A stretch of 64,000 nucleotides of DNA from Geminicoccaceae bacterium (GTDB taxonomy: Bacteria > Pseudomonadota > Alphaproteobacteria > Geminicoccales > Geminicoccaceae): positions 3,164,451 through 3,228,450 of the forward strand of contig AP024683.1 of the NCBI GenBank assembly GCA_025999455.1, in the 5' to 3' direction. Below, piece after piece: positions 1-64,000 of the stretch (the stretch's first letter is position 1; each line of letters opens with the position of its first letter). Under the pieces are notes generated by a model. That model had not been told where the DNA came from. It saw only the letters and a list, made by a program, of their open reading frames with translations, and searched no databases. Both the position numbers and the translations under genes were made by a program.

Positions 1-340
1 CCGGTTCGAAGACGCGTGGGCGCAAGTCCCGAGCACGACGCGCCGCCGACGAGGATCGGTGTTGCGGCCCGCATCTCGGGAACGACGCACGACGCTCGCC
101 CCGAGACGGCGTGCGGCGAGCCGCATGGCGGCGCCGAAGCGCGGGGCGAGCGAGGTAGCCGGGTTGCGGCCACGCCGCTCGTACCGGAACGCCACGAACG
201 AGCGCGGTCGGTCAAGTTGCGACGAATCTTCGTCGACATCGCCGCGTTTCCCTCGTCGAGCCACGCGCGCCCGTCCCGCCTCGGCGGTCCCGATCGTCTC
301 GCCGCCGACGCGACCCGCCCACTCGCCACGCCCTTCTCGC
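1..340. other. Intergenic, no gene supported
   Basis: No open frame here has convincing coding character: the plus-strand frames are Arg/Pro-rich and match no family I know. The stretch lies downstream of the HerA-like gene. A near-perfect inverted repeat (7-bp arms CGACGAA/TTCGTCG, 2-base centre) lies at 220-235. It could be a protein-binding palindrome or chance. A gene continuing from before base 1 is not visible. Confidence 0.5.
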
Positions 341-1930
341 TCACCGGCGCCGCCAGGCCTGAACGAGCGCGTCGAGGAGGGCCGTTGGGTCGGCCTGCTC
401 TCGCCACGCGGCGCTGAAGGACGGTGTGGCGCCGCGCGGTCGACGCTCGGGTGGGAGTTCGGGAAAGCGCACGCGGAGCGGGATCGGTACGGCTTGGCCG
501 AGGACGATCGCCTCGCCGTCACCGAGCGAGGGCAAGAAGTCGAGCAGACCGTTGGCGTCGTCGCGCAGGAGTGCTTGCACGAGATCTTGGTCCTGCGGGC
601 TCGTGATCCGGAACGCGAAGACCGTGTTGCACTGGGAAAGAACGGAAGGCTCGAGATCGCTCGGCCGCTGAGTCACGACCCCGAGGGCCACGCCGTGCTT
701 GCGGCCCTCCTTCGCGATCCGCCCCATGGCGATGCGGGTAGGCAAAAAGCCGCGGCCGGCATCGGCCGGGGCGTAGCGGTGCGCCTCTTCGCAGACGATC
801 AGGATCGGCAGCCGACCGCCGCTCCAATAAGCCAGATCGAAGGCGAGCCGCAGGACCAAGGAGACGACGACGCTCAACACCTCGTTCGGGATGCCCGACA
901 GGTCGAGGATCGTCACGGGACGCCCCGCCGCCGGGATGCGGAACAAGGCGGCCAGGGTCTTGGCCATCGTGTCGTGCACGGCGATGCCACCGAACATGAA
1001 GGCGAAGCGCGGGTCGCGGGCGAGCGCGGTGAGCCGCGCCCGCAGCCAGCGATAGGGCGCGGAGCTTTCGGTCTTGTCGAGCCGGCCCTGGGCCTCGTCG
1101 ATGACCCGCTCGAGATCGGCCAGGCGGTAGGGAACCGGGGTGTCGATCGTCGCGACGACGTCGCCGCCCCGGGGATCGCGGTAGAGCCGCTTGGCCTTCG
1201 GCACGAGGTCGACCAAGAGCTCGGCCGCCTGCCGCGCCGGCCCCTCGGCGTGCCCGCCACACACCACCTCGACGAGCTCGTCGCCGGTCAAGAGCCAATG
1301 AGGCAGATGGAGGGTCTCGGGACCGAGCAGGACGGCTTCCCGCGCGAAAGCGGCGCCGTATTCGCCGTGTGGGTCGAGGATCAGCACGTGCGCCTCGGGA
1401 TGGGCGGCGACGAGTCCGTGCAACAGCGCCGCGACGGCACAGGACTTGCCGCAGCCGGTCGAGCCGATGACGGCGAAATGGCGGCCGAGCAGCGCATCGG
1501 GATCGATCTCGACGGCCACCGGCCGGTCCTCGGCGGTCGGGTGGAGCCGGCCGATCGCCAGACCCCGGTCGCGGGCGGCGCCGTAGAGGCGCTCGAGATC
1601 GTCGCCGCCGGCCGCCACGACCTCGTCACCGAGCGCCGGATAAGCGCTGAGCCCACGACGGAAGGGGCCTACGCTGCCGTCGGGCCGGCGGGCACATTCG
1701 CCCAGGAGCACGAGCTCGAGGAGCCGGATCTCGTCTTCGCTCCCCGGGAGAGGTACCGATAGCCCGGAGACGAGCCCGAAAGCCAGCGTCCGCGGCAAAC
1801 GGATCTTGACGAGGTGACCTTTCTCGACCCGCGCTTCGCCCGTGTCCCCGGCGGACGCGCGATCGAGCGTTGCCACGACCTGCGCGCCCGACACCGCGAC
1901 GACCTTGCCGATCACCGGACCGCTCGGCAC
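341..1930 (-). CDS. HerA-like ATPase (DUF87/FtsK-HerA superfamily)
   Basis: A hexameric P-loop motor protein of 529 residues. The N-terminal part (about 1-120) resembles the HerA barrel (HAS) domain. A Walker A motif GSTGCGKS lies at about residues 156-163, followed by a hydrophobic strand ending LILDPHGEYG and later LIVCEEAHRYAP (Walker B), then TQRPSDL, a HerA-typical stretch. Family members act as DNA translocases, often with the NurA nuclease in end resection or in defence. No nurA is visible here, so the role is open. The GTG start is preceded by a good GGAGG site six bases upstream. It is transcribed divergently from the GGDEF-EAL gene across a region with two CtrA-like boxes. Confidence 0.85.
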   Translation of the reverse strand: MPSGPVIGKVVAVSGAQVVATLDRASAGDTGEARVEKGHLVKIRLPRTLAFGLVSGLSVPLPGSEDEIRLLELVLLGECARRPDGSVGPFRRGLSAYPALGDEVVAAGGDDLERLYGAARDRGLAIGRLHPTAEDRPVAVEIDPDALLGRHFAVIGSTGCGKSCAVAALLHGLVAAHPEAHVLILDPHGEYGAAFAREAVLLGPETLHLPHWLLTGDELVEVVCGGHAEGPARQAAELLVDLVPKAKRLYRDPRGGDVVATIDTPVPYRLADLERVIDEAQGRLDKTESSAPYRWLRARLTALARDPRFAFMFGGIAVHDTMAKTLAALFRIPAAGRPVTILDLSGIPNEVLSVVVSLVLRLAFDLAYWSGGRLPILIVCEEAHRYAPADAGRGFLPTRIAMGRIAKEGRKHGVALGVVTQRPSDLEPSVLSQCNTVFAFRITSPQDQDLVQALLRDDANGLLDFLPSLGDGEAIVLGQAVPIPLRVRFPELPPERRPRGATPSFSAAWREQADPTALLDALVQAWRRR

Positions 1931-1979
1931 GACGACCTCCGCCTCGCACTCGCGTTTCCCCGCTCCTAGCAGGCGAAAG

Positions 1980-1994
1980 TTGACGGAGGGTTAA
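1980..1994. promoter_or_regulatory. CtrA-like box 1 (TTGA-N7-TTAA)
   Basis: TTGACGGAGGGTTAA matches the alphaproteobacterial CtrA consensus TTAA-N7-TTAA at seven of eight half-site positions. It sits about 50 bp upstream of the HerA-like start, in a divergent promoter region that is otherwise very GC-rich. The match is seen directly; binding by CtrA is inference. Confidence 0.4.
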
Positions 1995-2034
1995 GGAAAC
2001 GACGGCGTTCGCCGACGGGCCGAGGCGCGTGCCG

Positions 2035-2049
2035 TTAACCTTTCGTTGA
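2035..2049. promoter_or_regulatory. CtrA-like box 2 (TTAA-N7-TTGA)
   Basis: TTAACCTTTCGTTGA is a second seven-of-eight match to TTAA-N7-TTAA, 45 bp upstream of the GGDEF-EAL start. With box 1 it forms a roughly symmetric pair in one 160-bp divergent region, which is unlikely by chance at this base composition. Function is inferred only. Confidence 0.4.
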
Positions 2050-2093
2050 GGAAAGCGATCTAGGCTGCCCCGGACCGCCACGGAGCCGGACCC

Positions 2094-3893
2094 TTGATCG
2101 CCATCCTTCGCACCCGAACCTGCGCCCGCCGCTCGCTGCTCGCTCGCTACGCCGCCGAATTCGCGCGGCTACGCGATCAGGGGCTCGCCTCGGTCGCGAT
2201 CGAACGGGGCCGGACTTTGGTCGGCCTCGACGCCCAGCTGCGGGCGCTCGTCGATCAGGCCTTCGACGGGATCCTGGTCGCCGACGGCGAGCTCCGTATT
2301 CGTCTCGTCAACCGGGCCGCGGCCTCGTTGTTCGGCTGGGAGCCGTCGAGCGGGCTCTTGGGCCGCCGCCTCGCCGATCTCTTGCCCGAACTTCCGGTCG
2401 AAGCCGGCGAGGCGATGCGGCTTTCCGGTGGCCGCCTCGAGACCGAGGCGCGGCGCCGCGACGGCCGCGAGTTCCCGGTCGAGCTGTCACTTTCGGTCGT
2501 GCGCACGGATGACGACGAGCTCTTGCTCGTGACGCTCCGCGACGTCTCCGAGCGACGCCGACAAGAAGCCAGGCTCCGCCATCAAGCGACCCACGATTCC
2601 TTGACCGGGCTCGCCAACCGAGCCCTGCTCTACGAGACGATCGAGCGCGAGCTCGCGGCGCTCGATCCGAATTGGGGCGAACTCGCCCTGCTCCTCCTCG
2701 ACCTCGACCGTTTCAAGGAGGTCAACGACACGCTCGGTCACGATGTCGGCGACCGGTTGTTGCAGACCGCAGCCCTGCGGATCCGGGACCACCTCGGTCC
2801 CCACGAGCTCGCCGCGCGGCTCGGTGGCGACGAGTTCGCCGTGCTGGTTCGACCGCCCGGCACCGCCGAACGCGCGATCGAGCTCGCGCATCGGCTCGTC
2901 GAGACGATCCAACAGCCCTTCCACCTCGCGGGTGAGGCGACCGTCGAGGTCGACGCGAGCGTGGGCGTGGCGCTCGCGCCACGCCACGCTCGCGAGCTGG
3001 CCGAGCTCGTCCGCTGCGCCGACGTCGCCATGTACGCCGCGAAGAGGGGCACGGGCCCGGTGCGGCTCTACGATCAGAGCGCCGACCCCCACAGTCTGCG
3101 TCGGCTGGTCGCCACGACCGCGATCCGCCGGGCGATCCAGGAGGGCCAGTTCAAGCTCGCCTATCAGCCGAAGTTCGCGCTCGCGAGCGGCCGGATCGTC
3201 GGCGCCGAGGCGCTCTTGCGCTGGGACCATCCCGAGCACGGACCGATCCCGCCCGCCGAGTTCGTGCCCCTCGCCGAACAGACGGGCTCGGTCGTCGCTT
3301 TGACCCAGTGGACCTTGCGCACCGCGCTCGCCGATCTCGCCCGCTGGCGGGCGGAAGGGGCCGAGATCGGGATCGCCGTCAACCTCGCCGCACGCGCTCT
3401 GCACGACGAGCGTCTGCCCGAACTGGTCGGCCGCGAGCTGCGCCGCAACGAGCTCGACCCGGCTCTCCTCACTCTCGAGCTCACGGAGACCTCGCTCGTC
3501 GCCGACAGCCAGCTCGTCGAGCGGGTGCTCGCGCGCCTGCGCGGGCTCGGCGTACGCCTCGCGATCGACGATTTCGGAACCGGCTACTCCTCGCTGGCCC
3601 TCCTCCAACGTCTGCAAGTCGACGAGCTCAAGATCGATCGCTCCTTCGTGAGTGGAACGGGCAAAGGAGCTCAGCCGGTCCTCGCCCGCACGGCGATCGA
3701 GCTCGCCCACAATCTCGGGCTGGTGGCCGTCGCCGAGGGGATCGAGACGGTCGAGCAGCTCCGCATGTTGCAAGCGGCGGGGTGCGAGCAGGGTCAGGGC
3801 TATCTCTTGGGCAAGGCCATGCCGGCCGATCGCTTCGCGCGGTTGCTCGCCGCGGAACGGCAGGCGGCGCGGGGCGAGCGATGCGCGGCGTGA
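2094..3893 (+). CDS. PAS-GGDEF-EAL cyclic-di-GMP signalling protein
   Basis: A 599-residue cytosolic protein, with no membrane segment seen, that should make and/or degrade cyclic-di-GMP. A PAS-like sensor covers about residues 45-155 (ILVADGELRIRLVN). The diguanylate cyclase domain has an intact GGDEF motif at 244-248, but no RxxD inhibitory site precedes it. The phosphodiesterase domain has EALLRW at 372-377, LTLELTE, DDFGTGYSS and LKID, the residues expected of an active EAL enzyme. The TTG start has a GGAG element about nine bases upstream; a later start inside the first 45 residues is possible. It ends six bases from the metH stop on the other strand. Confidence 0.92.
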   Translation: MIAILRTRTCARRSLLARYAAEFARLRDQGLASVAIERGRTLVGLDAQLRALVDQAFDGILVADGELRIRLVNRAAASLFGWEPSSGLLGRRLADLLPELPVEAGEAMRLSGGRLETEARRRDGREFPVELSLSVVRTDDDELLLVTLRDVSERRRQEARLRHQATHDSLTGLANRALLYETIERELAALDPNWGELALLLLDLDRFKEVNDTLGHDVGDRLLQTAALRIRDHLGPHELAARLGGDEFAVLVRPPGTAERAIELAHRLVETIQQPFHLAGEATVEVDASVGVALAPRHARELAELVRCADVAMYAAKRGTGPVRLYDQSADPHSLRRLVATTAIRRAIQEGQFKLAYQPKFALASGRIVGAEALLRWDHPEHGPIPPAEFVPLAEQTGSVVALTQWTLRTALADLARWRAEGAEIGIAVNLAARALHDERLPELVGRELRRNELDPALLTLELTETSLVADSQLVERVLARLRGLGVRLAIDDFGTGYSSLALLQRLQVDELKIDRSFVSGTGKGAQPVLARTAIELAHNLGLVAVAEGIETVEQLRMLQAAGCEQGQGYLLGKAMPADRFARLLAAERQAARGERCAA

Positions 3894-3898
3894 TCCGC

Positions 3899-6800
3899 TC
3901 ACACGCTGAAATACCGTGCTTGCGGATGGTGCAGGACGATCGCCGAGGTGCTCTGTTCGGGCCAGAGCTGGTCTTCTTCGCCGAGCTCGACGCCGATCCG
4001 CTCCGCACCCAGAAGCTCGAGCAGGGCGCGCTGGTCGGCGAGGTTGGGGCAAGCCGGGTAACCGAAGCTGTAGCGGCTGCCGCGATAACCCTGCTTCAAG
4101 AGTTCCCGCATCTCACGGGCGTCTTCGTGGCCGAAGCCGAGCTCGGCACGGATGCGCGCGTGGACGTACTCGGCGAGGGCCTCCGCGAGTTCGACGCCGA
4201 GGCCGTGCAGCCGCACGTAATCCTGATAGCGGTTCTGCGCGAACCAGGCGCGTGCCACCTCGGAAGCGCGCTGACCCACCGTCACGACCTGGAGGGCCAA
4301 GACGTCGCGCTGCGGATCGCGGATGTCCCGCAAGAAGTCGGCGATGCAGAGCCCGCCTTCCTTCGCTTGCCGCGGCAGGTGGAACCGAACGAGTTCCCGC
4401 TCCCCGACCGGGTCGAACAGGACGACATCGTTACCGTCGCCCGCCGCGGGGAAATAGCCGTAGGCCGCTTTCGGCTCGAACACGCGTTCTTCTTCGGCTT
4501 TCGCCAAGAGATCCGTGAGGATCGGGCGGAGCTCTTTTTGTGCCCACGCGAGAAACTCCTCGAGCCGGCGGCCCTGCTTTTCGTAACCCCAGTGGAACTG
4601 GTAGAGCATCGCCTCGTTGAGGTACGGCAAGAGCGCCTTGACCGGAACGTGGTCGACGATGCGGGCTCCCCAGAAAGGCGGCTTCGGTACCGGGACGTCC
4701 CGCGTGAGGGCTTCGCGACGCAATCGGATCTCGTCGAGGTCGATCGGCCGCTGCGGCCGGCCACCGCCCTCGAGATGGGCGAGCGTGCGGGGCTTCTTGC
4801 CGGGGCGGCCGCGGGCCGCGGCCTTGGCCGCCCGCTCCGCGCAATAGGCGGCGATCTCGCCCGACATGACCTTGTCCATGAGCACGAGCCCGTCGAACGC
4901 GTCGCGGGCGTAAGCGACCGGCCGCTCGCCGTAAGCCCGGTAGCAATCCTCCTCGACGAACGCCCGGGTGAGGGCGGCGCCGCCCAGAAGGACCGGGATC
5001 CGGATCTGGCTCCTCGCCATCTCCTCCAGATTTTCCTTCATGATGACCGTCGATTTGACGAGCAGGCCCGACATCCCGATGGCATCGGCTTTGTGGACTT
5101 CGGCTGCCTCCAGGATGTTCGAAAGCGGTTGCTTGATCCCGAGATTGACGACCTTGTAGCCGTTGTTCGTGAGAATGATGTCGACCAGGTTCTTTCCGAT
5201 GTCGTGGACGTCACCTTTGACGGTCGCCAGAACGATCGTGCCCTTGTGCCGGCCTTCCACTTTTTTCATCCGTGGCTCGAGATAGGCGACCGCGGCTTTC
5301 ATCGTCTCGGCCGACTGCAGGACGAAGGGCAATTGCATCTTGCCGGCGGCGAACAGCTCGCCGACCGTCTTCATGCCGTCGAGCAGGAGCTCGTTGATGA
5401 TGGCGAGCGGATCGTAGCGCTGCAGCGCATCCTCGAGGTCGGCCTCGAGTCCCTGCCGGTCGCCGTCGACGATCCGCTGCTTCAAGCGTTCCTCGACCGT
5501 CTCGGGCCGCTTGCGTTCGCTCGTCGCCGCTTTGCGGCCGGCGAAAAGCGCGATGAAGGCCTGCAACGGATCGTGGCCGGGCCGGCGGCGATCGTAGATC
5601 AGATCGAGCGCTGCCTCGACCTCGGCCGCCGGGATCTTGTGGAGCGGCACGATCTTCGAGGAGTGGACGATCGCCGCGGTGAGGCCGCGCCGGCGGGCCT
5701 CGTCGAGGAACACGGAATTGAGGACGTGGCGGGCCGCCGGCGCGAGGCCGAAGCTTATGTTGGAAAGCCCGAGCAGGATCTGGACCTCGGGGAATTCCGC
5801 GGCGATCCGCTCGATCGCCTCAAGGGTCCAGAGCCCGAGCTTCCGATCGTCCTCGTTGCCCGTGCAGATCGTGAAGGTCAGCGGGTCGATCAACAGGTCG
5901 GAGGGTGGAAGGCCGAAGCGACCGCAGGCGAAGTCGACGAGCCGGCGAGCGATGCGCACTTTTTCGTCGGCCGTCTTGGCCATGCCGCGCTCGTCGATCG
6001 TGAGCGCGATCACCGCCGCACCGAACTTGCGGGCGAGCCGCATGCGGGCGGCTGCCGGTTCCTCGCCGTCCTCGAAGTTGATCGAGTTCAACACCGCCTT
6101 GCCGCCGTAGAGCTCGAGCGCGGCTTCGAGCACGGGGAGCTCGGTCGAATCGATCACGAGCGGCGCGTCGATCTGGCCGCGCATGCGGCTCACCACCTCG
6201 ACCATGTCCGCGACCTCGTCGCGCCCGACATAGGCGGTGCAGACGTCGAGCGCGTTCGCCCCCTCGCGGACCTGCTCGCGACCGAGTGCGACGCAACCGT
6301 CCCAGTCGCCGGCCGCTTGGAGTTCGCGGAACCGCTTGGAACCGTTGGCGTTGCAGCGTTCGCCGATGTCGAGATAGGCGTTCTCCTGGCGCAGCGGCGT
6401 CGCCGAGAAGAGCGAGGCGAGCGAAGGCACGGGCCGCACGGTGCGGGCACGTGGGCGCGGTCGAAAACCGTCCGGGGCGAGCCGGCGCAGCATCGAATCG
6501 AGGGCGGCGATGTGGGTCTCGTTGGTACCGCAACAGCCGCCGACGAAGTTGATGTCGTCCTCCCGGACGAACCGCTCGAGCCAGCGGGCGAGCTCGTCGG
6601 CACCCAGAGGATAGTGGGTCCGCCCTTCGCGCAGCTCGGGCAGCCCGGCGTTCGGCTGAACCGAGATCAAGCCCGGCCAGTTGCGCGCGAGATAGCGGAC
6701 GTGCTCGGCCATCTCCTTGGGCCCGGTCGCGCAGTTGAGGCCGAGCACCGGCACGTCGAGCGCGCCCACGACGACGGCGGCGGCGGCGATGTCGGTGCCG

Positions 6801-7396
6801 ACCAGCATCGTGCCCGTGGTCTCGATCGTGACCTGGACCATGAGCGGAACGGATCGGCCGAGCGCCGCGAAGGCGAGGCGGCAGCCGTTGACCGCCGCCT
6901 TGATCTGGAGCGGGTCCTGGCAGGTCTCGATCAGAAGCGCGTGCACGCCCCCTTCGAGGAGGCCGCGGGCTTGGACGGAGAAAGCCTCTTCGAGGGTCCG
7001 GTAGTCGACGTGACCGAGCGAGGGCAGTCGCGTTCCCGGGCCGATCGCGCCCACGACGAAACGCTCGCGGCCGTCGCGCGGGAGCTCGGCGATCGCCTCG
7101 AAGGCGAGCTCGGCGGCACGGCGATTGATCTCGAGCGCCCGATCCGCGAGGCCGAACTCGCCCAAGGTCACGGGCGAGCCGCCGAAGCTGTTGGTCTCGA
7201 TCGCATCGGCACCTGCCGCGAGGTAGGCCGCGTGGATCTCGCGGACGAGATCGGGGCGGGAGAGGTTCAACACCTCCGAGCAATTCTCCTGGCCCCAGAA
7301 ATCGTCGAGCGAGAGACCGCGCGCCTGGATCTGACTGCCCATGCCGCCGTCGAACAGCACGAGCCGTTCGCGCGCGTAATCGAGGAAGTCCGCCAT
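3899..7396 (-). CDS. metH: Cobalamin-dependent methionine synthase
   Basis: Transfers a methyl group from 5-methyltetrahydrofolate to homocysteine through B12. All four modules are present in 1165 residues. The homocysteine domain has zinc cysteines C222 (GLNCATGP) and C288-C289 (GGCCGT). The pterin domain begins at about 340 (GERCNANGS). The B12 domain carries DVHDIG with the cobalt-ligand histidine at H731. The reactivation domain has GYPACP near the C-terminus. It is slightly shorter than the E. coli enzyme. It is the last gene of an operon, 15 bp after metF, behind an ArsR-methyltransferase regulator. Activity needs cobalamin, consistent with the riboswitch-controlled btuB in the same window. 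Confidence 0.97.
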   Translation of the reverse strand: MADFLDYARERLVLFDGGMGSQIQARGLSLDDFWGQENCSEVLNLSRPDLVREIHAAYLAAGADAIETNSFGGSPVTLGEFGLADRALEINRRAAELAFEAIAELPRDGRERFVVGAIGPGTRLPSLGHVDYRTLEEAFSVQARGLLEGGVHALLIETCQDPLQIKAAVNGCRLAFAALGRSVPLMVQVTIETTGTMLVGTDIAAAAVVVGALDVPVLGLNCATGPKEMAEHVRYLARNWPGLISVQPNAGLPELREGRTHYPLGADELARWLERFVREDDINFVGGCCGTNETHIAALDSMLRRLAPDGFRPRPRARTVRPVPSLASLFSATPLRQENAYLDIGERCNANGSKRFRELQAAGDWDGCVALGREQVREGANALDVCTAYVGRDEVADMVEVVSRMRGQIDAPLVIDSTELPVLEAALELYGGKAVLNSINFEDGEEPAAARMRLARKFGAAVIALTIDERGMAKTADEKVRIARRLVDFACGRFGLPPSDLLIDPLTFTICTGNEDDRKLGLWTLEAIERIAAEFPEVQILLGLSNISFGLAPAARHVLNSVFLDEARRRGLTAAIVHSSKIVPLHKIPAAEVEAALDLIYDRRRPGHDPLQAFIALFAGRKAATSERKRPETVEERLKQRIVDGDRQGLEADLEDALQRYDPLAIINELLLDGMKTVGELFAAGKMQLPFVLQSAETMKAAVAYLEPRMKKVEGRHKGTIVLATVKGDVHDIGKNLVDIILTNNGYKVVNLGIKQPLSNILEAAEVHKADAIGMSGLLVKSTVIMKENLEEMARSQIRIPVLLGGAALTRAFVEEDCYRAYGERPVAYARDAFDGLVLMDKVMSGEIAAYCAERAAKAAARGRPGKKPRTLAHLEGGGRPQRPIDLDEIRLRREALTRDVPVPKPPFWGARIVDHVPVKALLPYLNEAMLYQFHWGYEKQGRRLEEFLAWAQKELRPILTDLLAKAEEERVFEPKAAYGYFPAAGDGNDVVLFDPVGERELVRFHLPRQAKEGGLCIADFLRDIRDPQRDVLALQVVTVGQRASEVARAWFAQNRYQDYVRLHGLGVELAEALAEYVHARIRAELGFGHEDAREMRELLKQGYRGSRYSFGYPACPNLADQRALLELLGAERIGVELGEEDQLWPEQSTSAIVLHHPQARYFSV

Positions 7397-7411
7397 CGAT
7401 CCGTCCCCGGC

Positions 7412-8332
7412 TCAGCCTCGCGATCCCTGCCGCGCGGCCTTGAGGATCTGCACGATCGCGAGCGGCAGTTCGGCGCGGTTGAGGGCGTAGACGTGCATCG
7501 CCTCGATCCCGGCCGCGGCGAGTCTGCGGACCTGCTCGCTCACCACCATCGCGGCGATCATCCCGTGCAGCGCGGAACCCTCGGGCACCCCGTCGAAGAG
7601 ATCGGCGAGCCAGCCGGGAATCCCGGCCCCGCACGCTTCGGAAAAGCGTCGGATCTGCGAGAAGCTGTGGATCGGCATGATCCCGGGCACGAACTCGCAA
7701 GCGATGCCGGCACGGACGACCGCGTCGCGGAAGCGCAAGATCCGGTCGGTGTCGAAACAATATTGGCCGATCGCGCGGACGGCGCCCGCCTCCACCTTAC
7801 GCTTGAGATTGTCGAGGTCGAAGGCGGGCGACGGCGCTTCCGGGTGGACTTCGGGATAGCAGGCGACGCTGACCTCGAAGCCGCCCATGCCGGTGATGGC
7901 GCGAACGAGGTCGACCGCGTAAGCATAGCCGTCGGGTCGCGGCCGATAGGGCCCGCTCGCCTTCGGCGGATCGCCGCGCAGGGCCACGATCCGCGTGATG
8001 CCGGCGGCCCGGTACCGCTCGAGGAGCGCGTCGATCTCGGCCCGGGAAGCGAAGGCGCAGGTGAGGTGCGCCGCCACCGGCACTCCGGTCCGTTCCTGGA
8101 TCGCCACGGCGAGCGGGAAGGTCCCCTCGGCGCCGCTGCCCCCGGCACCGCAGGTCACCGAAAGGAAGCGGGGGCCGGCGGCGGCGAAGAGTTCGAGGTT
8201 CTGCCAGAGTCGCGCGGTGGCCTCGGGGGTCTTCGGCGGAAAGACCTCGATCGAGAGGCGGACCGGGGGCAAGGGCTCGTCGAGCCAACCGGCCGCGCGC
8301 AAACGTTCGACGTTCGTCGGAGTCGTGCTCAT
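7412..8332 (-). CDS. metF: 5,10-methylenetetrahydrofolate reductase
   Basis: Reduces methylene-THF to methyl-THF, the methyl donor for MetH. The 306-residue protein has the family N-terminus (SIEVFPPKT), a TIM-barrel pattern, the stretch TRIVALRGDPP and the late PGIMPI motif. The ATG at 8332 overlaps the TGA of the upstream regulator by four bases (ATGA), showing translational coupling and fixing the start. The open frame continues upstream, but the extension is antisense-like and lacks domain matches. It lies directly upstream of metH, so the two steps of methyl-group supply are co-expressed. Confidence 0.96.
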   Translation of the reverse strand: MSTTPTNVERLRAAGWLDEPLPPVRLSIEVFPPKTPEATARLWQNLELFAAAGPRFLSVTCGAGGSGAEGTFPLAVAIQERTGVPVAAHLTCAFASRAEIDALLERYRAAGITRIVALRGDPPKASGPYRPRPDGYAYAVDLVRAITGMGGFEVSVACYPEVHPEAPSPAFDLDNLKRKVEAGAVRAIGQYCFDTDRILRFRDAVVRAGIACEFVPGIMPIHSFSQIRRFSEACGAGIPGWLADLFDGVPEGSALHGMIAAMVVSEQVRRLAAAGIEAMHVYALNRAELPLAIVQILKAARQGSRG

Positions 8333-9321
8333 GCCGCGATCCTCGGGGCACCGGCGCGGTTCCGCGTGGGCAGCCGGCCGGGGGCGAGTGCCGACCAGAT
8401 CACGCTCGTGAGTTCGGCGCCGGGTAGGCGGAAGGGTGGTCGCGCGAGCAGGCCGAGCTCCGCGAACCAGGTCGAGATCTCGTCGTCGGTGAAGCCGAGC
8501 CGGCGGTGGCGGCGTTCGCTGCGCAGCTCCTCGCGGCCGTGGGCGGCGAGATCGACCACGACGAGGAGCCCACCCGGCTCCAGGACCCGTCGCGCCTCGG
8601 CCAACACCCGCCGCGGGTCGTCCGCGAAGTGCAGGACCTGGTGGAGCGTCACCGCGGCGAAGCTCGAATCGGCGAGCGGCAGGCGGTACATGTCCGCGTG
8701 CCGTACCGAACAATGCCGCAGGCCCGCCCGGTCCAGATTGGCGCGGGCGAGCGCGAGCATCCGGTGCGAGACGTCGATCCCGAGCGCTTCGCCGACGAAC
8801 GGGCCCAGGACCTCGAGCATGCGGCCCGTGCCGGTGCCGATGTCGAGGAGGCTCGTGGGCCGCACTTCCGCGAACAGCCGGCAGAGCACGCTCTCGACGC
8901 GAGCGCCTTCGACGGCGAGGTCGCGCTCGCCGTCCCATTCGGCGGCGCGCCCGTCGAACCAGCGCTCGATCCGCGCGCGACGCGCCTCGCGGACGGCGGC
9001 GAGCCGGGCCCGGTCCAGGGCGAGGACGGGATCCTCCGCGGGCAAGAGCGTGGCGAGCGCGCGGGCGAGGTCCGCGCCGGGTCCGCGCGCCGCCCGCCGG
9101 TAGAAGACCCAGCTGCCTTCGCGGAACCGTTCGAGCAGGCCGGCTTCGCTCAGCACGCGCAGATGGCGGGAGACGCGCGGCTGGCTCTGGCCGAGGACCT
9201 CGACGAGCTCGCTCACCGTCCACTCGCCCTCGGCGCAGATGGCGAGCAGCCGCAGGCGCGTGGGCTCGGCGGCGGCTTGGAGGCCGTCGAGCAGCCGTTC
9301 GAGGTCGGTCCGGCTCGTCAT
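8329..9321 (-). CDS. ArsR-type repressor fused to SAM methyltransferase domain (SahR-like)
   Basis: A two-domain protein of 330 residues. The N-terminus (about 1-95) is an ArsR winged helix (EPTRLRLLAI, SELVEVLGQSQPRVSRHL) without the metal-binding cysteines of arsenic or zinc sensors. The C-terminus (about 120-310) is a class I SAM-dependent methyltransferase fold with LLDIGTGTGRML as the SAM-binding loop. Proteobacterial SahR regulators, which sense S-adenosylhomocysteine and control the SAM cycle, belong to the ArsR family. Leading metF and metH, this gene fits that role and may bind SAM or SAH as effector rather than methylate. The start was chosen at MTSRTDLE, just after the AT-rich promoter. 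Confidence 0.88.
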   Translation of the reverse strand: MTSRTDLERLLDGLQAAAEPTRLRLLAICAEGEWTVSELVEVLGQSQPRVSRHLRVLSEAGLLERFREGSWVFYRRAARGPGADLARALATLLPAEDPVLALDRARLAAVREARRARIERWFDGRAAEWDGERDLAVEGARVESVLCRLFAEVRPTSLLDIGTGTGRMLEVLGPFVGEALGIDVSHRMLALARANLDRAGLRHCSVRHADMYRLPLADSSFAAVTLHQVLHFADDPRRVLAEARRVLEPGGLLVVVDLAAHGREELRSERRHRRLGFTDDEISTWFAELGLLARPPFRLPGAELTSVIWSALAPGRLPTRNRAGAPRIAA

Positions 9322-9344
9322 CTCGGTGCTCTCGTGGTTCGGGG

Positions 9345-9366
9345 CATATGTACATCTCGTTATATC
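9345..9366 (-). promoter_or_regulatory. Putative promoter/operator of the arsR-metF-metH operon
   Basis: A sharply AT-rich island, CATATGTACATCTCGTTATATC on the plus strand at these positions, has ATAT half-sites at both ends about 12 bases apart. It lies 24 bases upstream of the regulator's start. On the minus strand TTGTTC-N17-TACATA overlaps it as a weak -35/-10 pair. This arrangement suits autoregulation by the ArsR-type protein. The palindrome is imperfect and the assignment is inference. Confidence 0.45.
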
Positions 9367-10242
9367 CTCGAACAAGCGGGGTTGTGCACCGGCCCTCACC
9401 CGCGAGCGCTCTCACGGCAGGCGCAACGACCTCGCCGTGCTCATCCGCCCCCGCCAGCCTCTCTCCGCGGGAACGCAATCGGCCGCGCCGTTTTCCCGTC
9501 TTTTCGGGCATCAAGAACATGCGGCAACGGCCCGAGCGCGGCGATGAGCGCGACAGATGTTCCGCCTCACCGGTTCCCGCCACGATTCGATCGAGACCTC
9601 GGGCGACGGCCGAGCGGGCGAAGTCGAAGGGACGCTCGGGCGCAGGGTGCGCCGAAACCATCCGCACGAGATGCGGCAGCGGGAGTTCCTCGAGCACGGC
9701 CGCGGCTCGCCGCGTCGTCGGCCGATCGGAGCCGCTGGCCACGCGGAGCGCGACGAGCGGCGGCGGACCGCTCCCCGCGTCTTTCGGCAGGTTCGTCCGC
9801 CGACTCCGCCCCGCGCCCCCGGCACCGCGGCCGAACGCGAGGCCGCCTCGTTCGCGGCACGGATCCGCCCGAGCAGGTCGTCGTGCGAGACCCAGGCCCC
9901 GGGCGGAAAGCCGAAGCGACGAGTCGACCGACGATTCGAGCGACCCGGTCACGGTCGGATACCGAGCCGTCGAGCCGCTCTCGGGTGGGCGACCCGCGTG
10001 GGACGTCCCGGAAAAAGCCGATCGCGGCGGCGGCGGAGCCCGCGGTATCGGCCCGGAGCCACACGTTCGGCCCGACGGGCGACCACGGTTTCGACGCGCC
10101 GGAGGCGACCGGTGGGCCGTGACGCGCGTTCACCGCGGCCGACGGGACCATCGGGCGCCACGCGTGCCGCTTCCGCGAGTCGATCGGCCGAGACGAGACC
10201 GGAGCTTGTGCCCGAGCCGGCCGGATCGAAACCGGCGCCGTG
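9367..10242. other. Gene-poor stretch, about 880 bp
   Basis: No supported gene. Several open frames cross it on both strands, as expected at this GC content, but their translations are Arg/Ser/Pro-rich with no family motif, signal peptide or plausible start with a ribosome site. I saw no tRNA, riboswitch core or tandem repeat. It could hold the 5' leader of the metF operon, a degraded gene or an unrecognised RNA. Confidence 0.5.
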
Positions 10243-10527
10243 TCAGGAGCGGTTTCGATCCTCCGACCGCCCGAGCCCGAGCCGACCGAGCGGTGGCTCG
10301 ACCGGGCCGTCGAGGAGCCAGGACAGGAGAAGGTCCTCGACCGCACGGCGCAGCTCGGCGGGGTAGAGCGCGAGGGCGTCGATGGCGGCGGTGACGCGGG
10401 CCGGGTCGCGCGTCGTGAGCGCCCGATCGAAGCGGCGGAAGAGGAGCGAATCGGCGCCCAAGAGCGCGCGCAGACGCTCGCGCAAGCCGTCGATCCCGAC
10501 GATCCGAGGTGCGATCCCGTAGCTCAC
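10243..10527 (-). CDS. Small hypothetical protein (94 aa)
   Basis: No family recognised. The translation is helical and acidic/basic balanced (DGLRERLRALLGADSLLFRR, then RDPARVTAAIDALALYPAEL), unlike the Arg-rich junk in the other frames, and this supports real coding. It has no signal peptide, membrane span or cysteine motif. The GTG start has GGGGAA about eight bases upstream. A CtrA-like box lies about 30 bp upstream. It is transcribed away from mlaA. The C-terminal 20 residues are low complexity. Confidence 0.5.
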   Translation of the reverse strand: MSYGIAPRIVGIDGLRERLRALLGADSLLFRRFDRALTTRDPARVTAAIDALALYPAELRRAVEDLLLSWLLDGPVEPPLGRLGLGRSEDRNRS

Positions 10528-10554
10528 CGACCGTTCCCCGATCCACCGCCACCA

Positions 10555-10569
10555 TTAACGTCGCGGTAA
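10555..10569. promoter_or_regulatory. CtrA-like box 3 (TTAA-N7-GTAA)
   Basis: TTAACGTCGCGGTAA has seven of eight half-site bases of TTAA-N7-TTAA. It lies in the divergent region between the small hypothetical gene (minus) and mlaA (plus), about 28 bp from the former's start. Binding is unproven. Confidence 0.3.
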
Positions 10570-10730
10570 CCTCTTAGCTGTAACGTCACCTACGGGTGCG
10601 GGTCGCGCGCCGAACGGCATAGGCCGGTACGGCTCGGGGATGCACGCCGCCCGGCTTGCCGGGTCGGGGCATCGGGTCTAGGTCGAGGGCTGGCCGAGTT
10701 GCGAGGCGCCGACCGCGCGAGCGAGGGACG

Positions 10731-11483
10731 ATGCGCGCAAAGAGGACGAACTTCGGCGTCACGCTGGTTCGGCTCGCAGCCGGCATCCTCGCGGCTTGGC
10801 TCCTGTCGATGCCGGCGGCACGGGCGGTCGAGCCGAACGATCCTCTGGAGCCGGTCAACCGCGTGATCTACGGCCTCAACGAGCTCGTCGACGTCGTGCT
10901 CTTGGGCCCGGTTTCCGAGGCCTATGGCGAGCTCCCCTCGCCCGTGCGCACCGGTGTGCGCAACGTGCTCGACAATCTTCGCGCACCCGTCACCTTCGTG
11001 AACGACCTCCTGCAGGGCGAACGCGAGCGGGCCGGAACGACCTTCGCCCGCTTCTTCATCAACAGCACGCTCGGGCTTTTCGGCCTGTTCGACGTCGCGA
11101 GCGAGCTCGGCCATCCGCAGCACGAGGAAGATTTCGGGCAAACGCTCGCGGTTTGGGGCTTGGGCGAGGGACCGTTCTTGATGCTGCCGCTCCTCGGACC
11201 TTCGACCTTGCGGGACGCGGCCGGCCTCGCCGTCGACCAACTGGCCTTCGACCCCTTCGCCTACACCGCGAGTGGCGACGTCGGCATCGCCCGTGGCGTC
11301 GGCGAAGCGGTCGACACGCGGCACCGGCTCGACGCCGTCGTCCGCGACGTCCGCCGCAACAGTCTCGACCCGTACGCCACCGTCCGTGCCGCCTATTTGC
11401 AGAGGCGGGGCGTGGAAATCCGCAACGGTCGGTCGGCGACGGGCGAGCCCGGCTACGAGTCGATCTTCCGGGACGACGAATGA
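10731..11483 (+). CDS. mlaA: MlaA/VacJ-family outer-membrane lipid-asymmetry protein
   Basis: MlaA removes mislocalised phospholipids from the outer leaflet of the outer membrane and passes them to MlaC. The 250-residue protein has a cleavable signal (about 1-32, ending MPAARA) followed by the family signature NDPLEPVNRVIYGLNE, a central GLFGLFDVAS segment and LMLPLLGPS. Many MlaA proteins are lipoproteins, but no lipobox cysteine is present here, so it is probably a plain periplasmic or integral outer-membrane form. The ATG follows a GAGGG site. The stop overlaps the mlaC start. The MlaFEDB transporter genes are not in the window. Confidence 0.9.
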   Translation: MRAKRTNFGVTLVRLAAGILAAWLLSMPAARAVEPNDPLEPVNRVIYGLNELVDVVLLGPVSEAYGELPSPVRTGVRNVLDNLRAPVTFVNDLLQGERERAGTTFARFFINSTLGLFGLFDVASELGHPQHEEDFGQTLAVWGLGEGPFLMLPLLGPSTLRDAAGLAVDQLAFDPFAYTASGDVGIARGVGEAVDTRHRLDAVVRDVRRNSLDPYATVRAAYLQRRGVEIRNGRSATGEPGYESIFRDDE

Positions 11484-12118
11484 TGGGAACGAGGGAGCAG
11501 ACGAAAGGAGCGGTGACGCGCCGCGCCTTGTTGGGCGTGGGCCTGCTGCTCGCCGCGACGTCGAGCGGCGCGGCTCGCGCCGATGGCGACACGCGTGCGC
11601 CGGCGGCGAAGTTCGTCGACGATCTCGGGCGCAAGGTCGTCGCGGTGCTCCGTGACCCCGGGCTCGACCGCGCGGCCCGGCTGCGTGAGCTCACCCGGCT
11701 GATCGACGAGGCGACCGACCTCGCCCTCGTGGCGCGCCTCGTGCTCGGCCGCTACTGGCGCGAGGCGAGCGAGGCGCAACGCCGGGAATACACGGCACTC
11801 TTCCGGGCCCTCGTCCTCAAGACGATGGCCGATCGGCTCGACAGCTACGGCGGCGAGACCTACGAGATCACCGGTGTCCAGCGCGTCGACGAGCGCGACA
11901 CGGTCGTCTCGACCCGCATCCAGCGGCCGGGCGGCCAACCGATCGCCGTCGACTGGCGGGTCCGCGCCGAGGGCGGCCGGCTCCTCTTGATCGACATCGT
12001 CGCCGAGGGCGTGAGCATGGTCGTGACCCAGCGCTCCGAGGTCGCCGAGATCGCCGGTCGCTCCGGGATCGACGGGCTCTTGCAGGAAATGCGTCGGCGA
12101 CTCGAGGGCACCGCCTGA
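11480..12118 (+). CDS. mlaC: MlaC/Ttg2D-family periplasmic phospholipid carrier
   Basis: A soluble periplasmic protein that shuttles phospholipid between MlaA and the inner-membrane MlaFEDB complex. In 212 residues it has an N-terminal signal with twin arginine (TRRALLGVG), then the MlaC fold: LTRLIDEATDLALVARLVLG, YWREASEAQRREYTALF, YGGETYEITG, TRIQRPGG, VDWRVR and LIDIVAEGVSM. Two adjacent in-frame ATG codons (11480, 11483) overlap the mlaA stop, so the pair is coupled. The pairing supports both assignments. Confidence 0.92.
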   Translation: MMGTREQTKGAVTRRALLGVGLLLAATSSGAARADGDTRAPAAKFVDDLGRKVVAVLRDPGLDRAARLRELTRLIDEATDLALVARLVLGRYWREASEAQRREYTALFRALVLKTMADRLDSYGGETYEITGVQRVDERDTVVSTRIQRPGGQPIAVDWRVRAEGGRLLLIDIVAEGVSMVVTQRSEVAEIAGRSGIDGLLQEMRRRLEGTA

Positions 12119-12559
12119 GCGGGCGGGCCACCCTCGGATCCACGCCGCGGAAAGAGCGCGCGACGCCCGAGCCGAACCGCGCTGCGGCAGCCGCCCGTCG
12201 CCGCCTCTCGGTCGGGCCGATCAGCGAACGCCGACCGGGTGTGACCGCGGGGGCGGCTCGGCCTCTCCCACCGCCGCGCCTGCGCGCGACCGTGGCCGTT
12301 CCTTGGCGCGTGAAAGAAACGGTCGGGACGTCCGCTCGATCGCGTCGAACCCGAGCGGTGGCGACCGTGCCGGCCGCCGCCGAACCGACCGTGCCGATGG
12401 TTCCACGGCCATGGCGGAGGTGCCGCGAAGCCGAGGTCGGGGGAGCGAGGCGCCCGTGGCCGGCGGTGCGGGTGAGGAGCGCGCCGCCGGTGGGCGAGCC
12501 AACCCGCCCGACGACGGCCGGCACAGCCCGACCGGCCCTCTCGCCTCGACCCGTCCCGA
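12119..12559. other. Convergent intergenic region, 441 bp
   Basis: Lies between the 3' ends of mlaC (plus) and the SSF-histidine kinase (minus). I see no supported gene, no clear hairpin with a T-run and no repeat; the translated frames are Arg-rich. It may simply be long spacer. Confidence 0.5.
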
Positions 12560-15298
12560 TCAGGCGGCCAGCGCCCCGACCTCCTCGGCAACCGGGAGGG
12601 TGAAGCAGAGCGCCGCACCGCCGAGCGAAGAATCCTCGACCCAGATCCGCCCACCGAAGCGTTCGACGATCTGGCGCGAGATCGTGAGGCCGAGCCCGGT
12701 GCCGGTGGGCTTCTGCGTGTTGAGGTCGCCCGTGAGCTGGTGGAACTTCTCGAAGACCGCCTCGCGATGGGCCGGCGGCACACCCGGCCCGTTGTCCTCG
12801 ACCCGGACCTCGAAGACGCCGCCCCGCCGCCGCAGCTCGACCCGCACCCGCCCGCCGGGGCTCGGGACGAACTTGCAGGCGTTCGAGAGCAGGTTGAGGA
12901 CCACCTGGACGATCCGGTCGCGGTCGCAGACCACCGGTGTGGCCTCCGCCGGGATCGCGACCTCGAGGGCGACTCCCTTCTCGGCGAAGATCCCCTCGCC
13001 CGCGCGGATGGCGGCGGCCACGAGCTCGCCGAGATCGGCTAGGCCGACCTGCCAATGCATCCGTCCCGATTCGATCTTCGAGAGGTCGAGGACGTCGTTG
13101 ATGAGGCGGGTGAGCCGCTCCGATTCGCTCGTGATGATGCGCAGAAAATGCGCCCGTTCGGCCTCGTCGAGCTCGGGATTGTCGAGCAGGATCTCGGAAA
13201 AGGAGCGGATCGAGGTCAAGGGCGTCCTGAGCTCGTGGCTCACGGTCGCCAAGAAATCGTCCTTCAGGCGATCGAGCTCGCGTAACCGCTCGTTGGCGCG
13301 GCGGAGCTCGGCCGTGGCGGCTTCGAGCTCCTGCGACTTTTGCTCGAGCCTGCGGCTGTATTCGAGAACCTTCTGGGTCTCGTCGAGGATCTCCATGAGC
13401 GCGTCGGGGCCGATCGTCTCGCCGCGCACGGTCGAGGCCACGACCGCCCGGGCCGAGGCGGCACCGATCGCCCGCGCGAGCTGCCGTTCGGCGCGCTCGA
13501 CGAGGCCCGCATCGGCGGGCTCGTCCGGGGCGAGCGGGCGGCCCCGTCGCGCCTCCTCGGCCCGCCAGATCGCCTCGGCGGCCGGCCGGCCCAGAAAGCG
13601 CACGAGGAGCTCCTCGAGGGCACCGACCTTGGCCTCGCCCCGCCAAAGGCGCGGTGTCCGCCGGCTCTCCTCGACGTCGACGAACAGGATCGCCTGGAGC
13701 CGTTCGAGGTCGGACGCCCGGGTCGAGAGGCTCACGAGGACGAGCAGGCCCGTGTTGACCGCCAAGCTCCAGATCGCGCAGTGGGCGACCGGGTTCAGGC
13801 CCTCGAGCCCGAAGAGCGCGGTCGGGCGCAGCAGATCGAATCCGAAGGGACCCTCGGTCACGAGGCTCGTCGGCAGGACGCCGGCCGTCACGAAAGACGG
13901 CAGCACCAAGGTGTAGAGCCAAAGCGCGAAGCCCGCGAGCAGGCCGGCCACCGCGCCGTTGCGGTTCGCCCCCTTCCAGGTGATGCCGAGGAGGAGGAGC
14001 GGGGCGAACTGGGCCACACCGGCGAAGGCGATGTAGCCGATGCTCACGAGGCCCATGGCCTCGCCCACACCGTGGAAGAAGAGATAGCCGCCCAAAATGG
14101 CGAGCACGATGCCGGCCCGCCGCACACCCAGGATGAGGCGGGTCAAGTCCGGCTTCTCGGCGAGCCCGAGGGCCCGGACCCGCAGCAGGATCGGCATGAC
14201 GAGATCGTTCGAGATCATGGTCGAGACCGCGACCGTCTCGACGATGACCATGGCGGTGGCGGCCGAAAGACCGCCCAGGAAGGCGAGGATCGCGAGCCAG
14301 CCCTGGCCGTGCACGAGCGGCAGGGCGAGGACGAAGCTGTCGGCCTCGCGCACGTCGCCGCCGAGCAGAAGCCCGCCGAAGGCGATCGGCAGCACGAAGA
14401 GGTTGATGACGAAGAGGTAGAGCGGAAAGAGCCAGCTCGCCCGCTCGAGATGGCGGATGTCGAGATTCTCGATCACGACGACCTGGAACTGCCGCGGCAG
14501 GAGGAGTGCCGCGAGCCCGGAGAGGAGCGTGAGGACGAACCAGTCGGCGGCACCCAGCCGGGTCCCCTCGAAAGCGAGCCGTTCCGTCAAGCCGGCTTCC
14601 TCGGCACGGGCGAGGAGGTCGAACGGACCGCCGAAGAGGGTCCAGGTGACGAACACGCCCACCGCCAGGAAACAGACGAGCTTGACGATGCTCTCGAAGG
14701 CGATCGCGAGCACCATGCCTTGATGGTGCTCGGTGGCGTCGATGTGGCGGGTCCCGAAGAGGATGCTGAAGACGGCGAGGACGAGCGCGACGATCAAAGC
14801 GGTGTCGGCACCGATACCGGGCAGGACCGCGCGCCCTCCCTCGTGGCCGATCAACAGCTCGATGCCGGTCGCGACCGCCTTGAGCTGCAAGGAGATGTAG
14901 GGGATCGAGCCGACCAGGGCGACGATCGTCACGAGCCCCGCCACGGTGCCGCTCTTGCCGTAGCGGGCGGAGGCGAAGTCGGCGATCGAGGTGATGCCGT
15001 ACGCTTTCGTGATGACCAGGATCTTGCGGACCACGCCGAGGAAGAGGAAGGCCAGGAGCGTGGGCCCGAGATAGACCGGCAAGAAGCCCACACCTTGGGC
15101 CGCGGCGACGCCCACACTGCCGAAATAGGTCCAAGCCGTGCAGTAGACGGCGAGGGAGAGCGTGTAGACGTAGGGATTGGCGATGACGCTGCGGCCGGCC
15201 TCGGCGCGGCGGTCGCCCCAAGAGGCGATCGCGAAGAGGAGTGCGAGATAGAGGAGCGAGACGAGGACGGCCGCGGAGGCGAGCGAGCCCATGCTCAC
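12560..15298 (-). CDS. Hybrid sodium/solute symporter (SSF)-histidine kinase
   Basis: A 912-residue membrane sensor. Residues about 1-520 form a 12- to 13-helix SSF/SLC5 transporter-like domain (YTLSLAVYCTAWTYFGSVG, AYGITSIADFASARYGKSG). A linker and coiled coil follow, then HisKA with the phosphoacceptor His688 (SHELRTPL) and HATPase_c with N-box NLLSNACKF, DNGPGVP and TGTGLGLTI. Relatives include CbrA and CrbS, which tie carbon or acetate uptake to two-component output. It is the last gene of a four-gene operon; GTGA couples it to the small membrane protein upstream. The response regulator at the operon head is its likely partner. The ligand is unknown. Confidence 0.93.
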   Translation of the reverse strand: MSMGSLASAAVLVSLLYLALLFAIASWGDRRAEAGRSVIANPYVYTLSLAVYCTAWTYFGSVGVAAAQGVGFLPVYLGPTLLAFLFLGVVRKILVITKAYGITSIADFASARYGKSGTVAGLVTIVALVGSIPYISLQLKAVATGIELLIGHEGGRAVLPGIGADTALIVALVLAVFSILFGTRHIDATEHHQGMVLAIAFESIVKLVCFLAVGVFVTWTLFGGPFDLLARAEEAGLTERLAFEGTRLGAADWFVLTLLSGLAALLLPRQFQVVVIENLDIRHLERASWLFPLYLFVINLFVLPIAFGGLLLGGDVREADSFVLALPLVHGQGWLAILAFLGGLSAATAMVIVETVAVSTMISNDLVMPILLRVRALGLAEKPDLTRLILGVRRAGIVLAILGGYLFFHGVGEAMGLVSIGYIAFAGVAQFAPLLLLGITWKGANRNGAVAGLLAGFALWLYTLVLPSFVTAGVLPTSLVTEGPFGFDLLRPTALFGLEGLNPVAHCAIWSLAVNTGLLVLVSLSTRASDLERLQAILFVDVEESRRTPRLWRGEAKVGALEELLVRFLGRPAAEAIWRAEEARRGRPLAPDEPADAGLVERAERQLARAIGAASARAVVASTVRGETIGPDALMEILDETQKVLEYSRRLEQKSQELEAATAELRRANERLRELDRLKDDFLATVSHELRTPLTSIRSFSEILLDNPELDEAERAHFLRIITSESERLTRLINDVLDLSKIESGRMHWQVGLADLGELVAAAIRAGEGIFAEKGVALEVAIPAEATPVVCDRDRIVQVVLNLLSNACKFVPSPGGRVRVELRRRGGVFEVRVEDNGPGVPPAHREAVFEKFHQLTGDLNTQKPTGTGLGLTISRQIVERFGGRIWVEDSSLGGAALCFTLPVAEEVGALAA

Positions 15299-15489
15299 TC
15301 TCCGTCGGCACGCTCGATCGACCAGGCGGCGATGGCGATCACCGCCCCCCAGGCGAGGAACAGGTAGAAGGGGAGCAGGGGCAGACCGCCGAGGGCGAGC
15401 CGATCGATCACGGCGAGCATCGGGAAATTGAGCAGCACGAGGGCGACGAGCGCGAGCGCCAGCAGTCGGGCGAGGCGCGGCTCAGACAT
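15295..15489 (-). CDS. Small two-TM membrane protein paired with SSF-kinase
   Basis: A 64-residue protein with two hydrophobic helices (about 8-28 and 35-57) separated by a short loop (VIDRLALGG). Size and position match the small accessory subunits (DUF4212/DUF485-like) encoded next to SSF transporters and SSF kinases, but I cannot assign the exact family. It overlaps the exonuclease fusion gene upstream by eight bases and the kinase gene downstream by four, so all three are translated together. Confidence 0.75.
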
Positions 15490-17560
15490 CGCGCACCGCC
15501 TCCGGCGGTCGTGCGCGTTGACGGCGGATCTCGACCATCGAGCGGCTCGCGCGGATCGCCTCGCCGAGTGTCGTGATGCCGCGCACCTCGAGCGTGCCGA
15601 TCAGGCGCACGAGGATCTCGGCGGTGGCGAGGCTGTCGCCGAGTGCCGTGTGCCGGCCGCGTACCGTGACGCCGAGGCGGGCCGCCACACCGTCGAGGCT
15701 CTGATCGCCTTCGTGGTCCTGGAGGAAGGCGGCGAGCAAGAGCGTGTCGAGGACCGGCTGGTCGAAGCGGACCCCGGCCCGGCGCTCGTATTTGCGCAGG
15801 AACGAGAGGTCGAAGGCAGCGTTGTGGGCGACCAGCACGGCGCCTTCGGCGAACCGGGCGAAGCGGGCGAGTACGAGTTCGGGCGGCGGCTTGCCGCGGA
15901 CCATTTCGGGTGTGATGCCGTGGAAGCGGATCGAGGCTTCCGGGATCGGCCGGCCCGGATCGACCAGGCAATCGAACACTTCGCCGTGGATCACCCGCCC
16001 GTTGACGACGCGGACCGCGGCGAGCTGCAAGAGGTCGTCGGTCTCGACGTCGAGCCCCGTGGTCTCGCAATCGAACACGACGTAGGTGAGCGAACGCAGC
16101 GGGCGGCCTTCGAGGCTCCCGGGCGAGGCTTCGAGGTCGAAGTCGTAGAATTCCGGCCGGGGCGGGAGGACGGGCGCCACCCGCACGGGATAGTGCCCGG
16201 TGGGGGGCGGCAGCGGCAGGTGCAGGACCGCACCGTCGGCGGTCGCCGCGAGCCAGGGCTCGGCGCCGTGCCGTTCGGCGATCTCACGGCCGGTGAAGGG
16301 CAGGCCGAAGCGGTCGAGCTTGGCGTCGAGCCAGGCGTCGAATTCGGCGCGCGTCGGCACCGGCCCCGCCCAGGCGAGGCGCAGCGTGCAGCCCTGCGGC
16401 CGCTCGCGGGCCGAAAGCCGGACCTCGCGCACGCCGCGCTCGGCGAGCCAGTCGACGAAGCTCGAAAGCCAGAGCACGAGCGTGCCGCAATCGGCGCTCG
16501 CCCACACGCTCGGCCCGTCGCTGCCGAGCTGCACGGCCGAGCCGCGGGCGGCGAGGCGCTCCGCGAGCACCTCGGCGAGGTCGCCCGTCGCGAGATCGTA
16601 GAGCGGCCATTGCCGTAGGGTCAGGGCGCGAGCCTCGGCGGCGAGCTCGCCGAAGAGCTTCTCGAGGCGCCCGGCCTCCTCTTCGACGATCCGCGCGAAC
16701 CAGGCGGTCTGCTCGTCGGGCCGGCTGTCGCGCAGGACCTCGGCGGCGGCGCGGATCGAGGCCACGGGACCGCGCCAGGCGGTTTCGAGCTGGTCGAGGA
16801 GGCGCCCCGTGCTCCCCGTCACGACGAGCCCGGCCTCGGCGATCGCGAGGACGAAGCCCTCGCTGCCGGGCGGGTCCTCGCCCACGAGGCTCAAGCGGCA
16901 GCGCAACAGCCGCCCGGTCTCGCTCGCCGCGGCGATGAAAGGTTCGCCGGCACGCGCCGGCCCGTCCTTGCCGGCGGTGCGGCGCAGGAGGTCGACGTGG
17001 TAGGCGAGGGTCTCACGCGAGACGATCTCGAAGATCGACCGGCCGAGCCCGAGCCCGGCCGGGGCACCGAGCAGGGTCACGGCGGCGTCGTTGTAGAGCA
17101 GGATCCGGCCGTCCGGGGCAGCGTGCACGAGCCCCTCGCCCACGTCCTTGAGAATGGCGGCGAGCCGGCGGCGATCGGCTTCGGCCGCGGCCCTCGCCCG
17201 CGCCCGTTCGTCGGCGAGCCGGTCTTCGGCGCCGACCACGCGTTCGATCAGCTCGTCGAGCCGTGCGGGCAGGGCCCCGAGGGCGTGCCGCCGCGGCAGG
17301 ACGAGCCGCTCGCGCCGACCGGTGCCGAGTACGGTCTCGATCGCCCGGACCAGCGTCCGGCTCGGCGCCAGGACGAGGCGCTCGACCGCCGCGGCGGCCG
17401 CGAGCAGTGCCAGGGCGAGCAGGGCACCGGTGGCGAGCGCGGCGGTACCCGCCCCGGGTTCCGTGCCGTGCAGGCGGGCGGAAGCGAAGATGCCGAGGCC
17501 CAGGGCCGCGAGGGCGAGCGTCCCACCCGCGAGCCAGACCACCTGTCGGGCCGTGGGCAC
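15482..17560 (-). CDS. Membrane PAS-pseudokinase-DEDDh exonuclease fusion
   Basis: A 692-residue composite protein. Two transmembrane helices (about 7-27 and 40-60) are followed by a coiled coil, a PAS domain (about 133-245), a HisKA/HATPase-like region (about 250-450) and a DnaQ-type 3'-5' exonuclease (about 490-670). The exonuclease has the full DEDDh set: D497, E499, D584, H637, D642. In the kinase-like part the phosphoacceptor position is lost (ETAWRGP where SHELRTP is usual; Thr at 260), and no clear ATP-binding boxes remain. DnaQ-like proteins are known beside CrbS-type SSF kinases, but their job there is obscure. The GTG start lies 10 bp after the response regulator. Confidence 0.9.
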
Positions 17561-17570
17561 GGCCGACGCC

Positions 17571-17942
17571 TCAGGCGACCTCCAGCATGCGCTTGACCTG
17601 TTCGACGAGCTCGCGGGTCGAGAAGGGTTTCGTCACGTAGGCATCCGCCCCGAGCGCCAAGCCGCGTTCGCGCTCGGCCTCGCGGCCGCGCGCGGTGAGC
17701 ATGATGATCTTCGTATCCCGCCATTCGGGCTTGGCGCGGATCCGCTCGCAGACTTCGTAGCCGTCGAATTCCGGCATCATGACGTCGAGCAGCATGAGAT
17801 CGGGGGGGTCGCCCTCGAGGGCCTTCAAGGCTTCGCCGCCGCTGCGCGCGACCTGGACGTCGAAACCCGCCCGGCGCATCAGGAACTCGAGGCTCAAGAC
17901 GATGTTGGGCTCGTCGTCCACCACGAGGACCCGCTTGGCCAT
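17571..17942 (-). CDS. Single-domain response regulator
   Basis: A 123-residue CheY-like receiver with no output domain. Acidic pocket D9-D10, phospho-acceptor D53 ([13 protein letters not shown]), T83 and K105 are all present, so it should be phosphorylated. The ATG at 17942 has a strong GGGGAGG site; an upstream in-frame extension is poorly conserved in character. It heads the operon with the exonuclease fusion, the small membrane protein and the SSF-kinase. CrbR/ErdR-type partners carry a LuxR-like DNA-binding domain, but this one does not, so its output must be another protein, possibly the exonuclease fusion. Confidence 0.93.
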
Positions 17943-18190
17943 CTTCGCCTCCCCGCCCGGTCCACCCGACCGGGCCGTCACCTCCGTCTCCGCCAATAGC
18001 CCGGTCGGGGCAAGGCCCTAAGGGACGTGTTGCCGCGGGCGCGCGGCTCGCGGTGTCTCGGCCGGAACTGCCGCCGCGGCCGCCGACCTCGCCCGATCGG
18101 CGAGCCGACCGCTTCCGCACCCGCGGGGGACGCGCTAGAAGGCGGCCGGCTCGTCCCCGACACCCCCCGACATACCCATCGAGGAGCCGC

Positions 18191-19873
<1,683 letters not shown>

Positions 19874-19929
19874 GCGCCGGCGGCGCGACGGGCGTCGTCC
19901 GCTCCGCAGGCGCGCCGAGGAGGGATGCG

Positions 19930-20382
19930 ATGATGAAGCTTCGATCGGTCGGTCCGGGATTCGGCACGGCGGTCCTCGCCCCTCTCCTCCTCGCGGGCTG
20001 CGTCGACCCGCTCGTCAACCGCCCCGGGGGTGAGGTCGAGCGCTGGAGCGGCCGGGCCGAGGCGGTGGAGGCGGCGGATTTGCGCTGCCGGCCGATCGAA
20101 TTCGAGCTCTTCCGCGACGGCCTCGCGATCGGTGGCCGGGCGCGCGAGCTCGACGCCCCCGAGGGCGGGATCGCCGGGCTCGGCGGCTGGTGGGTCGAAG
20201 GGACCGCCAACCCGAACGGTAGCTTCCTCTTCACCTTGCGCCGGTCGGGACCGGTCCTCGAGGAGGGGCCGCGGCCGAATTCGGTCTGGCGCGGGAAATT
20301 CGGACCCGGCGAGGTGGTGGCGGTCGAACAGCCGCCCTCCTGCGGTCGACGGGCGCGGCTCGTGCGGGCGGCGGAGAGCTGA
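19930..20382 (+). CDS. Putative lipoprotein, function unknown
   Basis: A 150-residue protein with a signal peptide ending in a lipobox (LLLAGC, Cys about 23), so it is probably lipid-anchored. The mature part is small and beta-rich, with a conserved-looking centre (GLGGWWVEGTANPNGSFLF) and two further cysteines (LRC, PSC) that could form a disulfide. No family recognised. An AGGAGGG site lies just before the start. It is followed 22 bp later by the K+ channel gene, perhaps in the same transcript. Confidence 0.75.
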   Translation: MMKLRSVGPGFGTAVLAPLLLAGCVDPLVNRPGGEVERWSGRAEAVEAADLRCRPIEFELFRDGLAIGGRARELDAPEGGIAGLGGWWVEGTANPNGSFLFTLRRSGPVLEEGPRPNSVWRGKFGPGEVVAVEQPPSCGRRARLVRAAES

Positions 20383-20404
20383 CCCGCCCTTCGAGGCGGC
20401 GACG

Positions 20405-21589
20405 ATGACGCTCCGGGCGCGGCTCTACGAGCTCGTCGAGGACGAGGAGGCGAGCGGCCCCGCGGTCCGGGTGGTGCGGCGCGGCCTCGCCTTTTCGATC
20501 GTGGCGGCCGTGCTGCTCGTCGTGCTCGAATCGATCGAGCCCGTGGCCGAGCGGTTCGGATCCGCGCTCGCCGCGGCCGAGCTCGCCTTCATGATCCTCT
20601 TCTCGCTCGAATACGCGCTCCGGCTCTGGGTGGCGGTCGAGGATCGGGCCGGCCGCTACGGCCATCCTGTGGTCGGGCGCTTGCGGTGGGCCGCGACGCC
20701 GTCGGCGCTCGTCGACCTCGTGGCCGTCCTGCCCTTCTGGCTCGCACCGTTCCTGCCGGCCGACCTCTTCCTCCTCCGTCTCCTGCGCCTGTTGCGGATC
20801 CTCAAGATCGTCCGGCTCGCGCCGGCGCTCGCGACCTTCCAGGTCGTCCTCCACGCCCAGCGCCGCCAGCTCGCCGCGGTGGGGCTCCTGCTCGCGATCC
20901 TCCTCCTCCTACTCGCCGGAGCCATGCACGCGATCGAGGGGCGCGCCCAGCCCGAGGCCTTCGGCTCGATCCCCAAGGCGCTCTATTGGGCCGTCGTGAC
21001 CCTCGCCACGGTGGGTTACGGCGACGTCGTCCCCGTGACCCCGCTCGGCCGCATCGTCGCGGGGGGTGCCGCGCTCTTGAGCCTCGCCACGATCGCCTTC
21101 CCCACGGCGATCCTGGGCGCCGGGTTCGTGCGCGAGATGCAGCAGCAGGATTTCCTCGCGCGGGCGAGCATGGTGGCCTGCGTCCCGCTCTTCCGCCATC
21201 TGCCGCCCGCCCAGCTCGCCGAGATCACGGCCCTTCTCCACCAGCGCAACTTGCCGCCGCGCTACACGGTGATCCGCCGGGGCGAGCATCCCGAGGCCAT
21301 GTATTTCATCGACCAGGGTCGGGTGGTCATGCGCTTGGGCGAGCGACGGGTCGTGCTCGGCCCCGGCAGCTTCTTCGGCGAGCTCGCCCTCCTCGAGGGC
21401 CGACCGCGGGAAGCGACCGTCATCACGCTCACCGCCTGCCGGCTGCTCGAGCTCGACGCCGGCGATTTCCACCGGCTGATCGGCGGCGACCCGGAATTGC
21501 GCCGCAACCTGCTCGCCGAGGCGCGCGAGCGCGCCCGGGCGATCGGCCATCCGCCGCCCGGCGAGGCCGAGACCGACGCGGCTTCCTGA
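20405..21589 (+). CDS. Six-TM voltage-type K+ channel with cyclic-nucleotide-binding domain
   Basis: An inner-membrane potassium channel subunit of 394 residues. Six helices include an S4-like segment with a basic residue every third position (R125, R128, R131, K134, R137). The selectivity filter is TVGYGD at 202-207 in a pore loop ending VVP. A cytoplasmic cNMP-binding domain follows (about 250-375), with FGELALLEGRPREATV as the phosphate-binding cassette including the conserved Gly-Glu and Arg. This matches MloK1-like bacterial CNG channels. The exact nucleotide cannot be told. There is no dedicated cyclase nearby. Confidence 0.92.
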   Translation: MTLRARLYELVEDEEASGPAVRVVRRGLAFSIVAAVLLVVLESIEPVAERFGSALAAAELAFMILFSLEYALRLWVAVEDRAGRYGHPVVGRLRWAATPSALVDLVAVLPFWLAPFLPADLFLLRLLRLLRILKIVRLAPALATFQVVLHAQRRQLAAVGLLLAILLLLLAGAMHAIEGRAQPEAFGSIPKALYWAVVTLATVGYGDVVPVTPLGRIVAGGAALLSLATIAFPTAILGAGFVREMQQQDFLARASMVACVPLFRHLPPAQLAEITALLHQRNLPPRYTVIRRGEHPEAMYFIDQGRVVMRLGERRVVLGPGSFFGELALLEGRPREATVITLTACRLLELDAGDFHRLIGGDPELRRNLLAEARERARAIGHPPPGEAETDAAS

Positions 21590-21597
21590 GACCCCCC

Positions 21598-22479
21598 TCA
21601 GCTCGCGAAGAAGCGGGCGAGGGCGGCAGCGGTCGCCTCGGGCGCCTCTTCGGGGAGGAAATGGCCGCAAGGTAGCGCACCGCCCTCGACCGGCCCCGCG
21701 GCTTTTTCCCGCCAGGTCGCGAGCACGTCGAAGCGGCGGTGCATGAGGCCCTGCTCGCCCCACAGCACGAGGAGCGGGCAAGCGATCCGCCGCTCGGCAT
21801 CGGCGGCGTCGTGCTCGAGGTCGATCGTCGCGGCGGCGCGGTAATCCTCGCAGCTCGCGTGGATCGTCGCCGGGTCGCGGAAGGCCGTGCGGTAGGCCTC
21901 GAGCGCCGGGCCGCGGAAGGGTGCGAGGTCGCGCGTGCCCGACCAGCGGGCCAAGAGCGTCTCGAGCCAGAGATCCGGGTCGGCGCCGATCATCCGCTCC
22001 GGCAAGGGCGCGGGTTGGGCCAAGAAGAACCAGTGGAAATAGCCCAGGGCGAGCTCGCGGTCGGTGGCCGCGAAGACCGTCCGGGTCGGCACGATGTCGA
22101 GGACGGCGAGCCTTTCGACCTTCTCGGGATGGTCGAGAGCGAGGCGGTGGGCGACCCGGCCGCCCCGATCGTGCCCCGCGACCGAAAAGCGCGCAAAGCC
22201 GAGTGCCGTGGCGAGCTCCACGATGTCGGCCGCACTCGCCCGCTTGGCGTAGGTCCGGTGCTCCGGGTCCCCGGGTGGCTTCACCGAAGCGCCGTAGCCG
22301 CGCAGATCGGGGCAAATGACGGTGTGACGCGCGGCGAGGATCGGCGCCACCCGGTGCCACATGACGTGGTTCTGCGGATAGCCGTGGAGCAGGAACAGAG
22401 GCGGGCCCGAGCCGCCGATCCGCACCGCGATCTCACCCGGCGTGCAGCGCACCCGGCGCAGCTCGAAGCCTTCGAACAT
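21598..22479 (-). CDS. Alpha/beta hydrolase, fluoroacetate-dehalogenase-like
   Basis: Likely a hydrolytic dehalogenase of haloacetates. The 293-residue protein carries the set known from fluoroacetate dehalogenase: nucleophile D104 with R105 and R108 (GHDRGGR), acid D128 (VLDIVPT), halide-binding H149-W150 (YFHWFFLAQPAP), Y213 and general base H273 (CGHFLPEE). By my count the first five positions equal those of the Burkholderia FA1 enzyme, and the last two are offset by one or two. H-W at the halide site is what separates defluorinating enzymes from ordinary epoxide or ester hydrolases. It stands alone, divergent from the DUF1127 gene. An epoxide-hydrolase activity cannot be excluded. Confidence 0.85.
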   Translation of the reverse strand: MFEGFELRRVRCTPGEIAVRIGGSGPPLFLLHGYPQNHVMWHRVAPILAARHTVICPDLRGYGASVKPPGDPEHRTYAKRASAADIVELATALGFARFSVAGHDRGGRVAHRLALDHPEKVERLAVLDIVPTRTVFAATDRELALGYFHWFFLAQPAPLPERMIGADPDLWLETLLARWSGTRDLAPFRGPALEAYRTAFRDPATIHASCEDYRAAATIDLEHDAADAERRIACPLLVLWGEQGLMHRRFDVLATWREKAAGPVEGGALPCGHFLPEEAPEATAAALARFFAS

Positions 22480-22805
22480 CACCCCTCTCCCCCGAGCACG
22501 AGCGGGTCGACCAGCCGCTCGAGCCCCTCGACGTTCCGGCCCGGCCGCACCGCCGACACCGATGCTCTGCTTACTCCCGGGGCGCGGCGTCGGCCATCCC
22601 GGCGAACGCGCCCCGCCCCGTCGCGGCGGTGCTCGGCCCGCCGGCCCGGCGGGTGCCGGTTCGATGCGACGCCGGCAATGCTGCATTGCAGCAAGAACGC
22701 TCCCGGTCCCGTGAGGCGAAGCCCATATCGCGTGTCGCCAAGGCCACGGCCTCGAAGGGCTCGTGGCTTTTTCGCGACAGTCGGATCGGACCTGAGGAGA
22801 CCACG
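22480..22805. other. Divergent intergenic region, 326 bp
   Basis: Lies between the divergent hydrolase (minus) and DUF1127 (plus) genes. It holds the TGC-rich palindrome at 22679-22693 (listed separately) and presumably two promoters. No further gene is supported. Confidence 0.6.
22679..22693. promoter_or_regulatory. PhaR-type palindrome TGCTGCATTGCAGCA
   Basis: A perfect odd palindrome with 7-bp arms (TGCTGCA-T-TGCAGCA). It contains CTGC-N3-GCAG, the form reported for PhaR, the polyhydroxybutyrate-responsive repressor of alphaproteobacteria. It sits 113 bp upstream of the DUF1127 start. The palindrome is directly visible; the regulator is inferred. Confidence 0.5.
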
Positions 22806-23036
22806 ATGACCATCACGAGCCTCGCGGGGCGCGGCTTCGCGGCGGACGTCCGCGGGCGGCGCGGCTTCTTGGCCGACCTGCTCGCCCGGCTCGTCGCCTG
22901 GTGGGACGAGCGTCGGCGGATCGCCCGCACGATCGCCGAGCTCGAGCAGCTGAGCGACGCCGAGCTCGCCGACATCGGCATCAGTCGGGCCGACATCGCC
23001 CGGGTGGCGCGCCGCAGCGTCCATCGCGAGCTCTGA
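22806..23036 (+). CDS. DUF1127 small protein
   Basis: A 76-residue protein ending in a DUF1127 module: LARLVAWWDERRRIARTIAELEQLSDAELADIGISR. Two aromatic residues, a basic stretch and LxxLSDxELxDIGISR are the hallmark. Arg-rich DUF1127 proteins in alphaproteobacteria have been linked to RNA turnover and to phosphate or carbon metabolism. GAGGAG lies eight bases before the ATG. A PhaR-type palindrome upstream suggests a link with carbon storage. Confidence 0.88.
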   Translation: MTITSLAGRGFAADVRGRRGFLADLLARLVAWWDERRRIARTIAELEQLSDAELADIGISRADIARVARRSVHREL

Positions 23037-23046
23037 GGGCATCCGG

Positions 23047-23069
23047 CGGCGGGTCGGCGGCTCCCGCCG
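23047..23069. terminator. GC hairpin between convergent genes
   Basis: A 7-bp perfect stem (CGGCGGG/CCCGCCG) with a 9-base loop lies in the 48-bp gap between the convergent DUF1127 and CBS-DUF294 genes. There is no T-run, so it could be a bidirectional stop aid or 3'-end protector. Confidence 0.3.
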
Positions 23070-23084
23070 GCCCGCCGGCCGGCC

Positions 23085-24548
23085 TCAGAGCAAGGCGCCG
23101 GTGAGCTCGCTCTTGAGCCGGGTGCGGAAGTCGTTGATCGCCTTGAAGGCCTCGCGCAGCGATTCGCGCTCCCGGTCGGTGAGGCTGCGCGGGTCGAGGA
23201 AGTTACCGACCGGTCGACCGGCCTCGTAATCGGCGAGCTGCTGGCGGAGCTGCAGCCCGGTCACGAGGGCGAAGGCGGCGCGCAGATGGTCGGCCTCGTC
23301 CGCGGTCGTCGCGCCGATCGCGAGGAGCCCGTCGATCCGGGCGAGCGTGCCGGTCGCCGCCACGCCGTGGCGCAAGGCCATGAGGCGGACGGCCTCGGCG
23401 AGCGGCAAGGTGCCCATGAGCTTGAGGTTGATCTGGCCCCGGTGCGCCGGGTCCTGGCGTTCGGTGATGAAGCGGTTGAAGAACCCGACCGCCGCCCGGT
23501 GATCGGCCTGGATCCCGAACATCTCGCGTAAGAAAGCCGGGTTCGCCGGCGCCGTCTCGGTCACGAAGGCGCGCAGCTCCTCGGCGAGCGCCCGCTCGCC
23601 CCAGACCGGCAGAAAGTCGAAGAAGATGTCGCAGGCCAAGAGCATGGCCTCGTGCTTCTTGCGCATCCAGCCGGCGACTTGCGCCTTCCATTGCGAGAGC
23701 GTCTTGCGCCAGAGCGGGTTGGTCGCCATCACCCCGCCCTTGCAGAGGGGAAAGCCGAGCGTGTCCAGCGCCCGGGTCATCCGCTCGGCGCACTCGATGA
23801 ACCAGGGATCGATCGCGGCGTGCGCCTCGTCGGGATAGTCGGCGAGGACGAAGCCGTTGTCCTGGTCGGGGAAGAGGAAGCTCTCCCGCCGCCCGCCCGA
23901 GCCCATGACGATCGCCGCGAAAGGAACGGGCGGCGGCCCCCAGCCTTCCGCCTCCATGCCGGCGACCAGCAGCCGCAGCACGCGGCGGTAGATGTCGTTG
24001 TTGATGTCGGAGACGAGCGCTTGGATCTCCGGGGCCGGCACGGCGTCGTTCAGGAGGGCTCGGGCGAGCTGGACCTGGGCCGCCTTGATCTGGGCGAGGC
24101 CCGCCATGCTGTCCTCGTGGGTGAGCCGGTCGATCTGCTCGACCAGATGCCCGGTCGCGACGGCGAGCGCGTCGTGCAGGAAGAGCATGCCGACGAGGCG
24201 ACCGGCCTCGTCGACCACCGGCATGTGGCGCAGCCGCTTGCGGCGCATGAAGCCGATCGCCTGGTAGAGCTGGTCGTCGGCGCGGATCGTGAGGACCGGT
24301 CGGGTCATGAGGCCGTCGATCGGCTGGTCGCCGATCCGCCGACAGGCGATCCGTCGGACCACGTCCTGCTCGGTCAAGATGCCGCGGATCGTGCCGTCGG
24401 TGTCGGTGACGACCGCTGCCGAGGCGCGGGTCGCGGCCATGCGCGCCACGGTCTCGGCGGCGGTGCTGCCGAGCGGGACGACGACCGGGGGTTCCACCAT
24501 GTGGTCCCGCACCAGGTGGCGGAAGACCGCCGTCTGCGAATGGGGCAT
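23085..24548 (-). CDS. CBS-domain DUF294 nucleotidyltransferase-like protein
   Basis: A 487-residue cytosolic protein. Two CBS domains (about 8-130) should bind an adenine nucleotide. A DUF294 nucleotidyltransferase-like domain follows (GSGGRRESFLFPDQDNGFV, the G-S then D-x-D pattern of the Pol-beta fold), then a helical C-terminal DUF294 region. The architecture recalls GlnD-like uridylyltransferases, but the substrate is unknown. In many proteobacteria such genes sit with an SSF-kinase and a DnaQ-like exonuclease, both of which lie 5.5 kb away here. GAGGAG precedes the ATG. Confidence 0.9.
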   Translation of the reverse strand: MPHSQTAVFRHLVRDHMVEPPVVVPLGSTAAETVARMAATRASAAVVTDTDGTIRGILTEQDVVRRIACRRIGDQPIDGLMTRPVLTIRADDQLYQAIGFMRRKRLRHMPVVDEAGRLVGMLFLHDALAVATGHLVEQIDRLTHEDSMAGLAQIKAAQVQLARALLNDAVPAPEIQALVSDINNDIYRRVLRLLVAGMEAEGWGPPPVPFAAIVMGSGGRRESFLFPDQDNGFVLADYPDEAHAAIDPWFIECAERMTRALDTLGFPLCKGGVMATNPLWRKTLSQWKAQVAGWMRKKHEAMLLACDIFFDFLPVWGERALAEELRAFVTETAPANPAFLREMFGIQADHRAAVGFFNRFITERQDPAHRGQINLKLMGTLPLAEAVRLMALRHGVAATGTLARIDGLLAIGATTADEADHLRAAFALVTGLQLRQQLADYEAGRPVGNFLDPRSLTDRERESLREAFKAINDFRTRLKSELTGALL

Positions 24549-24702
24549 CGACCGGCTCCTCGGACCGGGGCACGCGACCGATCTTGGCGGCCGCGCGCGG
24601 AAGGCGCCACCGGGTATCTGCGCGCGACCTGCGCCGTTCCGCTCGCCGGGTCGATCGTACCGCGGGGCGCGGTCGTCTTGGCTCGACGGGGCGATCGGAT
24701 GT

Positions 24703-25833
24703 ATGAGTGGCGGCACGTCGCGGCGCCCGCTCCGGCGCATCCCGGCCACGTCAGGAACGGCGCGAAACTTGACCGATCCGGCCCCTGTCACACTCTGCAT
24801 CGTCAATTACAACGGGCTCCGGCACCTCGAGCGCACGCTGCCGGCCGTGCGCGCGATCGCCGACGAGTTCGTCGAGATCCTGCTCGTCGACAACGCCTCG
24901 ACGGACGGCAGTCCGGCCTACGTCGAGAAGCATTTCCCCGAGCTGCGGATCGTCCGTCTCGACCGCAACGACGGGCCGGGTGCGGCACGCAACGCCGGAC
25001 TCGCGGCGGCGCGTACGGATCTCGTGTTCTTCGTCGACAACGACGTCATGCCCGAGCCGGGTTGCGCCGCCCGGCTCGCCGCGGCCCTCGCCGCGAACCC
25101 GCGCGCCGCGGTCGCGGCCTTGCGGATCCTCTACGCCCACGAGCCCGACATCGTGCAGTACGACGGCGCGGACAATCATTATCTCGGGCTCATGATCCTC
25201 CACCACAAGGACGTGCCCAAGGACGAGGCCGGGGCGGAGGTGCGGGCCGTCGACGGGGTCGTGAGTGCCGCGTTCGTGGTGGCCCGCTCGCGGCTCGCCG
25301 GCGAGGCGTTCGATCCGAATTTCTTCATCTACGTCGAGGATCACGATTTCGGCTTGCGGCTACGGCTCATCGGCGCCGAGATCCTTTCCGTCCCCGCAGC
25401 GGTCTGCTTGCACGGCGACGGGAGCGACGGCCTCTCGGTTCGGGCGGTCGGCAGCTACACGAGCCGCCGTGCTCATCTCCTCATCCGCAACCGCTGGCTC
25501 TTGATCCTGAAGAACTATACCGGCCGGACGCTTCTCGTGCTCTCCCCGCCGCTCCTGGCCTTCGAGGTCGCCCAACTGTTGATCGCGATCAAGAAAGGCT
25601 GGTTGCCGGAATGGTGGGCCGCACTGCGCTGGCTCGTCGCGCATCGCCGCGAAGTCCTCGCCGAGCGACGGCGGATCCAAGCCAGGCGGCGGGTTCCGGA
25701 TCGCGCGATCCTGCGCGGCGGTGCGGTGCCGTTCCGTGCGGAGCTCACCACGAGCCCGGCCGAGCGGCTCTTGCGCCGGCTCTTCGACGGCTTCGCCATC
25801 GCCTACTGGCGGTTGGCGGCCGGGCTGCTCTGA
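24703..25833 (+). CDS. GT2-family glycosyltransferase
   Basis: A GT-A-fold transferase of 376 residues, probably adding a sugar to a lipid-linked glycan at the inner face of the membrane. It has VTLCIVNYNGL at the start of the fold, DNASTDGS, the metal-binding VDNDVMPEPG, and DPNFFIYVEDHDFGLR, typical of rhamnosyl- or galactosyl-type GT2 enzymes (WcaA/RfbF-like). A hydrophobic stretch near residue 290 may dip into the membrane. The ATG at 24703 gives a low-complexity N-terminus; a TTG at 24769, just before the fold, is an alternative start. It opens the glycan-type locus that runs to 35.6 kb. Confidence 0.88.
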   Translation: MSGGTSRRPLRRIPATSGTARNLTDPAPVTLCIVNYNGLRHLERTLPAVRAIADEFVEILLVDNASTDGSPAYVEKHFPELRIVRLDRNDGPGAARNAGLAAARTDLVFFVDNDVMPEPGCAARLAAALAANPRAAVAALRILYAHEPDIVQYDGADNHYLGLMILHHKDVPKDEAGAEVRAVDGVVSAAFVVARSRLAGEAFDPNFFIYVEDHDFGLRLRLIGAEILSVPAAVCLHGDGSDGLSVRAVGSYTSRRAHLLIRNRWLLILKNYTGRTLLVLSPPLLAFEVAQLLIAIKKGWLPEWWAALRWLVAHRREVLAERRRIQARRRVPDRAILRGGAVPFRAELTTSPAERLLRRLFDGFAIAYWRLAAGLL

Positions 25834-25842
25834 GCCGCGGAC

Positions 25843-27102
25843 GTGGCGCTCGCGGAGCCGGCCGCGACCGGGCGGCCCGTCGCGACGCGCGGCGGCGGCC
25901 GCAGGCTTCGGATCTGCTACCTCGTCCCGGGCCACGGGCTGCTGTCGACCGTCGGCCCCTCGCGCAACGTGCTCTCTCTGGCGCGTGCACTTTCGGCGTA
26001 CGCGGATGTGACGGTCGCCTTCCGCTACCGGCTCGAAGACCGCGTGCCGGACGGGCTCCAGCTGATCGAGCTCGAGCCCGAGAAGCGCCCGGCACGAGTG
26101 ATCGACGACGCGGCGATGCGCGGTATCGGCCTCGCCGAGTTCGCCCGCTACGTGGCGAGATTGCGGCGGTTCGTGCGCGACTCCTTCGGCCGCTTCGACG
26201 TCTTCCTTGAGAAGAGCTGGATCCTCTCGGGCCATCTCTCCGCCTACGGTCTGTCGCGTGGCATTCCGGGCGTGCCGGTCGAGAACGTCGTGCCGAGTGC
26301 CGCGCGGCACGTCGGTGCCGGGCTCGCCAAGCGTCTGCGGGTCGAGATCGGCCGCCGCCTCGCCGGACCGGCCCTCCGCCGGGTCCCGGTGGTGCTCGCC
26401 GAGACCGAGCAGCTGAAGGCGCAGATCGTCGAGGTCTGGGGTGTGGCACCCGAGCGCGTCACCGTGGTCCCGCTCGGCGTCGACCGCGAGCTGTTCCGGC
26501 CACGCGACCAGACCGAGGCGCGCCGGGCCCTCGGGCTCGCTCTCGACCGAACGATCCTCCTCTACGTGGGCGTGCTCGACGAGACCCACACTTTGGACGG
26601 GATCATCGACGCGGTGCTCACACTTCGGCCGACCGGTCTCGAATTGCACGTCGTGGGTGACGGGCCGCGCCGCGCCTCGTACGCCGAAAAGGCCTCGACC
26701 TCGGGCGGCACCGTGATATTGCACGGGCGCGTGCCGCACACCGCCGTCCCGATCTGGATCGCCGCCGCCGATCTCTGCCTCGCACCCTACGAGCCGCGCG
26801 CCTTCGCCACCGGAGCTCTGGGCTATTCGACGATGAAGGTTCCCGAATATCTCTCGGTCGGCCGGCCGGTCGCGGGCAGCCCGAGCGCGCGGATGCGCGA
26901 GCTCCTGCGCGACGGCGAACTCGGCTTCGAGATTCCGGCCGACGCCGCCTCCTGGCGCGCGTTCCTCGAGCGACTGCCGGATCGCGAGCAGCTCGCGGCG
27001 ATGGGCCGGGCGGCCTTGCGCCATCCCCAGCCTTCCTGGGACGACACCGCGCGCGGCTACCTCACCGCCTGCGAGCGCGCGCTCGCGAGCCTCGGGAGAT
27101 GA
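25843..27102 (+). CDS. GT4-family glycosyltransferase (group 1)
   Basis: A GT-B-fold transferase of 419 residues. The N-terminal Rossmann half begins RICYLVPGHGLLSTVGPSRN. The C-terminal half has VVPLGVDRELF, LLYVGVLDETHTLDG, LHVVGDGPRR and the nucleotide-sugar site around APYEP...MKVPEYLSVGRPV. It follows the GT2 gene by 10 bp and overlaps the next gene by four (ATGA). The GTG start is supported by spacing after the GT2 stop. The donor sugar cannot be told. Confidence 0.9.
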   Translation: MALAEPAATGRPVATRGGGRRLRICYLVPGHGLLSTVGPSRNVLSLARALSAYADVTVAFRYRLEDRVPDGLQLIELEPEKRPARVIDDAAMRGIGLAEFARYVARLRRFVRDSFGRFDVFLEKSWILSGHLSAYGLSRGIPGVPVENVVPSAARHVGAGLAKRLRVEIGRRLAGPALRRVPVVLAETEQLKAQIVEVWGVAPERVTVVPLGVDRELFRPRDQTEARRALGLALDRTILLYVGVLDETHTLDGIIDAVLTLRPTGLELHVVGDGPRRASYAEKASTSGGTVILHGRVPHTAVPIWIAAADLCLAPYEPRAFATGALGYSTMKVPEYLSVGRPVAGSPSARMRELLRDGELGFEIPADAASWRAFLERLPDREQLAAMGRAALRHPQPSWDDTARGYLTACERALASLGR

Positions 27103-27533
27103 GCTTGGGCGCCTATCAGCTCGCCGCGTTCGCGCATCTCGTGCTCGCCGTGTTCGTCACCGGCTACGCGCTCTTCTGGGCGATCATGGCGCTCGCGCTC
27201 CGCCGCGTTTCGAGCCCGGCCGAGACCGAGACCCATCTCGCCACGGTGGCCGCTGCCCGCTGGCCGCACGTGCTCGTCCCGTGGCACTTGCGACTGCGCT
27301 TGCCGCTCGTCGGCTGGCTCCTGTTCGCCGCGGCGATCGCGAGCGGGCTCCTCGTGGGGGCGCTCGGCGGGCCGCGCGAGCTCGGCCTCGCCTTCTGGCT
27401 GAAGCTCGCGGCCCTCCTCGCCGTCCTCGCGGTGCATGCGAGCCTCGCGCGGCGGCCACGACCGCTCACGGCCTGGGCGGGCCTGCCGCTCGTGCTGCTC
27501 GTCCTCCTGCTCTCCGTCCCGCTGGTCCGCTGA
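27099..27533 (+). CDS. Small polytopic membrane protein (144 aa)
   Basis: No family recognised. Four predicted transmembrane helices (about 8-30, 65-88, 95-113, 120-142) and a charged cytoplasmic loop (LRRVSSPAETETHLATVAAARWPH) are visible. A histidine lies in helix 1 (AFAHLVLAV). It is embedded in the glycan locus with ATGA coupling to the GT4 gene and is followed 11 bp later by a second membrane protein of the same size and layout; the two may form one complex. Confidence 0.75.
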   Translation: MSLGAYQLAAFAHLVLAVFVTGYALFWAIMALALRRVSSPAETETHLATVAAARWPHVLVPWHLRLRLPLVGWLLFAAAIASGLLVGALGGPRELGLAFWLKLAALLAVLAVHASLARRPRPLTAWAGLPLVLLVLLLSVPLVR

Positions 27534-27544
27534 GGGGTACCGGG

Positions 27545-27976
27545 GTGAGCCTGTACCACGTCCTCGTCGCCCTGCACCTCCTCGCCGTGGCGCTCTGGAT
27601 CGGCCACATGTTCGTCTGGTCGATCCTCGTCGGGCCCGCCTTGAAGCGGGTCGAGCCCGAAGCGACCGCGGCCTTTTTGCGCGAGCGCATGGTCTATCTG
27701 GGGGGCCTCGGCTGGCCGGCGCTCGCGGTCCTCGTACCGACCGGTCTCTACCTCCTCTGGCTGCGGGGGATCGGACCGGGCGAGCTCGTCACACTCGGCT
27801 TCCTCGACCGGCCGGACGGCGGCCCGATCGCACTCAAGCTCGCCCTCGTGCTCTGGATGATCTTCTACCAGAGCATCTGGGGCCACCGGCCGGCGCCGAT
27901 CGCGAACTGGGTCAACATCGCCGCCGCCCTCGTGATTCTCGCCTGCTCGGTCGTGATCGTACGGGGCTGGGCATGA
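27545..27976 (+). CDS. CopD-like small membrane protein (143 aa)
   Basis: Four hydrophobic helices. Helix 1 reads LHLLAVALWIGHMFVWSIL with two histidines one turn or more apart, as in CopD-type and related membrane haem or copper proteins. Metal binding is only a guess. The stop overlaps the start of the first AlkP-superfamily gene by four bases. Together with the preceding membrane protein it sits between the glycosyltransferases and the AlkP/oxidoreductase genes. Confidence 0.72.
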   Translation: MSLYHVLVALHLLAVALWIGHMFVWSILVGPALKRVEPEATAAFLRERMVYLGGLGWPALAVLVPTGLYLLWLRGIGPGELVTLGFLDRPDGGPIALKLALVLWMIFYQSIWGHRPAPIANWVNIAAALVILACSVVIVRGWA

Positions 27977-29523
27977 GCCGGAAGGTCCTGGTCCTCGCGC
28001 TCGAGCTCGGCGACGGGTCGTATCTGCGTCGCTTCGCGGCCGAGGGCGTCATGCCGAACGTGGCCGCCCTCCTCGCCCGCGGTCGCTCCGGTCCGCTCGA
28101 AACACCGGCCGAGCTCCTCCACGTCGCCGCCCTGCCCTCGCTCTACACGGGCGTCGGCCCCGCCGCGCACGGCGTCTGGTTCACCTTCCAGCCGGCCCCC
28201 GGGCTCCAGGGCTGGCAGCGGTTCGCACCGGGGCTCTACGGCGCGCCCACCTTCTGGTCGCTCGCCTCGGCCGCGGGCCGGCGCTGCACCGTCTTCGACG
28301 TCCCCTACGCCCACCCGGAGCCGGGCTTTTCGGGCGCCCTCGTGCTCGAATGGGGAACCTGGGCGCAGTATCTGGAGCCCACCTCCGTCCCCGAGGGGCT
28401 TCTGCGCGCGCTCGTCGCCGCCGTGGGCCGCCACCCCCTCGGGCTCGAGGCCCACGCGCTCGGCTTCGCCCCGCTCGATCCCGCCGAGACGGCGGAGAAG
28501 CTCGAAACCGCTCTGGACGCCCGTGCGCGGGCCACGGTCTGGCTGTTGCGCGAGCGGCCCTGGGACCTCTTCGTCACCTGTCTCGACGAGACCCATCCGG
28601 CGGCGCATTACTGTTGGTTGCCGCCCGCCGAGGGCTCGCTCGAGCCGCCGACCGATCAACCGCATCTGCGGAGAGTGTACGCCGCCCTCGACCGCTGCAT
28701 CGGGACGATCCTCGACGCGGCCGGTCCCGGGACCACGTTCTTCCTCGTGTCCGGCGACGCGATCGGTCCGAACCGCGCCGGCTGGCACCTCCTGCCGCAG
28801 GTCCTGGCCCGCCTCGGCCATCTCGTCTCGGCCGATCTCGCCGACAGCGCATCGGCCACGGCGGCGAAGCCTCCCGGCGGCTTCGACCCGGTCAAGGCCG
28901 TCCGCGACCTCTTGCCGAAGGATTTCCGCAAGCGGCTCGCGGGGCTCCTGCCGCGCGGCCTGCGCGACAAGCTCGCCCAGCGGGTCGACACCGCGGCGAT
29001 CGATTGGAGCCGCACCCGCGCCTATTGTCTGATCACCGACCTCGAGGGCTGCATCCGCGTCAATCTCCGCGGCCGCGAGCCACTCGGGATCGTCGAGCCG
29101 GCCGACCGTCCCACCCTGCTCGACGAGCTCGAGCGCGAGCTCGCGGCCCTGGTCGAGCCCGAAAGCGGCCGGCCGGCGGTGCGGCGGATCCTGCGCGCCG
29201 ATCGCGAGCTTGCGGGCCCGCGCAGCCCCTGGCTTCCCGATCTCGTCGTCCACTGGGCCCGCGAGCGGTCGATCCGCGCCCTCGAAAGTCCGAGGATCGG
29301 CCGGGTCGAGGGGCTCTCCCCCGACCCGCGACCGGGCACCCATGCCGGGCCCGGCTTCGCGGTCCTGGCCGGGCCCGGGATCGAGCCGGGTCCGCTCGGG
29401 CAAGGGGCGCGGCTCGTCGACGTCGCCCCGACCGTGCTGACCGCCCTCGGCGTCGCGCCGCCGGCCGGGCTCGAGGGCCGTCCCTGGCCTTTGCCGCCGT
29501 CCGAACGAGGAGAGGCATCGTGA
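27973..29523 (+). CDS. AlkP-superfamily protein, atypical active site (copy 1)
   Basis: A 516-residue relative of the phosphodiesterase/nucleotide-pyrophosphatase class of the alkaline phosphatase superfamily (COG3379-like): TG-x5-HG motif (YTGVGPAAHG), LVSGDAIGPN, and a late GTHAGPGF. By hand alignment the usual nucleophile Thr/Ser falls on His50 (LLHVAALPSLYTG). The first metal Asp falls on Glu11, the middle Asp/His pair becomes H208/H212 (ETHPAAHYCW), and the DHG motif becomes GDA (D262). Only the last His (H457) is standard. No signal peptide, so it is probably cytosolic. It could be an enzyme with a changed metal site or an inactive binder. Coupled by four bases to its neighbours on both sides. 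Confidence 0.82.
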   Translation: MSRKVLVLALELGDGSYLRRFAAEGVMPNVAALLARGRSGPLETPAELLHVAALPSLYTGVGPAAHGVWFTFQPAPGLQGWQRFAPGLYGAPTFWSLASAAGRRCTVFDVPYAHPEPGFSGALVLEWGTWAQYLEPTSVPEGLLRALVAAVGRHPLGLEAHALGFAPLDPAETAEKLETALDARARATVWLLRERPWDLFVTCLDETHPAAHYCWLPPAEGSLEPPTDQPHLRRVYAALDRCIGTILDAAGPGTTFFLVSGDAIGPNRAGWHLLPQVLARLGHLVSADLADSASATAAKPPGGFDPVKAVRDLLPKDFRKRLAGLLPRGLRDKLAQRVDTAAIDWSRTRAYCLITDLEGCIRVNLRGREPLGIVEPADRPTLLDELERELAALVEPESGRPAVRRILRADRELAGPRSPWLPDLVVHWARERSIRALESPRIGRVEGLSPDPRPGTHAGPGFAVLAGPGIEPGPLGQGARLVDVAPTVLTALGVAPPAGLEGRPWPLPPSERGEAS

Positions 29524-30554
29524 CCGTCCGCATCCTGCAGGTCGGCGCCGGCATCCGCGGCCGGCACTGGATCGAGTACGTCAAGGCCTTCGCCGGCACC
29601 GAGTGCGTGGCCCTGGTCGAGCCGGATCCGGCCAATCAGGAGAAAGCACGCGCGCTCTTGGGCCCCTCCTGTCGGATCTTCACCGAGCTCGACGCGGCCC
29701 TCGCCTCGGTCGAGGCGGATGCGGCGCTGATCGTGAGCCCCGACCGTCTCCACGCCGAGCAGGCCCTCGCCTGCCTCGACAAGGGGCTCACGGTCATGAT
29801 CGAGAAGCCCTTCACGCCGACCGTCGCCGAGGCGGCGCGGGTGCTCGAACGGGCCGCCGCGGTGGGGCGGCAAGTGATCGTGGCCGAACAATACCGCTTC
29901 TGGGCGGCCGAGCGGACGGTCAAGAAGCTCCTCGACGAGGGCCGGATCGGTCGGGTCGACCATTGCGTCTTCGTCGACCACCGGGCGATGCGGGCGGCGA
30001 GCGAGGGCCCCTGGCTCGCCGAGGTCGACTATCCCCAGCTCCAAGCCGTGGCGGTCCACCATTTCGATTCGCTGCGGATGTGGTTCGGCCGGCCGCGCGC
30101 GCTCTCGGTCAAGGCCTGGCGGGCGCCCTGGTCCGACTACAAGGGCTGCGAATGCAGCCAGGCGCTCGTCGACATGGGCTCGGTCCAAGTCTCCTATCTC
30201 GGCACCATGAGTGCGCCCCGCTACGGCTGCTCGATCCGGATCGACGGCGAGAAGGGGGCGATCTGGACGAACCGCCGCTGGGTCTTCCTGCGCGAGGGGT
30301 CGAGCCGCTTCTTCTTCCCGGTGCGCAACGTGAAGGTCCCGCCGGGCGACGAGAAATCCTATCCGCAAGGTGGGACGACCGCGCTCTTGATGGCCCTCCA
30401 GGCGGCGGTCGAGAAGAACGTCCCGGCCGAAACGCGCGGCGAGGACAACATCTGGACGATCGCGATGCTGGAGGCGGGCAAGCGCGCCGCCGCCGAGGGT
30501 CGCACCGTGGCGATCGGCGAGGTCGGCGACGGCCGCTTCGTCGAGCGGTCCTGA
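29520..30554 (+). CDS. Gfo/Idh/MocA-family NAD(P)-dependent oxidoreductase
   Basis: A 344-residue sugar or inositol dehydrogenase-like enzyme. A Rossmann N-terminus begins VRILQVGAGIRGRHWIEY, the catalytic-lysine motif is EKPFTPT at about 98-104, and the C-terminal alpha/beta domain holds VAVHHFDSLRMWFG. The substrate is probably a (nucleotide-linked) sugar, given the neighbours. The GTG start overlaps the stop of AlkP copy 1 (GTGA). It sits exactly between the two AlkP paralogues, with copy 2 starting 10 bp later, so the three are likely made together. Confidence 0.9.
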   Translation: MTVRILQVGAGIRGRHWIEYVKAFAGTECVALVEPDPANQEKARALLGPSCRIFTELDAALASVEADAALIVSPDRLHAEQALACLDKGLTVMIEKPFTPTVAEAARVLERAAAVGRQVIVAEQYRFWAAERTVKKLLDEGRIGRVDHCVFVDHRAMRAASEGPWLAEVDYPQLQAVAVHHFDSLRMWFGRPRALSVKAWRAPWSDYKGCECSQALVDMGSVQVSYLGTMSAPRYGCSIRIDGEKGAIWTNRRWVFLREGSSRFFFPVRNVKVPPGDEKSYPQGGTTALLMALQAAVEKNVPAETRGEDNIWTIAMLEAGKRAAAEGRTVAIGEVGDGRFVERS

Positions 30555-30564
30555 GGAGGTGCCC

Positions 30565-32142
30565 GTGCCGGCCGCCCGTCGCGTCCTCCTGATCGGTCTC
30601 GACAGCGCCGATGCCGATCTGATCGAGCGCTGGGCGGGCGCCGGCCACCTGCCGACCTTCGCCCGGCTCATGCGGGAAGGCTCCTGGTCGCGGCTGCGGA
30701 CCACCGCCGAGGTCCTGCACGTCTCGGCCTGGCCCACGATCTACACGGGCGCCACCCCCGGCCGGCACGGGCTCTACCACGCCTATCAGGTCCGCGCCGG
30801 CGACCAGCGGATCCACCGGACCGACCCCGCCTGGTGCGCGCTCCCGCCTTTCTGGAAGACGCTCGACGAGGCCGGGCGGCGTTGCATCGTCTTCGACGCC
30901 TTCATGGACTGCCGCCTTCCGGATTTCCGCGGCGTCCAGATCGGCGAATGGGGGACCTGGACCTGGTTCGGCGAGCCCTTCTCGACCCCGACGGGCTTGC
31001 GCGACCGGCTGATCCGCGAAGTCGGCCCCTACCCCGCCCCCGAGCACAGCGTGCAAGTGACCGTGCCGGACCAGCTCTGGTTCCGGGATCGGCTGGTCGC
31101 GGCGGCCGCCCTCAAGGCCCGCGCCACCGACTGGCTGTTGCGCAACCATCCCTGGGAGATGGCCTTCGTCACCTTCGGCGAGCCGCACGGCGGCGGTCAT
31201 TATCTCTGGCACACGGGCGATCCCGCCTATCCCCTGCACCGGCCGATCGCCGGGCTGCCGCACCCGCTCCTCGACGTCTACGCGGCGGTCGACCGGGCGA
31301 TCGGCGACATCCTCGACCGCCATCTCGACGATCGGACGACCGTGCTCCTCGTCTCGGGCGACGGCATGGGTCCGAACTATTCCGGCGCCCATCTGATGCC
31401 CGAGCTGTTGCACCGGCTCGATCTCTACCACGCCCCGGGCGTGGGTGGCGGTGCCACGGAAGTGAAGGCCGCACCCAAACGCAGCCTCGCCGCACGGCTG
31501 CGCGAGATGATCCCCTTGCCGGTCCGCCAGTCGATCAGCCGCTGCCTGCCCCGCCGGCTCAGATACGAGCTCTCGCTCAAATGGCTCAACGCCGACATCG
31601 ACTGGACCCGGACCAAGGCCTTCCCGATTCACAACAACAACGAGGGCTTCGTCCGCTTGAACCTCGTGGGGCGCGAACCGCGCGGGATCGTCGAGCCCGG
31701 CGCGGCCCGAGACGAGCTCCTCGCGCTTTTGGCCGACGAACTTGCCGGGCTCGTCAATCCGAGCAACGGCCGCAGAGCCGGTCGGGTGAGCCTGATCGAC
31801 GAACTCTTCCCGGGCAGCGAACGCCCGCATTTGCCGGACGTCGTGATCAGTTGGGACGAAAGCGCGCGCGTCCTCGACCGGGTCCAGGGCCCACGCGCCG
31901 GGCTCGTCTGCGGCAAATGCGGCTACGAGACGCCGGCTTTCTACACCGGCAACCACCGCCCCGTCGCCTTCCTCGCCGCGGCCGGCGCCGGGGTGACGGC
32001 GGGCGCGCGGATCGAAGGCGGTCACATCCTCGACGTGCCGGCCACCATCTTGGCCTTGCTCGGGGTCGACCCACCGGCACATTTCGAGGGATGCGAGCGG
32101 ACGGCCGAGCTCGTCAACGCTTCGTTAACCGAGGCGCTCTAG
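30565..32142 (+). CDS. AlkP-superfamily protein, atypical active site (copy 2)
   Basis: A 525-residue paralogue of the gene at 27973. Shared blocks are EWGTW, GHYLW/AHYCW, VSGDxxGPN, IDW(S/T)RT and GREPxGIVEP. The N-terminal metal Asp is kept (D13, LIGLDSADADL), but the nucleophile position is again His (H52, VLHVSAWPTIYTG). The middle ligands become H208/H212 (EPHGGGHYLW), DHG becomes GDG (D266), and the final H464 is kept. The same set of replacements in both copies argues for a distinct subfamily rather than decay. The GTG at 30565 is preferred because GAGGAGG lies just upstream. Confidence 0.85.
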   Translation: MPAARRVLLIGLDSADADLIERWAGAGHLPTFARLMREGSWSRLRTTAEVLHVSAWPTIYTGATPGRHGLYHAYQVRAGDQRIHRTDPAWCALPPFWKTLDEAGRRCIVFDAFMDCRLPDFRGVQIGEWGTWTWFGEPFSTPTGLRDRLIREVGPYPAPEHSVQVTVPDQLWFRDRLVAAAALKARATDWLLRNHPWEMAFVTFGEPHGGGHYLWHTGDPAYPLHRPIAGLPHPLLDVYAAVDRAIGDILDRHLDDRTTVLLVSGDGMGPNYSGAHLMPELLHRLDLYHAPGVGGGATEVKAAPKRSLAARLREMIPLPVRQSISRCLPRRLRYELSLKWLNADIDWTRTKAFPIHNNNEGFVRLNLVGREPRGIVEPGAARDELLALLADELAGLVNPSNGRRAGRVSLIDELFPGSERPHLPDVVISWDESARVLDRVQGPRAGLVCGKCGYETPAFYTGNHRPVAFLAAAGAGVTAGARIEGGHILDVPATILALLGVDPPAHFEGCERTAELVNASLTEAL

Positions 32143-32184
32143 CCTCGCGGGCGCCGCCCCGGGAGAGGTGGCCGGGAGAGTGGG

Positions 32185-34089
32185 ATGTGCGGATTGGCCG
32201 GCGTCTTGTGCCGCGGCCCGGGCATGGCGGGCGCGCAATGGGCGCCGGTCGTGGCCCGCATGTGCCGGGCGATCGCCCATCGCGGCCCGGACGACGAAGG
32301 GATCTGGAGCGACGGGCCGGTCTGCCTCGGCTCGCGTCGGCTCGCGATCCAAGACCTTTCACCGGCCGGGCACATGCCCATGCTCGACCCGACCGGCCGC
32401 TACGCCCTCGCCTACAACGGCGAGCTCTACAACGCCGCCGAGCTCAAGGCCGAGCTCCAGGCGAAAGGTGTCCGCTTCCGCTCGACCGGCGACACCGAAG
32501 TCGTGCTGCACAGCCTGATCTTCTGGGGGGAGGCGGTCCTGCCGCGGTTCGCCGGGATCCTGGCGTTCGCCTTCTGGGACCGTGAGCGGCGGGAGCTCTG
32601 GCTCGCCCGCGATCATCTCGGGGTGAAGCCGCTCTACTACATGGACCGCGGCGATCTCTTCCTGTTCGCGTCCGAGATCAAGGCGCTGTTGCCGGAGCAT
32701 CCCGACCCCCGGGTCGACGAGGCCGGCCTCGTCGAATGGGCGCTCTACCGCAACCTCGACGCGCCGACCCGGGGCACCCTCGTCCGGGGTATCGAGGCCG
32801 TCTTGCCGGGCGAGCTCGTGGTCGTCGCGGACGGCCGACGTCGGCACCGCGCCTATTTCCGGCCCTCCGAGGCGGTCGATCCGTCCGCTTATGCGCGCAA
32901 CCGAACGCTTGCGCCCGCCGCCGTCGTGGAAGAGGTCGACCGGGACCTCCAGCACGTCGTCCGCGAGCAGCTCGTCTCCGACGTGCCGTTGGGCACCCTC
33001 CTCTCGGGCGGCCTCGATTCCTCGCTGCTGACCGCCGTGGCGGCGGAGTTCCGCCGCGATCTGAAGGCCTTCCACGTCTCGATCGCGAGCTTCCCCGAGC
33101 ACGACGAGCGCCCTTTCGCCGAAGCGCTCTGCCGCGCGAAGGGTCTGGAATTCGTGCCCATGAGCCTCGACGGGCCGACGTTCCGCCGCGCGCTCGCCCG
33201 GACCGTGTGGCTCTCGGACCTGCCGCTCACCCATCCGAACTCGGTCGCCTACCATCTGATCAGCCGCGTGGTGCGTGACCACGGCGTGATCGTAACCCTC
33301 GCCGGCGAGGGTGCCGACGAACTGTTCGGCGGCTATTCCTGGGCCTATCGCCGGCGGCGTCGGCTGCAGCGGTTGCGGCCCTGGCTCGCCCGGCTGCCGG
33401 CCGTGGTCCGCGACGGCCTCGCGCTCCTCGTCTACGCCGAGGCCGAACTCCCGGTGACGTCGGTCCGCTTCCGGGATCTTTTGCCACCCGCGGTCGATCT
33501 GATCGATCGCTACCAGCGCTACGAGCATCTGCAGGACTGCATCGCCGCCTACGGCTTCGAGCCGCGCGCCGAGGATCGCGAGATCCTGGGCGCCATGCTC
33601 GCCGATCTCGGCGATTTCTTGAGCCCGCTCCTGCGCCGGCTCGACCGGACCAGCATGGGGGCGTCGGTCGAGTGCCGCGTGCCCTTCCTCGACCCGCGGC
33701 TCGTCCGCCGGGCGGTCAATCTGCCCCTCGACTACAAGCTCGGCCGCCACGCCGACAAATGGGTGGTGAAGCAGATCGCCACCCGGTACATGCCGAAGGA
33801 GCTCGTGTTCCGCAAGAAAATGGGCTTTCCGCTGCCCTTGTGGGACTGGGCCCGGCCCTATGCGCGGCCGGACTTCTTCGCCGCGGGCTTCCTCGAGACC
33901 CGGCTCGGCTTCGGCCGGCGCGGGCTCGCTCGGCTCGTGGGCCGGGCCGAGCGCTGGGTGCACGCCTTCTTCGGGCTCGTCACCCTTGAGATCTGGGGGC
34001 GGCTCAACCTCATGGGCCAGAGCCTCGCCGAGGTGGAGAGCTGGCTCGGCGGTTTCGAACCGCGTCGACCGGAGGTTGCAGCGCCGTGA
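32185..34089 (+). CDS. asnB: Asparagine synthase (glutamine-hydrolysing) family protein
   Basis: An amidotransferase of 634 residues. The N-terminal glutaminase begins with the catalytic Cys2 (MCGLAGV) and has AHRGPDDEG, RLAIQDLS and YNGELYN. The C-terminal ATP-pyrophosphatase domain has SGGLDSS at about 273-279 and later GEGADELFGGY. In exopolysaccharide and lasso-peptide loci such proteins amidate sugars or peptides rather than make free asparagine, and the flippase and glycosyltransferase neighbours favour modification of a glycan. The flippase gene overlaps its stop by four bases. Confidence 0.93.
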   Translation: MCGLAGVLCRGPGMAGAQWAPVVARMCRAIAHRGPDDEGIWSDGPVCLGSRRLAIQDLSPAGHMPMLDPTGRYALAYNGELYNAAELKAELQAKGVRFRSTGDTEVVLHSLIFWGEAVLPRFAGILAFAFWDRERRELWLARDHLGVKPLYYMDRGDLFLFASEIKALLPEHPDPRVDEAGLVEWALYRNLDAPTRGTLVRGIEAVLPGELVVVADGRRRHRAYFRPSEAVDPSAYARNRTLAPAAVVEEVDRDLQHVVREQLVSDVPLGTLLSGGLDSSLLTAVAAEFRRDLKAFHVSIASFPEHDERPFAEALCRAKGLEFVPMSLDGPTFRRALARTVWLSDLPLTHPNSVAYHLISRVVRDHGVIVTLAGEGADELFGGYSWAYRRRRRLQRLRPWLARLPAVVRDGLALLVYAEAELPVTSVRFRDLLPPAVDLIDRYQRYEHLQDCIAAYGFEPRAEDREILGAMLADLGDFLSPLLRRLDRTSMGASVECRVPFLDPRLVRRAVNLPLDYKLGRHADKWVVKQIATRYMPKELVFRKKMGFPLPLWDWARPYARPDFFAAGFLETRLGFGRRGLARLVGRAERWVHAFFGLVTLEIWGRLNLMGQSLAEVESWLGGFEPRRPEVAAP

Positions 34090-35573
34090 GTGTCCAGGCG
34101 AGCCGCGCCGCTCGGGGTACGATCTACGTGACCTTGGGCCATCTGTCGCTCGCGATCGCCGGCTTCGCCGTCGCCCTCCTGCTCGGGCGAGAGTTGGGAC
34201 CCGCGGCCTACGGCGTGTGGGGCATCGTGTACGCGATCCTCGTCGGCGTCGAGCAGATCGGCCGGCTCGGGATCCCGCAAGCGACGAGCCGGCTCGTCGC
34301 CGAGGCCGACGGCCGCGACCCTCTGCTCGAGCGACGCGCGGTCACGCTCGTTCTGCTCGTCTACACCACCTTGTTCGCGGGCCTCTGGTTCGGCGCGCCG
34401 AGTTTGGAACGGATCTTCGACATCCCGGACGGCACGCGGCTGCTGCGGATCGCCGCGCTGGACGTCCCGCCCGTCGGCCTCTTCCTGATCTTGTTGGCGG
34501 TCCTCAACGGACGCCGCGACTTCGCGGCCGAGGGCATCGTCGTGATCGTCTACGCGGCGACCAGGGTCCTCGGCCTACTCGTCGCGGCACCGTTCGGCCT
34601 CACGGTCGAAGTCGCGCTCGTCGTGACGATCCTTTCGGCGGTCGCCGCGTCCTTCGCCGCGGCGATCCGCCTGGGCCCGGGCATCCTCCGGCCCCGTTTC
34701 GATCGCCTCCAACCGATCCTCGCGATCGCGGCACCGGCCGCGCTCGCCTGGGGGGCCGGTGCCGCCTTGAGCAATCTCGACCTCTGGGCGTTGAATGCCT
34801 TCGGCGACGATGTCGCCGCCGAAGTCAAAGGTTGGTACACGGCGGCCTTGAACCTGGCCCGGGTGCCGAACCTCCTGGCTTTCGTGGCCACCTCGATCCT
34901 CGTGCCGACCATGGCGCACGCTTTGCGCGGCGGTGACCGTGCGGGTGCGCAGGCGGCGCTCGCGGGCGGCACGCGGATGATGTCGATCGTCCTCGTCCCC
35001 GTCGCCGTCCTCGGCGGGATCGAGGCGCGCGGTTTGATGGAGCTCGTTTTCGGCGCGGCCTACGGCGACGGTGCGCCGCTCCTCGCGGTGCTGTTCCTCG
35101 CCCACGGCGTCGGCTACACGGCCATGATGAGCTTGGGCGCCGTGTTGCTCGCCGCCGGTCACGAGCGCCTGTCGGCGGTGCTCGCGCCCGCAGCGGTCGC
35201 CATCGCCCTCGTCCTCCTGCCGCTCGGGACGAGCTTTTTCGGGGGGATGGGCACGGCGGTCGGATCGCTCGTCACGGCTCTGACGGGCCTCGCGCTCGCC
35301 GCACGCGCCGTCGTCGGGCGTGTGGGCCCGCTCGGTGAGCCGTCCCTGCTGCCACGTATCTTGCTCTCGGTCGCCCCGGTCGCGATCTTCGCCCTCGCGG
35401 TGCCGAGTCGCGGCGCATGGCTGCTCTTGGAACTCGCGGTCGCGGGCGGCCTCTACCTCGCGCTGCTGGTCGTCACCGACGTCCTGCGGTCGACGGATCT
35501 CGCCGCGCTCCGCCCCACGCCGACCCCCGCCTCGATCGCCGCGGCGGTGGACGAGCGGGCTTCCGGCCGCTAA
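34086..35573 (+). CDS. Wzx-type polysaccharide flippase (MOP/MATE superfamily)
   Basis: A 495-residue inner-membrane protein with 12-14 hydrophobic helices and the family start GTIYVTLGHLSLAIAGFAVALLLGRE...GPAAYGVWGIVYA, placing it with O-antigen and exopolysaccharide lipid flippases. It should move a lipid-linked oligosaccharide to the periplasmic face. GTG start at the AsnB stop (GTGA). It closes the 24.7-35.6 kb locus. No Wzy polymerase, Wza/Wzc exporter or initiating transferase is visible here, so the pathway must use genes elsewhere. Confidence 0.9.
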   Translation: MSVQASRAARGTIYVTLGHLSLAIAGFAVALLLGRELGPAAYGVWGIVYAILVGVEQIGRLGIPQATSRLVAEADGRDPLLERRAVTLVLLVYTTLFAGLWFGAPSLERIFDIPDGTRLLRIAALDVPPVGLFLILLAVLNGRRDFAAEGIVVIVYAATRVLGLLVAAPFGLTVEVALVVTILSAVAASFAAAIRLGPGILRPRFDRLQPILAIAAPAALAWGAGAALSNLDLWALNAFGDDVAAEVKGWYTAALNLARVPNLLAFVATSILVPTMAHALRGGDRAGAQAALAGGTRMMSIVLVPVAVLGGIEARGLMELVFGAAYGDGAPLLAVLFLAHGVGYTAMMSLGAVLLAAGHERLSAVLAPAAVAIALVLLPLGTSFFGGMGTAVGSLVTALTGLALAARAVVGRVGPLGEPSLLPRILLSVAPVAIFALAVPSRGAWLLLELAVAGGLYLALLVVTDVLRSTDLAALRPTPTPASIAAAVDERASGR

Positions 35574-35620
35574 GCGCCTGAGTCGACCGAAACGGCGCCG
35601 ACCGGTCCGGGCTCGTGCCC

Positions 35621-35643
35621 CGACGGCTCGGCAGGAGCCGTCG
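35621..35643 (+). terminator. Strong hairpin after the flippase gene
   Basis: A perfect 9-bp stem (CGACGGCTC/GAGCCGTCG) with a GGCAG loop lies 48 bp past the flippase stop and 38 bp before cobI. It has no T-run, as is usual at this GC content. It plausibly separates the glycan locus from the cob genes. Confidence 0.45.
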
Positions 35644-35680
35644 AGCCGAAGGCGGGCACAGTCGCGATGGTGATCGAACG

Positions 35681-36433
35681 ATGCGGCGCGGCAAGCTGAT
35701 CGGTCTGGGCGTCGGCCCGGGGGATCCCGAGCTCTTGACCATTCGGGCCGTGCGCGTGCTCGAAGCGGCGCAAGTGGTCGCCTTCGTGGCCGCGGCCGGC
35801 CGGGCGAGCCCGGCCCGCGAAACGGTCGCCACGCATCTGCGGCCCGGCACGCGCGAGCTCGTGGCCGTGCTCCCCCCGGCCGCCGACCCAGCGGCCACCG
35901 CCCGCGCCTACGCCCAGCTCGCCACCGGCATCGTGGGCGAGCTCGGTCAAGGTCACGACGTCGTCTTCTTGTGCGAGGGCGACCCGCTCCTCCACGGCCC
36001 CTTCGCCCATCTCGTCGAACGGCTCGGGACCCGCTTCGAGAGCGTGGCCGTGCCCGGAATCACCCCTTTCGCCGCCGCCGCCGCCGCGCGCCTTTGGCCG
36101 CTCGCGCTGCGCGACCAGGTCCTCGCGATCGTGCCCGCGAGCCTGCCGCCGCGCCGGCTCGAGGCGATCTTCAAGGACGTCGACCGGGTCGTCGTGGTCC
36201 GCTTGGGGCGCCATCTCGGCAAGGTCCGCCAAGCCCTGCTCGCCTGCCGGATGGCGAAGGGAGCGATCCTGGTCGAGGGAAGCGGGCCCGAGCACCGGGC
36301 CCGGCCGCTCGAGGAGGCGGGCGAGGCCCCGCTGCCGCCCAACACCGTCCTCCTCGCCGCGCGCGAAGCCCCGCCCGCGGCCGAGCGCAGCGGCGCCACC
36401 GCCGACCTTCCGACCCCGCGCACGAGGGGGTGA
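35681..36433 (+). CDS. cobI: Precorrin-2 C20-methyltransferase
   Basis: Adds a methyl group to C-20 of precorrin-2 using SAM, an early step of aerobic corrin synthesis. In 250 residues it has the tetrapyrrole-methylase start LIGLGVGPGDPELLTIRAVR, EGDPLLHGPFAHL and VPGITPFAAAA, plus the CobI-like LGRHLGKVRQAL in the second half. The ATG was chosen 10 residues before the glycine-rich loop. cobB follows 61 bp later. The C-terminal 25 residues are low complexity. Confidence 0.9.
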   Translation: MRRGKLIGLGVGPGDPELLTIRAVRVLEAAQVVAFVAAAGRASPARETVATHLRPGTRELVAVLPPAADPAATARAYAQLATGIVGELGQGHDVVFLCEGDPLLHGPFAHLVERLGTRFESVAVPGITPFAAAAAARLWPLALRDQVLAIVPASLPPRRLEAIFKDVDRVVVVRLGRHLGKVRQALLACRMAKGAILVEGSGPEHRARPLEEAGEAPLPPNTVLLAAREAPPAAERSGATADLPTPRTRG

Positions 36434-36494
36434 AGGGAGCGGCCGGACGCGCTAGGCTCCGGGCTCGGTCTCGCGACCGGGGAGCCGCGCGCCC

Positions 36495-37811
36495 GTGACC
36501 GCCCCCGCCCTCCTCCTCGCCGCGCCCTTCACGGGCTCGGGCAAGACCGTGCTCTGCCTCGGCCTCCTGCGTGCGCTCGCAGCGCGCGGGCTCGCCGTCG
36601 CGGCGTTCAAGGTCGGCCCCGACTTCCTCGACCCGGCCTTCCACGAACGCGCCACCGGCCGCCCGAGCCCGAACCTCGATCCCTGGGCGATGCGCCTGCC
36701 GACGCTCGTCGAGCTCTTCGAGTGGACGGCCTCGGGTGCGGAGATCGTGATCGGCGAAGGCATGATGGGGCTTGCCGACGGCGCCCCGGACGGCCGCGGC
36801 TCGACGGGCGATCTCGCGGCCCTGCTGGGTCTGCCCGTGATCCTCGTCGTCGACTGCAGCCGGCTGGGTGCCTCCGTGGCACCGCTCGTGGACGGCTTCC
36901 TCCGTTGGCGCGAGGAGGTCGAGATCGTCGGGCTGGTCTTGAACCGCGTGGCCGGCCCCGAGCACGCCGAGCTCTTGCGCGAGGCCTGCGAGGCGAGCTT
37001 TTCGACCCGGATCCTGGGATGGCTGCCCGAGGATCCGGCCCTGGTCCTGGCCGAACGCCATCTGGGGCTCGTTTTGCCCGAGGAGCAGCCCCGCCTCGAG
37101 GCCGTCATCGCCCGCGCCGGCGAGCTCGTCGCCGAACGGCTCGACCTCGATCGGCTGCTGCGCCTCGCCCGGCCGCCGAGCCTCGCCATCCTCGGCCCGC
37201 GGGCGCGGCCCTGGCCGCCGCTCGGCCGCAAGATCGCGGTCGCCCGCGACGCCGCCTTCGCCTTCACCTACCCTTCGGTCCTCGAGGGCTGGCGGGCGGC
37301 CGGCGCGGAGCTCGCCTTCTTCTCGCCGCTCGCCGACGAGGCACCGGCGGCGGACGCGGATGCGGTCTATCTGCCGGGCGGCTATCCCGAGCTGCACGCC
37401 GGAAGGCTCGCCGCCGCTTCGACCTTCCGCAGCGGGCTCGCCGCCGCCGCCGCCCGCGGCGCCTTCGTCTACGGCGAGTGCGGCGGCTACATGGCACTCG
37501 GCCGTACGCTGGTCGACGCCGAGGGAACCGCCCACCGCATGGCCGGCCTCCTCCCGCTCGAGACGAGCCTCGCCGAGCCGGCGCCGCGGATCGGCTGGCG
37601 GCGCATCCGGCTCGAGGGCGGAAGCCCGCTCGGACGCGACGGCGCCCGTTACAAGGCCCACGAATTCCACGTGGCGCGGACCCTGAGCGAGGGCGGGCCG
37701 CCCTTCGCCCGGGCGGCCGATGCGCGCGGCCGCGAGCTCGGGCCGGTCGGCTGTCGGATCGGCTCGATCGCCGGCTCCTTCCTGCACCTCATCGACCGCG
37801 AGGCGGACTGA
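36495..37811 (+). CDS. cobB: Cobyrinate / hydrogenobyrinate a,c-diamide synthase
   Basis: ATP- and glutamine-dependent amidation of the a and c side chains of the corrin ring. The 438-residue protein has an N-terminal P-loop (APFTGSGKTVLCLGLL), FKVGPDFLDP, a Mg/ATP segment GEGMMGLADG, VVDCSRLG, and a C-terminal class I amidotransferase-like domain with YLPGGYPELH, nucleophile Cys in YGECGGYMALG, and HEFH. The GTG start is weakly supported. It follows cobI and precedes the TRAP binding protein. Confidence 0.94.
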   Translation: MTAPALLLAAPFTGSGKTVLCLGLLRALAARGLAVAAFKVGPDFLDPAFHERATGRPSPNLDPWAMRLPTLVELFEWTASGAEIVIGEGMMGLADGAPDGRGSTGDLAALLGLPVILVVDCSRLGASVAPLVDGFLRWREEVEIVGLVLNRVAGPEHAELLREACEASFSTRILGWLPEDPALVLAERHLGLVLPEEQPRLEAVIARAGELVAERLDLDRLLRLARPPSLAILGPRARPWPPLGRKIAVARDAAFAFTYPSVLEGWRAAGAELAFFSPLADEAPAADADAVYLPGGYPELHAGRLAAASTFRSGLAAAAARGAFVYGECGGYMALGRTLVDAEGTAHRMAGLLPLETSLAEPAPRIGWRRIRLEGGSPLGRDGARYKAHEFHVARTLSEGGPPFARAADARGRELGPVGCRIGSIAGSFLHLIDREAD

Positions 37812-37886
37812 CGCCGGCAGCGCGCTGTTCAGCCGAGCGGGTTTGGCTTACCAGCGGTCGGGGGATCGATCCGAGGAGGGCTCTCG

Positions 37887-38963
37887 ATGAAGCGACGGGG
37901 ACTTCTCGCAACGGCCGGCGCCGCCGCGGCGACCGGTCTCGCCGCACCGGCCATCGCCCAGGGCCGCTTGCGCTGGAACATGGCGATGCCCTGGCCCAAG
38001 GGCACGCCGGGCGTGGCGGTGAACGCCGAACGCTTCGCCAAGCGGGTCGAGGCGATGTCGGGTGGGCGGATCGAGATCAAGCTCTTCGGCGCGGGCGAGC
38101 TCGTCCCGCCCTTCCAGGTCTTCGACGCCGTGCATGCCGGCACCGCCCAGATCGCGCACGGCACGCCCTATTATTGGGCGTCGAAGTCGCCCGCGCTCCA
38201 CTGGTTCACGGGCGTGCCCTTCGGCCTCACGGCCACGGAGCTGCCGGCTTGGCTCTATTACGGCGAGGGCGGAAAGCTCTGGAAGGAGGCGTACGCGCCC
38301 TTCAACGTCGTGGCCTTCTACGCCGGCTCCTCCGGGGTCCAGGCCGGAGGCTGGTTCCGCAAGGAGCTCAACAGCCTGGCGGATCTGCAGGGCCTCAAGA
38401 TCCGGATCGCGGGGCTCGGCGCCGACGTCATGCGGCGGCTCGGTGCGACCACCGTCACGACGCCGCCCGGCGAGATCCTGCCCAACCTCATGAGTGGGGC
38501 GATCGACGCCGCGGAATGGATCGGCCCCTGGAACGATCGCGCCTTCGGCCTGCAGAAGGTCGCCAAATATTACTACGTGCCGGCCTTCCACGAACCCGGA
38601 CCCGGCCTCGAGATCATGATCAACAAGCAGGAATGGGAGAAGCTCCCGCCGGACCTGCAGACGATCATCGAGGTCGCCGCTTCGGCCACCGCCAACGAGA
38701 CCTTGGCCGACTTCGTCTACCACAACATCGAGAGCTTCGTGCCGCTCTTGGGTGAGGGGGTGGAGCTGCGGACCTTCCCGGAGGACATCGTCAAGGCGAT
38801 GGGGCGCGAGGCGTTCGCGGTCTTCGAGGAGATCGCGAGCAAGGACCCGCTCGCCCGCAAGGTGCACGACAGCTTCCTCGCCTTCCTGCGCAAAGCCGTC
38901 GTCTACGGCGACCGGTTCGACGCCCGCTTGCTCGCCATGCGCCGGATGGTCGTCCCGCTCTGA
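37887..38963 (+). CDS. TRAP-type substrate-binding protein (DctP/TakP-like)
   Basis: A periplasmic receptor of 358 residues with a Tat-type signal (MKRRGLLATAGAAAATGLAAPAIAQG). The mature part shows the family pattern FAKRVEAMSGGRIEIKLFGAGELVPPFQVFDAV and YYWASKSPALHWF, closest in feel to TakP-like alpha-keto acid receptors. TRAP systems need DctQ and DctM permease subunits, but neither is in the window, so this is an orphan receptor. It lies between cobB and cobS, and a strong hairpin follows it. Confidence 0.9.
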   Translation: MKRRGLLATAGAAAATGLAAPAIAQGRLRWNMAMPWPKGTPGVAVNAERFAKRVEAMSGGRIEIKLFGAGELVPPFQVFDAVHAGTAQIAHGTPYYWASKSPALHWFTGVPFGLTATELPAWLYYGEGGKLWKEAYAPFNVVAFYAGSSGVQAGGWFRKELNSLADLQGLKIRIAGLGADVMRRLGATTVTTPPGEILPNLMSGAIDAAEWIGPWNDRAFGLQKVAKYYYVPAFHEPGPGLEIMINKQEWEKLPPDLQTIIEVAASATANETLADFVYHNIESFVPLLGEGVELRTFPEDIVKAMGREAFAVFEEIASKDPLARKVHDSFLAFLRKAVVYGDRFDARLLAMRRMVVPL

Positions 38964-38976
38964 ACCGACTCCGCCC

Positions 38977-39009
38977 GCGACCGCGCGCCGGTCGCTCGCG
39001 CGCGGTCGC
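38977..39009 (+). terminator. Perfect 11-bp stem hairpin after the TRAP gene
   Basis: Arms GCGACCGCGCG and CGCGCGGTCGC pair perfectly around an 11-base loop, 14 bp past the TRAP gene stop and ending 26 bp before cobS. There is no T-run. It is probably a transcript end or processing barrier. Confidence 0.5.
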
Positions 39010-39035
39010 TCCCCGAACCGACCGACGAGCCCGTC

Positions 39036-39761
39036 TTGGCCCTCCACGACCTCGAGGTCGCGCTCGCGATCCTCACCCGCCTGCCGAGCCGTCTGTCGAG
39101 CCCGCCCGGCCCGCGCGAGCTCGAAGCCTCGGTTCCCTGGTTCCCGCTCGCCGGGGCGGTGGTCGGTGCGATCGCCGCCGCCGTCTACCTCCTCGCCGGG
39201 CTCGTGGGCTTGCCCGGCCTCTCGGCCCTGCTGACCGCCCTCGCGGCCCAACTCCTGGCGACGGGCGCCCTCCACGAGCTCGGCCTCGCCCGGACCGTGG
39301 CGGCGATCGGCGAGATCCGTGCGGGCGCGGCCGACCGACGCGCCGAGCGCGGCACCTACCTCGCGGCGATCCTGCTCGTCTTGGCCCTCCTCGCACGGGT
39401 CGCCGCGCTCACGAGCTTTTGGAGCCCGACGAGCTTCGCGGCCGCCCTGATCGCCGCATCCGCGGTCTCACGCGCGGCCCTGCCGGTCGTGCTGATCGCC
39501 TCGCCCGCGACCACGACCTTGCGCCCGGAACGGAGCCGGGTGGCCCTCGGCCTCGGCCTCGCCGGCGCCATCGCGGTCGTGGTGCTCCCGCCGCTGCTCG
39601 CCGCGCAAGCGATCCTCTGGGCTGCACTCGCGGCGGCCGCCACCACGGTCTACCTCGCCCGGCGGCTCGGCGGCTGCGACGGCGACGGGCTGGGCGCGGT
39701 CCAGCAAGCAGCCGAACTCGCCTTCCTCACGGCCCTCGCCGCGGAGGGCTGGCCCGGCTAG
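39036..39761 (+). CDS. cobS: Adenosylcobinamide-GDP ribazoletransferase-like, degenerate motif
   Basis: CobS/CobV joins alpha-ribazole to adenosylcobinamide-GDP in the membrane. The 241-residue protein keeps the family layout: LAILTRLP, ASVPWFPLAGAVVG, six or so hydrophobic helices, and GGCDGDGLGAVQQAAEL near the C-terminus. The catalytic block HEDGLADTADG is altered to HELGLARTVAA: three Asp positions become L82, R86 and A89. The following KDSRIGTYG block is reduced to RRAERGTYLA. The reading frame is intact. The enzyme may be inactive or have changed; the fold assignment is firm, the activity is not. It probably has a GTG/TTG start just after the upstream hairpin. Confidence 0.78.
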   Translation: MALHDLEVALAILTRLPSRLSSPPGPRELEASVPWFPLAGAVVGAIAAAVYLLAGLVGLPGLSALLTALAAQLLATGALHELGLARTVAAIGEIRAGAADRRAERGTYLAAILLVLALLARVAALTSFWSPTSFAAALIAASAVSRAALPVVLIASPATTTLRPERSRVALGLGLAGAIAVVVLPPLLAAQAILWAALAAAATTVYLARRLGGCDGDGLGAVQQAAELAFLTALAAEGWPG

Positions 39762-39851
39762 GGAACGGTCGCGCCCCGGTCACACGGGAGCGGCATCTTC
39801 CGTCCGACGGCCCGGCGCGGGGGCGACCGGGCGGGCGCGAGGGAACCGAGG

Positions 39852-40913
39852 ATGACCGTTGCGACCAAGAGCTTCGACGAGCTCGAGGCGATGCTCGCCG
39901 ATCCGGACGTGCCGGACTCGGCGATCCGACCCTATCTCGTGGCCGATCCGGACACGTCGCGCCCGTTCGACCCGGTGATCGTGCCCGATCCGGCGCAGGT
40001 CTCGATGCGTCCGCTCGACGAGGTCCGGGCCCGGGGCCTGGGCTTTCTCGACTGGGCCAACCGTTGGTCGCGCTGGCGCCGCCGGCGCCGTTTCGAGCGG
40101 CGCTTTTCGGCGGGAGACCCGGCGCCTGTCCTGGTCTCGGAGGGCGACAGCTGGTTCCAGTTCCCGCTGCTCCTCGACGACACGATCGATCGGCTCGAGC
40201 CGCACTATCTGATCTGGAGCCTCGATGCCGCCGGCGACACGCTCGCCGACATGACCGGCCGCGATCGCGAATATGTCAGACCGCTCGTCGACGCGACGAT
40301 CGGGCCGCGGGTGCGCGGTCTCCTGTTCTCGGCCGGCGGCAACGACATCCTCGGCAGCGATCCGGGGACGGGCGACGGCATGCCGGTCCTGGAGAAACTC
40401 GTGCGGCCGCGCGAGCCGGGGAAGCCGCCGGCCGCGCATCTCGACGAGGCCGCGCTCGAAAAGCGGCTCGCCGCGATCGAGGCGGGCTACCGCCAGGTGC
40501 TGGAGACGGTGGCCGAGGTCCGGCCGGGCGTCTTCGTCGTGGGCCACGTCTACGCCTACGAGATTCCGGCCTTCACCGGCGATCCACGCGATCCGACATG
40601 GACCCGGCACGGCCGTTGGCTGCGCGAGCCGCTCGCCCGCCGCGGGTTCGAGGACCCCGCCGAGCAACGGGCGATCGTCCGTGCGCTGATCGACCGGCTG
40701 CACGGACGGCTCGCGCGGCTCATGGGCGGCAACTGCCCGGGTGGGGCCTATCGCCACGGTTGGCTCGTCAATTGCCGCGACCTGCTCGATCGCGTCGAGG
40801 AGTGGGCCGACGAGATCCACCCGACCGGAAGCGCGGGCCGCGGCCTCGCGCGGGTCGCCGAACGTTTCGACGCGGTGATCCGCGAAGCCCTCGCCGCTTC
40901 CCCGGTCGGCTGA
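39852..40913 (+). CDS. SGNH/GDSL-type hydrolase with extra N-terminal segment
   Basis: A cytosolic serine esterase-type protein of 353 residues. Nucleophile S100 is in VSEGDSWFQFP, the oxyanion Gly-Asn is in GGND (163-165) and the D320-H323 pair is in DEIHPT. An N-terminal stretch of about 85 residues (FDELEAMLADPDVPDSAIRPYL, then a very basic RWRRRRRFERR) precedes the fold and has no signal peptide. I do not recognise that segment; it may be an interaction domain. Substrate unknown. It stands alone, 90 bp after cobS. Confidence 0.82.
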   Translation: MTVATKSFDELEAMLADPDVPDSAIRPYLVADPDTSRPFDPVIVPDPAQVSMRPLDEVRARGLGFLDWANRWSRWRRRRRFERRFSAGDPAPVLVSEGDSWFQFPLLLDDTIDRLEPHYLIWSLDAAGDTLADMTGRDREYVRPLVDATIGPRVRGLLFSAGGNDILGSDPGTGDGMPVLEKLVRPREPGKPPAAHLDEAALEKRLAAIEAGYRQVLETVAEVRPGVFVVGHVYAYEIPAFTGDPRDPTWTRHGRWLREPLARRGFEDPAEQRAIVRALIDRLHGRLARLMGGNCPGGAYRHGWLVNCRDLLDRVEEWADEIHPTGSAGRGLARVAERFDAVIREALAASPVG

Positions 40914-40937
40914 GCCGGGCGGGCTGCCGGGCCGGGA

Positions 40938-42305
40938 TCAGAACGCGAACTCGGTGAAGAGCGGGTCGACCGACCGGCCCCATTCCTGCTCGTAGCGGCG
41001 GAGCTTCACCTCGGCCGGGGTGAGGCCGGTCGCGACCGTCTCCTCGAGGGGGGCGAGGTAACGGGTCTCGTCCTGGCCGTCCCAGTTGAGCCGGGCGCGG
41101 CGGGCGAGCCCCGCGCGCGCGAGCCCCACGACGGTGCGCGCGACCTCGAGGAGCATGCCGCCGCGGAACGGTGTGGCGAGCCCGAGGCGCGGGACCTCCT
41201 CGCGCAGCCGCTGGCGCTCTTCGGCCGTCCAATCGGCGACGAGATCGGCGGCCGCGGCGAGCGATTCCTCGTCGTAGAGGAGGCCGACCCAGAGGGCGGG
41301 AAGCGCGCAGATCGTCCGGAACCGACCGCCATCGGCGCCGCGCATCTCGATGTAGCGCTTCAAGCGGACCTCGGGGAACGCGGTCGTGACGTGGTCGGCC
41401 CAATCCGAGATTGTCGGCCGCTCGCCCGGCAGTGCCGGCAGACGGCCGTCGAGGAAGTCGCGGAAAGACTGACCGGCGGCGTCGATGTAGCGGCCGTCGC
41501 GGTAGACGAAGTACATGGGCACGTCGAGGAGGTACTCGACGTAGCGCTCGAAGCCGAAGCCCGGCTCGAAGACGAAGGGCAACATGCCCGACCGGTCGGG
41601 ATCGGTGTCGAGCCAGACCCGCGAGCGCAACGAGAGCCATCCCGAAGGCTTGCCCTCGAGGAAGGGCGAGTTGGCGAAGAGCGCGGTCGCGACCGGCTGG
41701 AGGGCGAGCCCGACGCGCATCTTCCGGACCATGTCGGCCTCGGACTCGAAGTCGAGATTGACCTGCACGGTACAGGTCCGCAGCATCATGTCGAGGCCGT
41801 GGCGGCCCTTCTTCGGCATGTACTCGCGCATGATGGCATAGCGCCCCTTGGGCATCCAGGGGATGTCCTCGCGCCGCCATTTCGGGTTGAAGCCGAGCCC
41901 GAGCATGCCGATCCCGAGCGGCTCGGCGACTTTCTTGACTTCGTCGAGGTGGGTGTGGACCTCGCAGCAGGTCTGGTGGAGTGTTTCGAGCGGCGCGCCC
42001 GAGAGCTCGAGCTGGCCGCCCGGCTCGAGCGTCACCGAACAGCCGTCCTTGACGAGCGCGATCGGCCGGCCGTCCTCGTAGATCCGCTGCCAACCGAAAC
42101 GGTCGGCGAGCCCGTCCAAAAGGGCTCGGATGCTCGCCCGTCCTTCGTAGGGCAAGGGCCGCAGATCGGCCGTCGTGAAGGCGAACTTCTCGTGCTCCGT
42201 GCCGATCCGCCAGGCGGCCTTGGGTTTGCAACCCCGCTCGAACCATTCGACGAGTTGGCGGCGATCGGTGATCGGCTCGCCCTTTCCGGCGGGTGGCGCG
42301 GACAT
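40938..42305 (-). CDS. gshA: Glutamate-cysteine ligase, plant/alphaproteobacterial type
   Basis: Makes gamma-glutamylcysteine, the first step of glutathione synthesis. At 455 residues its length equals the usual alphaproteobacterial enzyme. Motifs are [11 protein letters not shown] (substrate and Mg site), [42 protein letters not shown] and [14 protein letters not shown]. The ATG at 42305 lies just after a GAGAG site. It does not look like the E. coli gshA family. It is transcribed in the same direction as the ParA/GhrA-like pair upstream. Confidence 0.95.
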
Positions 42306-42382
42306 GAGGCTCTCCCGTTGCGGCCGCAGCCTCATAGCCGCGGCTCCCGGGCGCGGCAATCGGCCCGAGCGAACGGTCGCGC

Positions 42383-43024
42383 CTAGCGCCGCACGAGCGC
42401 GTCCTCGAGCTCGCGGGCGAGAGCGCGGACCTCCTCCGCCGCCACACCCTTGGGCTCCGCCTCGACGACCCCGAGGCCCCGGGAAAAGCTCGTGACGTAG
42501 ATCTGCCGATTGCCGAGCTCGGCCGCCGCCACGGGCCAGCCTTCGCGTGCGACGGCCGCACGCGCCTCCTCGACCGCCCGGCCGCGCGGCGGGACCCGCG
42601 TCCAGACGAGACGGGCCGGGCGCGATTCCTTCGCGGCGAGCGTGAAGGTGGCGCGGCTCGCCCAGATGTCGGCCGGGCTCGGCTGGCAGGGAACGAGCAC
42701 GAGGTCGGCGCGGCGGATCGCCCCTTTGGCTTCGCTCTCGGCGTGCGGCGGGGTGTCGACCAGCACGAGCTCGACCTCGCGCTGCAGCCGGTCGAGCTCG
42801 ACCCCGAGCCGCCAGCCGCCCACCATGGCGAAGCGGAGCTCCGGTGTGCCCCGCGCCTCGTGCTCGCGGATCCGCATCCAGCCCGTGAGCGTGGCCTGCG
42901 GGTCGATGTCGACGATCGCGACCTTGCGCCCGAGGGCCGCCACCGCCGTCGCGAGCTGGACGAGGAGCGTGGTCTTGCCGGCCCCGCCCTTCTGCTGCGC
43001 CACCGTGACCACGCGGGCGGTCAT
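42383..43024 (-). CDS. ParA-family ATPase, solitary
   Basis: A 213-residue P-loop protein with the deviant Walker A motif [22 protein letters not shown] and VLVDTPPH. No ParB, parS or plasmid genes lie nearby, so it is an orphan ParA/MinD-like protein that may position a cellular cargo rather than segregate DNA. It starts 12 bp after the dehydrogenase gene upstream and probably shares its transcript. It is short for chromosomal ParA. Confidence 0.85.
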
Positions 43025-43036
43025 CCGGGACGTCGC

Positions 43037-43966
43037 TCAATAGCCGCGCGCGCGGTCGACGACGTGCAGGAGCGGCCGCCCGTCCCTCAGCCGGCGCAGA
43101 TTCTCGACGACGAGCTCGGCGCCGCTCTCGGGCAGGCTGTAGGAAGCGGCGTGCGGGGTCACCGTGATCTTCGGGTGCCGCCAGAAGGGGTGCTCCTTCG
43201 GCAGAGGTTCGCGCACGAACACGTCGAGCGTGGCATGGGCGAGCCGGCCGGTGTCGAGCGCGTCGAGCAGATCCTGCTCGACGAGATGGGCACCTCGGGC
43301 GAGGTTCACGAGCCGCGCCCCGCGTGGCAGCCGGGCGAAGAGCTCGGCGTTCAAGATCCCCCGTGTCGCCGGGGTGAGCGGCAGGAGGCAAACGAGCACG
43401 CCCACCCCGTCGAGGAAAGCGGCGAGCTCCTCGGGCCCCGCGAAGCAGCGGACACCTTCGATCGCCTTGCGGGTGCGGCTCCAGCCCCGCACCGTGAAGC
43501 CGTGGCGAGCCAAGAGACCCGCGCTCGCCGCGCCGAGCTCGCCGAGCCCCATGAGACCGACGACCGTCGCGGCAGCGGGCTTCGGCAGGACGAGCCGCCA
43601 CTCGGCGCGGCGCTGCTGCGCCTCGTAGACGTCGAGGTCGCGGTGGTAGCGGAGCACGTGCAAGAGCACGAATTCCGCCATGCTCGCGGTGAGCGAGGGG
43701 TCGACCATCCGGCAGAGCGGCAGCTCGGCCGGCAAGGTCGGGTCCTCGAGCAGCCGGTCGACCCCGGCGCCCAACGAGAAAATCGCCCGCAGATTGGGGA
43801 GGCTCGCCAACAGTCCCGGGGGCGGCAGCCACACGAGCGCGGCCTCGATCTCGGCCGGATCGCCGATCTCCGGGTAGATCCGCACGTCGAGGTCGGGCAG
43901 CCGGCGCGTGAGCGCCGCGCGCCAGGCGATCGGGTCGTCGTCCGGGCTCGCGAAGAGAAGCGCCAA
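43037..43966 (-). CDS. GhrA-like glyoxylate/hydroxypyruvate reductase
   Basis: An NAD(P)H-dependent D-2-hydroxyacid dehydrogenase of 309 residues. The pattern [21 protein letters not shown] followed by the nucleotide loop GLGELGAA and the catalytic set (Arg in NLARGAHL, Glu in VREPLP, His in TPHAAS) is that of GhrA. The start was chosen at TTG 43966 because GGAG lies nine bases upstream and the fold begins at once; longer frames are low complexity. It is divergent from the DUF3750 gene. Confidence 0.88.
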
Positions 43967-44088
43967 GGGGCCGTCTCCACCAGCGGTTCCACCCGCTTCT
44001 GGGCGGACCGTCGTCGCCTGGCAAGCCCGGGCTTGCCGGCCGGCGCGGGCGGCGCAGATGATCCGCGGAGGGTACCGCGGAGAGGGTC

Positions 44089-44862
44089 GTGCGACTTTTC
44101 TGGATCGCCTCGCTCGTGCTGCTGCTCGGCCCGGTCGGCTGTTCGCTCGTCGCCCAGCGGGCCGGCGGCCAGCCGCATTGGAGCCAGGCGCGCTGGGGAT
44201 CCTCGGGCCTGGCACCGGATCCGGCCGCCCATCCCGAGGCCATCGTCCAGGTCTACGCCGCCCGGACCTGGGGCTGGAAGTCGGCCTTCGCCGTCCATTC
44301 CTGGATCGTCCTCAAGGACGAGGGGGCCGCCGAGTACGAGCGCTTCGAGGTGGTGGGATGGGGCGTGCGGCGCGGTCTTCCGGCGGTGCGCCGCAACCTG
44401 CGTCCCGCCGACGGTTACTGGGCCGGCAACCCGCCCGAGCTCGTGTCCGAGAAGCGCGGTCCGGAAGCGGCCGCGCTCATCCCGAAGATCCGCGCAGCCG
44501 TCGCCTCCTATCCCTGGCCCGACAGCTACGTGACCTGGCCCGGCCCGAACTCCAACACCTTCGTCGCCCACGTGCTCCGCCAGGTCCCCGAGCTCGGCGT
44601 CGAGCTGCCGCCGACCGCGATCGGCAAGGATTTCTTGGGTGCGCAGCTCTTGGCGCCGATGCCGAGCGGCACGGGCTACCAGATCTCGCTCTTGGGTCTC
44701 TTGGGTGTCGGGCTCGCCCGCGCCGAGGGTCTCGAGCTCAACCTCCTGGGCCTCGTGATCGGCCTCGACCCCGCCGATCTCGCGATCAAGCTGCCGGGCC
44801 TCGGTCGGCTCGGCCTCCGCCCCGAGAACGGCGGCGACACCCGACGCGAGGCCGGCGTCTAA
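44089..44862 (+). CDS. DUF3750-family protein, probable lipoprotein
   Basis: A 257-residue protein with a short signal ending in GPVGC (lipobox-like, Cys about 18). The body matches the DUF3750 pattern as I know it: [51 protein letters not shown] Cys/His/Asn-type pattern (VHSW, NSNTF) hints at a papain-like or amidase fold, but function is unknown. The GTG start has GGAG nearby. It overlaps the PaiB-like gene end to end by four bases. Confidence 0.82.
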
Positions 44863-45527
44863 GCGCCGCCAGCCGGTGGCCGAGGCGGTGGCGGTGCGAG
44901 GGCCCGCATGGCGGCGGCCGTCGCCAGATCGCCCGGATCCGACGATGCGGCGAGGCCGCGCACGACACCCGCGCGGTCGTCCACGGGCCGGTTCTGGCTG
45001 AGCTTCAGCTTGCCCTCGATCCGTTCGAGCCGCAGCCGCAGGCCCACGATGCCCTTCAATTGGGCGGCCACGAAGTCGGGCGGGGCATCCTCGACCGCCC
45101 AGGGCGCGGCACGGCCCCTTTCGTGGTGGTCGGTGAGCCGGCGGACGAGATCGAGGAGCTCGGCCCGATCCTCGACGAGCTCGGGTGTCCCGATCGCGTG
45201 GACGGCCACGTAGTTCCAGGTCGGCACGACGCGGCCGTGGGTCCGCTTCGACGGATAGAAGGACGGGCTCACGTAAGCCTCCGGGCCGAGGAAGATCGCG
45301 ACCGCCTCGCGCGCCTGCCGCAACGCGCCGACGTGCGGGTTGGCGCGGGCGAGATGACCGAGCAATGTCCCGAGGGGTGCCGGCTCGGGGTCGAGCAGGA
45401 GCGGCAGATGGGTGATTTCGACGCCACCCTCGGGCGTGGCCGAGACGAGCGTCGCGAGCCCGATCTCGCGGACGAGCCCTTGCAGGACCTCGATCCGATC
45501 CTCGCGGAAGGCGGGCGGCAGGTACAC
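44859..45527 (-). CDS. PaiB-type FMN-binding protein
   Basis: A 222-residue member of the FMN-binding split-barrel family named after B. subtilis PaiB (negative regulator of sporulation and protease genes). It shows MYLPPAFREDR at the N-terminus, ATLVSATPEGGVEITHLPL, GHLARANPH, FLGPEAYVSPSFYPSK and VPTWNYVAVH, all family marks. The GTG at 45527 is backed by a GGAGG site eight bases upstream. Whether it regulates anything here is unknown; it may be a flavin reductase. Confidence 0.88.
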   Translation of the reverse strand: MYLPPAFREDRIEVLQGLVREIGLATLVSATPEGGVEITHLPLLLDPEPAPLGTLLGHLARANPHVGALRQAREAVAIFLGPEAYVSPSFYPSKRTHGRVVPTWNYVAVHAIGTPELVEDRAELLDLVRRLTDHHERGRAAPWAVEDAPPDFVAAQLKGIVGLRLRLERIEGKLKLSQNRPVDDRAGVVRGLAASSDPGDLATAAAMRALAPPPPRPPAGGA

Positions 45528-45684
45528 GATCCGTTCCTCCGGCGGGGCGCCCGGCAACGGTAGCGAGCCGCCGTCCCGCGCCCAAGGGCCAATCCGCCAC
45601 GCGGGTCGGGGCCGCACCCGCGGCGCTCGACAGGGCCTCGGCCGGTCCCTAGCTTCCGCCGCCGGCCGGAAACGGGAGGCTCGC

Positions 45685-46737
45685 ATGGGCAAGAAGAAAG
45701 CCGTGGTCGTGGGCGGGGTCGGCGTGATCGGCCGCAACCTTCTGCTCTGGCTCGAGCGCAACACCGATTGGGAGCTCGTGGGTCTCTCGCGCCGGGCGCC
45801 CGACTTCCCGACCCGCGCCCGGTTCATCTCGGTCGATCTCCTGGACCGGACGGACGCGGAGGCGAAGCTCGCCGGCCTCGACGACGTCACGCACATCTTC
45901 TACGCGGCCTTCCAGCAAGCGCCGACCTGGGCCGGCCACGACGCCCCCAACCTCGCGCTCCTGCGCAACAGCGTCGAGCCGATCGCCGCCGCCTCGAAGG
46001 TCCTCGAACACGTCCACTTGGTCGAGGGTACCAAGATCTACGGCTCGCATCTCGGGCCTTTCAAGACGCCGGCCAAGGAGAGCGACCCGCCGCACATGCT
46101 GCCCAATTTCTACCACACGCAGGAGACCTGGCTGCGCCGGTTCCGCGCCGGCAAGCCCTGGTCGTTCTCGGTGCTCAGACCGCAGACTGTGTGCGGCTTC
46201 GCCGTCGGCAATCCCATGAATCTCGCGGTCGGGCTCGCGGTCTACGCCGCGATCTCGAAAGAGCTCGGGCTACCCTTGCGCTATCCGGGGACCGAAAAGG
46301 CCTTCCGCTCGCTCTACCAGGTGACCGACGCCGAGCTCTTGGCGGCCTGCATGCACTGGTGCGCCACGAGCCCGGCGGCGCGCGACGAAGTCTTCAACAT
46401 CACGAACACCGACTATTTCCGCTGGGAGAATCTCTGGCCACGGTTCGCGCGCTGCTTCGGCATGGAGCCGGGTGGTGTGCAGACCATCCGACTCGCCGAG
46501 TTCATGGCCGACAAAGGACCCCTTTGGGCCGAGATGCAGAAGAAATACGATCTCCTGCCGATCCCCTACGAGCAGCTCGTGGCGTGGCCGTTCGTCGATT
46601 ATTGCTTGACGCGCGACTACGACGTGATGACCGACACGATCAAGATCCGCAAGGCGGGCTTCCATCTCTGCGAGGACAGCGAAGAGATGTTCGCCCGCCT
46701 GTTCGCGGAATTCCGCCGGATGCGCGTGATCCCCTGA
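45685..46737 (+). CDS. Extended SDR, PRISE-type (progesterone 5beta-reductase/iridoid-synthase-like)
   Basis: An NAD(P)-dependent reductase of 350 residues. The nucleotide loop is VVGGVGVIGRNL. The active-site pattern is that of PRISE enzymes rather than YxxxK SDRs: EGTKIYGSHLGPF supplies the Lys, NFYHTQE the Tyr, and FNITNTDYFRWENLW is a close echo of the plant FNVSNGD-FKWKHFW block. PRISE enzymes reduce enones or enals at the 1,4 position. A GGGAGG site precedes the ATG. It is divergent from the PaiB-like gene. Confidence 0.88.
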   Translation: MGKKKAVVVGGVGVIGRNLLLWLERNTDWELVGLSRRAPDFPTRARFISVDLLDRTDAEAKLAGLDDVTHIFYAAFQQAPTWAGHDAPNLALLRNSVEPIAAASKVLEHVHLVEGTKIYGSHLGPFKTPAKESDPPHMLPNFYHTQETWLRRFRAGKPWSFSVLRPQTVCGFAVGNPMNLAVGLAVYAAISKELGLPLRYPGTEKAFRSLYQVTDAELLAACMHWCATSPAARDEVFNITNTDYFRWENLWPRFARCFGMEPGGVQTIRLAEFMADKGPLWAEMQKKYDLLPIPYEQLVAWPFVDYCLTRDYDVMTDTIKIRKAGFHLCEDSEEMFARLFAEFRRMRVIP

Positions 46738-46750
46738 GCGCGGGGAGGGC

Positions 46751-46769
46751 GGCGAGGCGGCACCTCGCC
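46751..46769. terminator. Hairpin in convergent gap
   Basis: A perfect 7-bp stem (GGCGAGG/CCTCGCC) with a CGGCA loop sits in the 51-bp gap between the PRISE gene (plus) and the SRPBCC gene (minus). It would serve as a terminator for either strand, though it has no T-run. Confidence 0.4.
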
Positions 46770-46788
46770 CGCCACTCGGGCCGCGCGC

Positions 46789-47217
46789 TCAGAGCATCTT
46801 CGCGACCGCCTCGAGGCCGGCCTCGTAGACGCCCTTGATCAGGTTCACCATGGCCTCGCGGTCGGCCGGCGCCGCCTCGAAGCGCGACCACCATTCGACG
46901 AAGGCGCGATCGCCCATCGTGACCGGTGTGACCCGCATCGTCGCCACGTAGTCGGTGATCGGCAGCGGCGAGCTCAGGATCGTGTAGACGCAGGTCCGCT
47001 TGAACTCGGAGAAGCCCAAGAGCCGCTCGCGGATCTCGCCGCCGTCCCGGAGCGTCAAGAGCCGCTCGGCGCCCACGAGATTGGCCGGCACGCCGTTCGT
47101 GATCACGCTCGATGCGAAGGCCGGGTGCCAGGAAGCGAGCCCGTCGAACGGGGCCACGATCGACCAGACCCGGGCGGCCGGCGCGCCCAGAACCGCGCTC
47201 ACGTAGACTTGCGGCAT
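46789..47217 (-). CDS. SRPBCC/polyketide-cyclase-like ligand-binding protein
   Basis: A 142-residue START/Bet v1-fold protein with VYVSAVLGAPAARVWSIVAPFDGLASWHPAF as the family start, a beta-rich centre (ERLLTLRDGGEIRERLL) and a long C-terminal helix (LIKGVYEAGLEAVAKML). It binds or transforms a small hydrophobic ligand. The SDR gene upstream ends 49 bp away on the same strand, and the two may form an operon. Confidence 0.85.
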   Translation of the reverse strand: MPQVYVSAVLGAPAARVWSIVAPFDGLASWHPAFASSVITNGVPANLVGAERLLTLRDGGEIRERLLGFSEFKRTCVYTILSSPLPITDYVATMRVTPVTMGDRAFVEWWSRFEAAPADREAMVNLIKGVYEAGLEAVAKML

Positions 47218-47266
47218 GACCTCTCCCCCTTCGCTTCCCCCTCGGCCGGTCGCAGCCGGCGCCCGC

Positions 47267-48025
47267 TCATTGCACGACCATGCCCCCGTCGACCAGGAGG
47301 ATCGTGCCGTGACAGAAGCTCGCCTCGTCGGAGGCGAGGAACAGGATCGCGTTCGCGATCTCTTCGGGCGTGCCGGCGCGGCCGATCAGCTGGCGCGCCG
47401 CGAGCCGCCGCCGCATGCCCTCGGGGTCGGGGCTGCCGGCGAGGACGCGCTCGTAATAGTCGGTCGCGACCGTGCCCGGTGCCACGGCGACGACCCGGAT
47501 ACCCTCCTTCGCGTGGTCGACCGCCATGGCACGGGTGAGGGCGGCGACCGCGCCTTTGGACGCGACGTAGGCGGCCCGTTCGGGAATGCCGATGAAGGAG
47601 GTGGTCGAGGCGACGTTGACGATCGTCCCGCCGCCTTGCCGGCGCATCACCGGGATCACCGCCTTCGAGCAGAGGAAAACGCCTTTGACGTTGGTCGCCA
47701 TCAAGGCGTCCCATTCGGCCTCGCTCGTCTCTTCGACCGTCCCGCGATGGCCGTAGCCCGCATTGTTGACCAGGACGTCGATACGGCCGAAGCGCTCCAG
47801 GGTGGCCGCCACCAGGGCCTCCACCTCCGCGGCCCGGGCGACGTCGCAAGCTCGGGCGAGGACGCAGTCGGCGGGCCCGGCGGCCGCAGCCGTCGCCTCG
47901 AGCGCCTCGCGATCGCGATCCGAGAGGACGACCCGCGCCCCTTCGGCCAGGAAACGGAGCGCGGTCGCTCGGCCGATGCCGCGCGCCGCACCCGTCACGA
48001 TCGCGACCTTGCCCGGCAACCGCAT
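47267..48025 (-). CDS. Classical short-chain dehydrogenase/reductase
   Basis: A 252-residue NAD(P)-dependent oxidoreductase of the FabG/BDH-like group. TGAARGIG nucleotide loop, NNAGYG, catalytic Ser in NVASTTS and YVASK active site are all present, with VDGGMV near the C-terminus. The ATG at 48025 was chosen over longer frames because the fold starts at KVAIVTG. It is divergent from the GST gene. Substrate unknown. Confidence 0.92.
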   Translation of the reverse strand: MRLPGKVAIVTGAARGIGRATALRFLAEGARVVLSDRDREALEATAAAAGPADCVLARACDVARAAEVEALVAATLERFGRIDVLVNNAGYGHRGTVEETSEAEWDALMATNVKGVFLCSKAVIPVMRRQGGGTIVNVASTTSFIGIPERAAYVASKGAVAALTRAMAVDHAKEGIRVVAVAPGTVATDYYERVLAGSPDPEGMRRRLAARQLIGRAGTPEEIANAILFLASDEASFCHGTILLVDGGMVVQ

Positions 48026-48168
48026 GCCGCCTCCCCGCCCGCTGGGCGCACCCTCCCACGCTCGACCCCCGCGCGACAAGCGAGGTCCCGGCGGGGCGGC
48101 CTTGCGTGCCGACGCGACGCGCTTATCGTGCGGCGCGGTCGAGCAGCGCTCGCCCTCGGAGGACGCCC

Positions 48169-48807
48169 ATGAGCTTCACGATCTTCGGGCCGGGCTACAG
48201 CACCTACGTGCGGACCGTGCGGATGGTCCTCGAGGAGAAAGGGGCGCCCTACGAGCTCGTCGAGGTCGATCTCCTGAAGGGTGAGCACCGCCAACCGGCG
48301 CACCTCGCCCGCAACCCCTTCGGCACCGTCCCGGCCTTCGACCACGACGGCTTCGGGCTCTACGAGAGCCGCGCGATCGCGACCTACCTGGATCGCATTC
48401 TCCCGGGCCCGAGGCTCACGCCGGCCGAGCCCAAGGCCGAGGCGCGGATGCTGCAGATCCAGGGGATCGTCGATTCCTACGCCTACGACGCGACGATCCG
48501 CACGATCTTCATCCAGCGCGCGCTCGTGGGTGCCCAGGGCGGGACGGTCGACGAGGCGGCGATCGCCGCGGCACGGCCCAAAGCCGAACTCGCGCTCGCC
48601 GAGATCGAGCGGCTGATGGGCGAAGGCCCCTGGCTCGTGGGCGCCGAGGTCACGCTCGCCGACCTCTGGCTCGCCCCGGTCCTGGCCTATTTCCGCATGG
48701 TGCCGGAGGGCCAGGCGGCGATGGCGGCCCGGCCCGGGCTCGCCGCCTGGTTCGAGCGGATCGCCGCCCGACCCTCGTTCGCGAAGACGATCCCGAAGCT
48801 CGGCTGA
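48169..48807 (+). CDS. Glutathione S-transferase
   Basis: A 212-residue cytosolic enzyme. The thioredoxin-like half has FGPGYSTYVRTVRMVLEEKG (likely Ser or Tyr catalytic residue), NPFGTVPAF and YESRAIATYLD. The helical half contains GPWLVGAEVTLADLWLAP. GGAGGA lies before the ATG. It uses glutathione made by the GshA in this window. It may be co-transcribed with hyuB-hyuA downstream (94-bp gap). Confidence 0.93.
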   Translation: MSFTIFGPGYSTYVRTVRMVLEEKGAPYELVEVDLLKGEHRQPAHLARNPFGTVPAFDHDGFGLYESRAIATYLDRILPGPRLTPAEPKAEARMLQIQGIVDSYAYDATIRTIFIQRALVGAQGGTVDEAAIAAARPKAELALAEIERLMGEGPWLVGAEVTLADLWLAPVLAYFRMVPEGQAAMAARPGLAAWFERIAARPSFAKTIPKLG

Positions 48808-48901
48808 AGCGCGCGATCCGCGCCCGGCCCTTCCGGCGGGCGAGCTTCCGCACTAAGCCCACGCGCGCGGCCGCCCGGGCCGCGCAGCGCGGAGCCCTGC
48901 C

Positions 48902-50563
48902 ATGCCCGTCGATCCGATCACCGTCTCGGTCGTCCAGCACCGGCTGCACGGGATCGTCGAGGAGATGGGCGAGGCGATGCTGCGCACCTCGTATTCCCAG
49001 ATCCTCAACTCCTCGCGCGATTTCTCGACCGCGCTCGCCGATCCGAAGGGCCGGCTCGTGGCCCAGGCCGAGCACGTGCCGATCCACGTGGGCGCGCTGC
49101 CCTTCGCGGTGCGCTCGGTCCAGGCGGCCTTCGAAGGCACGATCCGCCCGGGCGACGTGTTCCTCCTCAACGACCCCTACCGGGGCGGGAACCACCTCCC
49201 CGACCTCACCGCCTTCGTGCCGGTCTTCGCCGACGGCCGGCACCTCTTCTGGGCGATCAACCGCGCCCATCAATCCGACATCGGCGGGGCGACCCACGGC
49301 GCCTACAACCCGGCCGCCACCGAGATCTGGCAGGAGGGTATCCGGGTCCCGCCGCTGCGGCTCTACGACGGTGGGGTGTTGCGCGAGGACGTGCTCGACC
49401 TCCTGGCCCTCAACGTCCGGCACCCGCGCGACTTCAAAGGCGATCTCGCGGCGATGATCGGCTCGGCCCGGCTCGGCGCCCGGCGGCTCGAAGCCCTCCT
49501 CGAGGAGCTCGGGACCGAGCTGGCGCTCGAAGCGGTCGAGGCGGTGCTCGACGGTGCCGAACGGCGCGTGCGGGCGATCCTCGCGAGCTGGCCGGACGGG
49601 GTCTATCGCGGCGAGGCGGTGCTCGACGACGACGGGCACGGCCGCCGCGACGTCACGATCCGCGCCACGGTCACCAAGCGCGGCAGCGACCTCGAGGTCG
49701 ACCTCTCGGAAAGCGACCCGGAGTGCGAAGGTTTCGTCAATTCCTCCTACCCGAACAGCTATTCCGCCTGCGTGGTCGCCTTGGCATATCTGGTCGACGC
49801 CGACATCCCGAAGAACGACGGCGCCTTCCGCCCGCTCACGATGAAGGTCCGGGAAGGCACGGTCGTGCATCCGCGCGAAGGGCGGCCCGTGACCCTGTGC
49901 ACGAACCATTGCGGGCAGGAGATCATCGAGGCGATCGTCAAAGCCCTCGCCCCCGCTTGCCCCGAACGCGCGATGGCCGGCTGGGGCCGCCGCTTCCGGG
50001 TGGCGCTCAAGGGCACCGATCCCCGGAACGGCCGGCCCTTCTTGTGGCACCTCTTCCAGGCCCGACCGGGCGGTGGTGCTTCGGCGGCCGGCGACGGCTG
50101 GCCCGCGGCCGGCGAGTGGCAGGCGGCGGGCGGGATCAAGTTCGGCTCGCTCGAGGTCCACGAGGTCCGCTTCCCGCTCTTCTTCGCCCGCCACGAGCTG
50201 CGGCCGGGGAGCGGCGGGGACGGCGAGCACCGAGGCGGCCCCGGGGCGATCCTCGAGATGCGGATCGAGGTCGCCGAGCCCGCGGTCGCCAACACCGCGG
50301 GTGACGGTGTTCGCCACGGTGCGTGCGGGATCCTGGGTGGGCGGGACGGCGCGCCGCACGATTACCGGCTGCGCTCGGTCGACGGCACGGAGCGGATCTT
50401 GAAGACCAAAGAAGTCGGGATCGTCGTCCGGCCCGGCGACGTGCTCGTCGCCCGGTCGGGCGGCGGTGGCGGCTGGGGCGACCCGGCTCGGCGCTCGGCC
50501 GCGGCACGCGCGCGTGATCGGGCCGAGGGCTATGTCGAGGACGGCGCGGAGGCCGGCCGATGA
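48902..50563 (+). CDS. hyuB: Hydantoinase B / 5-oxoprolinase beta-type subunit
   Basis: ATP-dependent amidohydrolase subunit of 553 residues: DPITVSVVQHRLHGIVEEMG at the start, RDFSTALADPKGRLV, HVPIHVGALP, LNDPYRGGNHLPDLT and a C-terminal GGGGWGDP. With HyuA it opens five-membered cyclic amides (hydantoins, 5-oxoproline or related lactams) or acts in an acetone-carboxylase-like reaction. The stop overlaps hyuA by four bases (ATGA). The order B then A is normal. Confidence 0.93.
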   Translation: MPVDPITVSVVQHRLHGIVEEMGEAMLRTSYSQILNSSRDFSTALADPKGRLVAQAEHVPIHVGALPFAVRSVQAAFEGTIRPGDVFLLNDPYRGGNHLPDLTAFVPVFADGRHLFWAINRAHQSDIGGATHGAYNPAATEIWQEGIRVPPLRLYDGGVLREDVLDLLALNVRHPRDFKGDLAAMIGSARLGARRLEALLEELGTELALEAVEAVLDGAERRVRAILASWPDGVYRGEAVLDDDGHGRRDVTIRATVTKRGSDLEVDLSESDPECEGFVNSSYPNSYSACVVALAYLVDADIPKNDGAFRPLTMKVREGTVVHPREGRPVTLCTNHCGQEIIEAIVKALAPACPERAMAGWGRRFRVALKGTDPRNGRPFLWHLFQARPGGGASAAGDGWPAAGEWQAAGGIKFGSLEVHEVRFPLFFARHELRPGSGGDGEHRGGPGAILEMRIEVAEPAVANTAGDGVRHGACGILGGRDGAPHDYRLRSVDGTERILKTKEVGIVVRPGDVLVARSGGGGGWGDPARRSAAARARDRAEGYVEDGAEAGR

Positions 50564-52614
50564 TCCGGATCGGCATCGACGTCGGTGGCACCTTCACCGA
50601 TCTCGTGGCCGTGGACGCCACGGGCCGACTCCATCACGCCAAGTCGCCCTCGACCCCCCAGGACCAGTCGATCGGCGTGCTCGAAGGCCTCTCCCGGCTC
50701 GCCGAGGCGATCGGCCTCGACCGCGGGACGCTCCTCGCCCGCACCGAACGGATCGTCCACGGCACCACCGTCGCGACGAACGCCCTGCTCGAGCGAAAGG
50801 GGGCCAAAGTCGGCCTGCTCACGACCGAGGGCCACCGCGACGTCCTCGAGATGCGCGAGGGGCTCAAGGACGACCGCTACGATCTCCGCCAGCCGCCGCC
50901 CGAGCCGCTCGTCCCGCGCCGGCTCCGGCTCGGCGTGCGCGAGCGGATCCGTGCCGACGGGCGGGTCGAGGTGCCGCTCGACGAAGCCTCGCTCGAGCGG
51001 GCGATCGACCGGTTGCGCGAGGAAAGGGTCGAATCGGTCGCCGTCTGCTACCTGCACGCCTGGCGCGATCCCACCCACGAGCGTGCGACCCGGGCGGCGC
51101 TCGAGCGCCTCCTGCCCGGCGTCCCGGTCTCGCTGTCGAGCGAGGTCCTGCCGCAGATCAAGGAGTTCGAGCGGCTCTCGACGACCGTCGTCAACGCCTA
51201 CGTCCAGCCGGCACTCGCCCGCTATCTCGGCAGGCTCGAGGAGCGGCTGCGCGCCGCCGGTTACGGCGGCCCCGTGCTCGTCATGACGAGCCACGGCGGG
51301 GTCGCGACGATCGAGGAGATCGTGCGGCTCGCCGCCGGTGCCGTGCTGTCGGGGCCGGCCGGGGGGATCGCCGCGGCCCAGCAGGTGGCGCGGGTCCTGG
51401 ATCTCCCCGATCTCGTGCCCTTCGACATGGGCGGCACCTCGACCGACATCGCGCTCGTGCGCGGCGGGCGGGCGAGCATCGCCGCCGACCGGCGGCTCGC
51501 GGGCCAGCGCATCGCCCTGTCGAGCCTCGACATCGTGAGCATCGGCGCGGGCGGCGGCTCGATCGCCCGGGTCGACGAAGGCGGCATCCTCCAGGTCGGG
51601 CCGGAGAGCGCCGGCGCCGATCCGGGCCCCGCCTGCTACGGACGCGGCGGCGTGCAGGCGACCGTCACGGATGCCGACCTGCTCCTGGGCTATCTCGACG
51701 CCGAGCGGTTCGCGGGCGGCCGGATGCGGCTCGACCGGGCCGCGGCCGAGCGCGCGGTCGGCCGGATCGCCGAGGCGTTGCGCTGCGATCTCGCCACCGC
51801 CGCCGCCGGTATCCAGCGCGTCATCGACACCAAGATGGCCGAGGGTGTTCGGCTCGTGTCGGTCCGCCGCGGCGTCGATCCGCGCGGCTTCGCACTCCTG
51901 GCCTTCGGCGGAGCGGCCGGGCTGCACGTGAGCGCCGTGGCCCGCCAGCTCGGCATGAGCCGGATCGTCGTGCCGCGGCTCGCTTCCGTGCTCTCGGCCT
52001 ACGGCATGCTCGCGTCCGACCTCCGGATCGAGCTCGCCCGCTCGCACGTCGCCGAGGCGCACGCGCTCGACGCGCGCGAGCTGCGCGAGCTGTTCGCCGA
52101 GCTCGAGCAGGAAGGCCGCGCCCGGCTCGTCGCCGCGGGGTTCGCGGGGCCGGTGCGGATCCACCGGACCGCCGACATGCGCTACGGCGAGCAGATCTTC
52201 GAGATCCCGGTCGACCTCGACCCGATCCCCTGGGAGACCCCCGACCTCCTCGAGCGGATCGCAGCGGCCTTCCACCGCCGCCACGAAGAGCTCTACACCT
52301 ACAGCCTGCCCGACCGGGCGCCCGTGCTCGTCAACGTCCGGGTCGCGGTGGTGGGCGAGCTCGAGGCCCCGCCCGAGGAGCCGGCGCGACCGGCCGGCCC
52401 GCCCGCGCCACCCGTGGCCGAACGGTCGATCTTCATCGAGGGCTGGCGTACGGTCCCGGTCTTCGACATGGAACGGCTCGCCCCCGATCAACAAATCGAG
52501 GGGCCGGCGCTCGTCGAATCGACGACGACGACCGTGCTGTTGCGCCCCGGCGACCGGGCGGTCGTCACGGCACAGGGGTGGCTGCGGATCGAGGTCGAGC
52601 GGGCCGGAGCTTGA
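50560..52614 (+). CDS. hyuA: Hydantoinase A / 5-oxoprolinase alpha-type subunit
   Basis: ATP-binding partner of HyuB, 684 residues. The ASKHA-type phosphate loop is IGIDVGGTFTDLVAVD; VHGTTVATNALLERKG, MTSHGGVATIEE, SGPAGG, DMGGTSTD, GAGGGSIA and GPACYGRGG are all in family positions. The pair is cytosolic. The presence of GshA and a GST nearby makes 5-oxoproline recycling from glutathione a possible role, but this is inference from position. Confidence 0.94.
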   Translation: MIRIGIDVGGTFTDLVAVDATGRLHHAKSPSTPQDQSIGVLEGLSRLAEAIGLDRGTLLARTERIVHGTTVATNALLERKGAKVGLLTTEGHRDVLEMREGLKDDRYDLRQPPPEPLVPRRLRLGVRERIRADGRVEVPLDEASLERAIDRLREERVESVAVCYLHAWRDPTHERATRAALERLLPGVPVSLSSEVLPQIKEFERLSTTVVNAYVQPALARYLGRLEERLRAAGYGGPVLVMTSHGGVATIEEIVRLAAGAVLSGPAGGIAAAQQVARVLDLPDLVPFDMGGTSTDIALVRGGRASIAADRRLAGQRIALSSLDIVSIGAGGGSIARVDEGGILQVGPESAGADPGPACYGRGGVQATVTDADLLLGYLDAERFAGGRMRLDRAAAERAVGRIAEALRCDLATAAAGIQRVIDTKMAEGVRLVSVRRGVDPRGFALLAFGGAAGLHVSAVARQLGMSRIVVPRLASVLSAYGMLASDLRIELARSHVAEAHALDARELRELFAELEQEGRARLVAAGFAGPVRIHRTADMRYGEQIFEIPVDLDPIPWETPDLLERIAAAFHRRHEELYTYSLPDRAPVLVNVRVAVVGELEAPPEEPARPAGPPAPPVAERSIFIEGWRTVPVFDMERLAPDQQIEGPALVESTTTTVLLRPGDRAVVTAQGWLRIEVERAGA

Positions 52615-52638
52615 GCCGGCCGCGCCGCGCGAGCCCGA

Positions 52639-53505
52639 TCAGAGGTCGAGCGGCACGCGGCGCAGCGCCCGGAGCCGAGCGGGCACGTCCGCCGGTCGTT
52701 TCGGGACTTCCGGCATGGCCGGCAGATCCTGGGGCACCGGCTCGTAGGGGATCAGGCTCAACAGGTGGCGGATGAGGGCGAGCCGACCGCGCCGCTGGTC
52801 GTCGAAGTCGACGAGGTACCAGGGCGCGAACTCGGTGTCGGTGGCATCCAGCATGCGCTGATAGGCTTTCGTGTACTCCCAGTACCGCCGCACGGCTTCG
52901 ACGTCCATCGGGCTCAATTTCCAATGTTTGATGGGATCGGTGAGCCGGGAGCGGAAACGCTCGAGCTGGACGTCTTGGCTGACTTCGAGGAAATATTTGA
53001 TGAGTCGGATGCCGGACTCGACGATCTGCCGTTCGAAGAAGGGTGTGACCTCGAGGAACCGTTCGGTCTCCTCGGCCGTGCAGAAGCCCATCACCGGCTC
53101 CACACCGGCCCGGTTGTACCAGGACCGGTCGAACAGCACGATCTCCCCGGCAGCCGGGAAGTGGGCGATGTAGCGCTGCATGTAGAGCTGGGTGCGCTCG
53201 CGGTCGGACGGTTTCGGCAGAGCCACGTGCTTGAACACCCGCGGGCTCGTCCGCTGGGTGATCCGCGCGATCACCCCACCCTTCCCGGCGGTGTCGCGAC
53301 CCTCGAAGACGACGACGATCTTGGCGCCGGTCGCGACCGTCCATTCCTGCAGGCGGACGAGCTCGACCTGGAGCTTTTCGAGCTCCTTCTCGAAGGCCTT
53401 GCGCTTCATTTTCGGCGGTCGGACGTCCACCGCGTCGAGCCGGTCCGGGTCGAGGTCGGCGCGCGCGCCGTCGACCGGTTCGGCCTCCTTTTTCTTCTTC
53501 GCCAC
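52639..53505 (-). CDS. ppk2: Polyphosphate kinase 2 (PPK2 family)
   Basis: Transfers phosphate between polyphosphate and nucleotides. In 288 residues it has Walker A GRDTAGKGG (about 69-77), Walker B FDRSWYNRAGVEPVMGF and the lid segment SRLTDPIKHWKLSPMD; single-domain length fits class I PPK2, which mainly make NDP or NTP from polyP. The GTG at 53505 follows GGGAGG. It lies 49 bp after tonB on the same strand and may be read through from the riboswitch-controlled operon. Confidence 0.94.
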   Translation of the reverse strand: MAKKKKEAEPVDGARADLDPDRLDAVDVRPPKMKRKAFEKELEKLQVELVRLQEWTVATGAKIVVVFEGRDTAGKGGVIARITQRTSPRVFKHVALPKPSDRERTQLYMQRYIAHFPAAGEIVLFDRSWYNRAGVEPVMGFCTAEETERFLEVTPFFERQIVESGIRLIKYFLEVSQDVQLERFRSRLTDPIKHWKLSPMDVEAVRRYWEYTKAYQRMLDATDTEFAPWYLVDFDDQRRGRLALIRHLLSLIPYEPVPQDLPAMPEVPKRPADVPARLRALRRVPLDL

Positions 53506-53554
53506 CTTCGCCTCCCGGAGCGTATCCGGGATCGACGCTATCGGTGCGGCCCGG

Positions 53555-54403
53555 TCACCGCAACGCGGCCCGCTCGGGCTCCAGGAGGCGGAAGGTGATC
53601 GGCACGGTGACGACCCCGGGGACCGGCTCGCCACCGCGCCGGGCCGGGCGGAATCGCCAGCGACGCACCGCCTCGAGCGCCGCCTCGTCGAGCAGGGCCG
53701 AGCCGCTCGAGCGGGCGAGGGCCACCTGCTCGGCCAGGCCCGACGCACTCACCTTGACCTCGAGCGTGACCGTTCCCTCGATGCCGCGCCGGCGCGCGAC
53801 CGTCGGGTAGCGCGGCAAGGGATTGTCGGCCGAGCCCGGCGCGAAACCCGGCGGCTCACCTCCGCCCTCGGCACCCGCGGCCGACCCACCTCGCCCCGAG
53901 CCGAGGTCGGTACCCGTCTCGTCCCCGCGATCCGCCCGAGACCCGGCCGGGCCGGCCCGCGCCTCTCGGGTCCTGGTCGGCAGAGCCACGACCCTGTCGG
54001 GCTCGGTGCGCTCGGCCACCGTTCGAGCGGGTCGGTCCCGCGCCGGCTTCGCCGGCTTCGGCGCGGCCCGCTCGACCGCGAGCTCGCGCGGCGACGGCGA
54101 CGGCGTGGGCTCCGCGGGAGAAGGGGCCGGGTCGGGCGCCCGCGGAGGCGCCATCTCGACCTCGGTCCCGCCTTCTCCGGCGGGCGGCTTCGGCTCCGCT
54201 CCCCCTTCCCCGGCGCCGCCGACGGGCTCGCTCACGAGCTCGACGAGGAGCGCCGGCGCCGGCACGGGCGGGCTCGCCGCGGGCGCGAGCAGCACGGCCG
54301 CCAGCACCGCGCCGTGCCCGAGGAGCGAGCCGCCGATCGCGAGGAGCACTCGGCCGACCGGCGGCCGCGGCGGCGGGGGAGGTCGCGGCCGCCCCGCCCG
54401 CAT
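53555..54403 (-). CDS. tonB: TonB-family energy transducer
   Basis: Couples the inner-membrane proton gradient to outer-membrane receptors. The 282-residue protein has one N-terminal membrane helix (about 20-45, LLAIGGSLLGHGAVLAAVLL), a long Pro/Glu/Ala-rich periplasmic spacer, and a C-terminal TonB domain (YPTVARRRGIEGTVTLEVKV, AALEAVRRWRFRPA). It begins four bases after the btuB stop, so it is a dedicated partner made with the receptor. exbB and exbD are not in the window. Confidence 0.93.
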   Translation of the reverse strand: MRAGRPRPPPPPRPPVGRVLLAIGGSLLGHGAVLAAVLLAPAASPPVPAPALLVELVSEPVGGAGEGGAEPKPPAGEGGTEVEMAPPRAPDPAPSPAEPTPSPSPRELAVERAAPKPAKPARDRPARTVAERTEPDRVVALPTRTREARAGPAGSRADRGDETGTDLGSGRGGSAAGAEGGGEPPGFAPGSADNPLPRYPTVARRRGIEGTVTLEVKVSASGLAEQVALARSSGSALLDEAALEAVRRWRFRPARRGGEPVPGVVTVPITFRLLEPERAALR

Positions 54404-54407
54404 CCGC

Positions 54408-56366
54408 TCAGAGCCCGAAGCGGCTCGAAAGGCCCACGAAGGCGCCGAGCCCCGAGCCGCGGAAGCCCCAGGCCTCCTCGTAGGTCTCGTCGAGCAGGTT
54501 CTCGACCCGACCGAAGAGCGTCACACCCGGCAGGACCTCGAACGACGCACTCGCCTGGACGAGCCAGAAATCGTCGAGGGTCCGCCGGGCCTGGGCGAAG
54601 GCCGGGGTGAAGACCGTGTCCTTCTGCGAGCCGTTGTAGCGCGCGGCGAGATCGACCGTGCCGCGCCGCCGACCGTCGGCGTCCGGCGCGAACCGCCAGG
54701 TGAGACCGAGGCTCGCCGTGTGCGGTGACCGGCGCACGAGCTGACGGCCGTCGACCCCGTCGGTGTCGAGATAGGTGTAGGCGGCGCGCAGCTCGAGATC
54801 GTCCAGGACCCGGGCGGCGAGGGCGGTCTCGATCCCGCGCGTGTCGGTCTCGCCCGGCAGGTTGACGGGTCGGAACGTCCCGGTGCCCGGGTCGAACGCG
54901 GAGCCGATGAACTCGTCGATCTCGTTCTCGAAATAGCCGAGCGAGAGGGCGAGCCGGCCCCCGAGAAGGGTCTGCTCCACGCCCACGTCCCAACCCGTCG
55001 ACTGTTCGGGCTCGAGGTCCGGATTGCCGCGGAAATTCGCGAAGAAGCCGTAGAGCTCGGTCAAGCTCGGGTTCTGGATGCCGCGGCCCCAGGAGGCCCG
55101 GAGCTTGGTCCCACTCTCGGGGATCGCGAAGGCGGCCGTGAGGCGCGGTGAGAGGAAGTCGTCGAACTCCTCGTTGGCGTCGTAGCGGAGCCCGGCCGAG
55201 AGCGTGAGCCGATCGACGAGCGTCACCCGGTAATCGGCGACGAGGCCGAGATTTTCCGTGGCCTCGAAGGCGGCGAAGGAGCTCACCCCGTCGTCGCGCT
55301 GCCATTCGGCGAGGAAGGTGAGGCCGTGGCTCGCGTTCACGAGCGCCGACGTATCGAACTGGATCGTGCTCTGATAGTCGAGGATCGTGCGCTCGGCGTC
55401 GAAACGGAAGGTCGAGGTCCCGCCCGCGAGCTGATCGCTCTCGGTCGAAAGGGCCGAAACGCCGACCGTGTGCTCCCACTGTCCCTCGAGGAGCGAGAGC
55501 TTGCCCTGCAGCCGTCCCGAGAGCGAGGAGCGCCGGTCGGCGAGATCGGCGTCGCTCGGGATCGTGAAGCCCTCGCGCGTGTCGGGGCCGAAATCGTCGT
55601 ACTCGTTCTCGGCCCGAAGCCAGCGCAGGACTCCGCGGATCTCGAGATTCTCGGTCGGGCGCAGGCCGAGATTGGCGTTCAGGAGACCCTGCCAGTAGCC
55701 GTCGTCCTCGCCGCCCCGCGGGGCCACGTTCGTGCCCCCGCTCCGCACGCCGCTGAGCCCGAAATAGGCGTCCCAGCGCGCGTCGCCGCCGCCGATCGAG
55801 ACGGCCCCCTCGCCCGTGCCGAACGAGCCGCCGGCCGCCGACACGCGCAGCTCGGGGGCACCCTTGCCGCGGCGGGTGGTGATGTTGACGACGCCGCCGA
55901 TCGTGTTCGAGCCGTAGAGCGTGGCCTGCGGGCCGCGCAGGATCTCGATCCGCTCGATGTCGGCGGCGCGCAGGTCCTCGAAGCGGAAGACGCCGGTCGA
56001 GGCCGGATCGTTCATCTTGACCCCATCGATCACGACGAGGGTGTGGTTGCCCTCGGCCCCGCGGATCCGCACCGCGCTCAGCGAGCCGCGCGGACCCGGG
56101 GCGCTCACCGCGAGCCCCGGCACCTCGCGCAGGACGTCGAGGACGAAGTCGGTCTGCCGGGTCGCCAGATCCTCGGCCGTGATCACCGTCAACGCACTGC
56201 CGACGGTCTCCGGCGAGACCGGATAGCGGGTCGCGGTCACGACGAGCTCGGGCAGACGCCCGGCCGCCTCCTGCGCGGATGCGGCCCCCGTCGCGGCCCA
56301 CAGCGCGGTCACCGCGGCACCGAGCCGAAGCACCCGGCGATGGTCTGCGAAGACGTTCCCCCTCAT
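54408..56366 (-). CDS. btuB: TonB-dependent cobalamin receptor BtuB
   Basis: A 652-residue outer-membrane receptor. A signal peptide (about 1-31, ending ASAQ) is followed by a TonB box like that of BtuB (ELVVTATRYP), a plug with VRIRGAEGNHTLVVIDGVKMND and ILRGPQATLYGSNTIGGVVNITT, then a 22-strand barrel ending in the terminal aromatic-type SSRFGL. The cobalamin riboswitch upstream on the same strand settles the substrate. tonB is coupled downstream. Confidence 0.95.
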   Translation of the reverse strand: MRGNVFADHRRVLRLGAAVTALWAATGAASAQEAAGRLPELVVTATRYPVSPETVGSALTVITAEDLATRQTDFVLDVLREVPGLAVSAPGPRGSLSAVRIRGAEGNHTLVVIDGVKMNDPASTGVFRFEDLRAADIERIEILRGPQATLYGSNTIGGVVNITTRRGKGAPELRVSAAGGSFGTGEGAVSIGGGDARWDAYFGLSGVRSGGTNVAPRGGEDDGYWQGLLNANLGLRPTENLEIRGVLRWLRAENEYDDFGPDTREGFTIPSDADLADRRSSLSGRLQGKLSLLEGQWEHTVGVSALSTESDQLAGGTSTFRFDAERTILDYQSTIQFDTSALVNASHGLTFLAEWQRDDGVSSFAAFEATENLGLVADYRVTLVDRLTLSAGLRYDANEEFDDFLSPRLTAAFAIPESGTKLRASWGRGIQNPSLTELYGFFANFRGNPDLEPEQSTGWDVGVEQTLLGGRLALSLGYFENEIDEFIGSAFDPGTGTFRPVNLPGETDTRGIETALAARVLDDLELRAAYTYLDTDGVDGRQLVRRSPHTASLGLTWRFAPDADGRRRGTVDLAARYNGSQKDTVFTPAFAQARRTLDDFWLVQASASFEVLPGVTLFGRVENLLDETYEEAWGFRGSGLGAFVGLSSRFGL

Positions 56367-56935
56367 GAACCTTTTCCCCTTCGCGCACGGTCACACCGCC
56401 CGCGCGCGCCTGCACGCGGGCCACGGCCCCGGTGGGGCGGGGGCAGACGAGGGGTTCGGGCCGGTCGGCCCGGTCGATCCCGATGGTCCCGTCGGCACAC
56501 CCCGAGCGCACCTCCGCCCCGGCAAGGGCCTCTTCGAGCCGTCACCGCAGCGGAGATCCGCGCCCGCGACACACCCCGATCGCGAGCAGGGTGACGAAGG
56601 CGCCGGCAGGTCTCCTGGCTCGCGCGTCGTCGCCTCTCGGCCCTGCCTTCCCGGTTGCCCAGTGGCGGATGCGGGCCGCGGCTCGGCGCTTACAGTTGCG
56701 GGGGCAGCCACGGCCTTGGCCCGAAGGCCGCACCGTGTTCCCTCTTTCCTCCCCTCGCGGGGAACCGTCGCCGCATCGAAGCGTGGCGCAACGGGACGTA
56801 CAGCGTCAAGCGCACGTGACGCCGGCTGCGAAAGGTCGCGCCGCGACCCGTTGCGCGGCTGCCCCACGACCCTGCCGCTTCCCGGCCCCTGCGCGGTCGC
56901 CCATGCTGCGCCCGCACAGCCTCGGGAGACCCATC
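56367..56935. other. Leader and divergent promoter region, 569 bp
   Basis: Contains the cobalamin riboswitch (listed separately), about 236 bases of further leader before btuB, and the divergent start region of the MFS gene. On the minus strand a 6-bp hairpin CGGGCC-GACC-GGCCCG lies within the leader near 56458-56473 and could belong to the expression platform. No gene is supported inside. Confidence 0.6.
56603..56775 (-). promoter_or_regulatory. Cobalamin (AdoCbl-type) riboswitch upstream of btuB
   Basis: Read on the minus strand the conserved blocks come in order: GGGAAC near 56740, GCTGCCCCCGCAACTGTAAG (B12 box region) at about 56688-56707, GCCACTG at 56660-56666, GGGAAGGC at 56645-56652, and the closing GCCAGGAGACCTGCC at about 56605-56619. 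These match the classical cobalamin riboswitch. It should shut down btuB-tonB when cobalamin is plentiful. Control is probably at translation or Rho, as no T-run terminator is seen. Confidence 0.93.
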
Positions 56936-58147
56936 GTGGCCGCGACCTCCCGGTCGAATGCCGTCCTACTGATCGTCGTCGTGAGCTGCCTCGTGGCGGT
57001 GATCACCTTCGGCTCGCGCTCGGGCTTCGGCCTCTACCTCGAGCCGATCACCTCGAGCCGCGGCTTCGGCCGCGAGGTCTTCGCGCTCGCGATCGGGATC
57101 CAGAACATCGTCTGGGGCGTGGGCCAGCCCTTGGCCGGGGCGCTCGCCGACCGGTTCGGGACGACCCGCGTGCTCGTGGGCGGTGCGCTGATCTACGCCG
57201 CCGGGATGGTCGCGACGGCGCTCGCCACCACCCCGCTCGCGCTGCACCTCTCGGCCGGCCTCCTGGTCGGGATCGGCGGTTCGGGCGCCTCCTTCGGCAT
57301 CGTCATGGCGGCGGCGAGCCGCCTCGTCCCGGAAGAGCGGCGGTCCTGGGCGATGGGGCTCGTCACCGCCTCGAGCTCGCTCGGTCAGTTCCTCTACGCC
57401 TTCTTGAACCACGCGCTGATCACGGCCCTCGGCTGGCAGGCGGCACTCTGGGTCCTGGGCGGGATCCTGCTGCTCGTCCTGCCCATGGCGTTCGCCTTCC
57501 GCGGCGAAGCCGGGCTCGTCGCCGGCTCGGCGCATCTCTCGCTCGGCGCGGCGCTGCGCGAGGCGCTGGGCCATCGGAGCTATCTCCTCTTGGTCGCCGG
57601 GTTCTTCACCTGCGGCTACCACGTGGCCTTCATCCAGACGCATCTCCCGCCCTACATCGCCGATGCGGGCGTGGCCCCCTGGGTCGCGGCGGCGGCGATC
57701 GGCCTCGTGGGCCTCTTCAACATGATCGGCTCCTACGCGTCCGGCGTGATCGCCGGGCGCTGGAGCAAGAAACATCTCCTGGCACTCATCTACTTCGCCC
57801 GTTCGGCGGTGATCCTCGCCTACGTGGCTTTCCCGCCCACCGCCACGAGCACCCTCCTCTTCTCCGCCGCCATGGGTCTTCTTTGGCTTTCGACCGTGCC
57901 GCCGACCTCGGGGCTCGTGGCCCTCATGTTCGGCCCGCGTTGGATGGCGACGCTCTTCGGCATCGTCTTCTTCAGCCACCAATTGGGGGCGCTGCTCGGG
58001 GTCTGGCTCGGCGGCTTCTGGTTCGACCGCACCGGCAGCTACGAGGTGGTGTGGGCGACGATGATCGCCATGGGGATCGTGGCCGGCCTCCTGCACCTGC
58101 CGATCGCCGAACGGCCGGTCGCGAGGCTCCGCCCGGCACCCGCCTGA
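56936..58147 (+). CDS. MFS transporter (oxalate/formate-antiporter-like)
   Basis: A 403-residue inner-membrane carrier with 12 hydrophobic helices. The loop 2-3 motif is GALADRFGTTRVLVGG, the classic MFS signature, and RSGFGLYLEPITSSRGFGRE in helix 1 resembles monocarboxylate/OFA carriers. The GTG at 56936 has GGGAG nine bases upstream; an ATG at 56903 is possible. It is divergent from the riboswitch-btuB unit. Substrate unknown, probably a small organic acid. Confidence 0.9.
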   Translation: MAATSRSNAVLLIVVVSCLVAVITFGSRSGFGLYLEPITSSRGFGREVFALAIGIQNIVWGVGQPLAGALADRFGTTRVLVGGALIYAAGMVATALATTPLALHLSAGLLVGIGGSGASFGIVMAAASRLVPEERRSWAMGLVTASSSLGQFLYAFLNHALITALGWQAALWVLGGILLLVLPMAFAFRGEAGLVAGSAHLSLGAALREALGHRSYLLLVAGFFTCGYHVAFIQTHLPPYIADAGVAPWVAAAAIGLVGLFNMIGSYASGVIAGRWSKKHLLALIYFARSAVILAYVAFPPTATSTLLFSAAMGLLWLSTVPPTSGLVALMFGPRWMATLFGIVFFSHQLGALLGVWLGGFWFDRTGSYEVVWATMIAMGIVAGLLHLPIAERPVARLRPAPA

Positions 58148-58165
58148 GCGGCTCGCCCCGCCCGG

Positions 58166-59065
58166 TCAGATCGGGAAGGGCGGCAGATCGCGGCTCCACC
58201 GTTCCATGCAGGCGAGCCCGAGTGCGGTGGGGCGCTCGCAAGGCTCGCGGTCGACCACCGGCCCGAGCCCGAGCCTGCGGGCGGTGATCCGCTTGCCGTA
58301 GCAGATGAAGCGCGGGACCGACTGCATGAGGAAGACGATCAAGGGCAGGATCGAGGCGTAGAGCCGATCGGCTTCGTCCTCCCGACCGGCACGGAAGGCT
58401 TCGAAGATCTTCACCTGGACGTCGAAACTTTCGGGTGCCGGGATCGTACCGGCGCAGCCCGCGCGCAGGACGTCGGTGAGCTCGAGCCCGGCACGGCCGT
58501 TGAAGATCGCGACCTCGGGCCCGAGCCGCTCGTGCGTGCGGGCGATCTCCAGGGCGGAGGATTCGCCCTTCAAGAGCCGAACGTTCGGATGTTCGCGGCA
58601 GAGCCGGACGAGCCCCTCGTCGGAGAGCCCCGCCCCGATGAACTGCGGGGCGTTCTGGATCGCGACGGGCAGCGGTGAGGCGTCCGCCACCTTGCCGAAG
58701 AAGTCGACGAGCTCGTCCTCCGAGATCGGCCGGCGCGGCGGTGGTTGGAGGATCACCCAGGAGGCCCCGAGGTCGGCCGCGGCCTTCACGAAGTCGAGCT
58801 GGATCGTCTCGGTCTCGCCGAACACGGTGATGGCGACCGGCACCCGCCCGGCCACGTCGGCGAGGCACCATTCCATGACCTCGTGGCGTTCCTCGGCCGA
58901 GAGCTTCTGCACTTCGGTCGCGAGCCCGAGGGCGGCGATCCCGTGCGCCCCGCCGCGCACGCACGCCTCGACCTGGCGGCGCATGGCCTCGCGGTCGAGC
59001 CGATCGTCCTCGCGGAAGAAGGCGTAGAGGATCGGATAGATGCCTTCGTAGCGGATCCCGGCCAA
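58166..59065 (-). CDS. DapA-family aldolase/dehydratase, atypical
   Basis: A 299-residue TIM-barrel lyase of the dihydrodipicolinate synthase family. The Schiff-base lysine is K166 (VRLLKGES). The usual active-site Tyr (YNVP) is replaced: AIQNAPQ has Gln137. The usual GSTGE loop reads GLATEV. It is therefore not a true DapA and probably acts on a sugar acid or pyruvate adduct. The TTG start is backed by GGGAGG six bases upstream. It is divergent from the sulfite-oxidase-like gene. Confidence 0.88.
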   Translation of the reverse strand: MAGIRYEGIYPILYAFFREDDRLDREAMRRQVEACVRGGAHGIAALGLATEVQKLSAEERHEVMEWCLADVAGRVPVAITVFGETETIQLDFVKAAADLGASWVILQPPPRRPISEDELVDFFGKVADASPLPVAIQNAPQFIGAGLSDEGLVRLCREHPNVRLLKGESSALEIARTHERLGPEVAIFNGRAGLELTDVLRAGCAGTIPAPESFDVQVKIFEAFRAGREDEADRLYASILPLIVFLMQSVPRFICYGKRITARRLGLGPVVDREPCERPTALGLACMERWSRDLPPFPI

Positions 59066-59138
59066 GGGCTGCCTCCCGTCGTTCGTTCGGAGCGGAGCGT
59101 AGGTCGAGCCGGCCGTCCGAGCCAGCCCGGCGCGACGC

Positions 59139-59166
59139 TTGCCGGCTCCGTCGCAGCTGCTAAATT
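59139..59166 (+). promoter_or_regulatory. Sigma-70-type promoter of the sulfite-oxidase-like operon
   Basis: TTGCCG and TAAATT are separated by 16 bases, each matching four of six consensus bases, in a locally AT-rich patch. They lie 28 bp upstream of the ATG at 59195, in the only plausible promoter position of this divergent region. Confidence 0.5.
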
Positions 59167-59194
59167 AGCCTGCGTTCAAACAAGGGAGGCCGGG

Positions 59195-60493
59195 ATGCGG
59201 CACGAGCGGAGCTTGCGCGAGCTTTACGAGTCGGACCCGCAGCGCGCGGACGCGTTGGTGTGGGGTCGGCGCGGGGTGCTCAAAGGGACCGCCCTCGCGG
59301 CGATGAGCGCGGCGCTCGGTGGGGTGGCGATCCCCTTCGCGCGGTTCATGCCCGAGGGCTACGTGCCGGTCGCCCTCGCGAACGAGGCCAAGGCCGTCTT
59401 CCCGGGCAAGCATCCGGGCCTCGTCCTCTTGAGCGACAAGCCGCTCGTCGCCGAGACACCCGCGCATCTCCTGGACGACCCGGTCACGCCGACCGACCGC
59501 CTCTTCATCCGCAACAATGGTGGTGTCCCCGAAGCGCCGGCCGATCCGAAGAGCTGGAAGATCAAGATCGACGGCGAAGTGAACAATCCGCTCGAGCTCA
59601 CGCTCGGTGAGCTGCAGAGCCGGTTCCCACGGGTCGAGGGTGTGTTCATGCTGGAATGCGGCGGCAACGGCCGCTCGCAATTCGTCCCCCAGGCCCGCGG
59701 TAATCAATGGACCACGGGTGGGGCCGGCTGCCCGCGTTGGGCCGGCGTGCGGCTCAAGGACGTCTTGCAGGCGGCCGGCCTCAAGAGCAGTGCGGTCTAC
59801 ACCGCCCATTACGGCGCCGACCCGCATCTTTCCGGGGATCCCACCAAGGTCACGCTCTCGCGCGGCGTCCGCCTCGAGAAGGCGATGGACGAGAACAGCA
59901 TGCTCGCCTTCGAACTCAACGGTGAGCCCTTGCCGTTGATCCACGGCGGACCGGTGCGGCTCGTCTTCCCTGGCTGGGCGGCGTCCGCCAGTCACAAATG
60001 GCTCACCCGCATCTGGATCCGCGACAAGGAGCACGACGGCCCGGGCATGACGGGCACCTCCTACCGCGTGCCGACTGCCCCGATCGTGCCGGGCAGCGAC
60101 AGCAAAGGCGAGGGCTTCCGCGTGCTCGAATCGATGCCGGTCCGCTCGATCGTGACGAACCCGGCCGACGGCACGCGGCTGCCGGCCGGCACCCGCGAGA
60201 TCGCGGCGCGCGGCCACGCCTGGGCAGGCGACCTCGAGGTCGCGGAGGTCTGGACCTCGATCGACTTCGGTGCGACTTGGCAGAAGGCCGAGCTCGACCG
60301 GCCGGTCAACCGTCACGCCTGGCAACGTTGGCGGCAGACGGTGAAGCTGCCGACCCACGGCTATTACGAGCTCTGGGTGCGGGCCGTGGACAGCCAGGGC
60401 GTGAGCCAGCCCTTCATGGCCGGCAACTGGAACCCGCAGGGTTACGGCGGCAACGCCTACCATCGGGTCGCCATCCTGGTCGCGGCGGCCTGA
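59195..60493 (+). CDS. Sulfite-oxidase-family molybdopterin enzyme (SoxC/SorA-like)
   Basis: A periplasmic molybdenum oxidoreductase of 432 residues with a Tat signal (WGRRGVLKGTALAAM). The molybdopterin domain carries the Mo-ligand C155 in LECGGNGRS. SASHKWLTRI and GTSYRVP are in family positions, and a C-terminal dimerisation domain follows (EVAEVWTSIDFGATW). Gene pairs of this enzyme with a small cytochrome c are typical of sulfite dehydrogenases (SorAB, SoxCD). GGGAGG precedes the ATG. Its stop overlaps the cytochrome start by one base. Confidence 0.93.
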   Translation: MRHERSLRELYESDPQRADALVWGRRGVLKGTALAAMSAALGGVAIPFARFMPEGYVPVALANEAKAVFPGKHPGLVLLSDKPLVAETPAHLLDDPVTPTDRLFIRNNGGVPEAPADPKSWKIKIDGEVNNPLELTLGELQSRFPRVEGVFMLECGGNGRSQFVPQARGNQWTTGGAGCPRWAGVRLKDVLQAAGLKSSAVYTAHYGADPHLSGDPTKVTLSRGVRLEKAMDENSMLAFELNGEPLPLIHGGPVRLVFPGWAASASHKWLTRIWIRDKEHDGPGMTGTSYRVPTAPIVPGSDSKGEGFRVLESMPVRSIVTNPADGTRLPAGTREIAARGHAWAGDLEVAEVWTSIDFGATWQKAELDRPVNRHAWQRWRQTVKLPTHGYYELWVRAVDSQGVSQPFMAGNWNPQGYGGNAYHRVAILVAAA

Positions 60494-60849
60494 TGCGGGT
60501 GGTCGGCTACGCGCTCGTCCTCGCGGTGCTCCTCGGCGACCCGGCGGTCGCCGAGGAGGACCCGTTCGCCGACTTCCCGGAAGGGCCGAACCGCGAGATC
60601 GTCGCCGCGTTTTGTTCGGCCTGCCATTCGGGCCGGATCGTCGCGAGGCAGCGCCTGAGCCGCGAGCGCTGGGACGACGCGCTCTCCTGGATGACCGAAC
60701 GGCACGGCATGCCGCCGCTCGAAGGCGAGTATCGGGAAATGTTCCTCGACTACCTCGCCGCCGCCTTCGGCGAGGAGACGGCGGACCAGCACCGGCGGCT
60801 GCCCTTCGCGAGCCCACCCGCCCGGAAGAACCCGTTTGCCGCGAACTGA
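60493..60849 (+). CDS. Small c-type cytochrome, partner of the molybdoenzyme
   Basis: A 118-residue exported protein with a signal peptide of about 20 residues (ending AVAEE) and a single haem site CSACH (C41, C44, H45). A Met in MTERHGMPPLEG is the likely distal ligand. It should accept electrons from the sulfite-oxidase-like subunit and pass them to the respiratory chain. Its ATG overlaps the upstream stop by one base (TGATG). Confidence 0.92.
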   Translation: MRVVGYALVLAVLLGDPAVAEEDPFADFPEGPNREIVAAFCSACHSGRIVARQRLSRERWDDALSWMTERHGMPPLEGEYREMFLDYLAAAFGEETADQHRRLPFASPPARKNPFAAN

Positions 60850-60873
60850 GCCGACGAACGGCGACGAGGCCGG

Positions 60874-61446
60874 CTAGCCGCCTCGGGCCCGGGCGAGCGC
60901 GAACAGGTGGGCTTCCTGCGCGGTCGTCTCGATGGCCCCCGGCCGGGCGCGGCGCACCCGGGCGATCGCCTCGGCCGGCGCGAAGCCGAGCTCGACCAGG
61001 AGTCGCGCGGCGACCGTGCCCGACCGGCCGAGCCCGGCGCGGCAGTGGAACGCCACGCCCCGGCCGCCGTCGACCGAGGCGCGGAGCTCCGGCGAGAGCG
61101 GCGTCCAGACCGTCTCGAACGCCGCGTCGGGTGCTGCGAAGTCGGCGAGCGGGGCGTGCGCCCAGACGATCCCACGCGCGGCACAGGCCCCTGCCAGTGC
61201 GCCGAGGTCGAGGCCGAGGGTTCGCGCCTCCACGACCGGCAGCAACGTGACGAGGGCGGCCACGCCCGCCTCCGCGAGCTGCGCGGCGTGCTCGGCGAGC
61301 GGTCCGGTCGGCCGAGGCAAGGCGAGGAGAAAGCCCCGGGCCCGCGGCTCGGCTCCGATCCGTCGGTCGAGGAGATCACGTTCCCACACGCCCGCACCCG
61401 CCCGCGAAGCTGCGCGCGACCGAGTGGGTGCGCATGCGCGCGGCAC
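60874..61446 (-). CDS. Dual-specificity / Tyr-type protein phosphatase
   Basis: A cytosolic phosphatase with the P-loop HCRAGLGRSG (HCx5R), the catalytic Asp-bearing HAPLADFAAP loop and the downstream helix typical of cyclin-dependent kinase inhibitor-3/DSP-like enzymes. The frame opens at an ATG at 61446 (190 residues), but a GTG at 61389 (171 residues) starts nearer the fold; neither has a clear ribosome site. The substrate is unknown. It converges on the cytochrome gene. Confidence 0.85.
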   Translation of the reverse strand: MPRACAPTRSRAASRAGAGVWERDLLDRRIGAEPRARGFLLALPRPTGPLAEHAAQLAEAGVAALVTLLPVVEARTLGLDLGALAGACAARGIVWAHAPLADFAAPDAAFETVWTPLSPELRASVDGGRGVAFHCRAGLGRSGTVAARLLVELGFAPAEAIARVRRARPGAIETTAQEAHLFALARARGG

Positions 61447-61514
61447 CCGTGGCCGCGCGGGCGAGCTTACTCTATGCCTGCGGCCGCGGGCAGAGCCGGC
61501 GCAGCGGAGGCTTC

Positions 61515-62465
61515 ATGGCGATCCATCTGGGCGCGATCAGTAATCAGCAGCCCTTCGTCTTCGAGGAGCTGGAGCGGCGGGGCTTCGTCGTCCACAAGGT
61601 CTTCCAGGGCAAGACCTGGCAGGACTGGGCGCGCGATCTGGCCCCGTACGCCGGCGAGATCCGCGGCCTCCTCTCGGGCGGCATGACGGGTCTGCCCAAG
61701 GGCCTGATCGACGCGCTGCCGAGGCTCGAGATCTGCGCCATCAACGGGGTCGGCCTCGAGACCACCGATCTGCCGGCCGCCAAGGCGCGCGGCATCGTGG
61801 TGACGACCACGCCCGTGCTCTTCGACGACGTCGCCGATCTCGCGATCGCGCTCGGCATGGCCGCCTGTCGACGGATCGCCGAGGCCGACCGCTACGTCCG
61901 CGCCGGCAAATGGCTCCAGGGCCGCATGCCGCTCGGCAAGAGCTTCTGGGGCAAGCGCTACGGCATCTTGGGGCTCGGCCGGATCGGCCAGGCGCTCGCC
62001 CGGCGGCTCGAGGGCTTCGGCGGCACGATCGGCTATTACGACCCGCAGCCCAAGCCCGGGCTCTCTTGGCGGGCCTACGGTTCGGCCGTCGAGCTCGCCC
62101 GGGCGAGCGACATCCTCTTCCTCTGCGCCGCGGGGTCGCCAGGGGGCGGCGTCATCGTCGGCCGCGAGGTGCTGGAAGCCCTCGGTCCCGCGGGCGTGTT
62201 CGTGAACATCGCCCGCGGCTGGCTCGTCGACGAGCCCGCCCTCGTCGAGCTCCTGGCGAGCGGCCGACTCGCCGCGGCGGGCCTCGACGTCTTCGCCGAC
62301 GAACCCGACGTGCCCGAACGGCTCCTCGGCCTCGACAACGTCGTCTTGACCCCGCACATCGCGAGTTCGACGCAGGAGTGCATGCGGCGGATGGGCGAGT
62401 GCGTGCTCGCCAACATCACGACGTGGTTCGAAGAGGGCCGGGCCGTGACACCGGTCCCCATGTGA
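61515..62465 (+). CDS. D-2-hydroxyacid dehydrogenase (GhrB/GHPR-like)
   Basis: A 316-residue NAD(P)H-dependent enzyme: GLGRIGQALARRL nucleotide loop, and the catalytic Arg (NIARGWLVDE), Glu (ADEPDVP) and His (TPHIASST). It resembles plant hydroxyphenylpyruvate/hydroxypyruvate reductases. GGAGG precedes the ATG. The uronate-dehydrogenase-like gene begins 11 bp later, so the two are probably one operon for hydroxy or sugar-acid metabolism together with the SDR at the window end. Confidence 0.92.
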   Translation: MAIHLGAISNQQPFVFEELERRGFVVHKVFQGKTWQDWARDLAPYAGEIRGLLSGGMTGLPKGLIDALPRLEICAINGVGLETTDLPAAKARGIVVTTTPVLFDDVADLAIALGMAACRRIAEADRYVRAGKWLQGRMPLGKSFWGKRYGILGLGRIGQALARRLEGFGGTIGYYDPQPKPGLSWRAYGSAVELARASDILFLCAAGSPGGGVIVGREVLEALGPAGVFVNIARGWLVDEPALVELLASGRLAAAGLDVFADEPDVPERLLGLDNVVLTPHIASSTQECMRRMGECVLANITTWFEEGRAVTPVPM

Positions 62466-62476
62466 GGGAGGCAGCC

Positions 62477-63295
62477 TTGCCGAAGGTCGCGATCACGGGG
62501 GCGGCGGGCTCGATCGGCTCGAAGCTCCGCCGCCATTTCGAAGCCCTGGGTTGGCCCCTCGTCCTGCTCGACCGGGACCGCCGCGGCGATCCGGCGATCC
62601 TCGAAGCCGATCTCTCGGTCTGGGACGAGGGCTGGGTCCACGCGATCGAGGGTGCGGATTCGCTCCTCCTGCTCGCCGGCATGGCCTACCCGCACGCGAG
62701 CTGGACGGAAGTCACTCGCGACAATCTCGACCTGGTCCTCAACTGTTTCGAGGCGGCGGTGCGGGGGAAGGTGAAGCGGGTGATCTTCGCCTCCTCGAAC
62801 TGGGTCCTGGGCGGCCCGCGCTTCGAGGAGGGGCCCCTTCGCCCCGACACCCCGCCGCATCCGGTCAACGCCTACGGCATGGCCAAGCTCGTGGGCGAGC
62901 GGATCGGCAAGTCCTTCGCCGAACGGCACGGGCTCTCGGTGATCTGCTTCCGGATCGGCTACGCCCAGCGCGAGCCCGGCAACCGGCCCGGGCCGCACAT
63001 GCACTGGGGCCTTTGGGGCCAGAGCATGTGGCTCTCGGACCGCGATCTCTGCCAGGGTTTCGAGAAGGCCGTGACGGCGCCGGCCGAGCTGCGCTTCGCC
63101 GTCTTGAACCTCATGAGCGCCAATCCCGGCATGCGCTGGGACCTCGAGCCCACCCGGCAGGCGATCGGCTACGTGCCGCAGGACGGGGCGGCCCCGGTCG
63201 TGACGCCCGAGATCGAGGCCGAGGAGACCGTGAGCCGCCACGGCTGGGCGGCCATGGAATCGATCCGCGACTTCTTGATGCGCCGTCGCCGCTGA
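62477..63295 (+). CDS. Uronate-dehydrogenase-like NAD-dependent epimerase/dehydratase
   Basis: An extended SDR of 272 residues: VAITGAAGSIGSKLRRHF loop, FASSNWVLGG and the YGMAK active site. The pattern FASSN...YGxxKxxGE...RIGYAQREPGN follows Agrobacterium uronate dehydrogenase (Udh), which oxidises galacturonate or glucuronate to the lactone. The TTG start is supported by GAGGGAGG immediately upstream. Sugar specificity is inferred. Confidence 0.85.
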   Translation: MPKVAITGAAGSIGSKLRRHFEALGWPLVLLDRDRRGDPAILEADLSVWDEGWVHAIEGADSLLLLAGMAYPHASWTEVTRDNLDLVLNCFEAAVRGKVKRVIFASSNWVLGGPRFEEGPLRPDTPPHPVNAYGMAKLVGERIGKSFAERHGLSVICFRIGYAQREPGNRPGPHMHWGLWGQSMWLSDRDLCQGFEKAVTAPAELRFAVLNLMSANPGMRWDLEPTRQAIGYVPQDGAAPVVTPEIEAEETVSRHGWAAMESIRDFLMRRRR

Positions 63296-63364
63296 GCTCG
63301 CCCCGGCCCTGAACCGCCCGCGCCCCGGCCGCGTAGAGCCGAAGGTTCGCGCGGAGGTCGTGGA

Positions 63365-64000
63365 ATGCAGGGCAAGGTCGTCATCGTGGGCGGCACGGGC
63401 GGGATCGGTTCGGCGCTCGCGCGCAAACTCGCGCCGAGCGGTCGGCCCTTGCATCTCGTCGCCCGCGACGCGGGCCGGCTGTCCGCGCTCGCGAGCGAGC
63501 TCGGCGCGAGCTTCGCGACCGCCGACGTCACCGATCCGGCTTCGCTCCGGAGCGCCATCGAGGCCGGCGGCAGCTCCCTCTCCGGCCTCGTCTACGCGGT
63601 GGGCACGATCACCTTGAAGCCCGTCTCCCGCGTCGCACCCGCGGATGCCGAGCGGGATTTCCGGGTGAACGCGCTCGGCGCGCTCGCAGCCGTCCAAGCG
63701 GCGCTGCCGGCCCTGCGCGCCCAGGGGGCCGGGGGATCGATCGTGCTCTTCTCGACCGTGGCCGTGCAGCGCGGCTTTCCCATGCACGCCTCGATCGCCA
63801 TGGCGAAGGGGGCCGTCGAGGGCCTCACCCGCGCGCTCGCGGCCGAGCTCGCCCCCGAGATCCGGGTCAACGCGATCGCGCCCTCGCTCACCCGCACGCC
63901 GCTCGCCGAGGGCCTCACGAAGAACGCCGCGATGGCCGAGGCGATCGCCCGCCAGCACCCGCTGCGTCGCTTGGGCGAGCCCGAGGACTCCGCCTCGCTC
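63365..64000 (+). CDS. Short-chain dehydrogenase, atypical, truncated by window end
   Basis: Partial; 212 codons are visible and the frame runs off the end. A Rossmann loop VGGTGGIGSALARKL and a Ser at FSTVAV are present, but the usual YxxxK reads IAMAK, so the catalytic Tyr is Ile here. SDRs of this kind with missing Tyr are known and often act as binding proteins or use another acid. GGAGG lies upstream of the ATG. It is the third gene of the operon-like run with the two dehydrogenases. Confidence 0.85.
   Translation, partial: MQGKVVIVGGTGGIGSALARKLAPSGRPLHLVARDAGRLSALASELGASFATADVTDPASLRSAIEAGGSSLSGLVYAVGTITLKPVSRVAPADAERDFRVNALGALAAVQAALPALRAQGAGGSIVLFSTVAVQRGFPMHASIAMAKGAVEGLTRALAAELAPEIRVNAIAPSLTRTPLAEGLTKNAAMAEAIARQHPLRRLGEPEDSASL

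Follow-up and report, generated by a model that had tools for sequence, protein, structure and literature searches.

The DNA analysed here (the window, 64,000 nucleotides) belongs to a genome represented by a single contig of 3.76 Mb, and the named relatives nearest to this genome are Geminicoccaceae metagenome bins. The window carries a run of forward-strand genes in which two AlkP-fold proteins, designated A and B, flank an oxidoreductase:

24289..25833, + strand: GT2 glycosyltransferase, found upstream in several relatives, real start probably within the ORF
25843..27102, + strand: GT4-type glycosyltransferase, conserved upstream member of the cassette
27973..29523, + strand: protein A, AlkP-fold protein of 516 aa without the canonical nucleophile (PF01663 match, AF2 fold, profile alignment)
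29520..30554, + strand: Gfo/Idh/MocA-family oxidoreductase between A and B, GTG start, EKP motif (ORF, Pfam)
30559..32142, + strand: protein B, AlkP-fold protein of 527 aa, GTG start, paralogue of A (PF01663 match, AF2 fold, profile alignment)
32185..34089, + strand: AsnB-like amidotransferase (MCG N-terminus, SGGLDSS loop), conserved downstream member of the cassette
34086..35573, + strand: polysaccharide flippase (Wzx-type), usually downstream

A and B are 40% identical and have the motifs EWGTW, VSGDxxGPN, IDWxRT and GREPxGIVEP in common, in agreement with a preliminary description of the locus as two AlkP-superfamily paralogues flanking an oxidoreductase and sharing these four motifs. After the GT4 gene and just upstream of A, 27281-27976 (+) encodes a small hydrophobic protein without any Pfam match; its stop and the A start overlap, and the DNA here is conserved in L035, L039 and L041, three relatives that are among the closest.

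Leaving the window's own aside, all ten complete loci have GT4-A-oxidoreductase-B-AsnB intact and in this order, and A and B were always present as a pair in the complete loci examined. Identities for the most distant cassette, from a bin labelled Gemmatimonadetes, are approximately 50% for A, B and the oxidoreductase and only 30% for AsnB. In polysaccharide loci, Gfo/Idh/MocA and AsnB-like enzymes usually serve in sugar oxidation and amidation, and the cassette resembles a route to a surface glycan containing an oxidised and amidated sugar.

Both proteins belong to the AlkP superfamily by their fold and by their match to PF01663 (Phosphodiest), which exceeds the cut-off with 44.8 bits for A and 95 bits for B. 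Structure prediction of both proteins, proposed in the preliminary description, was carried out with AF2 from 14 sequences and gave models with a mean pLDDT of 77.6 (medium confidence) and pTM values of 0.82 and 0.80. When these models were searched against the PDB, B matched XaNPP best (E 6e-14), and the top fold match of A was phosphonoacetate hydrolase (E 6e-10). As judged from the models, A and B have the NPP/phosphonoacetate-hydrolase fold, and these searches speak to fold only. In both models, an H-x3-H motif is located in a helix directly after a strand, which would place its two His one turn apart. A PDB sequence search with B alone returned no match, whereas the family profile did match. 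Among the family libraries searched, no curated NCBIfam model fits A, B or their wider clade; the phosphonoacetate hydrolase model TIGR02335 reached only 12-17 bits, far below its cut-off of 407. Neither protein matches PF00884 or contains the Cys/Ser of the sulfatase motif C/S-x-P-x-R, which rules out a formylglycine sulfatase. Both are probably cytoplasmic, given that no signal peptide is apparent in their sequences.

To locate the active site, a family HMM was aligned to the solved structures of XaNPP (2gsn, 7mw8) and PhnA (3szy, 3t02), and the conservation of the following features was determined:

28120..28122, + strand: A His50, at the nucleophile (Thr/Ser) position (HMM alignment, conservation)
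30718..30720, + strand: B His54, at the nucleophile (Thr/Ser) position (HMM alignment, conservation)
28588..28608, + strand: A E206-x-H208-x3-H212, canonically D-x3-H (conservation)
31180..31200, + strand: B E208-x-H210-x3-H214, canonically D-x3-H (conservation)
28753..28758, + strand: A G261-D262, replacing D-H of DHG (HMM alignment, conservation)
31357..31362, + strand: B G267-D268, replacing D-H of DHG (HMM alignment, conservation)
29341..29343, + strand: A His457, conserved final metal-ligand His (conservation)
31954..31956, + strand: B His466, conserved final metal-ligand His (conservation)
30946..30960, + strand: B EWGTW (130-134), where the wider clade has [DE]W-x-x-H and A/B have Trp134 (conservation)

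B His54 and A His50 coincide exactly with the catalytic Thr of XaNPP (T90) and PhnA (T68), where the structure strings read SLTFPN in 2gsn, SLAFPN in the 7mw8 chain, SFTNPN in 3szy and SFANPN in 3t02, and the hGm / G-D-G block of the family aligns on the XaNPP DHG. The preliminary description had arrived by hand at a His in place of the nucleophile and G-D at the DHG motif, and the HMM alignment agrees with it residue by residue. Because His is placed on the nucleophile Thr of both reference enzymes, the alignment is not shifted at the sequence level, and a shifted register in which a Ser/Thr elsewhere would act as nucleophile was rejected at that level. As for individual candidates, B S56 is Ala in A, and B T60 / A S56, six residues further along, is a Ser/Thr position that canonical proteins have in addition to their nucleophile.

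The TG-x5-HG block, the final His and the His-x3-His at the middle ligands, all part of the preliminary description, were likewise recovered. In B numbering, used from here on, H54, H210, H214 and H466 are each found in 24 of 24 A/B sequences, so that none of these retains the Thr/Ser (or formylglycine Cys) nucleophile of NPPs and alkaline phosphatases. Measured against the canonical ligands of the superfamily (PMC6052110), A and B keep the middle His, the last His and, in B only, the first Asp; this N-terminal ligand is Asp in B (D15) and Glu in 11 of 12 A sequences. Canonical metal site 1 is therefore altered, with both His kept and the Asp of D-x3-H changed to His in 60/60 sequences, and canonical metal site 2 (N-terminal Asp, nucleophile, DHG Asp and His) is not found in A/B. 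Residue 268 is Asp/Glu in all 24 A/B sequences, within a block that reads G/A-D/E-G/A/S, and residue 134 is Trp in all of them. Throughout the same set, residue 465 is Thr in A and Asn in B instead of the usual Asp.

A and B form a divergent subclade of a wider clade comprising 36 further sequences from Alphaproteobacteria and two cyanobacterial plasmids. Relatives were present in 18 of 289 genomes searched in the class and, in a search of the order, in 17 of 32; two more are carried on plasmids of Planktothrix and Nostoc. Phylum-wide scans yielded almost nothing outside the class, an underestimate given that at most three candidates were scored per genome; no relative was found in the viral contigs searched, and no description of the clade was found in the open-access literature. 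The clade lies within the AlkP superfamily, and is not a new kind of system. The branch between it and the proteins with the canonical Ser/Thr, D-x3-H and D-H-G received 100/100 support.

Outside A/B, H210, H214, H466, R366, R372, D245 and D427 are each conserved in 36/36 wider-clade sequences, R462 in 35/36, D15 in 33/35 and a newly conserved His134 in 33/36. A and B share the features that characterise the clade (H210, H214, H466, R366, R372 and no conserved Ser/Thr nucleophile) and depart from it at His134. The nucleophile position is occupied by A, S, N, V, P and others, usually not by Ser/Thr; since seven of the 36 sequences have Ser and two have Thr at position 54, a minority could in principle keep a nucleophile. 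The DHG Asp is lost in 35/36 sequences and the DHG His is present in 24. Several branches, of the G-P-G and S-Q-G types, have no obvious site 2 ligand besides Asp15, suggesting that site 2 may be dispensable. One H-x3-H member (L106:9346-12895), whose gene adjoins ATP-grasp and glycosyltransferase genes, combines Asp at 268 with Asn in the place of the nucleophile.

Glycan-type neighbours were found in about ten of the wider-clade loci examined. These include AsnB (L096, L097 and the Planktothrix locus L112), carbamoyltransferase (L088), Gfo/Idh/MocA together with GT2 (L078), flippase (L098) and, in Nostoc (L113), a sugar transferase/GT/flippase nearby. Other loci lack such neighbours and have DnaJ, ArgG, MFS or GST instead. 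On the Planktothrix agardhii plasmid (L112:2547-8869), the H-x3-H AlkP-like gene sits between phytanoyl-CoA dioxygenase and nadB-asnB, a setting that resembles a small natural-product or amino-acid cluster more than a glycan locus.

Phylogenetic analysis placed A and B as sister clades, with 99/97 support for A+B when the motif columns were removed and 100/100 or 100/99 for each of the A and B clades in the same motif-stripped tree. His at position 54 requires three changes over the whole tree and D/E at position 268 requires two, with one of each on the A+B branch. A and B thus descend from a single ancestor that already had His54 and Asp268, and count as one event rather than two witnesses: the coupled exchange, as reconstructed from the sequences, occurred once and was followed by duplication. 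Parallel replacement in two diverged copies, from which the preliminary description had argued, was rejected by the trees with and without the motif columns. H-x3-H, the loss of the nucleophile and the loss of the DHG Asp are older than A/B and belong to the wider clade; special to A/B are only the His at the nucleophile position, Asp268, Trp134 and the change at 465.

Since A and B lie in a conserved sugar-polymer gene cluster and carry a different set of conserved His, they probably have a function other than any assayed so far. Our preferred reading, to which we give slightly less than an even chance, is that they are metal-binding proteins of glycan biosynthesis with a rebuilt, nucleophile-free active site. 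Metal site 1 would survive as a three-His site (210, 214 and 466), and site 2 would be rebuilt in A/B from Asp/Glu15, His54 and Asp268. A rearranged second site is the simplest way to read the exchanges, as His leaves 268 (and 134) and appears at 54 while an acid appears at 268; the new metal site or mechanism evoked in the preliminary description is, in this form, what we infer from the conserved residues. A metal-activated water could then replace Thr, or the acceptor could be bound directly, and the substrate of A/B in the cytoplasm would be a sugar-phosphate or a lipid-linked glycan intermediate on which a group is cleaved or transferred. Oxidation by the Gfo/Idh/MocA enzyme and AsnB-like amidation would take place alongside, followed by export through the flippase, and the two copies may be kept because they act on separate substrates or because A and B pair. 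Counting against this reading are the wider-clade branches with no evident site 2 ligand beyond Asp15, the clade members whose genes lie outside glycan loci and the medium confidence of the models. Extended to the whole clade, the proposal becomes more tentative. It is possible, though less likely than not, that surface glycans are built or modified by a three-His group of AlkP-fold enzymes that needs no covalent nucleophile and occurs in Alphaproteobacteria, Cyanobacteria and perhaps Gemmatimonadota, the A/B branch having rebuilt its second site via the His at the nucleophile position.

A serious rival, though less probable than the preferred reading, is that A/B carry out no catalysis: having kept the AlkP fold with one metal site, they would sense metal or act as scaffolds and so regulate or organise the glycan pathway. 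The loss of the nucleophile and of half of metal site 2 throughout the clade would fit such a role, as would the constant pairing of A and B if they form a complex. There are also precedents in PorX, where zinc binding and not enzyme activity mattered for secretion (PMC11320123), and, more debatably, in YejM/PbgA, for which a catalytic versus a non-catalytic role is disputed (PMC7576196). However, conservation in the wider clade extends beyond one metal site, to R366, R372, D427 and D245 in every sequence and H134 in nearly all, and the specific exchange of conserved His and Asp in A/B would be unexpected for a mere scaffold. The exact placement of His54 at the Thr/Ser attack position and its invariance in the 24 A/B sequences raise another reading, in which this His is a covalent nucleophile, new for the fold, and A/B are phosphotransferases acting via a phosphohistidine intermediate. 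We consider this improbable: H54 and Asp268 arise on one branch, which fits ligand exchange better, and the wider clade has no conserved residue at position 54 and must therefore manage without a nucleophile there.

It is far less probable still that A/B are decayed or pseudogenised AlkP copies, even though the canonical catalytic residues are lost and one B copy (L049, from G679) has an in-frame TGA, possibly a sequencing or assembly error, or a damaged copy. Comparison of the window with five relatives gave dN/dS values of 0.17-0.25 for A and 0.13-0.21 for B, and both genes are under purifying selection. Together with sites that remain invariant over deep divergence and a cassette retained in every complete locus, this selection contradicts a pseudogene and bears out the earlier view of a functional subfamily rather than decay.

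Relative to NPPs (XaNPP 2gsn; ENPPs; PF01663), A and B share the fold, the TG-x5-HG block, the second ligand of the middle motif and the final His, but differ in having His for the Thr nucleophile, H-x3-H for D-x3-H, G-D-G/A for DHG and, in A, Glu for the N-terminal Asp. The same active-site differences separate them from PhnA (3szy, 3t02; TIGR02335), the closest solved fold to A, the profile alignment being best over the N-terminal 110 residues. The nearest canonical relatives in the tree are cytoplasmic-type AlkP phosphohydrolase/mutase-like proteins (L042, L023, L111 and the haloarchaeal L114/L115), presumably of the COG3379 type, which resemble A/B in length, GREPxGIV and LPDLVV but keep Ser/Thr, D-x3-H and D-H-G. 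Two other proteins with altered sites were observed. In the same genome but outside the window, L001 (contig 3117988-3119094, minus strand) is a PF01663 protein that keeps the Thr nucleophile, but its D-x3-H is replaced by D-Y-G-L-Q and its DHG by E-Y-G, which makes it a second and different departure from the canonical site. In the same bacterial family, L058:1462-3039, located downstream of a gene for a BrkB-type membrane protein, is near-canonical with altered ligands (Gly for the N-terminal Asp, TAIAQH, DCG). PbgA/YejM and PorX, for which no sequence match to A/B was found here, are examples of the AlkP fold being used in regulation or accommodating altered sites; they are an inner-membrane protein and a response regulator, respectively, and most members keep the catalytic Thr, unlike A/B. 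The core of the superfamily is taken to be a covalent Ser/Thr/formylglycine nucleophile with its surrounding metal site. A coherent, selected clade without nucleophile and with replaced ligands would demonstrate that other chemistry is within reach of this fold, and some genes in glycan loci would then be wrongly annotated as "alkaline phosphatase family protein"; GT4-A-oxidoreductase-B-AsnB offers a compact, testable cassette.
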